35,282 nt of DNA from an uncultured Clostridia bacterium (GTDB taxonomy: Bacteria > Bacillota > Clostridia > Oscillospirales > Ruminococcaceae), in assembly GCA_947177735.1 (NCBI GenBank), contig CAMWVP010000015.1, positions 1 to 35,282 of the forward strand, written 5' to 3'. The translations under genes were made by a program, and so were the position numbers. Under the pieces are notes generated by a model. That model saw only the letters and a list, made by a program, of their open reading frames with translations, was not told the origin of the DNA and searched no databases. Of this stretch, positions 1-35,282 are shown in pieces; the stretch's first letter is position 1; each line of letters opens with the position of its first letter.

Positions 1-660
1 GAAATAACGCCATAAAAAACCGAATAAACTGTGAATAATAAACAAACGTAAATCATTTATAATCAAAATTTTTTGAATAAACCGATTTTCTTACCGATTT
101 CTTCAAAATATTCAACTGTGTGCGGTTGAATTTAAAATATGCAATTATACAATCGGGAAAATCCGTAATAATTGTTGAAAACACTGTTAAAAGTGTGAAA
201 AAGTCTTTTGTTTTCGTCATTCTTTTTTGAATTTCTGTTCGATTTTTACATCATTTGTCCGTTTTAATCTTGTTTGCGACATAAAATTATACAAGATGTA
301 ATTTTAATAATTTATAGTAAAATAAGGATTATTGATAATTTTAATAATTATTATCAATATTATGTTGAAAATCTCTCGATGAAAATTTTTTAACATTCTT
401 TACCGTTGGTTTTTGAACTATAAAACTGTGGAAAGTCGGTGAGTTATGTTGAAAACTATGTTGAATATGTTAAAAAACCGCTTGGTTAAGAGAAAATTTT
501 TTTATGTGGATAAGTTATAAGCCGAGTTGAATATCTGTTGATTTTGTAATGACAACTTTTTTCTCAACTTATCAAGGTGGAATGTTAATATTTTTTTATC
601 ATTTAATCACATGATAAAGCGTAAAATCCAGATATTTTTTTTCGAAGAAAAAGTCATTTA
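1..660. other. AT-rich non-coding region with DnaA-box-like sites
   Basis: No convincing gene is visible in this very AT-rich stretch. It carries a perfect DnaA box in reverse orientation (TGTGGATAA, 505-513). It also has TGTGAATAA at 30-38, which fits the relaxed TTATNCACA consensus. Weaker versions are TGTGGAAAG at 427-435 and TGTGAAAAA at 194-202. All four point the same way. GTTGAAAA-type words recur (around 173, 362, 448 and 460). This is the texture of an origin or of a dnaA upstream region, but dnaA itself is not in the window, so an origin role is inference. A long AT-rich spacer with chance boxes is the alternative. Confidence 0.4.
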
Positions 661-672
661 CCTCGCATTTCA

Positions 673-824
673 CAGACTGGCGAGAAACACTCGCAGACGA
701 GGAAAATGGCCTGCGGCTAGGCTTTGTGCCTGCCGCAGGCCATTTGACGAAGTAAGCGCCGTCACTTTGTGACGGCGCGGTGCGAGGGTTTCTCGCTAGT
801 CTGAGCCGGACAAATTTGTCCGGC
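673..824. repeat. Nested multi-hairpin inverted repeat
   Basis: Outer arms at 673-695 and 781-803 are inverted copies matching at 21 of 23 positions. They enclose a 13-bp perfect stem (705-717 with 732-744; its loop can extend the stem by AGGC/GCCT) and a 10-bp perfect stem with a three-base loop (756-765 with 769-778). A 20-bp palindrome, GCCGGACAAATTTGTCCGGC, follows at 805-824. The whole can fold as a branched structure. It lies just downstream of cheB and may act as a terminator or be a REP/MITE-like mobile repeat. It does not code for protein. Confidence 0.75.
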
Positions 825-841
825 ATACTTATTATAATATA

Positions 842-2053
842 TCAATACAGATCGTTCAGAATTATATCCGCGATCTTGTACAGCGGAGCCTGAACCTCCA
901 CCGCGCCGCAATTGTACGCCTCCATGGGCATACCGTATACGACGCATGTTTCCTTATCCTGACCGATCGTAAATGCTCCCGCGTTGCGCATTTTGAGCAG
1001 ACCGTCGGCGCCGTCTCTGCCCATTCCCGTAAGTATCGCGCCGATAGCGAGCGGACCCGCTACCTCGGCGACCGAGTTGAACATAACGTCGACAGACGGG
1101 CAATGTCCGGAGACCTTTTCTCCGGGCTTGGACGAGACGTACCAGCCTTGTCTGTCCTTGCACAGACGCAGATGATGCTCGCCGGCGCCCACTACGATAA
1201 GTCCTCTGCGCAGGCGCTCGCCGTCCACGGCCTCTTTGACTTCCATTTTGCAGGAGCGGTTAAGCCGTTCGGAATACAGCTTGGTAAATCCCGCGGGCAT
1301 ATGCTGTACGATAATGACGGGCGGAGTATCCGCCGGGAATACTCTGATGACCTGCTCGAGAGCCTCGGTGCCGCCGGTAGACGCTCCAAGAGCAATAATT
1401 GCCTCGGTTTTTTTGAGCTTGGTATGCTTAGTCGCAGCTTGACTTGTCATTACCGATCTGTCCGGCTCCGGAGCGCTGTAAACATTTGAGTTGGAAATGC
1501 TCTGCGCGGTCTGATTGACAGCCTTTTCAGCCATTGCCGCCGCCTGAGCCATATTTGTCATATTGCTTGATCTTGCGGTCGGAGAACTGCCGAAAAGCTT
1601 GGGTGATGCCGAAGAAAAGCCGACATTTGAGGATTTTGGTTTTATAAAGTTTGCGCCCGGGTGCTTTGCTTTATAGGCGCGTTTTATCGCGTCGCACAGC
1701 TCCTCCGCGAATTTTGCCATATCATTATTGGTACGGGCGACGGGCTTGGTAAGAAACTCGACGGCTCCCGCTTGTTTACAGGCGTCTCTGCGGTCATTCG
1801 AGCTTGACACGACAATAGTCGAGATATAGTATTGGGGGAGCAGCTTCTTCAAGAAGGCGGCTCCGTCCATACGGGGCATCTCCAGATCGAGGGTCATAAC
1901 GTCCGGCTCATATTGCAGGATCATATCGCGGGCAGAGTAAGCGTCTCCCGCCTTTCCGACGATCTCAATCATATCATCCTGCTGAATATAGCGCGAAAGC
2001 ACCTCTCTGAAGAGAATAGAATCATCAACGACCAACAGTTTAATTCGATCCAT
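842..2053 (-). CDS. cheB: CheB chemotaxis protein-glutamate methylesterase/deamidase
   Basis: This is a two-domain response regulator that removes methyl groups from, or deamidates, glutamate or glutamine side chains on chemoreceptors. It acts in the cytoplasm after phosphorylation by CheA. The N-terminal receiver domain (residues 1-120) shows the acidic pair at D10-D11, the phospho-acceptor in MTLDLEMP (D56) and the lysine in EFLTKP. A Ser/Ala/Gln-rich linker of about 90 residues follows. The methylesterase domain (about 215-403) has the catalytic serine in GASTGG (about 224), the histidine in VQHMPAG (about 247) and the aspartate in GMGRDGADG (about 345). At 403 residues it is slightly longer than usual because of the linker. 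It is the last gene of cheA-cheW-cheR-cheB and starts 32 nt after cheR. Confidence 0.97.
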   Translation of the reverse strand: MDRIKLLVVDDSILFREVLSRYIQQDDMIEIVGKAGDAYSARDMILQYEPDVMTLDLEMPRMDGAAFLKKLLPQYYISTIVVSSSNDRRDACKQAGAVEFLTKPVARTNNDMAKFAEELCDAIKRAYKAKHPGANFIKPKSSNVGFSSASPKLFGSSPTARSSNMTNMAQAAAMAEKAVNQTAQSISNSNVYSAPEPDRSVMTSQAATKHTKLKKTEAIIALGASTGGTEALEQVIRVFPADTPPVIIVQHMPAGFTKLYSERLNRSCKMEVKEAVDGERLRRGLIVVGAGEHHLRLCKDRQGWYVSSKPGEKVSGHCPSVDVMFNSVAEVAGPLAIGAILTGMGRDGADGLLKMRNAGAFTIGQDKETCVVYGMPMEAYNCGAVEVQAPLYKIADIILNDLY

Positions 2054-2085
2054 AAATTGCTCCTAAATTTGTTCTGCAGCCTTTT

Positions 2086-2910
2086 CTATTTTTCGCTGCG
2101 GCGGTAGATAGCAGGTTTTAAGTATTCAAACTTGGTCTCCGAACGGCTGACGCTCTCCGCGTGTCCGATAAAGAAGTATCCGCCCGGTTTTACCACGTCG
2201 TAGAACCTGTTGACCAGCGCCTGCTTTGTCGGCTGGTCAAAATATATCATAACATTGCGGCAGAATATCAGATCAAATGGCTTCGACTTATATTTATCGG
2301 GCATGGGATCCATAAGATTGAACGTCTTGAAAATTACCTCGTCCTTTATTCCCTGACAGATCTCATACTTGCCGCCGCCGAGATTATTGAAGTATCTTGC
2401 TTTCCATTCATTGGAAAGACCCTTCATTCCCTCTTCCTGATAGATACCCGCCTTTGCTTTTGCTATTACGCTCTGCGAGATATCGGTAGCCAAGATTCTT
2501 GTATCCCACTTTGCCTTTTCCGGACCGAAGTATTGATCGATAAGCATAGCGGTAGTGTAACATTCCTCGCCCGAAGAGCACGCGGCACTCCATATCCTTA
2601 TTATATGATCCTTCGCGCAGGTTTCCACCATATACGGCAGGATAGTTTCTTTCATAAAGGTATAATGCTCGGGCTCGCGCATGAAGAACGTATGGTTGGT
2701 GGTCAGCTTATTTAATATGGTAGTGACCTCCGCGCCGGTAGTGTCCTTCAATACCGTGTCGATATAGTCATTGTAATTGGTAAATCCGCGCTCTTTGAGC
2801 ATATTTCCGAGTCTGCCTTGTACAAGCACCTTCTTAGCGGAAAGGTTTATTCCGAAGTTGTCGTACATAAATTTAACTAGTCGTTGAAATTCGGCCTCGG
2901 TAATTTCCAT
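2086..2910 (-). CDS. cheR: CheR chemotaxis protein methyltransferase
   Basis: This SAM-dependent methyltransferase adds methyl groups to chemoreceptor glutamates, opposing CheB. An N-terminal helical CheR domain (residues 1-75) is followed by a Rossmann-type methyltransferase domain. That domain has the SAM-binding loop IWSAACSSGEECYT (the usual GCSTGEE is changed to ACSSGEE), an acidic ATDIS strand and FDLIFCRNVMIYFD, all typical of CheR. Its 274 residues match the family. It begins only 3 nt after the cheW stop, so the two are probably translationally coupled. There is no TPR or other C-terminal extension. Confidence 0.97.
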   Translation of the reverse strand: MEITEAEFQRLVKFMYDNFGINLSAKKVLVQGRLGNMLKERGFTNYNDYIDTVLKDTTGAEVTTILNKLTTNHTFFMREPEHYTFMKETILPYMVETCAKDHIIRIWSAACSSGEECYTTAMLIDQYFGPEKAKWDTRILATDISQSVIAKAKAGIYQEEGMKGLSNEWKARYFNNLGGGKYEICQGIKDEVIFKTFNLMDPMPDKYKSKPFDLIFCRNVMIYFDQPTKQALVNRFYDVVKPGGYFFIGHAESVSRSETKFEYLKPAIYRRSEK

Positions 2911-2913
2911 GAT

Positions 2914-3420
2914 TTAAGCCTCCTGTTCGTCAAGCAGCTTTGCAACATCGAGAATGAGTTTTGTATTGTCGCCTTCACCGCGGATCATATACTGAATGAA
3001 ATCGTTGGTGTTGACGTTTTTATTCTCGGGAGTAGCCGAGATATCGCCGGTGTGGATATCTTCAACGTCCGCGACGCTGTCAACGATTATGCCGACTGCT
3101 ATGTCATTGAAGTTGAGAGTTATGATACAAGTGCGGCTCGTATAAGGGATCTCGGGCTTGCCGAAACGCGTTCTGATATCGACTATCGGAACTACCTTAG
3201 AACGTACGTTGATTATACCTTTAATATAGTTGGGCACGTGCGGCACTTTAGTGATGTGCTGCATACCGATGATCTCGGTAACGTACTGTATCTCAATGCC
3301 GTAAACCTGCTCTCCGATATTAAAGGTCATTACCTTGCCGAGAATACTGTTGTCGGCAGCCAGTTTTCTGTCTCCCGACTGCTGCTTGGCAACGGCTTCC
3401 TTGATTACATCATTAGTCAT
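2914..3420 (-). CDS. cheW: CheW chemotaxis coupling protein
   Basis: CheW is the cytoplasmic adaptor that links chemoreceptor tips to the CheA kinase. The 168 residues carry one CheW domain. Recognisable parts are MTFNIGEQVYGIEIQYVTEI, a following VPHVPNYIKGIINVRSKVVP stretch, and VDIRTRFG. A short N-terminal extension of about 28 residues precedes the domain and is slightly longer than in single-domain CheW. It lies between cheA (15 nt upstream) and cheR (3 nt downstream) in one tight operon. No CheY, CheC or CheD gene is present, so these must be elsewhere if the pathway is complete. Confidence 0.96.
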   Translation of the reverse strand: MTNDVIKEAVAKQQSGDRKLAADNSILGKVMTFNIGEQVYGIEIQYVTEIIGMQHITKVPHVPNYIKGIINVRSKVVPIVDIRTRFGKPEIPYTSRTCIITLNFNDIAVGIIVDSVADVEDIHTGDISATPENKNVNTNDFIQYMIRGEGDNTKLILDVAKLLDEQEA

Positions 3421-3435
3421 GTAAATTTATCCTCC

Positions 3436-5583
3436 TTAACCGATAAGAGTGTTTGTGTCGATGATAAGCGAAATGCTTCCGTCGCCCATTATCGTACAGC
3501 CCGAAAGACCCTCGCCCTTGATATTGTAGCGTGCAAGATACTTCGGGAACGGCTTTACAACTACCTGCTGCTCGCCGATAAGCCTGTCTGCAAAGATACA
3601 TACGCTCTTGTTGTCGGTCTCCACCAGCAGCAGGATACCGTCTTCAAGATTGGTGACCTCGGTGTCGATGCCGAACTTCTCGTGCATACGGAGTATCGGA
3701 TAGCATACGCCGCGTATCATTATCATCTCGTTTCCGCCCGTATCACGGAGTATCTGCTCGGGTTCTACCTTAAAGCTCTCGCGGATAGTCGATATCGGAA
3801 CGGTGAATACCAGACCGCCGACGGTGATCTCCATACCGTCGATGATAGCCAGCGTAAGCGGTATTTTAATAATGAAGCTGGTGCCAACGCCCTTCTTGGA
3901 GTCAATTATGATAGAACCGTTGCACTTTTCAACGTTTGCTTTTACAACGTCCATACCAACGCCTCTGCCGCTGAACTCGGTGACCTGCTCGTTCGTTGAG
4001 AAACCGGGCAGCAGAATGAGGTTCTGTATTTCCTTTTCGGTATATTCGCTTTCGGGCTTGGTAAGCAGACCCATTCTCCTTGCCTTGTTCATGGTCTTTT
4101 CGGGATCGATACCCGCTCCGTCATCGGAGATCGTAATGATTACCTCTCCCGAAGCGTTCTGAGCGGAGAGCGTCAGCGTACCCTTTTCGGGTTTGCCCGC
4201 GTAAATTCTGTCCTGAACGTCGTCCTCGATACCGTGATCCATACAGTTGCGGACAAGGTGCATAATAGGATCCTGAAGGCTGTCCACTATAGACTTGTCT
4301 ACCTCGGTATCCTCGCCCTCCATAACGAAGTCAACGTCTTTATTAAGCTTCTTGCGCATATCACGCACGATTCTGTTCATCTTCTGGAAAACGCCCGCAA
4401 GCGGTACCATTCGGATAGACATAACGGTATCCTGAAGCTCGCCGGTGAGCTTTTTCAGATCGCGCGCAGCCTTGTTGAAGCTTTCAAGCTCGAGACCCTC
4501 GAGGTCGGGGTTGGAAATAACCATAGACTCGGTAGTGATGATCTCGCCGACGATATCGTGCAGCGCGTCCAGCTTCGCGAGATTTACGCTTATAAGGCTC
4601 TGCTTCTGTGCCGAACCGCCGTTGGCAGCCTGCTGTGCGCTTGCGACCGCAGCCTGTGCCTTTTCGATAGATTGATCGGTCGGAGCCTTGGGCTTTTCGG
4701 GAGCCTTTGCGGGAGCGGGCTTGGGCTTTTCCGTCTGTAACTGCTGAGCGGGCTCGGGCGGGATCTCCGCCTTGGGAGCCTCCGCTGCAGGTTCGGCAGC
4801 AGCGGGCTTAGCCACTTCGCCCGTAACGACTTCATAAGACTGTACGTTAAGCGCGGTCTCAATCTGTTTAAGTATATAATCGCGGTCGTCACTCGCGGAG
4901 AATGTGATAAGGAAGCCGTGCTCCACTATCTCCTTTGACGATTCGGCATTCGTCTCCACGTCCTCGGGATAGAACTCAAGGAACGAGCACTCTTCGCGGA
5001 TAGTGTTTATCAGCAGGAACGCACGCAGATTTTCCATCTGGCAGCCGTCCTCGAAATAAACGCGCACGGAAACCTTGTCACTTCCTCCTGCGGGAGCGGG
5101 AGCGGAGCCCGAGCCTGCGGCAGGAGCTGCGGCATCTGCGGGCGCGGCTTCTCCCGAAGCCTCGGAATTGAGTTTATCACGCGCCTTGATAAGTTTATCG
5201 GTAAGCTCGCCGAAATCCATCTGCTCATATTCGCCGCCGATGTTGTTCTGGATAGCTTCGATCTGAGCTTTATAGGAGTCGGAAACCTGGAAAACGAGAT
5301 CGTAAACAAAGCTTACATCCGTTATAACGTCCGGGTTTTCGCGGATAACAAAGAACATATCCTCGGCTTTATGTGCGAGCACAGACAGATTGTCGAAGCC
5401 CATCATAGCAGAGGAGCCCTTTATCGTATGCATGATACGGAATATCTCTTTAATATCGTCACTCTCAAAAGCGTTTGCTTGCTCTGTACGGAGCAGTATT
5501 TCGTCAAGCTGCTCCAGCAGGGAGTTTGTTTCAAAGAAATACATATCAAGCATTGCTTCCATGCCGGGTTCAATTTTTGCCAT
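3436..5583 (-). CDS. cheA: CheA chemotaxis histidine kinase
   Basis: This is the central autokinase of chemotaxis, about 715 residues. The Hpt (P1) domain has its phospho-accepting histidine in MHTIKGSSAMMGF (H52). A regulator-docking-like domain (about 170-260) follows an Ala/Pro-rich linker, and a second Pro/Ala-rich linker leads to the dimerisation domain. The ATPase domain shows the N box (NCMDHGIE), ISDDGAGI and GRGVGMDVV. The C-terminal CheW-like domain ends in MGDGSISLIIDTNTLI. I chose the ATG at 5583 because GGAAAGGA lies 9 nt upstream; an in-frame GTG at 5610 has no good ribosome site. It is the first gene of the operon and is transcribed away from the FliK-like gene. Confidence 0.96.
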   Translation of the reverse strand: MAKIEPGMEAMLDMYFFETNSLLEQLDEILLRTEQANAFESDDIKEIFRIMHTIKGSSAMMGFDNLSVLAHKAEDMFFVIRENPDVITDVSFVYDLVFQVSDSYKAQIEAIQNNIGGEYEQMDFGELTDKLIKARDKLNSEASGEAAPADAAAPAAGSGSAPAPAGGSDKVSVRVYFEDGCQMENLRAFLLINTIREECSFLEFYPEDVETNAESSKEIVEHGFLITFSASDDRDYILKQIETALNVQSYEVVTGEVAKPAAAEPAAEAPKAEIPPEPAQQLQTEKPKPAPAKAPEKPKAPTDQSIEKAQAAVASAQQAANGGSAQKQSLISVNLAKLDALHDIVGEIITTESMVISNPDLEGLELESFNKAARDLKKLTGELQDTVMSIRMVPLAGVFQKMNRIVRDMRKKLNKDVDFVMEGEDTEVDKSIVDSLQDPIMHLVRNCMDHGIEDDVQDRIYAGKPEKGTLTLSAQNASGEVIITISDDGAGIDPEKTMNKARRMGLLTKPESEYTEKEIQNLILLPGFSTNEQVTEFSGRGVGMDVVKANVEKCNGSIIIDSKKGVGTSFIIKIPLTLAIIDGMEITVGGLVFTVPISTIRESFKVEPEQILRDTGGNEMIMIRGVCYPILRMHEKFGIDTEVTNLEDGILLLVETDNKSVCIFADRLIGEQQVVVKPFPKYLARYNIKGEGLSGCTIMGDGSISLIIDTNTLIG

Positions 5584-5761
5584 AAAATCAATTCCTTTCC
5601 GAATACGCACGAGGCGTTTATTTTTAAAGAAATATATATCAAAGAACCGCCCGGGAAAGCCTCCCGTGAGCAGATTCTAAAATTTTTTTCAAAAAGCCCT
5701 TTATTATTCCGCAAAAATGTGCTACAATAAGGTATACCCAATAAATTTAGGAGGAAACCAA
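5584..5761. promoter_or_regulatory. Divergent cheA / FliK-like promoter region
   Basis: This 178-bp gap separates two divergent operons. Rightward, TACAAT (5723-5728) is a fair -10 box with only a weak -35 (TTTATT-like) 17 nt upstream. An AGGAGG ribosome site lies just before the ATG at 5762. Leftward, no clear housekeeping or sigma-D-type flagellar promoter was found. A small stem, CGGGAGGCTTTCCCG on the minus strand, lies near 5660-5675. Confidence 0.45.
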
Positions 5762-8182
5762 ATGGCGCAGATTCCGCAGATAAACAATCCCATAACGTCC
5801 AAGAACTATAATTACAGCCCTCGTCAGCAGGACGCTAACACCGAACCGTTTGACATTGTCAAGCTCACCGGTGTGGGAGGCGCGGGGGTAAACAGTGATT
5901 CCGCGGCAAAGAGCCGTCTTGAGATGGGCAACCGCGAGCTTATCCCGCTTCAAGTCGCCGTTGCGAAGGATCCCACGCTCGCCGTCGAGATGCTCAAGGA
6001 CCTGCTTAACGTCGAAGTACTTAATCAGGCGCTAATAACCGGTCATACCGAGCTGTACGGCAGTCTGGAAAATCTTGCCAAGGAGCTTTACGTAACTCCC
6101 GAGCAACTTGTTCAGGAGATCGTAAATCAGGAGCAGCAGAACACTATGTTCTCGGGTCACGAGTTTTACGACGTTCTCCGCGAGGTAGCTCAGACGACCA
6201 CCGACCCGAACACCAAAGAGCTTATTGGCAATCTCCTGAAATCCATAAACTTCGCTCAGAACAAGAACGAGATACTCGGTGCTCTGCGCGCTAATCTCAA
6301 ATTTCTGTCCGATTATTACTCTCCGAACGAGAAGCTTTCGGAAAAGCTGCTTAATCTGTCGGCGGAATGGGGAGCGGACGACGCCGAAAATTACTTCGAC
6401 TACTTAAAGGGTGAAACGCTCTCTATACTCAAGGACGTCAGCGGAAGTCTTTTGAACGACGACAAGACCCAGATGCTGATCCCGCTTATCACGCACAATC
6501 TTTCCCGCTACAACAACAGTCCCTATATGTGCAAGGAGTATTTCAACCTGTTGCTCACCCAGATATCCTCGGGAACTCTCCGCGAATCGCTCAAGAATTC
6601 CTTCAGCCGCCTTTATACGGCTATCTTCGACAAGAACCCCATGCAGGATCCTCAGAATACCAAAACGATGGAACAGATCAGAGATTTGCCGGACGAAAAT
6701 ATTCCTTCGGATGAAAGACAAGTCTCTAATACTAATTATACTACAAACTCATCACAAAATCAACCACTTTCGGCTAATTCAGTGAATAAAAATACAGGTT
6801 TTGACGAGATAAAAAATGAAATTCAGCATATTATCAAAAATTCGGACGGAGAATTTGTTGAAAATGCAGATAACTCAAGACCAATTTTTGACAGAGACGG
6901 CAACTTTATTGCGCTTCAACCCCGTCAGCCCGTATTCGATGACGGCGGAAACAGGGTAGGATTTCATGCTCTGCCATTCCTTATTGATGAACAGGGTGAA
7001 CCTATCGAGCAGCCCGACGTCAAACTGTACAATGAATACGGCGAAGAGGTCGATCTGAAAGAGCTTTTACACGACGAGAACGGCGACCCCGTAAACATAC
7101 AGATACCTATTTTCAACAAGGACGGAGAACCTATTCCCGAGAAGCTGCTGAATTATGAGAATTTCCCGAAAGCGGAGCAGCTTAAAAGCGCCGAAAATTC
7201 CGCAAAGCCGGAGAACGTGGGCGCTGCCGAGCAATTTGAGGATATCGCGGATCCTGAGCTGCCGCAGCCGGAGACCCCGAGCTGGCACAAGCTGCTGAAC
7301 GATATGATGTCCGAGCGCGGTTATATGCAGGAGCTGAAGGCTTCGGGTTACAATATCGAGCATATCATCTCAAGCTATACGCGCGGCAGAATGAGCGGCA
7401 CGGACGCGCTGCGAACGATAATACAGGGTTTGTTCGTAAACTCGGAGGGAACCGATAACCCCGAGATCGCCCAGCAGCTTGACCTTATGACCCAGGATTT
7501 CTCCAAGATAAACACCATGCAGGAGCTTATAGATACTCTGAACTCCCTGCTGCGTGATATGCCAGATATACCGTTGCGTGAAAGACTTTTCGGCGTATTT
7601 GTTGACATAATCGACAAGATGGCGGTCAAGAATGAGCTTCCGCAGCACGGTATCAGACCGCCCGTAAGCTCTACTCTCGATAACCTCACCGAGTTTATCG
7701 AGAAGAACATCAACAATCCCGCCCTTAAATCCCTCGACAGCTTCAATGCCGCTAATCTGCTCCAGAGCCTGCTCAATGCTCCGGGAGTGTTCACGCCGCT
7801 GGCACACTATATTGTACCGCTCCAGGTTGAGGATACAAGAGCGTTCGGAGAGCTGTGGGTGGACAACGACGAGAACAACCCCAACAACACTCCCGGGACT
7901 CAGCGAAACTACCATTTGTTCCTGACGTTCGACGTTGAGAGCATAGGGCGCTTTGAGGTCGATATGTACGCGCTTGGCGAGGAGGTCAACCTTTCCCTGC
8001 TCTACCCGCCGCGTTTCGAGAAAGAGATCGAATCTATGAAGGAGCGTGTTACCAAGATAATCCGCGGAAGCGGCTATCAGGCGCGCACGTTCGAGACCGC
8101 GCCGCTCAAGAAGCCGCATAACCTCGTCGAGGTTTTCCCGAAGATAACTGACAAGAGAACCACTCTCAACGCGAGGGTGTAA
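5762..8182 (+). CDS. FliK/YlqG-like large protein with C-terminal hook-length-control-like domain
   Basis: The 806-residue product is not recognised over most of its length. The last ~100 residues (YHLFLTFDVESIGRFEVDMY, then a short loop, a helix and GSGYQARTFE) resemble the C-terminal substrate-switch domain of FliK (Flg_hook family). The next gene is a stand-alone FlhB C-terminal-like protein, the same pairing as ylqG-ylqH in Bacillus. The N-terminal ~300 residues are helical, with motifs such as LITHNLSRYN. Residues ~373-463 hold six short repeats of the form F-D/N-x-x-G-x-x-I/V, within an AT-richer stretch. The start at 5762 has AGGAGG at good spacing; an upstream ATG lacks one. No signal peptide or membrane segment is seen. 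A role in export or length control is inference. Confidence 0.6.
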   Translation: MAQIPQINNPITSKNYNYSPRQQDANTEPFDIVKLTGVGGAGVNSDSAAKSRLEMGNRELIPLQVAVAKDPTLAVEMLKDLLNVEVLNQALITGHTELYGSLENLAKELYVTPEQLVQEIVNQEQQNTMFSGHEFYDVLREVAQTTTDPNTKELIGNLLKSINFAQNKNEILGALRANLKFLSDYYSPNEKLSEKLLNLSAEWGADDAENYFDYLKGETLSILKDVSGSLLNDDKTQMLIPLITHNLSRYNNSPYMCKEYFNLLLTQISSGTLRESLKNSFSRLYTAIFDKNPMQDPQNTKTMEQIRDLPDENIPSDERQVSNTNYTTNSSQNQPLSANSVNKNTGFDEIKNEIQHIIKNSDGEFVENADNSRPIFDRDGNFIALQPRQPVFDDGGNRVGFHALPFLIDEQGEPIEQPDVKLYNEYGEEVDLKELLHDENGDPVNIQIPIFNKDGEPIPEKLLNYENFPKAEQLKSAENSAKPENVGAAEQFEDIADPELPQPETPSWHKLLNDMMSERGYMQELKASGYNIEHIISSYTRGRMSGTDALRTIIQGLFVNSEGTDNPEIAQQLDLMTQDFSKINTMQELIDTLNSLLRDMPDIPLRERLFGVFVDIIDKMAVKNELPQHGIRPPVSSTLDNLTEFIEKNINNPALKSLDSFNAANLLQSLLNAPGVFTPLAHYIVPLQVEDTRAFGELWVDNDENNPNNTPGTQRNYHLFLTFDVESIGRFEVDMYALGEEVNLSLLYPPRFEKEIESMKERVTKIIRGSGYQARTFETAPLKKPHNLVEVFPKITDKRTTLNARV

Positions 8183-8200
8183 AGATCGGAGGAAAATAAA

Positions 8201-8512
8201 ATGCCCAAACAGAAGCATCCGATGGCGCCCGCCAACAACAAGCGTCTCTACGGACAAAACGCGGCGGTCGCCTTGAAATACAATCCCGACCTGAATTACG
8301 CGCCGGTCGTAGTCGCGTCTGGGCTTGGAGAGCTCGCGCAGAGGATAGTCAATATCGCCGATGAGGCGGGCGTTCCCGTCTACCGCGATGACAGCGTAGC
8401 CGCCCTGCTCGTAATGCTCAACGCGGGAGAGACTATCCCAAAAGAGCTGTATCAGATAGTAGCGGCGATCTACGCGGAGGTCGTTTACACCTCCAATAAA
8501 ATGCGCAAATAA
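8201..8512 (+). CDS. Stand-alone FlhB C-terminal-domain protein (YlqH/EscU-like export switch)
   Basis: The 103-residue protein matches the cytoplasmic C-terminal part of FlhB/YscU type III export proteins: AAVALKYNPDLNYAPVVVAS, then LAQRIVNIADEAGVPVYRDD and IPKELYQIVAAIYAEVVY. It has no membrane segments. The NPTH autocleavage motif that precedes this region in FlhB is absent; YGQN stands in its place. The protein therefore corresponds to the post-cleavage fragment. Full FlhB works in the flagellar export gate together with FliK, and the upstream gene looks FliK-like, so the pair probably interacts. A GGAGG-type site precedes the ATG and the gap from the upstream stop is 18 nt. What it does apart from a flagellum is unknown. 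Confidence 0.85.
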   Translation: MPKQKHPMAPANNKRLYGQNAAVALKYNPDLNYAPVVVASGLGELAQRIVNIADEAGVPVYRDDSVAALLVMLNAGETIPKELYQIVAAIYAEVVYTSNKMRK

Positions 8513-8523
8513 GAGGTATAACT

Positions 8524-8562
8524 ATTGCGGCGTCGAGCAATAATGCTTGACGCCGCAATTTT
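8524..8562 (+). terminator. Intrinsic terminator after the FlhB-like gene
   Basis: An 11-bp perfect stem (ATTGCGGCGTC, 8524-8534, with GACGCCGCAAT, 8549-8559) is followed by a short T run (8559-8562). The loop can form an inner AGCA/TGCT stem. It lies between convergent genes and may work in both directions. Confidence 0.85.
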
Positions 8563-8587
8563 CTATGAAATGTAATGGGTATCTTGT

Positions 8588-9373
8588 TTACAGCACGCCA
8601 AAGTCGATAAGAACTTGTTTTACGGTTTCTATGCCCGGCATTGCTTCGATTATTTCGGCAACCATTTGATATTGCTCGTCAATCGACATTTGGTCAATGT
8701 TTGCGGGAATTTCAAACTCGTAAGGTATCTCAAGCTCGAAATGAACGCCGTTGTGAGAGAACACCGCCCTAGACCCGGTCAACATACACAATGAACCGTT
8801 GTTCAGTGTTATGACCTCACTTGGCTCTCCGGGGAGCAAATGATGGCTGACGTGGTATGTGTGATTTTCGGTCTTAGAGAAGTACTGTGCAGTAAAAATC
8901 ACGTTATTGTCAATGGTTTTGTTGTACAAAGTATATCGAAATTCAACTTCAAAGGCGTCGCCGAGGATACCGACTTCGACGATCGACTGTTTATCATTTA
9001 CCTCAGTAAAATTATCGTTTATCGGTAGTGTGATCCCGAACCTCTCGAACAGCTCACGCGGCGGTATATCCGTGCTGCCGGAAAAATGAGGATCTCCGGA
9101 CTTCGGTCTGAATTCTTCGGGAACGGTAAATTCCTGCGGAGTTATGTTAAGCTCAAAGGTGTGTTCCGCCGAATTCTCCTTTGAGAAGCTGAACATATAC
9201 TGTCCCCGTACAGCCTCGGTAGTGAATCCCGCCAGCATTGTAAGAGCCGCCGCTAAAGCTGCCGCGATCAGCGTGATCTTCAGTTTTTTCGCGGGTCTTT
9301 TTTCTTGTGTAACGGGAATGTGGCGTTCGTCTACGCCGCTCAATGCTTCAAATATCGGATTGATTTTATTCAT
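8588..9373 (-). CDS. Probable membrane-bound anti-sigma factor
   Basis: The 261-residue protein has a short cytoplasmic N-terminus (about 30 residues), one hydrophobic segment (about 31-50, ITLIAAALAAALTMLAGFT) and a long extracytoplasmic part rich in charged and aromatic residues with no recognised domain. Its ATG overlaps the stop of the upstream ECF sigma gene (ATGA), with a GGAG site inside the sigma gene's last codons. Sigma/anti-sigma pairs of Firmicutes commonly have this arrangement and topology. The function is inferred from that context; the zinc-binding HxxxCxxC motif of ZAS anti-sigma factors is absent. Confidence 0.65.
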   Translation of the reverse strand: MNKINPIFEALSGVDERHIPVTQEKRPAKKLKITLIAAALAAALTMLAGFTTEAVRGQYMFSFSKENSAEHTFELNITPQEFTVPEEFRPKSGDPHFSGSTDIPPRELFERFGITLPINDNFTEVNDKQSIVEVGILGDAFEVEFRYTLYNKTIDNNVIFTAQYFSKTENHTYHVSHHLLPGEPSEVITLNNGSLCMLTGSRAVFSHNGVHFELEIPYEFEIPANIDQMSIDEQYQMVAEIIEAMPGIETVKQVLIDFGVL

Positions 9374-9918
9374 AGCAAACTCCTTTCATATAAATAAGTC
9401 TTTAGTGAAGCTCTCATTCTTGAAAGCGCGGTGGTGGCTGCGGTCAGAGACATTGAACACGATTTCGCCGCTTCCTCTATCGTCTGCGCGTTGAAGTACC
9501 GCTCCATAAACAGCCGCTTATGCCGCTCCGAGAGCGTATCGAGCCAGCCATTAAGAGCTTCGGTAAGCTCGGACAACTCAGCGGCTTCCTCAATCGAGCA
9601 CGTGTTCGACGGCATACATTCGTCAAGCTCGGTGAGCAGATCGGAATTTCGCATGGGCGCGGTGTTATAGCGCAGGCGGTTGAGCGTTTTCCGCCGCGCG
9701 ATCTTGCAGATATACGCCGCGAGGTTGTCGGGCTTATCGGGCGGTATCGCGTTCCAGACCGCAAGCAGAGTATCATTGGCACATTCCTCCGCGTCCGTTT
9801 GCGAGCTTAATATTCCGCGTGTGATCTTCATTATCAGTCTCGTGAACTTTTTGGACAGCTCCGACAAGCCTTTGTCATCGCGCTTTTCAAGTAATACGAT
9901 TATTTCTTCATCTGTCAC
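9370..9918 (-). CDS. ECF-type RNA polymerase sigma factor
   Basis: This sigma-70 family protein has regions 2 and 4 only. Region 2 includes DAEECANDTLLAVWNAIP and the following AAYICKIARRKTLNRLR. Region 4 has LSERHKRLFMERYFNAQTIE and a helix-turn-helix, SCSMSLTAATTALSRMRASL. I chose the GTG at 9918 (VTDEEIIVLL, 182 residues) because AGGTGA lies 6-7 nt upstream and the length is normal for the family. An ATG at 9960 would add 14 residues without a clear ribosome site. It overlaps the following anti-sigma-like gene by 4 nt. The signal sensed cannot be read from the sequence. Confidence 0.88.
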   Translation of the reverse strand: MTDEEIIVLLEKRDDKGLSELSKKFTRLIMKITRGILSSQTDAEECANDTLLAVWNAIPPDKPDNLAAYICKIARRKTLNRLRYNTAPMRNSDLLTELDECMPSNTCSIEEAAELSELTEALNGWLDTLSERHKRLFMERYFNAQTIEEAAKSCSMSLTAATTALSRMRASLKTYLYERSLL

Positions 9919-10012
9919 GCCGTTCACCTCGGTTCTTCGGAAGTTTTGATTGCGAATCATCGATGTTCTGTAAATATAGTCACGAGTTATTCTTGTTTTG
10001 TCACACAAACGG

Positions 10013-10040
10013 AGAAAACTCCCCGATTTTTTTCGGGGAG
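10013..10040 (-). terminator. Intrinsic terminator after the AraC-type gene
   Basis: An 8-bp stem, CTCCCCGA (10019-10026) with TCGGGGAG (10033-10040), has a six-base loop. On the minus strand it is followed by TTTTC. It lies just downstream of the regulator's stop codon. Confidence 0.8.
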
Positions 10041-10052
10041 CCAATCTTGTGT

Positions 10053-10907
10053 TTACTTTTTCTTCACGGGTATCCATATCTCGCTGTAATAATTTTCATC
10101 CTCGGTTCCTTTGGGGTATTTGCTTGCGTCGTCATACATTTCAATGCAATACCCCGCGGCAAATTCGTAATCCTTCAATGCCGGCAGCCATTCCGAAAAT
10201 ATCTTGGTATTCACGTTCTGCAAGGCGTCGGGCATTGCTCCCCTGATCGGGAACACCGCCCAGGTAAACGCCGGAACAGTCTTAGTTATAAAGCTCTCGG
10301 GAATATCAACGCTCGGGTTGTAGGCGTCCGCGATCATATAGTCAAATTCGCTGTTTCCCATTGATACATCGATGTTCACGCCGAACATTCCGCAGACGTA
10401 TTTGCCGTTTCCTTTTTTGTAATGCTCCTGCCAGAATTTAGGAATATCCGTTTTGGCATTTTCATAGGTGAACTTTTTTAATGTTCCCATAACTATGAAG
10501 CTTTCCTTTTTTACGATCCTGTAATCCATAGTATAACCGCCTTCCAATGATAATTTGATTTTCAGCGGCGCGAAAGCCTTTAGCATCGTTAGATTTTTCC
10601 GCGCCATAGAGGGCGTTGTTCCGTGAAATCGGTAAAAAGCCTTTGCAAAGCTGTCGGGTGAATCATAGCCGTATTTTATCGCCGTGTCGATAACCGCCGC
10701 GCCGCTTGTCAGCTCTTCCGCGGCGAGAGCAAGTCTGCGGCTGCGGATATATTCGGTTATCGTAAATCCGCACAGCATAGCGAAGCCCTTTTGGAAATAA
10801 AAGGGAGAGATATTGACCTGCCGCGCGATATCCTCTGCCGTGAGGTTTTCGGTGATATTGCTTTCGATGTACTCGACAGCCGTGCTTATAGCCTTAGCCC
10901 ATTCCAT
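10053..10907 (-). CDS. AraC-family regulator with GyrI-like effector domain
   Basis: This 284-residue transcription factor has two AraC helix-turn-helix motifs at the N-terminus (LTAEDIARQVNISPFYFQKG and, later, IDTAIKYGYDSPDSFAKAF). A GyrI-like/BmrR-type small-molecule-binding domain follows from about residue 110, with DYRIVKKESFIVMGTLKKF and an EIWIPVKK ending. Proteins of this layout (Rob/SoxS-GyrI type) respond to drugs or other ligands; the ligand here is unknown. The ATG at 10907 is preferred because GGGAGG lies 7 nt upstream; the longer reading frame adds 21 residues of unlikely sequence. A palindromic site lies just upstream and may be its own operator. Confidence 0.9.
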   Translation of the reverse strand: MEWAKAISTAVEYIESNITENLTAEDIARQVNISPFYFQKGFAMLCGFTITEYIRSRRLALAAEELTSGAAVIDTAIKYGYDSPDSFAKAFYRFHGTTPSMARKNLTMLKAFAPLKIKLSLEGGYTMDYRIVKKESFIVMGTLKKFTYENAKTDIPKFWQEHYKKGNGKYVCGMFGVNIDVSMGNSEFDYMIADAYNPSVDIPESFITKTVPAFTWAVFPIRGAMPDALQNVNTKIFSEWLPALKDYEFAAGYCIEMYDDASKYPKGTEDENYYSEIWIPVKKK

Positions 10908-10920
10908 AGTACCGCCTCCC

Positions 10921-10940
10921 ATATACAGTATATCATATAC
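10921..10940. promoter_or_regulatory. Overlapping palindromes upstream of the AraC-type gene
   Basis: The sequence ATATAC-A-GTATAT-C-ATATAC holds two overlapping 13-bp palindromes that share the middle half-site. It lies 14-33 nt before the start codon. It may be an autoregulatory operator or overlap the -10 region (TATACT on the minus strand). Confidence 0.5.
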
Positions 10941-10981
10941 CAAAGGCGGCTTCCCGACTTTGCTTGCCAAAATCTGTCCAT

Positions 10982-11461
10982 TTACAGAACCTTATAATAT
11001 GGGCAGATATCCTCATATCTCCCGTCGATAAGCCGAAAGCCGCCCGGTATCGTTCCGAGCTGCGTGAACCCGAGCCGCTCATACAAATGCCGCGCGTGAA
11101 CGTTGGTCGCGACTACCGCGTTGAACTGCAATACCCGAAAACCATGAGCCTTTCCCTGCCCCAGACAATCCATTACAAGCGCCTCGCCGATATGTCGTCC
11201 GCGGCATTCCGATGATACGGCATAGCTCGCGTTGCAGATATGCCCGCACCGCCCGACGTTGTTCGGGTGCAGGATATACAGCCCGACGACCTTTCCGTCC
11301 TCCTCGGCTACTCCGCAGTAGCTCTGCGCGGCAAAGAATTCCGCGCCCGACCGTTCGTCAAGCTCGTCCTCCTGCGGAAACGCTATCCCGTCGCGGACAA
11401 CTTCATTCCAGACCGCGATCATTTCGGTCAAGTCTCCCTCCCGATACCCTCTTATTATCAT
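10982..11461 (-). CDS. GNAT-family N-acetyltransferase
   Basis: This is a 159-residue single-domain acetyltransferase that would transfer an acetyl group from acetyl-CoA to an amine. The GNAT fold shows in MIIRGYREGDLTEMIAVWNE, a central strand GVAEEDGKVVGLYIL, the acetyl-CoA loop CRGRHIGEALV, and the late motif ARHLYERLGFTQLGTIPGGF. The substrate cannot be assigned. The ATG at 11461 has GGAGGAG at good spacing and overlaps the upstream gene's stop by one base (TGATG), so the two genes are probably coupled. A longer start adds seven residues and is less likely. Confidence 0.9.
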   Translation of the reverse strand: MIIRGYREGDLTEMIAVWNEVVRDGIAFPQEDELDERSGAEFFAAQSYCGVAEEDGKVVGLYILHPNNVGRCGHICNASYAVSSECRGRHIGEALVMDCLGQGKAHGFRVLQFNAVVATNVHARHLYERLGFTQLGTIPGGFRLIDGRYEDICPYYKVL

Positions 11462-12273
11462 CAAAACTCCTCCAATCCGCAAAGATCGGCGTATCGAACG
11501 CCCTCCCCGACATAGTAAGTCCCATTGAACCCGTTGAACTTAACATATCCCGTATCCTTTTCGCGGATATCGTCGGCGAAAAGAAGTCCGTTCTCGGTCT
11601 CCATTATCATTGCGATAGTACGGTGACTAGTTGTCTTGTCCTCGCAGAATGTTATCAGGCGCTTTCCCGGCGCACTCAGCGGAACGTCCGCCTGTATGAA
11701 ATATTTCTCACATATACTGCGGAGTTTATAGCTGTCGTTATCGGCAGGCTCAAGCTTTACTTTCCAAAATTCTCCGGTAGTGCTGCTGCCGAATACGAAC
11801 CCTATCTCGTTCTTGTCGTAGTCAATAAGCATCGTATTGTGAAGCAGCTCGTCAATTCCGAAAACTCCGCCAAAATAATAGGTGCTCTCGTTGTAGGTGA
11901 TCTTCTCTTCGGCGTTCTTGATCATATGTATCGCCGAGCGTTTCTCGAAATATTTTTCAATGTCAAGCATCAGCGTGTCGCCAAAAAATATCAGTGCGCT
12001 GCCGCCGCATATCCCGACAGTAGCCGCAACCGTAATAAGCAGATATTTTTTCAACGGTATGCCGTGTTCCTTTTTGTTGATCATCAAAAGACATACTATT
12101 TGTATTATGAGACAGACAGGCAGCACGGGTATGGCGGTAAAGATTATCACTATAAAGCAAAAATCGGTAAGAAAGCTGCCTCCCATGCCCGCAGAAACAA
12201 TGCCTATCACAATACACAACATCAGCGGGATAAACGAAACGGCGTAAATTATTTTTGATGTTTTGGCTCTCAT
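11461..12273 (-). CDS. Hypothetical membrane protein
   Basis: I do not recognise this 270-residue protein. It has three hydrophobic segments in its first ~100 residues (about 9-29, 36-64 and 76-99). A soluble C-terminal part of about 170 residues follows, with many aromatic and acidic residues (STYYFGGVFGIDELLHNTML and similar). The topology suggests a membrane-anchored protein with a soluble domain on one side. It has AAAGGGGGG before its ATG and is the first gene of a unit with the GNAT gene. It is divergent from queT. Confidence 0.7.
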   Translation of the reverse strand: MRAKTSKIIYAVSFIPLMLCIVIGIVSAGMGGSFLTDFCFIVIIFTAIPVLPVCLIIQIVCLLMINKKEHGIPLKKYLLITVAATVGICGGSALIFFGDTLMLDIEKYFEKRSAIHMIKNAEEKITYNESTYYFGGVFGIDELLHNTMLIDYDKNEIGFVFGSSTTGEFWKVKLEPADNDSYKLRSICEKYFIQADVPLSAPGKRLITFCEDKTTSHRTIAMIMETENGLLFADDIREKDTGYVKFNGFNGTYYVGEGVRYADLCGLEEF

Positions 12274-12293
12274 ACATATCCCCCCTTTTCTAC

Positions 12294-12322
12294 ATTATAT
12301 ATTATAATAGTATAAATTGCAA
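12294..12322 (-). promoter_or_regulatory. Sigma-A-type promoter of the membrane protein/GNAT unit
   Basis: On the minus strand, TTGCAA (12317-12322) and a perfect TATAAT (12294-12299) are separated by 17 nt. It lies just upstream of the 270-residue gene's ribosome site. Confidence 0.7.
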
Positions 12323-12341
12323 GATTTTTTGGGAAAAGGGC

Positions 12342-12370
12342 TTGACTTTTCTTTGGAAACGTGATAAAAT
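12342..12370 (+). promoter_or_regulatory. Sigma-A-type promoter of queT
   Basis: TTGACT (12342-12347) and TAAAAT (12365-12370) have a 17-nt spacer. Transcription would start near 12377 and include the riboswitch. Confidence 0.8.
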
Positions 12371-12406
12371 ATTTTTCGTGAGCGGCATAATGCCGTCAAA
12401 TTTAAT

Positions 12407-12447
12407 ACGGTGTTTTCTTTGCCTAACCACCGTTAAAAAACAAGGAG
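12407..12447 (+). promoter_or_regulatory. preQ1-I riboswitch controlling queT
   Basis: A 6-bp stem, ACGGTG (12407-12412) with CACCGT (12428-12433), is followed by an A-rich tail, TTAAAAAACAAGGAG, that runs into the Shine-Dalgarno sequence. The loop ends in TAAC right before the 3' strand of the stem. This closely follows the translational preQ1-I aptamer, in which a TAAC loop end and a TTAACAAAACAAGG tail form an H-type pseudoknot that hides the ribosome site. The loop (15 nt) is longer than usual. Binding of the queuosine precursor preQ1 would lower QueT translation. The downstream gene fits this role. Confidence 0.82.
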
Positions 12448-12455
12448 ATTTTTTT

Positions 12456-12965
12456 ATGCAGAAAAAAGAGATTTTCAACGTGGTAAACTTAACAAGGCTC
12501 GCCCTTGTCGCGGCGATGTACACAGTGCTTACCGTTGTAATAGCGCCGCTTGCTTACGGAGATGTTCAGTTTCGTTTTTCGGAAGTGCTGGTGTTGCTGT
12601 GCTTCTACCGCAAGGACTACGCACCCGCGCTGATAGTCGGTTGTTTTATCGCGAATCTGTTTAGTCCGATGGGACTTATGGACATTATCTTCGGCACGCT
12701 CGCAACGGCTGTCGCGGTGATTCCGATGTACCATATGAAGAACATATACCTTGCGGCGCTGCTTCCGGTAATCAGCAACGGTATTATCGTCGGGATAGAG
12801 CTTACGGTAGCGTTTGGAACTCCGATATGGCTCAATATGCTCTCGGTCGCGTTCGGAGAGCTTGTGGTTGTCGGGGTGATCGGCATTGCAGTTTTCAAGC
12901 TGCTTTTTGAGACGAACTCCGCGTTGCCGCGCATTATCGGCTCGACAAGAAAGAGTCATACATAA
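12456..12965 (+). CDS. queT: QueT-family queuosine-precursor ECF transporter S component
   Basis: This is a 169-residue integral membrane protein with about five hydrophobic helices. It begins at the ATG at 12456, right after an AAGGAG site inside the riboswitch tail. VNLTRLALVAAMYTVLTVVI, YGDVQFRFSEVLVLLCFYRK and a following IFGTLATAVAV stretch are hallmarks of the QueT family (formerly DUF988). These substrate-binding subunits of energy-coupling-factor transporters import queuosine precursors such as preQ1 or preQ0. The shared energising module (EcfA/A'/T) would be encoded elsewhere. A preQ1 riboswitch directly upstream supports the assignment. Confidence 0.93.
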   Translation: MQKKEIFNVVNLTRLALVAAMYTVLTVVIAPLAYGDVQFRFSEVLVLLCFYRKDYAPALIVGCFIANLFSPMGLMDIIFGTLATAVAVIPMYHMKNIYLAALLPVISNGIIVGIELTVAFGTPIWLNMLSVAFGELVVVGVIGIAVFKLLFETNSALPRIIGSTRKSHT

Positions 12966-12968
12966 TTC

Positions 12969-12993
12969 AAGAGCCGGGGAACTCCCGGCTCTT
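12969..12993. terminator. Terminator hairpin between convergent genes
   Basis: A 10-bp perfect stem, AAGAGCCGGG (12969-12978) with CCCGGCTCTT (12984-12993), lies 3 nt after the queT stop. The tail is only moderately T-rich. It probably ends queT and possibly also the convergent gene. Confidence 0.75.
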
Positions 12994-12997
12994 ACCT

Positions 12998-13480
12998 TTA
13001 TTTTGACTGCTGCGTTTTACCGCGTAAGGCGAAAAAACCAAGCGTTATTGACAGCGCCGCGGGGATTCCGAAAAGCAGTAAATTTTCACCGAGACCGTAC
13101 AGATAAAGCGATAAAAATCTCTCATGAACAACCTCAAGATCAAGATTACAGAACATCTCCCATACGTGCATAGTCAGGATAAATACTGCCGCCGCCGTAA
13201 TGTTCGCGGCAGCGTATTTTTTAATTCCGCCTTTTCCGACGTTCGCGAAAAAACTGCCAAGCGCTGTAAACATAACAAAAAATATAAGACCGCCCAATAC
13301 CCATTTCCCTATGGTATAATAATTGACTTCCACACAATAATATCCGCTCAGGAATGTGAACGCGGCAGCGGCAATGCCGCTTATGGTCAGTCTGACGGCT
13401 TTTCTGTTAAAAAACTCGGTAAAACGCGCTTCTTTGGGTTTGATATTATCGCCCAATATTATTATTCTATCACTTAGCAT
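12998..13480 (-). CDS. Hypothetical four-helix membrane protein
   Basis: I do not recognise this ~160-residue protein. It shows four hydrophobic stretches: near residues 30-46 (LTISGIAAAAFTFLSGYY), 58-78, 88-108 and 130-152. A basic C-terminus follows. I prefer the second ATG (13480) because AAAGGAGG lies 7 nt upstream of it; the ATG two codons earlier is almost touching the ribosome site. It appears to be a single-gene unit with its own promoter. No catalytic motif is visible. Confidence 0.7.
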   Translation of the reverse strand: MLSDRIIILGDNIKPKEARFTEFFNRKAVRLTISGIAAAAFTFLSGYYCVEVNYYTIGKWVLGGLIFFVMFTALGSFFANVGKGGIKKYAAANITAAAVFILTMHVWEMFCNLDLEVVHERFLSLYLYGLGENLLLFGIPAALSITLGFFALRGKTQQSK

Positions 13481-13528
13481 AAGCATTCCTCCTTTTTCAG
13501 CAGAACGTCTGATTTATTCTACATCTAT

Positions 13529-13557
13529 AGTATACGCTTTTTCCAATAAAAAAGCAA
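13529..13557 (-). promoter_or_regulatory. Probable promoter of the four-helix membrane protein
   Basis: On the minus strand, TTGCTT (13552-13557) and TATACT (13529-13534) have a 17-nt spacer. The -10 box is good and the -35 box is weak. Confidence 0.5.
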
Positions 13558-13620
13558 TTCTTTATTTGACCAAAATATGTATATTTATTTTGTGTATTTT
13601 GACAGATTTATCATCTGTAT

Positions 13621-14352
13621 TTACGTCTTGTAAAACCTGTCCAGATATTCCATCCCTTTTTTCGCCTGATCGCGTTCATCGCGGTGCTTTATCCGATAGC
13701 GCTTCCCGTCCTTGACGAAATTTGACCCCGTCTGATGGAAGTCGAACGTCACGCCGTATTTCAGACAAGTCTCGCGGATACGCTTTACCCAGTCGAAATC
13801 GCAGGTGCGCGCGTTCTCGTAGCTCTCGCCGCCGACCGAGACCTGCTCGATAAGACCGCTTTCGAGATAACGTCCAAGCTCGACATATTCCAGTATCGGC
13901 GAGATAAAGAGAAGTCTGTGCCTGATCTTCGCCTCCAGCAGCAGCGGCACGCGCTTATCCGCCATAGCCTGATTTTCACAGCTCACCGCGATAACAATGT
14001 TATCCCAGCCCTCTCCCCAATCCTCGGGAACGCACTGCGCAAAACGCTCTATCCGCTTGGTCGGGATAAGGAAGTACACGTCGGGGCGCTGCCTTATGAT
14101 ATCCCAGATCTCACCGCGCCAGTCGTCCGCCTCCTCAATAAAGAAATCGGAGGTAAAGCAGGTAGCGAGGACAGCTCCGGACGGAACTTTAAATTCCCTT
14201 TGGCGGTTCCTTTTCAGCGGCAAGTCAAAGTTGGTTTTGTTGCGGACGACAACGCTTGAGTTTTTATCGCGGAAGTAGTCCTGATGGTAAACATAGCAGT
14301 TCATACAGCCCGGGCTGCATTTATGACAGCCGTGCCACGGATTCCACAGCAT
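13621..14352 (-). CDS. DUF5131 (phage Gp37/Gp68-like) family protein
   Basis: The 243-residue protein begins NPWHGC followed by a cysteine cluster, CHKCSPGCMNCY (C-x2-C-x3-C-x2-C). It continues with LATCFTSDFFIEEADDWRGE, FLIPTKRIERF, IAVSCENQAMADKRVPLL and ISPILEYVEL. These are marks of the DUF5131 family, whose members resemble radical-SAM enzymes and occur in genomes and phages. The precise reaction is not known to me. The clustered cysteines probably bind an Fe-S centre. GGAGG lies 5 nt before the ATG. It follows the hydrogenase/MCP gene by 86 nt on the same strand, with a hairpin in the gap. Confidence 0.85.
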   Translation of the reverse strand: MLWNPWHGCHKCSPGCMNCYVYHQDYFRDKNSSVVVRNKTNFDLPLKRNRQREFKVPSGAVLATCFTSDFFIEEADDWRGEIWDIIRQRPDVYFLIPTKRIERFAQCVPEDWGEGWDNIVIAVSCENQAMADKRVPLLLEAKIRHRLLFISPILEYVELGRYLESGLIEQVSVGGESYENARTCDFDWVKRIRETCLKYGVTFDFHQTGSNFVKDGKRYRIKHRDERDQAKKGMEYLDRFYKT

Positions 14353-14371
14353 AATATCCTCCGATACACAG

Positions 14372-14400
14372 GCGGCTTGTCCGAGTGTCGAACAAGCCGC
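14372..14400 (-). terminator. Hairpin between the hydrogenase/MCP and DUF5131 genes
   Basis: A 9-bp stem, GCGGCTTGT (14372-14380) with ACAAGCCGC (14392-14400), has an 11-nt loop. There is no T run on the minus strand, so it may be a weak terminator, an attenuator or an mRNA-stability element. Confidence 0.45.
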
Positions 14401-14438
14401 GCTCCTATATTCTTGGTACAGGCTCGTAGAACAAGTTC

Positions 14439-16361
14439 TTATTCGAGCATACTTTCCGCCTTGGCGACAAGCCCGTCGACGTGCTGATTTATCTCGGCTA
14501 CCTCGGTCATGGCGGCACTGATATCGTTGCCCTTGCCCATGGTGACGGAGATGTTGTCGCGGACGGCGTTCATCATTTCCTGTATCTCGTTCATCTTATT
14601 GTTGATATTGTCAACTATGCCGCTTACGGTGCTGATATCGCCGAATACGAGCGCATTGCTCTTTTCCGCTTCGGCGACAGCCTCCTGCGAGTTGGTCGCG
14701 AGTTTCCCGACCTCCTGCGCTACGACCGCGAATCCCAGACCCGCGTTTCCCGCACGGGCAGCCTCTATGCTCGCGTTTATTGAGAGAATGTTTATCTGCC
14801 GCGCGATATCGCTTATGTTGCGGGTCGTCTCGGAGAAGCCCGCAACGCTGACGTTTATCGACTCCATCGCGTGGTTTATTTCCTCGCTCTGACGGCGCAG
14901 CTCGTCGAGTATATCCGACAGTCCGAGTATCTGGTCATGGTTGGTGCTGTTCAGCTCGGAGATATCTCCGACAGCCTCCTTGACATCGCCGATATTCTGG
15001 GTGAGCTTTGCCACCACCTGATTGAGCTCGCCTGTTACTTCGCCGATAGCGGTGTTGGTCTCCTCAATATGACTGCGGCGGACGTCGGCTTCGTACTGCA
15101 TATACTGCGCACAGCTTGTTATCGCCGAGACGCCCTTGATGATAGCCTCTGCCATCTTCCGACAGGTAGGAAATCCGCAGGAATGGCAGTTGTAGTTGCG
15201 TTCCGTCTCGGTATGCTTGTGCATCTGCGTGAGCATATCCTCTATCTGCGCGTCCGAAACGACGATCTTTTTGATATTCTCGGGCTCGTACTTTCGGATA
15301 AAGTCCTCGAGCTTCAGCTGTTTGTCGAACTGCAAAAACTGCTTGTCGCGGTGCTTGTGGTCGAACTTCACGCGCTTGGTGCGGTTGTACTTTTCGATAC
15401 CGTTCATAATGCCGCTCATACGGTAGATGGACATCTCCATACCTATAGCGGGACCGCTTCCGCAGCCATGATCGCAGGACAGAACGTCGAACACGTCCGG
15501 CAGATCGCGCTCTCCGGTCGACGTATACAGATCCAGGTCACGGTAGACTCTCCCCGTGCCCTCGGAGGTGATGACGTTGAGGTTGGGATTCTCGAGCTCC
15601 AGACAGGCCTTCAGCCCTCCCGGACGCGGATAGACGGCGCCCATGCTGCCCTGTATACCCGAAAACTCGAAATTGGAGCGAACCTTGCGGAGCGCTTCAA
15701 AGTTGGTGCCGGTGCGCTTGAGCAGCTCGCCGAGGCGCTCAAAGGTGACATTATATTCGACAAGCCCCGTCTCGCGGAACTCGTCCATCTTCGCGATACA
15801 CGGCGACAGCGCCGCGATCTTGGTATTTTCTCCGAGGTACTTTTTAAGGTATACCGCGGTGCAGAGCATCGGCGAATGAACGGGAGACAGGCTTTTCAGC
15901 GCTTCATGGCAGAACTTCTTTATGTAGTTGACAATTGCGGGACACGGCTGCGAGATGAGCTTGGTTTTGGGGTGCTGTTCCAGATAACGGATATGCCCCC
16001 ATGTGCAGATGTCCGCACCAAAGGATACGTCGTATATCTTCTCGACGCCGTTCTTTTTCAGTATGTCGAGAACGTTCCTCCAGCAGCCGTCGAACGAGAC
16101 CTTGACCGCGGGCGCGCAGATCGCGATTATCTTCTGACCGCTCTTGAGGTCAGCCCAGAAACGCTCGGTGTCGTCCTCGTAGCTTCGCGCGTTGTGGTTG
16201 CAGATCTTAACGCACGCCCCACAGCGGATACACTTGTCGGGGTTAATGTTAAAGAGCACTTTCCCATCTTCATCGTGCTCTACGGTATTTGCCTCGACAG
16301 ACGGGCAGACCCGTATACAGTTGTTGCAGGCAACACATTTTGTACTGTCAAAAGTAATCAT
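14439..16361 (-). CDS. [FeFe]-hydrogenase-like sensor fused to a chemoreceptor signalling domain
   Basis: This 640-residue cytoplasmic fusion has four parts. Residues 1-60 hold two 4Fe-4S motifs (C9/12/15/19 and C44/47/50/54). Residues ~75-350 form the hydrogenase H-cluster domain. Its cysteines are kept in [10 protein letters not shown] (~137), [11 protein letters not shown] (~184) and [11 protein letters not shown] (~295), but the cysteine that relays protons in catalytic enzymes (first C of TSCCP) is proline. A further Fe-S motif, [16 protein letters not shown] with a later C, is at ~392-420. From ~430 on is an MCP signalling coiled coil with the tip [20 protein letters not shown]. There is no membrane segment. 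Sensory [FeFe]-hydrogenases of this layout are known; an H2- or redox-sensing role through CheA is inference. Maturases HydEFG are not in the window. GGGAGTGAGG precedes the ATG. Confidence 0.88.
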
Positions 16362-16402
16362 AGCCTCACTCCCGGAAAATAGAGTTTGTGTTCATAGTAA
16401 TA

Positions 16403-16435
16403 ACCGCACGGATAAATCCCGTTTACCCGTGCGGT
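16403..16435 (-). terminator. Terminator-like hairpin after rny
   Basis: A 9-bp stem, ACCGCACGG (16403-16411) with CCGTGCGGT (16427-16435), lies 16 nt downstream of the rny stop. The minus-strand tail, TTATTACTAT, is only weakly T-rich. Confidence 0.6.
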
Positions 16436-16450
16436 AATGCCAATTGCCAA

Positions 16451-18055
16451 TTATTTCGCGTATTCGATCATACGGCTCTCGCGGATAAGATTTACCTTTA
16501 TCTGACCCGGATATTCCATTTCGTCTTCGATACGCTTTGCGATATCGCGTGCGAGTACTTTCATATCGTCGTCGTTGACGTGTTCGGGCTTTACCATAAT
16601 GCGGACTTCACGACCCGCCTGGATAGCGAATGACTTGTCGACGCCGCTGTACGAATTGCATATCTCTTCCAGCTTTTCAAGGCGCTTGATATAGTTCTCG
16701 TAATTCTCGGAACGCGCCGCAGGTCTTGCCGCGGAGATAGCGTCGGCAGCCTGAACCAGACACGCGATTACCGTGCGGCACTCCACATCGCCGTGGTGAG
16801 CCTCGATAGCGTGAATGACCTCGGGGTTCTCCTTATACTTTTTGCACACGTCAACGCCGATCTGAACGTGCGAGCCCTCGATCTCGTGGTCGAGCGACTT
16901 TCCGATATCGTGCAGCAGTCCCGCGCGGCGTGCCAGAGCAGCGTCCACGCCGAGCTCGCTCGCCATGATACCCGCGAGGTGCGCGACCTCGATGGAGTGG
17001 TTGAGAACGTTCTGCCTGAACGAGGTTCTGTACTTCAACCTGCCGATAAGGCGTACCAGCTCGTGATTGAGCCCGTTGACGTTGGTCTCGAGGACGGCTC
17101 TTTCGCCCTCCTGCTTGATACGCAGCTCGACCTCCTTGCGTGCCTTCTCGACGGTCTCCTCTATTCTCGCCGGGTGGATACGTCCGTCCTGAATAAGTCT
17201 CTCAAGCGCTATACGCGCGATCTCGCGTCTGACGTGATCGAAGCAGGACAGCGTGATAGCCTCGGGAGTATCGTCGATGATGAGGTCTACGCCCGTGAGC
17301 GTTTCGAGAGCGCGGATATTTCTGCCCTCGCGTCCGATGATACGTCCCTTCATCTCGTCGTTCGGGATAGCCACGACCGACACCGCCATTTCGGAAACGG
17401 TATCCGCCGCCAGTCTGGCGATAGCGAGCGAAATGTGCTCCCTCGCCTTTTCGTCGCATTCGTCCTTGAGCTTCTGCTCGTAGCTGCTGATCTTCAGCGC
17501 CTTCTCGTGGTTCAGCTCGCTGTCGAGCATTTCAAGCAGGTGCTCTTTAGCCTGATCCTGAGTGAAGCCCGATATCCTCTCGAGGATATCCATCTGACCC
17601 GCTTTGAGCTGTTCTGCCTCGGCGATCTTCTCATCGGCTTTCTTGTGCTTCTGGTGGAGCTGCTCCTCGAGCTTCTCCATCTTGTCCGTTTTTCTGTCGA
17701 GGTTTTCTTCTTTCTGAGCGATTCTTCTCTCGGAACGCGAAACCTCGCCTCTGCGCTCCTTAAGCTCCTTTTCAGCGTCATTTTTAAGCCGTTGGATATC
17801 TTTCTCGGCATTGGTACGCATAGCGTAAATTTCGTCCTTTGCCTCGACAAGCGCCGTCTTTTTCAGCGCTTCGGCTTTCTCGCCTGCTTCTTCGACAATT
17901 CTTGCCGCTTCCTTTTCGGCTGACTCAAACTGCGCCTCGGCGGTTTTCTTGCGGTGCTTTATGCCCTGCTGGAAGCAGAAGTACCCGCTCACGACCGCGC
18001 CGAGTATCAGCGATGAGACCATGCCGATGACCGCGACGTACAATTCCATTGTCAT
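16451..18055 (-). CDS. rny: Ribonuclease Y
   Basis: RNase Y is the membrane-anchored endoribonuclease that starts mRNA decay in many Firmicutes. The 534 residues show the usual order: an N-terminal membrane helix (about 5-27), a long charged coiled coil (about 30-200), a KH RNA-binding domain with [15 protein letters not shown] (~235) and an HD phosphodiesterase domain with LLHDIGK (HD at ~380) and EAHHGD. The C-terminus, [19 protein letters not shown], is typical. The length is that of the family. AAGGAGGGG lies 9 nt before the ATG. The gap to the hydrogenase/MCP gene holds a terminator-like hairpin, so the two are probably separate units. Confidence 0.98.
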
Positions 18056-18439
18056 TGTCGATTTCCCCTCCTTATCAAGCTCGCGCTATGCCGCGCGGCG
18101 AATAATTCGGCGGAATAAAATACAATTTTCAGCTGACAGCCTTTAAAGCGGCGGAGCGTCGCTCCTCCGTCAGCCGTCAGTCTACCCCCTAATGATTTTC
18201 CTAAAGTGTTATATTTCGGCGGACAACGGTGAAGAATTATATATTGAAGTTCCGCATAGCGGATAAGTGTGAACCGTTGCCCTGTGTACGCGCCGCATCG
18301 CGTTATATCGCGGTCAGCGTACTTAAAATAAAGCGCAAAAGCGCAGAGTAAAGAAAAAGATGTAAAATTAAAGGATCTCTCCGTAAATCGTACATTATGC
18401 CGCCACAACGTTATATAAACATAGCATCATAAACGTCAA
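18056..18439 (-). promoter_or_regulatory. rny promoter and long 5' leader
   Basis: On the minus strand, TTGACG (18434-18439) and TATATA (18412-18417), spaced 16 nt, form a plausible promoter. This gives rny an untranslated leader of about 350 nt. The leader contains short dyads such as GGAGCG-A-CGCTCC near 18160 and a CGCG-rich block near 18280-18320. A reading frame across it, overlapping rny as ATGA, does not look like protein. A long leader is consistent with post-transcriptional control of rny, but no known riboswitch is recognised. Confidence 0.45.
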
Positions 18440-18796
18440 AGCAATTTTCAAAGTGACTGACCTCAAAAATAGCCTAATTATATTTTACTACAAATTGCCT
18501 AAAATGTCAAGTGAAATAGCCAAATATTTTTGTTTATTTTGAAAAGTTTTTATTGTAAAGCTGAAATGCCGCAAAATACCGTGAAACGTGAATAAAAAAG
18601 AGGCTTAGAAAAGCGGAGAAGCGGCAAAGAATCTTTTAGCGTAATACAAAAAAGATCGTCTCATGCGAAAAAAGAGTGAAACATCGTCTTAATCTATGAT
18701 CAATTATTAACCTTATATAAATTATGCAGCAGAGAAAAAAAGAAGCAAAAGGTCTGTCGCTATTCTTGTTTTGTATAGGGTATGTATTTGCCCCTA
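18440..18796. other. AT-rich non-coding gap at the island edge
   Basis: I see no gene or strong structure here. The base composition changes visibly from the rny side to the AT-rich island side, so this is the probable left boundary zone of the accessory island. No repeat of the right-hand flank near 28.4-28.6 kb was found by eye. Confidence 0.4.
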
Positions 18797-19510
18797 TTAC
18801 AGCAGAATTTGAACTAAATTGCGGATACTATTTACCTCATAATCAACTAATACATTTTCGGGTTTTATTTTGCCTTTTGGATTATAATAGCATACATCCA
18901 TTCCTATAGCTTTAGCACCTATAATGTCATTGCTGACGGAATCACCTATCATTATGCACTCATCTGATTTACACTTTAAATCTCTAATGATATAGCTATA
19001 AAACTCTTTCATAGGTTTAATATATCCAATTTCCTCAGAAATGTAAAGTCGATGTGTGTACGGCAGAAAGTCAAATAACCTTTCTTTTTGTACACGCTCC
19101 ATTCCATTTGTGGCTAGAACTAATTTATACCTTTCGGACAATTTCATATAGATAGACAATGTATCGGGTTCTGTCATTACCCTTGATGATGAAATGCTTT
19201 TCAGATAGCAATTCACAAGTTCTTGCACATCATAAGCTTTTCCATATGTCTCCAACAAATATTCAAAGTGTTTTCTTAAATATTGATAATAATACACATG
19301 ATAATTCTCTTGTACGTCTTTTTCTTCTGTTTTATCTAAATTGCTCTCCTCCCATGCTTTCCAACCGCATTTTTCGTCTGTTTCAAAATATTCTTTAGAG
19401 GGTTCGATACCCAATTTTTCAGCAATATTTCTTTGCGCTGTTGCAAATGCAAAGTAAAAATCAAGCAATGTATCATCCACATCAAAAATTAAGTATTTAT
19501 AAATTGGCAT
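18797..19510 (-). CDS. YjjG-type HAD-family nucleotidase/phosphatase
   Basis: This 237-residue HAD hydrolase is closest to the YjjG family, which dephosphorylates nucleoside monophosphates, notably non-canonical pyrimidines. Motif I is FDVDDTLLD, with the nucleophile and acid aspartates. Motif II is LATNG, motif III has the lysine in IGYIKPMKEF, and motif IV is MIGDSVSNDIIGA. A helical cap lies between motifs I and II. GGAGGAG precedes the ATG. The coding sequence is clearly more AT-rich than rny and the chemotaxis genes, which suggests transfer with the island. The exact substrate is unproven. Confidence 0.9.
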   Translation of the reverse strand: MPIYKYLIFDVDDTLLDFYFAFATAQRNIAEKLGIEPSKEYFETDEKCGWKAWEESNLDKTEEKDVQENYHVYYYQYLRKHFEYLLETYGKAYDVQELVNCYLKSISSSRVMTEPDTLSIYMKLSERYKLVLATNGMERVQKERLFDFLPYTHRLYISEEIGYIKPMKEFYSYIIRDLKCKSDECIMIGDSVSNDIIGAKAIGMDVCYYNPKGKIKPENVLVDYEVNSIRNLVQILL

Positions 19511-19568
19511 AAAAGCTCCTCCTTACAAAATTTCTCGAATATTATAATAATACTGATTGTTGATCGAA

Positions 19569-19728
19569 GTATAGACAAGGTTTGTGACAAGATCTGTGCA
19601 CGTACGATGTTCCATCGCACTGCGCAAGGACGCATTATGCGCCTGTTGTCTTTAGGACAACTACGCAAAACGCTCCAATGAGATTTGACGCAGCGATAGG
19701 TGCGAAATTGGCGCAAAGATGTCTATAC
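19569..19728. mobile_element. Possible 160-bp MITE-like element
   Basis: Inverted 9-bp ends, GTATAGACA (19569-19577) and TGTCTATAC (19720-19728), bound a non-coding stretch full of small dyads: CGATG-TTC-CATCG, CGCATTATGCG and GTTGTC-CTAAA-GACAAC (minus strand). It has no protein gene. The flanks (to about 19910) also hold nothing recognisable. A mobile miniature element or a structured RNA would both fit. Target-site duplication was not seen with certainty. Confidence 0.4.
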
Positions 19729-19910
19729 GTAGGTCGGCAATTAGTATAACCTAAAAAAATAACCCTTGCAAAAAACAAGGTTTTTGTGACATCGTTACTA
19801 AAAAAATTTCGCCAAGTGCAACGCCATACAGTAGAATTGCCCCGAGCATTTTTCACGGTTTCGCAAATCGAAATCGCGGACGACTATCCGCAAAGTTAAA
19901 AACGCGCCTG

Positions 19911-21409
19911 TTAAACTGATGGTGGACCGTTGTCAACCATATCCAAAACCTTGCTTGGCACTTCCCGCTTTTCCAGCTCAAAGAGCAGTTCATCTTCAAT
20001 TGTAACGGGCTTATCACCCGAATTGAATGTTATTGTAGCTTTGTCATCATACAGATAAATCTTGTTTACAAAGATGTTGATAAGCATTCTTCGGTACTTT
20101 ATATCGTTGATATTTCCCTTTTTTAGAGAAGTAAGGAAAAATCTGATGGAATTTTCCGATATCTTGGCGAATGGTGTTTCCTCAATCGCTATCTGTTTTT
20201 CAAGCTCTTTATGTTCATTTTCAAGTGTGAGTACTTTTTCGCCCAACGTCTTGCGGAGGCTTTCAGTATCACAATCAAGAATGAAATTAACGGCATTTTC
20301 GTGCTTTCGTTCGTTATCCGCCAGCAACTTTTGTAAACGTTTTAAATTCGAGATGTCTTTATCGGTATTACCAACAGCAACTACCTCTTTAGCTATTCGG
20401 TCAATATTTTCATCGGACAGCAGTCTGCGGCATTCGGAAATAACCAAATCTTCGATAAAGTCTTTGCCTACCCTCTTTTTTTCACAGCCCTTGGGCTTTT
20501 CCAAGGTTTTCTTGCAGACGTAATATCGGTAAACTTTTCCTTGTTTGCCCGTTCCCGAATACCCAACCAACATTATCCGCAAAACAGCTTTGTTGTCAGC
20601 AGATACTCAACCTTAGCTTTCGCTCTCGCGGGAGTTTTTCTGTTGACCTTTAGCTTTTTTGCAACACGTTCAAAAAGTTCATCTGATACTATCTGAGGAA
20701 CCTCCCCTCTTGTTTCAACGTCTTTGTGAATATAATACCCTAAATACCGTCTGTTGTTCAAAATGGTATGTAGGGAGTTTTTGTTGAACGCAACCCCCGT
20801 TGAAGTTTTTACGCCTTGTGAATTCAGAAATTCGGTAATTTCCGATACCTTACTTCCGTCGGCATACATCTGAAAAATTGTTTGCACAAAGGGAGCCATT
20901 TCGGGGTCGATTTCATATCTTTTCTCGCTGTTTATCCTATAGCCGAGCGGAACTCCACCGCCGTTATACATATATCTCTCGGCATTATAGTCCATACCTC
21001 TCTTTATCTTTTCAGCAAGTTCTTCACTGTAAAACTGCGCCTGAGCCATCATCATATTTCTGAAAAACCTGCCCGAAGGGTCTTCGGTAAAGTTCTCGGT
21101 AGCCGATACTAATGTAACTCCGTTAATAACAAGTTTGTTTTCGTTTGTAAGCGTCTGCATTAAGTTCCGTCCAAATCGGTCAATAGAATACACAAGAACT
21201 GTATCGAATTTGTGCTTGGCACTGTCCGCTAACAGCTTTCTCAACGATGGTCGCTCATCTGTTTTTCCGCTTATGGCATTGTCGCTGTAAATGTCCACAA
21301 TTTCGTGCTCGTGTTTTTGTGCATATTCACGGCAGACTTTTACTTGTTCCTCAATACTGGCTTCTCTTTGTGAACTTGAACTGAACCGAGCGTATATTAC
21401 TGCGTTCAT
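19911..21409 (-). pseudogene. Large serine recombinase, broken by a small deletion
   Basis: The first part (20573-21409, 278 residues) has the serine-recombinase catalytic domain, with YARFSSSSQREASIEEQ, YSDNAISGKTDERPSL, VYSIDRFGRN and a recombinase domain. It ends abruptly in TTKLFCG followed by a stop. The second part (19911-20582) continues in another frame from MLVGYSGTGKQGKVYRYYVC through a zinc-ribbon half, a coiled coil and a normal C-terminus. Together they make about 500 residues, the usual family length. Relatives have a second cysteine of the zinc CxxC at the break. Here it is missing, so a deletion of about 10 nt caused the frameshift. The gene would once have moved the island; it is probably inactive now. 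Confidence 0.85.
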
Positions 21410-21521
21410 AGCTTTTTTCTCCTTTTCCCATATTTGTTAAATGGATAAGTATATCAGCAAAAAACTTTAATAGGTTATCGCGGTCAATCTTTTACAGTTC
21501 TTGCCAATCAGTCTGCACATT

Positions 21522-22028
21522 TTACTTGCGTTTTTGGAGTTTGATAACGGGAGTACTGTCGTCAAAATCAATAATGTAATCGGCAGGGGAAGTTGCAAGG
21601 CGGCTTGATATATCTTCATCAAGTTTGATTGGGGTCACGCTGTTTTCTTCGGACATAATGCCGAAATCGCAGTAATCTAATTCGAGGTGAGCTGTTACAC
21701 CCCAACAGGAAACCTCTCTTAAAACATAAACTTTGTTATCGTGAATAGCCGCTTTTACGGCAAATTCACCGTTGGAATAATGTACGATTTTCCGCTGTTC
21801 CGTATCCCAAATAAAGACGATACCGCCTTGCCCCTGTGAAACAGACACACAGCACACAACATATACACCGAAAACATCTGCGTTGATATACTCAATGTAC
21901 GGACTTTCACAGTCCGAAATATCGTGCCATATTTCTTTGAGCATATCGAAAGTAACGGTTTGATGTTCCTCTTTGACCGTAATGTCTATAAGAGTGTTTC
22001 CGTCTCCGAGCGATATTTTCGGTGTCAT
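21522..22028 (-). CDS. Hypothetical protein of the recombinase cluster
   Basis: I do not recognise this 168-residue protein. It is acidic and apparently cytoplasmic, with no membrane segment or signal peptide. The composition suggests an all-beta fold (FGVYVVCCVSVSQGQGGIVF, DNKVYVLREVSCWGVTAHL). AAGGGGTAG precedes the ATG. It lies 59 nt after the beta-helix gene and before the broken recombinase, on the same strand, so it is probably co-transcribed with them. Confidence 0.7.
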   Translation of the reverse strand: MTPKISLGDGNTLIDITVKEEHQTVTFDMLKEIWHDISDCESPYIEYINADVFGVYVVCCVSVSQGQGGIVFIWDTEQRKIVHYSNGEFAVKAAIHDNKVYVLREVSCWGVTAHLELDYCDFGIMSEENSVTPIKLDEDISSRLATSPADYIIDFDDSTPVIKLQKRK

Positions 22029-22087
22029 AAATTCTACCCCTTGTTGTTTTTTCGGTTCGGCTTTGTGCTGTGCAATTTTAATGATAT

Positions 22088-22657
22088 TTAATCTACCATA
22101 ATGCTTGAATCAATAACTATATTTCCGTCAATTACAACCCTGTTTGATTCGAGAAAATCTTCAGTGTCAAACGTAAAATCATCACTATTTGATTCAACCG
22201 TAATTTCATACGGATCTTTTATAACAGCACACCCTCTCACCTTGACATTTCCTTTTACGGTAACGTGTCCGACAACTTCTGCCAATTCAAGAACGGAAGC
22301 GTTACCACATATTATTGCATATTCGCCTACGGTCACCTCATTGCCGTCTACCGCCGCTTGGTCGCATATTATCGCGTTACCGTCAACAACAGAGCGGTTA
22401 CAAACATACGCGTTGTCCTTTACAACGGCGTTACCCATTACAACAGCGTCTTCATCTACCCAGCATTCTCCGCTGTGAGACAGATTGCTCTCCGATTCAA
22501 TCCAGCCGCCAAGGTCTCCTTTGGTAACAGAACCGTCCTTTGTCGGCGGTTCAATATCTCTTAACGCTCGGATACGTCTGACAGTACGTTCCGTGTAATT
22601 GCTGTCCGTCACTGTTTTTACTTCGCCCGTGAATTCATATTTCGCCGTGTTTGCCAT
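22088..22657 (-). CDS. Left-handed beta-helix (YdcK-like) repeat protein
   Basis: The 189-residue protein has an N-terminal part (ERTVRRIRALRDIEPPTKDG) followed by GDLGGWIESESNLSHSG. An array of short repeats of the type G-x-A-x-V-x-x then follows (CWVDEDAVVMGNAVVKDNAY and on). Such repeats fold into a left-handed parallel beta-helix. The GDLGGWIE...NLS...WV signature is found in YdcK-type and phage-borne proteins whose function is not established. The ATG at 22657 has AAGGAG about 10 nt upstream. The upstream frame overlaps the resolvase gene and is not likely to be translated. Confidence 0.8.
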   Translation of the reverse strand: MANTAKYEFTGEVKTVTDSNYTERTVRRIRALRDIEPPTKDGSVTKGDLGGWIESESNLSHSGECWVDEDAVVMGNAVVKDNAYVCNRSVVDGNAIICDQAAVDGNEVTVGEYAIICGNASVLELAEVVGHVTVKGNVKVRGCAVIKDPYEITVESNSDDFTFDTEDFLESNRVVIDGNIVIDSSIMVD

Positions 22658-22670
22658 TGTAGAATACTCC

Positions 22671-23300
22671 TTATGGAAATAGTTTGTTTTGAGGTTGTCT
22701 CTCCACGATTTTAAGATACTTATAAATCGTAGGATAAGACAAACCACATAGCCTTGAAAACTCTGCCTTGTTTATCTCGCCGTTTTTGTACTTCGGATAG
22801 TGCTTGTAAAAAATATTCGGAATATCATCAGCCGTTGTAGCAGGTCTGCCTATGGTCTTTCCTTTTGCTTTGGCATTCTCCATACCGCTTTTAACACGCT
22901 GACTTATCATATTTCTTTCAAGCTCTGCAAACACCCCCATCATCTTTAACATTCCCTCGGTCATAGGGTCAAGCTCGTTGGTGCAGTCCACTATAAAACT
23001 TCCCAGAACCAGCTTTATTTTCCGCTCCTTTGCAAGCTCGATAATGTCACAAAGCTGTTTTGTACTTCTGGTTATTCTGCTGACTTCGGTTGCAATTACT
23101 GTATCGCCAGAACTCACTGTATTCAGCAGTTTGTTAAGTTCGGAACGGTTGACTTTCATTCCGCTTTCATACTCAAGGTAGATAGTAGTGTCAGCCGCTC
23201 CCTGTTGTTTCAGTTCCCGAACCTGTCTTTGAATGTCTTGCTGTTTCTCGTTCGTGGAACATCTTGCGTACCCGTAAATCAAATTGTTCATCTCTTTCAT
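22671..23300 (-). CDS. Small serine recombinase (resolvase/invertase family)
   Basis: This ~209-residue site-specific recombinase has the resolvase catalytic domain. YGYARCSTNEKQQDIQRQ contains the nucleophile serine. VIATEVSRITRSTKQL, MMGVFAELERNMISQRVKSG and GKTIGRPATT follow. A C-terminal helix-turn-helix (EFSRLCGLSYPTIYKYL) binds DNA. Start choice is open: the ATG at 23300 has only an ~11-nt leader from the promoter and no ribosome site. The ATG at 23291 or a TTG at 23282 (LIYGYAR, the usual family start) are alternatives. It may resolve or invert DNA within the island. Confidence 0.9.
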   Translation of the reverse strand: MKEMNNLIYGYARCSTNEKQQDIQRQVRELKQQGAADTTIYLEYESGMKVNRSELNKLLNTVSSGDTVIATEVSRITRSTKQLCDIIELAKERKIKLVLGSFIVDCTNELDPMTEGMLKMMGVFAELERNMISQRVKSGMENAKAKGKTIGRPATTADDIPNIFYKHYPKYKNGEINKAEFSRLCGLSYPTIYKYLKIVERQPQNKLFP

Positions 23301-23317
23301 ATAATATGCGCAATTAT

Positions 23318-23346
23318 ATTATAAGATATAAACAAAAAGAAGTCAA
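23318..23346 (-). promoter_or_regulatory. Strong sigma-A-type promoter of the resolvase gene
   Basis: On the minus strand, TTGACT (23341-23346) and a perfect TATAAT (23318-23323) are separated by 17 nt. Transcription would start around 23311, very close to the first ATG. Confidence 0.85.
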
Positions 23347-23370
23347 GTATTTCTTTAATATTTTTTAAAT

Positions 23371-23406
23371 TTTTTTGCCAAATCTTTTAGAAAATTCGGC
23401 AAAAAA
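23371..23406. repeat. Long AT-rich dyad upstream of the resolvase promoter
   Basis: TTTTTTGCC (23371-23379) pairs with GGCAAAAAA (23398-23406), and the inner part (TTTT-AG-AAAA) continues the symmetry with two mismatches. The T run comes before the stem rather than after it, so it is not a standard terminator. Resolvases bind dyads next to their own genes; a res-like binding site is possible. Confidence 0.4.
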
Positions 23407-23464
23407 TATTCAAGCGTAACCACAAACGAAAAGAGATGTTTTATTTTATATAATCTCGGGGATA

Positions 23465-23497
23465 ATCGGGGCACAATTATAACGGTCATGCCCCGAT
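23465..23497 (-). terminator. Hairpin after the 50-residue gene
   Basis: A 9-bp stem, ATCGGGGCA (23465-23473) with TGCCCCGAT (23489-23497), lies 26 nt after the stop of the small gene on the minus strand. A second CGGGGAT copy lies beside it. No clear T run follows, so termination is uncertain. Confidence 0.4.
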
Positions 23498-23522
23498 ATG
23501 TAATCAGCACCAATAAAGCACA

Positions 23523-23675
23523 TCACATTCTTTCATGCCCTGTGCTAATAAAGCGAACATTAGCTCCTGCATACTGTGCTAAAATGATTTGTTTCGCTTC
23601 ATTCATAGAATGGGCTTGGACGACAGTTTCCGTTCTACGACCGTTAACTGTAAATGTCAACCTGTATCTATTCAA
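23523..23675 (-). CDS. Small hypothetical protein (50 aa), TTG start
   Basis: A strong AAAGGGGGTGAG site lies 4 nt upstream of a TTG codon that opens a 50-codon frame. The product begins NRYRLTFTVNGRRTETVVQA after the initiator and ends ISTGHERM. It looks like a small beta-alpha-beta protein and I do not recognise it. It follows the membrane coiled-coil gene by 45 nt on the same strand. Support comes from the ribosome site, compact gene spacing and a protein-like sequence. Confidence 0.6.
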   Translation of the reverse strand: MNRYRLTFTVNGRRTETVVQAHSMNEAKQIILAQYAGANVRFISTGHERM

Positions 23676-23720
23676 ACTACTCACCCCCTTTCATTGCCGT
23701 ATACCCGTAATTAAAGAACA

Positions 23721-24857
23721 TTATCTTAACAGATGATTAAACACTCCGCCGCGAGTGCATTTATAGCGCAATGTGCAATCACGGCAATCTTTGCCCCTTG
23801 CTTTCGCACAGTGCGCAGAGCCTAACAAATCAACGGTTCTGTACTTTTCACGCACACCGTCTGCAATACTGCGGAGAAATCCGCCCGAGTATCCTCCTGA
23901 ACTGTTGCCCTGTAAACCGAAACCGCCCCCGTCGAGGAACGAAACAAGCTGTTCGTTCAGAGAATTTGTGTATTGCTGGTTTTGCAGTATTTCCCGCTGC
24001 ATACGCAGCTGCGCCCTTGCAATATCATTATGCTCTTGCAGTAAAGTTTGGTTTACATAGCTGTCATATCGCTCTATTGCATATTTCAAATCATACTCGG
24101 AGGTTTGGAGGAACATTGCCAGATATGTAAGCGCCTGAAGATTACAGTATGGAATAGGTATGATATTTTTATCATACACTTCCTGCAACGCGTTCCTTGT
24201 ATAATTGATTTTGTCATTTAAATCGGCAATTTCCGCAGACCAAACGGCAAGCTGATTTTCTTTGTAGTCTTTCAGCACGATCTCATATTCACGACAGTCC
24301 GCTCTGTATTGTTCATACTTTTGAACGTATTTTTCGTGAGTTTCTCTGTCAAGCTGTTCTTGCCGCATTCTGTTCTGTTCATCTATTTGGCGGCACTGCA
24401 TTTGATATTCGGGAGAATTCCGTATTTTCTCTATACTTTGCTCTTTTATCTTGTCCTTTTTCAAGAAAGCTTTTAAAGCGTCAAACATCAAGCAAATAAA
24501 TCCCCAAATCACACCAAGCATTGCCAAAACAGACACCCACGAAAAAGGCACCCACGATAAGATTGAATTTTTTATAGAGAGAATCTTTAAGAATGGCATA
24601 ACAACCGCAGCAACAAGACTAACAACCATTATTACTACACCGCGTATCCAAAAAGGAGGTGGAACTATGTGCGGTGGATTGATAACGGGATATGGAATAG
24701 GGCTTACCTTTTCCGACCTTTCTTTGGGTTCAAGAGGTCTAATCGGTCTTTCGGGCTTTTCGCTGTCAAGTTTCTTGATTTCCTCTTCCATTTTGGAGAT
24801 CATATATTCAAGAGAACACGCTGTCTTTACAACTTCTAATTCTTGTGTTTTATCCAT
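23721..24857 (-). CDS. Membrane coiled-coil protein with C-terminal four-cysteine motif
   Basis: I do not recognise this 378-residue protein. It starts with a short acidic helix, then a Pro-rich stretch (residues ~35-68). Two hydrophobic helices follow (about 70-92 and 104-126). A long Gln/Glu/Arg-rich coiled coil (about 135-315) and a Gly/Ser linker come next. The end carries cysteines C350, C358, C361 and C367, a C-x7-C-x2-C-x5-C pattern. This is nearly the Fe-S signature at the end of the upstream Nth-like gene. The long charged part probably faces the cytoplasm. AAGGAG lies 7 nt before the ATG. It starts 11 nt after the Nth-like gene, so the two are probably one unit. Confidence 0.75.
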   Translation of the reverse strand: MDKTQELEVVKTACSLEYMISKMEEEIKKLDSEKPERPIRPLEPKERSEKVSPIPYPVINPPHIVPPPFWIRGVVIMVVSLVAAVVMPFLKILSIKNSILSWVPFSWVSVLAMLGVIWGFICLMFDALKAFLKKDKIKEQSIEKIRNSPEYQMQCRQIDEQNRMRQEQLDRETHEKYVQKYEQYRADCREYEIVLKDYKENQLAVWSAEIADLNDKINYTRNALQEVYDKNIIPIPYCNLQALTYLAMFLQTSEYDLKYAIERYDSYVNQTLLQEHNDIARAQLRMQREILQNQQYTNSLNEQLVSFLDGGGFGLQGNSSGGYSGGFLRSIADGVREKYRTVDLLGSAHCAKARGKDCRDCTLRYKCTRGGVFNHLLR

Positions 24858-24868
24858 TTCTTTACTCC

Positions 24869-25702
24869 TTAATTTCGGTTATTGCTTATGCAATGGCTCT
24901 TTGCCACACATAGTTCGCATTTGGGAGCGGCTTTCAAGCATATTTCTCCAAAGCCGCTCGCACAGTATGACCACAAGATGTAATCAACCTCGGCAGTTGG
25001 CTTGTTCATCTTAACCGCTATATCGGCAACAATATCAAACGTTTCATAAATCGGAACCGTTTCCTTATCGGAACAGCCGAGTATTTTACTGCCCAAAATT
25101 CTTCGGATATGCCTGTCTGGTTTTGCGAGGTCATATCCGACATTCCGCAGATATTCGGCTGTAAGAGCCTCGCCCATTTGTGACATTTTAAAAGGGCTGT
25201 TCTGCGCGGAAAGGACAAGCACAAGTGTTTTCAGCGAACCGTCTATTTCTATGAAGTTCCGATAAAAGTTGTCAATGCTTTCGTATTGATTCTCTAAACG
25301 CTGAAATATTTTGATGTTGACCTCAATTAAAGCCTTTATCTGCTGTCGGGTGTATTGGCTCGTGTAATGCAGTGCCTTGACCGAGTTGTATAATTTATCG
25401 GTATCGGCTTTTAGCAGAGCCTTATAATCATATTGGCAAAATATCTTGTCAATAGTCGGAATGCCGCCTGTTATCGGGTCAATATCTTTTTCCAAACGCT
25501 CCCAAGGTGCGCCCGAACTCAACATTGAATAAACCATAGCTTGAATATGGTCGCTTATCGTAAATGTACCGCCATTATTGCGTTTTTCGATTTGCTTACA
25601 GATGTATGTGTTTTCCCACAACTGCTTTTCCCGAAGTTTTTCGCGCAGATACTTTTCCATAAGCTCTATGCTTTGGCATACTTCTTTCATATTGCTGTTC
25701 AA
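24869..25702 (-). CDS. Endonuclease III-like (HhH-GPD/FCL) protein
   Basis: The 277-residue protein ends with C255-x6-C262-x2-C265-x5-C271, exactly the [4Fe-4S] cluster loop of endonuclease III and MutY. Upstream of it, KPDRHIRRIL (~194) sits where these glycosylases have their catalytic aspartate (D-x-H-x-x-R). The rest is helical. The usual GVGxKTA hairpin-helix-hairpin and the catalytic lysine are not evident; MGEALTAEYLRNVGY stands there. It is therefore a divergent member, possibly binding rather than cutting DNA. I prefer the TTG at 25702, with GAGGTG 6 nt upstream overlapping the XRE stop; an ATG at 25723 has no ribosome site. Function on the island is unknown. Confidence 0.7.
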   Translation of the reverse strand: MNSNMKEVCQSIELMEKYLREKLREKQLWENTYICKQIEKRNNGGTFTISDHIQAMVYSMLSSGAPWERLEKDIDPITGGIPTIDKIFCQYDYKALLKADTDKLYNSVKALHYTSQYTRQQIKALIEVNIKIFQRLENQYESIDNFYRNFIEIDGSLKTLVLVLSAQNSPFKMSQMGEALTAEYLRNVGYDLAKPDRHIRRILGSKILGCSDKETVPIYETFDIVADIAVKMNKPTAEVDYILWSYCASGFGEICLKAAPKCELCVAKSHCISNNRN

Positions 25703-25712
25703 TATGCACACC

Positions 25713-25937
25713 TCACTTACCATTGCTTTTTACGGGATTTCGGGTGAATTCGATAAATAATTCGGGGCTGACATTCAACGCAAGACAAATTGACTTTAAA
25801 TCATCAGCATACATTATTCGTCTGCCGTTCATCATTGCGTTAAACGTTGATTTCGGAATACCCGCTCTTTGTGCAACGGATATTTGTTTCAAGCCGTTAT
25901 CATCAATATAGGCGCGAACCTTTTCATAAACTCTCAT
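25713..25937 (-). CDS. Small XRE-type helix-turn-helix regulator (leftward)
   Basis: The 74-residue protein is mainly a Cro/CI-type helix-turn-helix: YIDDNGLKQISVAQRAGIPK followed by STFNAMMNGRRIMYADDLKS. It ends soon after the fifth helix (ALNVSPELFIEF). AGAGGTGA precedes the ATG at 25937; the longer frame runs into the promoter and is unlikely. It opens the operon that contains the Nth-like and membrane coiled-coil genes and is divergent from a second XRE gene. Palindromes between the two are probable operators. It is likely a repressor of this operon or of its neighbour. Confidence 0.85.
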   Translation of the reverse strand: MRVYEKVRAYIDDNGLKQISVAQRAGIPKSTFNAMMNGRRIMYADDLKSICLALNVSPELFIEFTRNPVKSNGK

Positions 25938-25953
25938 TTCGTCACCTCTTTTG

Positions 25954-25968
25954 TCAAGATTTTCTTGA
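25954..25968. promoter_or_regulatory. Operator-like palindrome O1
   Basis: TCAAGA-TTT-TCTTGA is a perfect inverted repeat with a 3-bp centre. It lies just downstream of the leftward -10 box, near the transcription start. Its TCAAGATTTT half recurs at 26024-26034. Confidence 0.65.
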
Positions 25969-25977
25969 TATATCTTT

Positions 25978-26006
25978 ATTATATCACAGCAATTCTGAAA
26001 AGTCAA
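25978..26006 (-). promoter_or_regulatory. Strong leftward promoter of the XRE/Nth-like operon
   Basis: On the minus strand, TTGACT (26001-26006) and a perfect TATAAT (25978-25983) are separated by 17 nt. Confidence 0.85.
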
Positions 26007-26025
26007 CGGATTTTTACAGAATATC

Positions 26026-26039
26026 AAGATTTTTATCTT
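26026..26039. promoter_or_regulatory. Operator-like dyad O2
   Basis: AAGAT-TTTT-ATCTT overlaps the -35 box of the rightward promoter and shares TCAAGATTTT with O1. A repressor bound here would block the rightward gene. Confidence 0.5.
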
Positions 26040-26066
26040 TACATTTCAGTTTTTATGTTGTATAAT
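26038..26066 (+). promoter_or_regulatory. Rightward promoter of the second XRE gene
   Basis: TTTACA (26038-26043) and a perfect TATAAT (26061-26066) are separated by 17 nt. The predicted transcript starts about 15 nt before the TTG start codon. Confidence 0.75.
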
Positions 26067-26088
26067 ATATTTGAGGCAGGTGATCGGT

Positions 26089-26406
26089 TTGAAATACGAA
26101 ATCGGAAACAGAATTCGCAAATACCGTGAAGAATGTGGAATAAGTCAAGTTCAGTTAGCGCAAAAGCTGGGAGTCAGCAACAGCAGAGTATCAAACTGGG
26201 AGCAGGGCATAAACCGCCCCGACGCGGATATAATTGCCGAGATATGCCGTGCACTCAACGTTTCTCCCAGTGATTTACTCAATGTCAGACTTTCACAGGA
26301 CGAGTTCAGCGAACACGAAAGAAAGCTCATTAAGGCTTACCGTGCCAAAGAGGATTTACAGAAAGCCGTCAATATTCTTCTTGGTGTTGATAAAGATAAT
26401 ATGTAG
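26089..26406 (+). CDS. XRE-family regulator (rightward)
   Basis: The 105-residue protein has a Cro/CI-type helix-turn-helix at its start (YREECGISQVQLAQKLGVSN, then SRVSNWEQGINRPDADII). A short helical tail (EHERKLIKAYRAKEDLQKAV) may mediate dimerisation. I chose the TTG at 26089, preceded by AGGTGAT; an in-frame TTG at 26071 has no ribosome site. It is the only rightward gene in this part of the island and is divergent from the smaller XRE gene. The pair resembles a two-repressor switch of phages and integrative elements. A non-coding gap of about 215 nt follows it, holding only the terminator of the RT unit. Confidence 0.88.
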   Translation: MKYEIGNRIRKYREECGISQVQLAQKLGVSNSRVSNWEQGINRPDADIIAEICRALNVSPSDLLNVRLSQDEFSEHERKLIKAYRAKEDLQKAVNILLGVDKDNM

Positions 26407-26560
26407 CGAGGTTGTAAATCCTTAGAATTTCGTAGAATTACTTTAAATGGTATAAATCCTTTCCGACATATATTCAGCCTTGCAGAACCTAAGAGCGTGG
26501 TGAAAACACCCCAAAAACCTTTTATATATATGAGGGTACAAAAACCGAGAGAATTTCTGC

Positions 26561-26608
26561 AAAAAACAAAAGCCATTGACACTGCCTTTCGACGATTTCA
26601 ATGGCTTT
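26561..26608 (-). terminator. Terminator of the reverse transcriptase unit
   Basis: An 11-bp perfect stem, AAAGCCATTGA (26569-26579) with TCAATGGCTTT (26598-26608), has an 18-nt loop. On the minus strand it is followed by TGTTTTTT. It lies 14 nt after the 57-residue gene. Confidence 0.85.
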
Positions 26609-26622
26609 CTTTGGCTCTGGAA

Positions 26623-26796
26623 TTATTTGTTATACAAATACTCTTGAACCGCGGTTAAAAACCAATACGCCATAAGAAGTCTGTTTTCAACTTCATGCGG
26701 CAGGTCAATCCGAGTTTCCAGGACATCGCAAATGTAGTTTTTGGCATATCCCAGAAGTTCAATCGGGCTGATTTCTTGTTCAAAGAAATTCTCCAT
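26623..26796 (-). CDS. Small acidic protein (57 aa) downstream of the RT
   Basis: The frame opens with MENFFEQEISPIELLGYAKN and ends in FLTAVQEYLYNK. An AAAGGGATGA ribosome site lies in the 15-nt gap after the RT stop. The product is acidic and probably all helical. I do not recognise it. Because the gene directly follows the reverse transcriptase and precedes a good terminator, it is probably a partner or accessory of the RT. Confidence 0.7.
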   Translation of the reverse strand: MENFFEQEISPIELLGYAKNYICDVLETRIDLPHEVENRLLMAYWFLTAVQEYLYNK

Positions 26797-26811
26797 AATA
26801 TCATCCCTTTC

Positions 26812-28056
26812 TCAATCCGTGTATTTTTTGTCTAAATCCATAAAAAGGTTTAGGACATAATCTACAATCCTCTTGTCGTTGGTCGATTTGTGTATATAAG
26901 AGTATACCTCATATTCAACACTGTAGAGGGATTGTTTAACTGCAATATTGATGTAATAGTTAAACCACCCTCTGATAAGAGCGTTTAATTTCTCGCAAGT
27001 AATCTTGTAAGAGCGGGTAAAATCTCCTTTCAATATTTTCCCGATTTTTTCAAGTAATGAAGTAACGTTCTTGTCTGTCGGCACTGAAATTATTCGGTTG
27101 TCGACCTTGTACACTCTCCAACCGAGAAACGAAAAACCATTTTCAATAAAGGTGAGTTTTGTTTTCTCGGCAGAGAGCGAAAGTCCTCTCTCACACAAAA
27201 ATCGTTGAACCAACGACATAACGGATTGTACCAAAAGGGGTTTATCAACTCCAAATATGATAATATCATCAGCGTATCTGACCATACAAACAGATTGTTG
27301 GAAATGTTCATACAGAACTCGCTCCAATCCGTCTAAGGTCATATTACAAATGACAGTTGATAAACAGCCCCCTTGCGGAACGCCGCGCTCTGTTTGATAA
27401 AGAGTAGACCTTTCGACATATCCACACTTCAGAAATTTCTTTAGTATGGCTTTGTCCATAGGAATATTGTCCAATATCCATTTATGGCTGATATTATCAA
27501 AGCAGGATTTAATATCCGCTTTCAACACCCATTTCATTTTCGGATTGTGGAACAATATATCTCCGCACCTGACTATAGCGTCACGACAGCTCCTGTTCGG
27601 ACGAAATCCAAAAGAGCTATCATCTGCCGTCAACTCGGCAATAGGTTCTAATGCAAACTTATACAATGTCTGCATTATTCGGTCTCTCACCGTCGGTATA
27701 CTTATAGGTCGCAATTTCCCGTTACTTTTCGGAATATATATCCTCCTCAACGGTTGGGGTTTGTATCCCCTTTGGTTATTATATAAAACATTATACAAAA
27801 CCTCTTCAAGCTCTCTACAATCTACACCAAGTGTTTTACAACCTCTACTACGCGACACTACATCAACAGCTAACACTCTCGCATAATACGAACGTGTCAT
27901 CATATGCTGCAAAATGTCAACTTTATCAAAACATCTACGCGAGTAGGCTCCCGCAATACGCTGTTGCAGCTTTTTAACACGCATTTTCGCTATATCAAGG
28001 TCTATACCTTGTAAATAGCATTTGGTGTCAGAAGCAGCACACGTTTTAGCGCTCAT
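26812..28056 (-). CDS. Free-standing group-II-intron-like reverse transcriptase
   Basis: This 414-residue RT is of the group II lineage. It has an N-terminal RT-N segment (MRVKKLQQRIAGAYSRRCFD), palm motifs VLKADIKSCFDNIS (~182) and RGVPQGGCLSTV (~223), the catalytic RYADDIIIFG (~262) and FSFLGWRVY. A maturase/thumb domain (LNALIRGWFNYYINI) follows. No HNH endonuclease domain is present. No intron ribozyme surrounds it: a 58-codon gene ends 59 nt upstream, a 57-codon gene starts 15 nt downstream, and no domain V motif is visible. It therefore looks like a host-adapted or defence-type group-II-like RT. AGGAG lies 9 nt before the ATG. SP in the usual GVPQG..SP motif is ST here. Confidence 0.88.
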   Translation of the reverse strand: MSAKTCAASDTKCYLQGIDLDIAKMRVKKLQQRIAGAYSRRCFDKVDILQHMMTRSYYARVLAVDVVSRSRGCKTLGVDCRELEEVLYNVLYNNQRGYKPQPLRRIYIPKSNGKLRPISIPTVRDRIMQTLYKFALEPIAELTADDSSFGFRPNRSCRDAIVRCGDILFHNPKMKWVLKADIKSCFDNISHKWILDNIPMDKAILKKFLKCGYVERSTLYQTERGVPQGGCLSTVICNMTLDGLERVLYEHFQQSVCMVRYADDIIIFGVDKPLLVQSVMSLVQRFLCERGLSLSAEKTKLTFIENGFSFLGWRVYKVDNRIISVPTDKNVTSLLEKIGKILKGDFTRSYKITCEKLNALIRGWFNYYINIAVKQSLYSVEYEVYSYIHKSTNDKRIVDYVLNLFMDLDKKYTD

Positions 28057-28115
28057 TTTGCTCGTCTCCTTTCAAAAGTTCTGCAACAACGCATTACTAT
28101 TCCTGTGTCGGACTA

Positions 28116-28292
28116 TTACTCCGACTGTTCTTTATCGGGACATAATGTCACCACCTCCTTTCGCTGTTCCGCTAGGAACTCTTCAAATTCTTTTTGGTGA
28201 GTTTTTACATAATCATCTATATCAGCATATATGGCTTGTGCGAGAGCGCGTGCTTGCTCTCGGCTGATTTCATAATTTTCAAGTTCTGTCAT
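28116..28292 (-). CDS. Small protein (58 aa) upstream of the RT
   Basis: The frame begins MTELENYEISREQARALAQA and continues as a charged helical protein (IYADIDDYVKTHQKEFEEFL) to a stop 59 nt before the RT start. GGGAGGGAAGG precedes the ATG. The 59-nt gap carries a small hairpin, GTCGGA with TCCGAC, and a strong AAAGGAGG site for the RT. I do not recognise the protein. It appears to be the first gene of the three-gene RT unit. Confidence 0.72.
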   Translation of the reverse strand: MTELENYEISREQARALAQAIYADIDDYVKTHQKEFEEFLAEQRKEVVTLCPDKEQSE

Positions 28293-28539
28293 ATATGCCT
28301 TCCCTCCCTTCGTTTTTTACAGGGTGCAAATTTTAATGATCTGCGCGTCCTACCCTATATAACGATGGCAATATTTTCCAATTACGAAAACAGGGGAAAA
28401 TCCTAAAATCTTACTTGTGATTGTTGCACAAAAAAATGCCAATTTGCAGATAATTAAATCCACAAATCAGCATAAAACGAGAAAGATTTATTTAAAAATT
28501 CGTCAAAATAACAAAATTTTCACTTTTTTTACTTTGGAC
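28293..28539. other. Non-coding right edge of the island
   Basis: No gene is visible. The stretch is AT-rich and holds the presumed start of the RT unit and the right boundary of the accessory island. No convincing promoter could be fixed. The intact tRNA terminator begins at 28540, so any insertion point must lie to the left of it. Confidence 0.4.
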
Positions 28540-28574
28540 AAAAAAATAACGCGGAACACCGAAATGTTCCGCGT
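28540..28574 (-). terminator. Terminator of tRNA-Ala
   Basis: A 10-bp perfect stem (ACGCGGAACA, 28549-28558, with TGTTCCGCGT, 28565-28574) has a six-base loop and is followed on the minus strand by TATTTTTTT. Confidence 0.9.
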
Positions 28575-28651
28575 ATTGTTTTTATGGTTCAAAACCAAAT
28601 CGTCACGGCAAATCCGCCGAGAAAGAAAATGGGTTTTGAATAATATTTTAG

Positions 28652-28727
28652 TGGTGGAGATAACGGGATTCGAACCCGTGACCTCTTACATGCGAAGCAA
28701 GCGCTCTCCCAGCTGAGCTATACCCCC
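28652..28727 (-). tRNA. tRNA-Ala (anticodon CGC)
   Basis: The 76-nt gene folds as a standard cloverleaf on the minus strand. The 5' end GGGGGTATAGCTCAG pairs with the 3' TATCTCC, with G-T pairs tolerated. The anticodon stem CTTGC/GTAAG encloses TTCGCAT, giving anticodon CGC for GCG codons. The T arm is CGGGTTCGAATCCCG. The 3' CCA is encoded. It has its own terminator 77 nt downstream. Confidence 0.95.
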
Positions 28728-28855
28728 ATAAGTAACGCCGAAAGCCGTATTGACTTTCAACGTTATAATTATACCACATTATCTCATATTTGTCAATAGG
28801 TTTTAGTTAAAATACTCTTATTCTATAATGAGAGAGCCACGCCCGGCTTTTTGCG

Positions 28856-28897
28856 AATTTCGCGAAGCGAAATTGAATTGCCATTAGGGCAATTCAA
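28856..28897. repeat. Tandem perfect hairpins downstream of purL
   Basis: AATTTCGC-GAA-GCGAAATT (28856-28874) is followed by TTGAATTGCC (28873-28882) pairing with GGCAATTCAA (28888-28897). The two stems share two bases and sit right next to the purL terminator. They resemble REP-type elements. Confidence 0.6.
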
Positions 28898-28899
28898 GC

Positions 28900-28938
28900 A
28901 AAAAAACGGAAATCGTCGGGCATTCAGCCCGACGATTT
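28900..28938 (-). terminator. Terminator of purL
   Basis: A 12-bp perfect stem, AAATCGTCGGGC (28910-28921) with GCCCGACGATTT (28927-28938), is followed on the minus strand by CCGTTTTTTT. It lies 13 nt after the purL stop. Confidence 0.92.
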
Positions 28939-28951
28939 GGTCAAGGGGTTT

Positions 28952-31900
28952 TTAGTTAAAATATTCCACGCCGCTCTTGAACAGAAGCTGCTCTTTGTTT
29001 CCGTCGACGTTTTTGGCAACGCTGTCGGTAAGGCGCTCGGTGTGACCCATTTTGCCGAGTACGCGTCCGTCGGGGGAGATTATGCCCTCGACCGCGCACA
29101 TGGAGCCGTTCGGGTTAAACATCGCGTCCATGGTGGGAGAGCCCTTGAGGTCAACGTACTGCGTGAGTATCTGTCCGTTGTCGATAAGCTTGCGGAGGAC
29201 TTCGCCGTGCGCGACAAATCTGCCCTCGCCGTGCGAAATGGGTATCGCGTGGATATCGCCGACCTTGCAGTTCGCGAGCCACGGAGACTTGTCCGTGCAT
29301 ATCTTGGTGTAGACAAGCTGCGACTGGTGGCGGCCTATCTCGTTGTAGGTCAATGTGGGGCTGTTGTCGGTAAGCGGAACAATATGCCCGAACGGCACAA
29401 GTCCGAGCTTTATCAGCGCCTGGAAGCCGTTGCAGATACCGATCATCAAGCCGTCGCGCTTGTGGAGCATATTCTCGACTTCCTCGGCGATCTTCGGGTT
29501 GCGGAAGAACGCGTTGATGAACTTCGCCGAACCCTCCGGCTCGTCGCCGCCGCTGAAGCCGCCCGGCAGCGCAATCATCTGGGTCTGCTCGATCAGCTTG
29601 GCGAACGCGTTCACGCTCTCCTCGATATCGGCTGCGGAGAGGTTCTTGATAACGAATATCTCACTCTTTGCGCCGTACTTCTCGAACGCCTTAGCCGTAT
29701 CGTACTCGCAGTTCGTGCCGGGAAATACGGGGATAAGCACGCGCGGCTTAGCGATCTTCGGGGAGGTATGGTTGAGCAGAAGCTCACTTCCGCCCGTGTA
29801 CTCAACCTTTTCGGGAGCGGGCTTGAAGCTCGTTTTCTGCTTGAATACAGGCTCGAGAACGTTGTTCCACTTCTCCTCCAGCTTGGCAATATCAAGTTTG
29901 GAATCACCGCAGATTATCTCGTATTCGGGAATGGTCTCGCCGATAATGCGAACGTCATCGCAGTCGCCCTCCAACTCGAGGATAAACGCGCCGTAAACGG
30001 GGGTAAACAGCTCGTCGTCGGAGAGCGCGTCCAGCTTAGCGCCGACGTGATTACCAAGCCCCATTTTGAATACGCCCTCGGCAACGCCGCCGTTTGCGAC
30101 GCTCCACACGGAGATAGCCTTTTTGTCCGCGATAAGCTTCTCGACGGTCTTGAATACCGTCTTTACGCTCTCAAAATCGGGCAGTCCGTTTTCGTCGTAC
30201 TTCGGCGCGATATAGCCTATCTTGCTGTACGGACACTTGAACTCCGCGGAGATGATGTTGTCGGTCTTAGCCGTCGATACCGCGAACGAAACCAAGGTCG
30301 GGGGAACGTCTATATGCTCGAACGTTCCGCTCATGCTGTCCTTGCCGCCGATAGCTCCGCAGCCCATTTCGAGCTGTGCGCGGTATGCTCCGAGCAGCGC
30401 CGAGAACGGCTTGCCCCAGCGCTCCGCCTTGCCCTGAGTCCGCTCAAAGTACTCCTGGAACGTCAGCCAGCACTTCTCGTAAGTACCGCCCGCCGCTACT
30501 ACCTTCGCGATACTTTCAACTACCGCGCAGACCGCTCCGTGATACGGAGACTGCTCGGAAACGGCGGGATTGAAGCCCCAACCCATTATCGAAGCCGTGG
30601 TGGTATTGCCACCGAGAACGGGCAATTTCGCCGCCATTGCCTGAACGGGGGTCTGCTGCGTTCTGCCGCTGAACGGCATAAGCACGGTAGCGCCGCCGAT
30701 AGTGCTGTCGAAGCGCTGAACCAATCCCCTTTGCGAGCATACGTTGAGGTCGGTCACGAGCTTTGCCCAATCCTCGGCGGTATTCTTTCTGCCCGTGGAG
30801 TAGCTTACGTTGACCTCGGGTACGGCAACATCGGTGTGCTTCTCCGCGCCGTTGGAGTTGAGGAACTCGCGGGAGATATCAACAATAGTCTTGCCGTTCC
30901 AGTTCATTTTAAGTCTCGGCTCCGCCTTGACTACCGCGACGGGAGTGCTCTCCAGATTTTCCTTAGACGCCAGCGCGCGGAATGTGTCGACGTCCTCTTT
31001 TGCTACTACGACCGCCATTCTCTCCTGCGATTCGGAAATAGCGAGCTCCGTGCCGTCAAGTCCGTCGTACTTCTTGGGAACGGCGTTGAGGTCTATTTCC
31101 AGACCGTCAGCAAGCTCGCCGATAGCGACGGAAACGCCGCCCGCGCCGAAGTCATTGCAGCGCTTGATAAGGCGCGTAGCTTCGGGGTCGCGGAACAGTC
31201 TCTGCAGCTTGCGCTCCTCGGGAGCGTTGCCCTTTTGCACCTCTGCGCCGCAGCTATCCAATGACTGAACGCTGTGCGCCTTGGACGAACCCGTAGCGCC
31301 GCCGCAGCCGTCGCGTCCGGTTCTGCCGCCGAGGAGGATTATGATGTCGCCGGGTGCGGGACGCTCGCGGCGGACGTTCTCAATGGGAGCCGCGCCGACT
31401 ACCGCGCCGATCTCCATTCTCTTAGCCATATAGCCGGGGTGATATATCTCCGCAACATGACCCGTAGCCAGACCTATCTGATTGCCGTAAGAGGAATAAC
31501 CCGCGGCTGCCGTGGTGGTTATCTTGCGCGGCGGCAGCTTGCCCGCGAGGGTCTTCTCAACGGGGAGAAGCGGGTCGGAAGCGCCCGTTACGCGCATTGC
31601 CTGATATACATAGGAACGTCCGGAAAGCGGGTCGCGGATAGCGCCGCCGAGGCAGGTCGCCGCGCCGCCGAACGGCTCGATCTCGGTGGGGTGGTTGTGA
31701 GTTTCGTTCTTGAACATCAGCAGCCATTCCTCGTCCTTGCCGTCAACGTCGACGGTTATCTTGACGGAGCAAGCGTTTATCTCTTCGCTCTCATCAAGGT
31801 CGGGAAGCAGACCGTCCTTTTTAAGCTTCTTAGCCGCCAAGGTCGCGATGTCCATAAGGCAGATCGGCTTATTGCCGCGCCCTAATTCCTCGCGATCAGC

Positions 31901-32653
31901 CTTGTACTCGGCGTAGGTTTTCGCAATGTATTCGGGCTTGATATCCGCGTTGTCGATTATCGTGCCGAACGTCGTGTGACGGCAGTGATCGCTCCAGTAA
32001 GTATCGATCATGCGTATCTCGGTAATGGTCGGGTCGCGGTGCTCGCTCTTGAAGTAGTCCTGACAGAACTTGATATCGTCGTTGTCCATTGCAAGACCGT
32101 ACTTAGTTACAAAATCCGCAAGCTCCGCGTCGGACTTCTCAATAAAGCCGTCCAGAGTTTCTACCTCTGTCGGTATCGTGTACTCGGCCTTGAGCGTGTC
32201 CTTTTTCTCGAAGCCGCACTCGCGCGACTCAACCGCGTTTATCAGATAGTGCTTGATATGCGCGAATTCGTCGTCGGTGATCTTACCCTTTATAATGTAT
32301 ATCTTGGCGTACTTCACGTCGGGGCGGTCGCCCTTGCAGAGCATCTGGATACACTGCGCCGCCGAGTCCGCGCGCTGGTCGAACTGTCCGGGCAGGAACT
32401 CCACCGCGAACATACGCTCGTCCTCCGAAAGCTCGGGGAGCTCCTCGAACACGTTGTCGACGGGCGGCTCGGAGAATACCGTCGGAACCGACTTTTTGAA
32501 ATTCTCCTCCGACAATCCCTCGACGTCGTAGCGGTTGATGACGCGCACGCCCTCCACCGACTTCATTCCCAGAGCGACGGTCAAGTCCTCCAGCACTGCC
32601 ACGCCGTCAACGGCAAAGAGCTTTTTCTTTTCCACATAGATACGGTAAACCAT
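28952..32653 (-). CDS. purL: Phosphoribosylformylglycinamidine synthase, fused PurL-PurQ type
   Basis: This 1,233-residue enzyme makes FGAM from FGAR, glutamine and ATP, the fourth step of purine synthesis. The N-terminal PurS-like part is followed by two AIR-synthase-like halves. The signature KNETHNHPTEIEPFGGAATC is followed by LGGAIRDPLSGR. The C-terminal glutamine amidotransferase domain (from about residue 975) has VFPGTNCEYD, LPGGFSGGDEP, the nucleophile in GICNGFQALI and the SHGEGRF histidine/glutamate. The size and fused layout match the clade-II enzyme of clostridia. AAGGAG precedes the ATG. It lies downstream of the toxin-antitoxin pair with only a 59-nt gap, so partial read-through is possible. 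No purine riboswitch was seen in that gap. Confidence 0.97.
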   Translation of the reverse strand: MVYRIYVEKKKLFAVDGVAVLEDLTVALGMKSVEGVRVINRYDVEGLSEENFKKSVPTVFSEPPVDNVFEELPELSEDERMFAVEFLPGQFDQRADSAAQCIQMLCKGDRPDVKYAKIYIIKGKITDDEFAHIKHYLINAVESRECGFEKKDTLKAEYTIPTEVETLDGFIEKSDAELADFVTKYGLAMDNDDIKFCQDYFKSEHRDPTITEIRMIDTYWSDHCRHTTFGTIIDNADIKPEYIAKTYAEYKADREELGRGNKPICLMDIATLAAKKLKKDGLLPDLDESEEINACSVKITVDVDGKDEEWLLMFKNETHNHPTEIEPFGGAATCLGGAIRDPLSGRSYVYQAMRVTGASDPLLPVEKTLAGKLPPRKITTTAAAGYSSYGNQIGLATGHVAEIYHPGYMAKRMEIGAVVGAAPIENVRRERPAPGDIIILLGGRTGRDGCGGATGSSKAHSVQSLDSCGAEVQKGNAPEERKLQRLFRDPEATRLIKRCNDFGAGGVSVAIGELADGLEIDLNAVPKKYDGLDGTELAISESQERMAVVVAKEDVDTFRALASKENLESTPVAVVKAEPRLKMNWNGKTIVDISREFLNSNGAEKHTDVAVPEVNVSYSTGRKNTAEDWAKLVTDLNVCSQRGLVQRFDSTIGGATVLMPFSGRTQQTPVQAMAAKLPVLGGNTTTASIMGWGFNPAVSEQSPYHGAVCAVVESIAKVVAAGGTYEKCWLTFQEYFERTQGKAERWGKPFSALLGAYRAQLEMGCGAIGGKDSMSGTFEHIDVPPTLVSFAVSTAKTDNIISAEFKCPYSKIGYIAPKYDENGLPDFESVKTVFKTVEKLIADKKAISVWSVANGGVAEGVFKMGLGNHVGAKLDALSDDELFTPVYGAFILELEGDCDDVRIIGETIPEYEIICGDSKLDIAKLEEKWNNVLEPVFKQKTSFKPAPEKVEYTGGSELLLNHTSPKIAKPRVLIPVFPGTNCEYDTAKAFEKYGAKSEIFVIKNLSAADIEESVNAFAKLIEQTQMIALPGGFSGGDEPEGSAKFINAFFRNPKIAEEVENMLHKRDGLMIGICNGFQALIKLGLVPFGHIVPLTDNSPTLTYNEIGRHQSQLVYTKICTDKSPWLANCKVGDIHAIPISHGEGRFVAHGEVLRKLIDNGQILTQYVDLKGSPTMDAMFNPNGSMCAVEGIISPDGRVLGKMGHTERLTDSVAKNVDGNKEQLLFKSGVEYFN

Positions 32654-32712
32654 ATTGTTGTCTCCTTTATTTTTTAGCCTGTCAGCTTATCGGAAAAACG
32701 GGTGGACAGGGC

Positions 32713-32976
32713 TTACTTTTGTCTGTAATGAGAACCGCACTGAGCAATATATATCACTTCATTTTCTATTTTATATACCAGTCTGTTTTTATCGTCGATA
32801 CGTCTGCTCCACAATCCCGACAAGTCACCCTTTAGCGGCTCAGGTTTGCCTATTCCCGTATAACCGTTGCGGTCGATATCCTTAATAAGCATAATTATAC
32901 GCTTGTATATCTGTTTGTCGTGTGCTTCCCAGTAAATAAAATCGTCCCATGCGGTCTCATACCATGATTTAATCAT
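32713..32976 (-). CDS. yoeB: YoeB/Txe-family mRNA interferase toxin
   Basis: The 87-residue toxin cuts mRNA at the ribosome in the known family. The catalytic residues fall at the same numbers as in E. coli YoeB: E46 in GKPEPLKG, R65 in DDKNRLVY and the C-terminal H83-Y84 in CGSHYRQK. KPEPLKGDLSGLWSRRI is the family signature. AGGTGA lies 6 nt before the ATG. It overlaps the antitoxin gene by 8 nt, as usual for type II pairs. Confidence 0.95.
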   Translation of the reverse strand: MIKSWYETAWDDFIYWEAHDKQIYKRIIMLIKDIDRNGYTGIGKPEPLKGDLSGLWSRRIDDKNRLVYKIENEVIYIAQCGSHYRQK

Positions 32977-33244
32977 CGTAGTTCACCTCATGTACAACGC
33001 TTTTACCGTTGTCAAACGCTATGAGTGCTTTTTTGAGTTCCTCCGTATTCTCCGGACTGTAAAACGGATCGTCAAGATTTTCGTCATAGTCCAGTGTAAT
33101 GTCGAACGGGAGTCCGTGTACGCGTATAGCCTTATTCATAAATAAACTGATCGCCGTTCCCGCATCCATTCCCAGCTTATCGCAAAGCGTGTCAAACTGC
33201 TGCATTGTCCTGTCATCGACATTAACATTCACCGTCATTGCCAT
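32969..33244 (-). CDS. RelB/DinJ-family antitoxin
   Basis: The 91-residue protein starts with a ribbon-helix-helix segment (MTVNVNVDDRTMQQFDTLCD, then LGMDAGTAISLFMNKAIRVH) typical of RelB/DinJ antitoxins. An acidic C-terminal tail that would wrap the toxin follows. The ATG at 33244 has GGAGAG upstream; a longer frame lacks one. Its partner is YoeB, which is more often paired with YefM/Phd antitoxins; RelB/DinJ-YoeB pairings occur but are less common. It probably represses its own promoter. Confidence 0.93.
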   Translation of the reverse strand: MAMTVNVNVDDRTMQQFDTLCDKLGMDAGTAISLFMNKAIRVHGLPFDITLDYDENLDDPFYSPENTEELKKALIAFDNGKSVVHEVNYDD

Positions 33245-33322
33245 AATGCTCTCTCCTTTCATCCGCTTATTTATAAAACCGCGTCTCATAAAAAACGAGG
33301 TAAATCAGCGTTTCCTTAATAT

Positions 33323-33351
33323 ATTATATCACAATTATTCTTAAATTACAA
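33323..33351 (-). promoter_or_regulatory. Promoter of the toxin-antitoxin operon
   Basis: On the minus strand, TTGTAA (33346-33351) and a perfect TATAAT (33323-33328) have a 17-nt spacer. The -35 box lies inside the 3' end of mtaB. Confidence 0.75.
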
Positions 33352-34618
33352 CCCCCGTACAATACCCGTCGCGGCTGCCCGTTATTTTCACTTTCACAAG
33401 AGAATGACGCTCAAGACCGCCGCCGTATATCCTTACCGGGACATAGCTCTCCGTGAACCCGTGTGAATACTCCGCGGACTGCGGCTTCTCGATAAGCACG
33501 GTATGCGCCGTTCCGCGCTGCTTGGCGCAGAATTTCAGCTCCAGCTCCCTTGCGGCGGCGGTAAGCATTTTTACGCGGTCGGTGCGGACGTATGGCGGTA
33601 TCTGCTTCATTACGGCGGCTATTGTGCCTTTCCTTAACGAATACGGGAAAACGTGTATCTTAGCAAATTCGATCTCCCGCGCGAAATCCACCGTCTGCAA
33701 AAACTCCTCGTCCGTCTCCTCGGGAAATCCCACGATAATATCCGTTGTTATTGAGCACCCCGGGAACGTCTCGCGCAGCTTGTCCGCGACGTGGCGGTAT
33801 TGCGCCGTGTCGTACTTTCGGTTCATACGTTTCAGCACCGCGTCGCTGCCCGACTGGAGCGACAAATGAAAGTGCGGACAGAGCGCGTCGACGGTTTTCA
33901 GGCGCTCTATCTCCCCGTCGGTCATCATTTCGGGTTCAAGCGAGCTCAGGCGTATGCGCTCCACGCCCGCCTTTTCCGCCGCTTTCACCGCGTCCGACAG
34001 CGACAACCCGAGCTCCTGCCCGTAGCAGCCGAGATTGATCCCCGTCAGGACTATCTCCCTATGCCCGTGCTCAACGCATTGACTTGCAAGCGCCGTGATC
34101 TTTTCGGGGGCGAGTGAACGCACCCGACCCCTCGCCGTCGGGATAATGCAGTACGCGCAGAACCTGTCGCAGCCGTCCTCTATCTTGATAAAGGCGCGCG
34201 TTCTGTCCTCATCGGGAACGGAGGCGCTTTCGTCAAACTCCCTCGGCAGCGGCGAAACCTTGACCGTTTTCACGCCGTCGCGCATAAACGTTCGGACGAT
34301 CTCGACCAGTCTGCCCTTTTCCGAATTGCCCGACACGATATCCGCGCCGATGTTCAGCGCCGCCTCCTCGGGATAGCTTTGCGGGAAGCAGCCGCACAGC
34401 ACCGTTACGGCGTCGGGATTTTCGCGCCTGCACTTCGACAGCCCATGCCGCACTTTGGCGACGGCAGTACCCGTGACCGCGCAGGAGTTGACGATATACA
34501 CATCCGCGTTTTCGCCGTCCTCCGCGCGCGTGAAGCCGTCCGCGAGAAATCCCTCGGCGATCGCCGCGCTCTCGCAGAAGTTCAGCTTGCAGCCGAGCGT
34601 AATAATTTTAAAAGTCAC
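33341..34618 (-). CDS. mtaB: tRNA t6A37 methylthiotransferase MtaB
   Basis: This 425-residue radical-SAM enzyme converts t6A37 to ms2t6A37 in tRNAs for ANN codons. The N-terminal UPF0004 domain has three cysteines for one cluster (LGCKLN, VNSCAVT, VLCGCFPQ). The radical-SAM domain has CDRFCAYCIIPTARG, then IVLTGINLGCYG, RLSSLEP and SLQSGSDAVLKRMNRKYD. A TRAM-like RNA-binding domain ends the protein. MtaB (YqeV) is favoured over MiaB by the GINLGCYG and LSSLEP motifs. It starts with GTG; AAGGGG lies at the end of the macrodomain gene, 5 nt away, so the two are probably coupled. Confidence 0.95.
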   Translation of the reverse strand: MTFKIITLGCKLNFCESAAIAEGFLADGFTRAEDGENADVYIVNSCAVTGTAVAKVRHGLSKCRRENPDAVTVLCGCFPQSYPEEAALNIGADIVSGNSEKGRLVEIVRTFMRDGVKTVKVSPLPREFDESASVPDEDRTRAFIKIEDGCDRFCAYCIIPTARGRVRSLAPEKITALASQCVEHGHREIVLTGINLGCYGQELGLSLSDAVKAAEKAGVERIRLSSLEPEMMTDGEIERLKTVDALCPHFHLSLQSGSDAVLKRMNRKYDTAQYRHVADKLRETFPGCSITTDIIVGFPEETDEEFLQTVDFAREIEFAKIHVFPYSLRKGTIAAVMKQIPPYVRTDRVKMLTAAARELELKFCAKQRGTAHTVLIEKPQSAEYSHGFTESYVPVRIYGGGLERHSLVKVKITGSRDGYCTGVVI

Positions 34619-34622
34619 AGGA

Positions 34623-35162
34623 TCACCCCTTATTCTCTCGGTAAACCAAATTTTCGGCTCCCTTGATATCGGAAAACAGACTGTTGTCTATTTCAAACAT
34701 ATCCTTATTGAATATAACTATATATACGGTCATTTCATTGTCCGCGAGGAATTTCCCGATAGTTTCCACGGCGACCTTCAGCGCCTTGTCCTTGGGATAG
34801 CCGAATATTCCCGAGGAGATAAGCGGAAACGCGACCGTTTTGCAGCCGTGCTTCTTCGCCAATTCGAGCGAACTACGGTAACAAGAGATCAGGAGCTCCT
34901 CCTCGCCGCTGCCGCCGCCGCGCCATACGGGTCCGACCGTATGGATAACGTACCTGCACGGCAGCTTATAGCCTTTGGTTATCTTGGACTGCCCCGTTTT
35001 GCAGCCGCCGAGGAGCCGGCATTCCTCGAGCAGCTCCGAGCCTGCCGTGCGGTGAATAGCCCCGTCAACGCCCCCGCCGCCGAGCAGCGAGGAATTGGCA
35101 GCATTGACTATCGCGTCGACCGACATTTTTGTTATATCGTTCCTGACTATTTCAACGGGCAT
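34623..35162 (-). CDS. Macrodomain protein (ADP-ribose binding, O-acetyl-ADP-ribose deacetylase type)
   Basis: The 179-residue protein is a single macrodomain. It shows [46 protein letters not shown] and [17 protein letters not shown], which form the ADP-ribose pocket. Known relatives (YmdB/MacroD type) remove acetyl or ADP-ribosyl groups. The ATG at 35162 is preferred, with AAAGGA 9 nt upstream; an ATG six codons earlier overlaps the ribosome site. It precedes mtaB by 4 nt. Confidence 0.93.
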
Positions 35163-35235
35163 TTCGTATTGTCCTTTCATAATTATTGATATTGCTCCGC
35201 CAATTAAATATTTCCGATTTCATGTTCGATTTTAC

Positions 35236-35268
35236 GCGGTTTTCCCCGCCTACGGCGGGGAAAACCGC
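35236..35268. repeat. Perfect 15-bp hairpin at the window end
   Basis: GCGGTTTTCCCCGCC (35236-35250), a TAC loop, and GGCGGGGAAAACCGC (35254-35268). It lies upstream of the macrodomain gene. It may terminate a gene entering from the right or be a REP-like repeat. Confidence 0.75.
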
Positions 35269-35282
35269 TGAAATTTCGGAAA

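Follow-up and report, generated by a model that had tools for sequence, protein, structure and literature searches.

A candidate domesticated group II intron reverse transcriptase between two small genes on a serine-recombinase island

How does a reverse transcriptase (RT) that resembles the protein of a group II intron come to stand between two small genes with no intron RNA beside it, and what might such an arrangement do? The question is raised by a locus in the DNA analysed here (the window, a stretch of 35,282 nt of contig CAMWVP010000015.1 of an uncultured bacterium of the Ruminococcaceae), for which an original prediction, made from the letters of the sequence alone, had proposed an island-borne three-gene unit and a candidate undescribed RT system. 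The unit occupies 26561-28292 of the minus strand and is transcribed in the order small1, RT, small2 and terminator hairpin (please see Table 1 for the features of the unit and its surroundings; L and G numbers denote loci and genomes). The predicted coordinates and gap sizes were all borne out by the open reading frames, with 59 nt between small1 and the RT (28057-28115) and 15 nt between the RT and small2 (26797-26811). The predicted ribosome sites and closing terminator were recovered as well, each of the three genes being preceded on reading by a Shine-Dalgarno-like sequence and the unit being closed by a hairpin with a T-run. This terminator is missing from the list of a simple terminator scan; a hairpin like it was read downstream of small2 in L011. 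L011 and L042 have a hairpin on the 3' side of small1 that resembles the one overlapping the small1 end in the window.

Table 1. Features of the unit and of the island around it. Positions are those of the window.
Feature	Position	Strand	Description or basis
tRNA-Ala(CGC), with the island on its 3' side	28652..28727	-	tRNA search
Stretch holding the island edge	28316..28652	.	Comparison with unit-free sister species
small1	28116..28292	-	58-aa acidic protein, pI 4.5; one long helix predicted, residues 11-50
Small hairpin overlapping the end of small1	28107..28125	-	z -1.1, not significant by shuffling
RT leader/ribosome-binding block, from group II intron leaders	28057..28090	-	Local alignment against intron leaders
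RT	26812..28056	-	414 aa; RVT_N, RVT_1 (YADD) and eroded GIIM; C-terminal part of full-length intron RTs missing
small2	26623..26796	-	57-aa acidic protein, pI 4.4; helical hairpin predicted, helices 11-28 and 34-56, mean pLDDT 90
Terminator hairpin and T-run, end of the unit	about 26561..26607	-	Fold of 26480-26622, z -3.5
Convergent Xre-type HTH gene adjoining the unit	26071..26406	+	Homologues at the same place in L011 and L014
Small HTH gene beyond the Xre gene	25713..25934	-	Homologues in L011 and L014
Small island serine recombinase	22671..23300	-	L013 and, truncated at the locus end, L011 carry homologues; L014 has a different small serine recombinase
Large island serine recombinase, broken into two overlapping frames (20573-21409, 19911-20582)	19911..21409	-	Domain match

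In order to assess the absence of a ribozyme, we searched for group II RNA families at several stringencies. At the Rfam gathering score none was found anywhere in the window. When the threshold was relaxed to E up to 10 over 24000-29500, a single D1-D4-3 match appeared at 25604-25708, with 21 bits against a cut-off of 32; it lies downstream of the RT within another gene, not at the place expected for D1-D4. Four stretches around unit RTs gave no group II match at E up to 1. Ribozyme domains at gathering score (D1-D4 and/or domain V) were present in none of the six unit loci (window, L011-L014 and L042) compared to 23 of the 25 intron-type loci scanned, which were drawn from 45 RT loci outside the unit. 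The two intron-type loci lacking a match are L003, in a set where 5 of 6 were positive, and L070, in a set where 18 of 19 were, and the RT of L070 runs off its locus. The prediction of a ribozyme-free RT, tested for an adjacent domain V or VI, is upheld in that neither the strict nor the relaxed search placed one by the gene.

The protein itself agrees with the predicted group II-like RT with an intact active site. The window RT matches RVT_N (49 bits), RVT_1 (141 bits) and, weakly, GIIM (27 bits), and its YADD motif lies at residues 261-264; YADD is found in all five unit RTs. RVT_1 scores 131-151 bits in four units and 151-152 in two intron controls, whereas the GIIM values of the four units (27.1, 21.5, 13.6 and 24.7 bits) compare with 77-80 in the controls. 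The NCBIfam group II maturase model TIGR04416, with a cut-off of 300, gives 293.6 for the window, 283.9, 292.3 and 306.1 for the other units and 358-366 for the two intron controls, so that the unit RT falls very close to the curated threshold of an ordinary group II maturase. The closest solved relative by sequence is the maturase RT 6me0 (E 1e-101), which we take to be from Thermosynechococcus. The polymerase core of the unit RTs appears complete and the maturase domain eroded, and polymerase competence is a supported prediction. Between the window and L011 the RT has a dN/dS of 0.21, with 85/58/150 changes by codon position.

The phylogeny of the RT bears directly on its origin. We calculated a tree of 36 rows, with L019 and L020 as the outgroup and with L017, L072, L021, L049 and L060 left out, and the five full-length unit RTs form one clade in it (100/100). 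Their nearest neighbours are intron RTs, which is in line with the predicted descent from a group II intron: eight of the ten come from genomes of the class of the window, one from a plasmid and one from a viral contig. The branch that joins the unit clade to these ten has values of 82/69, and the exact sister is not firm. Identity of the unit RTs is 44-49% to the ten neighbours and about 33-49% over the aligned rows. The loop between RT4 and RT5 has 15 residues in all five unit RTs compared to 16-29 in intron RTs, as measurable in 18 of the 26 introns of an alignment from which L003, L004, L017, L019-L021, L070 and L072 were left out.

A further trace of the intron lies in front of the gene. 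When the 34 nt before the RT start were aligned with seven intron leaders, the best local score was 19-20 in each of the four units tested, and none of 80 Shine-Dalgarno-bearing control leaders reached this score (maximum 15). From the leader match, the phylogeny and the domain scores together, we infer that an intron, since deprived of its ribozyme, is the most likely source of both the RT protein and the leader for its translation. The comparisons support the RT, whose maturase domain is eroded, as a probable single-origin offshoot close to the introns matching Rfam D1-D4-7. Taken jointly, this account of the anatomy and origin of the unit appears to us highly probable. As a separate observation on the leader, at 4580-4762 of L013 the RT leader and first codons are duplicated in direct order (local alignment score 21), and the upstream copy has decayed.

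Are the two flanking genes real? The prediction of two small genes of 58 and 57 codons is substantiated by a selection signal and by their recurrence beside the RT in other families, which together mark them as more than chance open reading frames. Between the window and L011, small1 is 65% identical with a dN/dS of 0.22 and 12/9/18 changes by codon position; small2 is 72% identical with a dN of 0.20, a saturated dS and 16/9/25 changes. These patterns show purifying selection on small1 and on the RT, and that of small2 fits purifying selection. Across five sequences small2 keeps the invariant residues PIE-LG--KN and QEYLY and is predicted to be a helical hairpin (mean pLDDT 90), and for small1 a single helix is predicted from four sequences (mean pLDDT 78). 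Neither protein has a convincing match in Pfam, NCBIfam, PHROGs, PADLOC or the PDB, the lone weak PADLOC match of small1 being SduA (E 0.019). Sequence and fold searches of the PDB with small2 gave nothing significant; a short helical hairpin, as in its model, resembles many folds.

The predicted three-gene unit was then tested by synteny. The order small1, RT, small2 is kept in all four loci that are complete over the unit (window, L011, L013 and L014, from three families); the damaged L042 departs from a perfect rule. RT identity to the window is 71% in L011, 52% in L013 and 48-50% in L014, and small1 is present in all three as in the window. The sample of units consists of six loci (window, L011-L014 and L042) in five genomes, four of the loci belonging to one genus. 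A search of 43 genomes of the genus gave RT units in three (window, G975 and G972). The first small gene occurs in exactly these three genomes and the second in two of them, and both are absent elsewhere among the 43 at E of 0.001 or less. The fourth match of the genus, in G979, is a 720-aa frame of 32% identity that represents a different RT and stands outside the unit count. Among 394 genomes of the order, seven had a match at E 1e-60, namely the window's own, two further units in two other families (L005/L013 and L006/L014) and four frames of 507-597 aa. Scanning 84,980 species genomes with a pattern for small2 yielded 209 candidate stretches and four confirmed loci (L011-L014). No further unit was found among the matches inspected from 391 genomes of the class and 398 of the phylum, the truncated matches L061-L063, L071 and L073 being left out. 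Weak class-level matches to small2 in G636, G650, G681 and G939 (E 0.0035-0.0098) were taken as chance. Searches of viral contigs with the RT alone, small1 or small2 gave no relative; searches of viral contigs with RT alignments gave 8 and 7 loci at 33-46% identity, of which a part was inspected. There was no match to small2 in plasmids or phages and a single match to small1 in plasmids (E 0.6).

Not all copies are whole. L011 and L012 are two loci of one metagenome-assembled genome, G975: the former is intact, and the latter, at a contig end, holds the 3' part of the RT and small2 only. In L042 (G972) the frame of small1 is open and has no ATG, GTG or TTG start, the sequence after the RT diverges from that of L011, and the contig ends without small2. 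The partial L012 and the damaged L042 therefore indicate that copies of the unit decay. The second-unit fragment of G975 (L012 1-782) adjoins genes that read as phage-structural-like.

Where does the unit reside? The predicted location on an island is supported. Homology to sister species that lack the unit stops at 28432 in L040 and at the end of the tRNA (28649-28652) in L041 and L044-L046, which places the island edge between these positions. The copies of the window, L011 and L042 all lie on the 3' side of tRNA-Ala(CGC), and the genes beyond differ among the three genomes. In L014 the 3' end of a truncated tRNA, on reading tRNA-Glu(TTC), opens the locus some 1.1 kb ahead of small1, and L013 has no tRNA within its 12 kb, so tRNA genes are near the unit in three of the four complete loci. 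Neither an empty site nor repeats that would mark the two ends of the island turned up. The large serine recombinase occurs also in L014 (one open frame, 47% over 278 aa) and, by reading, in L013. A divergent HTH-like gene was read upstream of the unit in L013 and L014.

Other contents of the island and its site were compared between genomes. The small serine recombinases of the window and of L013 (10519-11106) are 79% identical, whereas the RTs of the same elements, across two families, are 52% identical; either the RT evolves more rapidly than the element or it may have been exchanged. At the same tRNA-Ala(CGC), the sister species G943 (L040 7842-9966) carries a D12 methyltransferase and a type II restriction enzyme (PADLOC 394 bits); as a single case at a single site, this restriction pair has anecdotal and not statistical weight. 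G964 has a weak integrase-like fragment about 1.2 kb from the same tRNA. Downstream of the unit, 24869-25723 of the window encodes 284 aa that are rich in cysteine at the C-terminus and weakly match a glycosylase (OGG; PADLOC E 8e-6); in L011 the counterpart of this gene is in two pieces. On the Haliscomenobacter plasmid pHALHY01 (L030 1181-5453), a group II RT gene is annotated between umuD and a Y-family polymerase gene.

Our overall reading, to which we give nearly even probability, is that the unit is an operon of single origin in which a domesticated intron RT has two dedicated small partners, and that it travels as cargo on serine-recombinase elements and is perhaps defensive. The narrower proposal, in which the unit is a module against phages or rival elements whose RT makes cDNA when triggered, seems plausible to us, at somewhat below even confidence. 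As to its history, an intron matching Rfam D1-D4-7 most probably shed both the ribozyme and the C-terminal portion of the protein, and the RT frame kept the intron-derived translation leader and was fixed between two small genes. The two acidic helical partners would most likely bind the basic RT, which they might hold, prime or gate, perhaps taking the place of the lost intron RNA on it. Serine-recombinase elements carry the unit as cargo, mostly beside tRNA genes and with HTH regulators nearby; on a trigger the RT would make cDNA, and the product would act against phages or rival elements. We lean to defence because the distribution is patchy, one slot is shared with a restriction system, the RT diverges fast, and other RTs provide a precedent. 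A rather doubtful elaboration is a protein-only three-part immune or anti-element complex, in which the two small acidic helical proteins would replace the intron RNA as scaffold or gate and control copying.

The strongest rival, because of the recombinase linkage in all four complete loci, is that the unit serves the element itself through maintenance or regulation (excision, replication or stability), or forms an addiction module, an acidic antagonist keeping a harmful polymerase in check. In the window, L011, L013 and L014 alike, a small serine recombinase is found on the same side of the unit, and this linkage fits element maintenance as well as cargo. HTH genes are adjacent to the unit in three of these loci (window, L011 and L014), and the RT is basic (pI 8.9-9.4) where the small proteins are acidic (pI 4.1-5.2). 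However, the remaining cargo varies between elements, and recombinase elements commonly carry unrelated cargo. Moreover, neither the RT nor small1 nor small2 has a convincing toxin-antitoxin match in Pfam, PADLOC or NCBIfam. We consider a role of this kind somewhat unlikely.

A role in DNA repair appears improbable. The RT would act in end joining as the G2L4 RT of Pseudomonas does, and the small proteins would be adaptors. PMC12337344 describes for G2L4, a domesticated group II-like RT, an activity in the repair of double-strand breaks and attributes basal repair activity to a related intron RT, and the possible DNA glycosylase-like gene on the island of the window (24869-25723, weak OGG match) would suit such a task. 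This gene, however, was not seen on reading beside the unit in L013 or L014. The unit RTs have YADD and not the YIDD of G2L4, and a patchy island presence in 3 of 43 genomes of the genus is unlike that of a housekeeping repair gene.

Trans-acting maturases that serve introns without an open reading frame exist in Thermosynechococcus and Trichodesmium, and the unit RT could in principle splice or mobilise such group II introns elsewhere in the genome, in keeping with its kinship to intron maturases and with 6me0 as its closest solved relative. The eroded GIIM domain speaks against this, and so does the search for clients: no orphan client introns for the unit RT were found in the draft genomes. 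No domain V passed the Rfam cut-off in G000, G972, G515 or G347, as scored for 150 of the 170-325 first-look candidates in each genome, and G000 has one sub-threshold match (22 bits against a cut-off of 40). The two domain V matches of G975 each adjoin, by reading, their own RT frame of another type. We regard this explanation as very unlikely. Finally, a dead or truncated intron fragment with small frames by chance would agree with the missing C-terminal part and with the damage in L012 and L042, but is hardly credible given the intact YADD and RT frame in five loci, the purifying selection, the gene order conserved across families and the single clade of the unit RTs.

The unit has the appearance of a group II intron RT domesticated in a separate event, with the nearest introns still 44-49% identical, a leader that is recognisable and a maturase domain in decay. 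The recruitment of intron RTs to cellular tasks thereby becomes testable, as the unit can be set against its own intron sisters. If defensive, it would be a new RT system whose partners, shorter than 65 residues, match no family in the libraries searched. Such a system may be undescribed and possibly anti-phage.

How does the unit compare to known RT systems? No report of it was found in the literature, including the accessible parts of PMC4244168, PMC8934634 and PMC12337344; subscription journals were thinly covered, which makes this weak evidence of novelty. DRT2, DRT9, DRT10, AbiK and retrons are stand-alone bacterial RTs like that of the unit, from which the unit differs in its intron-like sequence and in that no RNA partner was found. 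No template RNA family reached its cut-off beside the unit in the unit loci. L014 has a strong hairpin between small1 and the RT (1280-1380, -41.5 kcal/mol, z -4.1), a position that would suit a retron-like RNA; the 59-nt gap of the window holds nothing comparable, and among the units folded the hairpin is confined to L014. The 20 largest repeat families shown for 18000-29500 include no long near-identical pair of the type found with diversity-generating retroelements (DGRs), and no Cas match was obtained among eight other island proteins scanned with PADLOC.

Membership of a DRT/UG class was rejected by model. The best class, RT_UG17 of the 2023 PADLOC-DB, gives 98 bits for the window and 79-93 for three other units, about as for two ordinary intron RTs used as controls (81-83). 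Since the DRT models score intron RTs alike, the PADLOC library offers no evidence for defence, and PADLOC and PHROGs together gave no defence-specific signal for the unit. The claim of an undescribed RT system stands in part: the unit is a separate offshoot and, by its active-site motif, neither G2L4 nor UG10.

The nearest parallels are the intron-like RTs that have no intron RNA. UG10 (formerly G2L3) has in addition a conserved maturase-type domain; all 16 of its members in PMC4244168 carry YVDD, and the YADD of the unit rules out this identity. G2L4 of P. aeruginosa is likewise a free-standing group II-related RT. It is defined by YIDD (PMC4244168, PMC12337344), has a 9-aa RT3a insertion (plug) according to PMC12337344, and is restricted to Proteobacteria within the dataset of PMC4244168. 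The unit, with YADD in five of five RTs, is ruled out as G2L4 by this motif and differs further in being island-borne with two small partners. With the maturase RTs of D1-D4-7-type introns it has in common the core, RVT_N, a partial thumb/GIIM and the leader block, whereas it has neither ribozyme nor C-terminal part, its GIIM is eroded, its RT4-RT5 loop is shorter, and two dedicated small genes accompany it. Judged by sequence comparison, the unit would thus be a domesticated group II-like RT set apart from G2L4 and UG10 by its motifs, and distinct both in lineage and in its two dedicated small partners.
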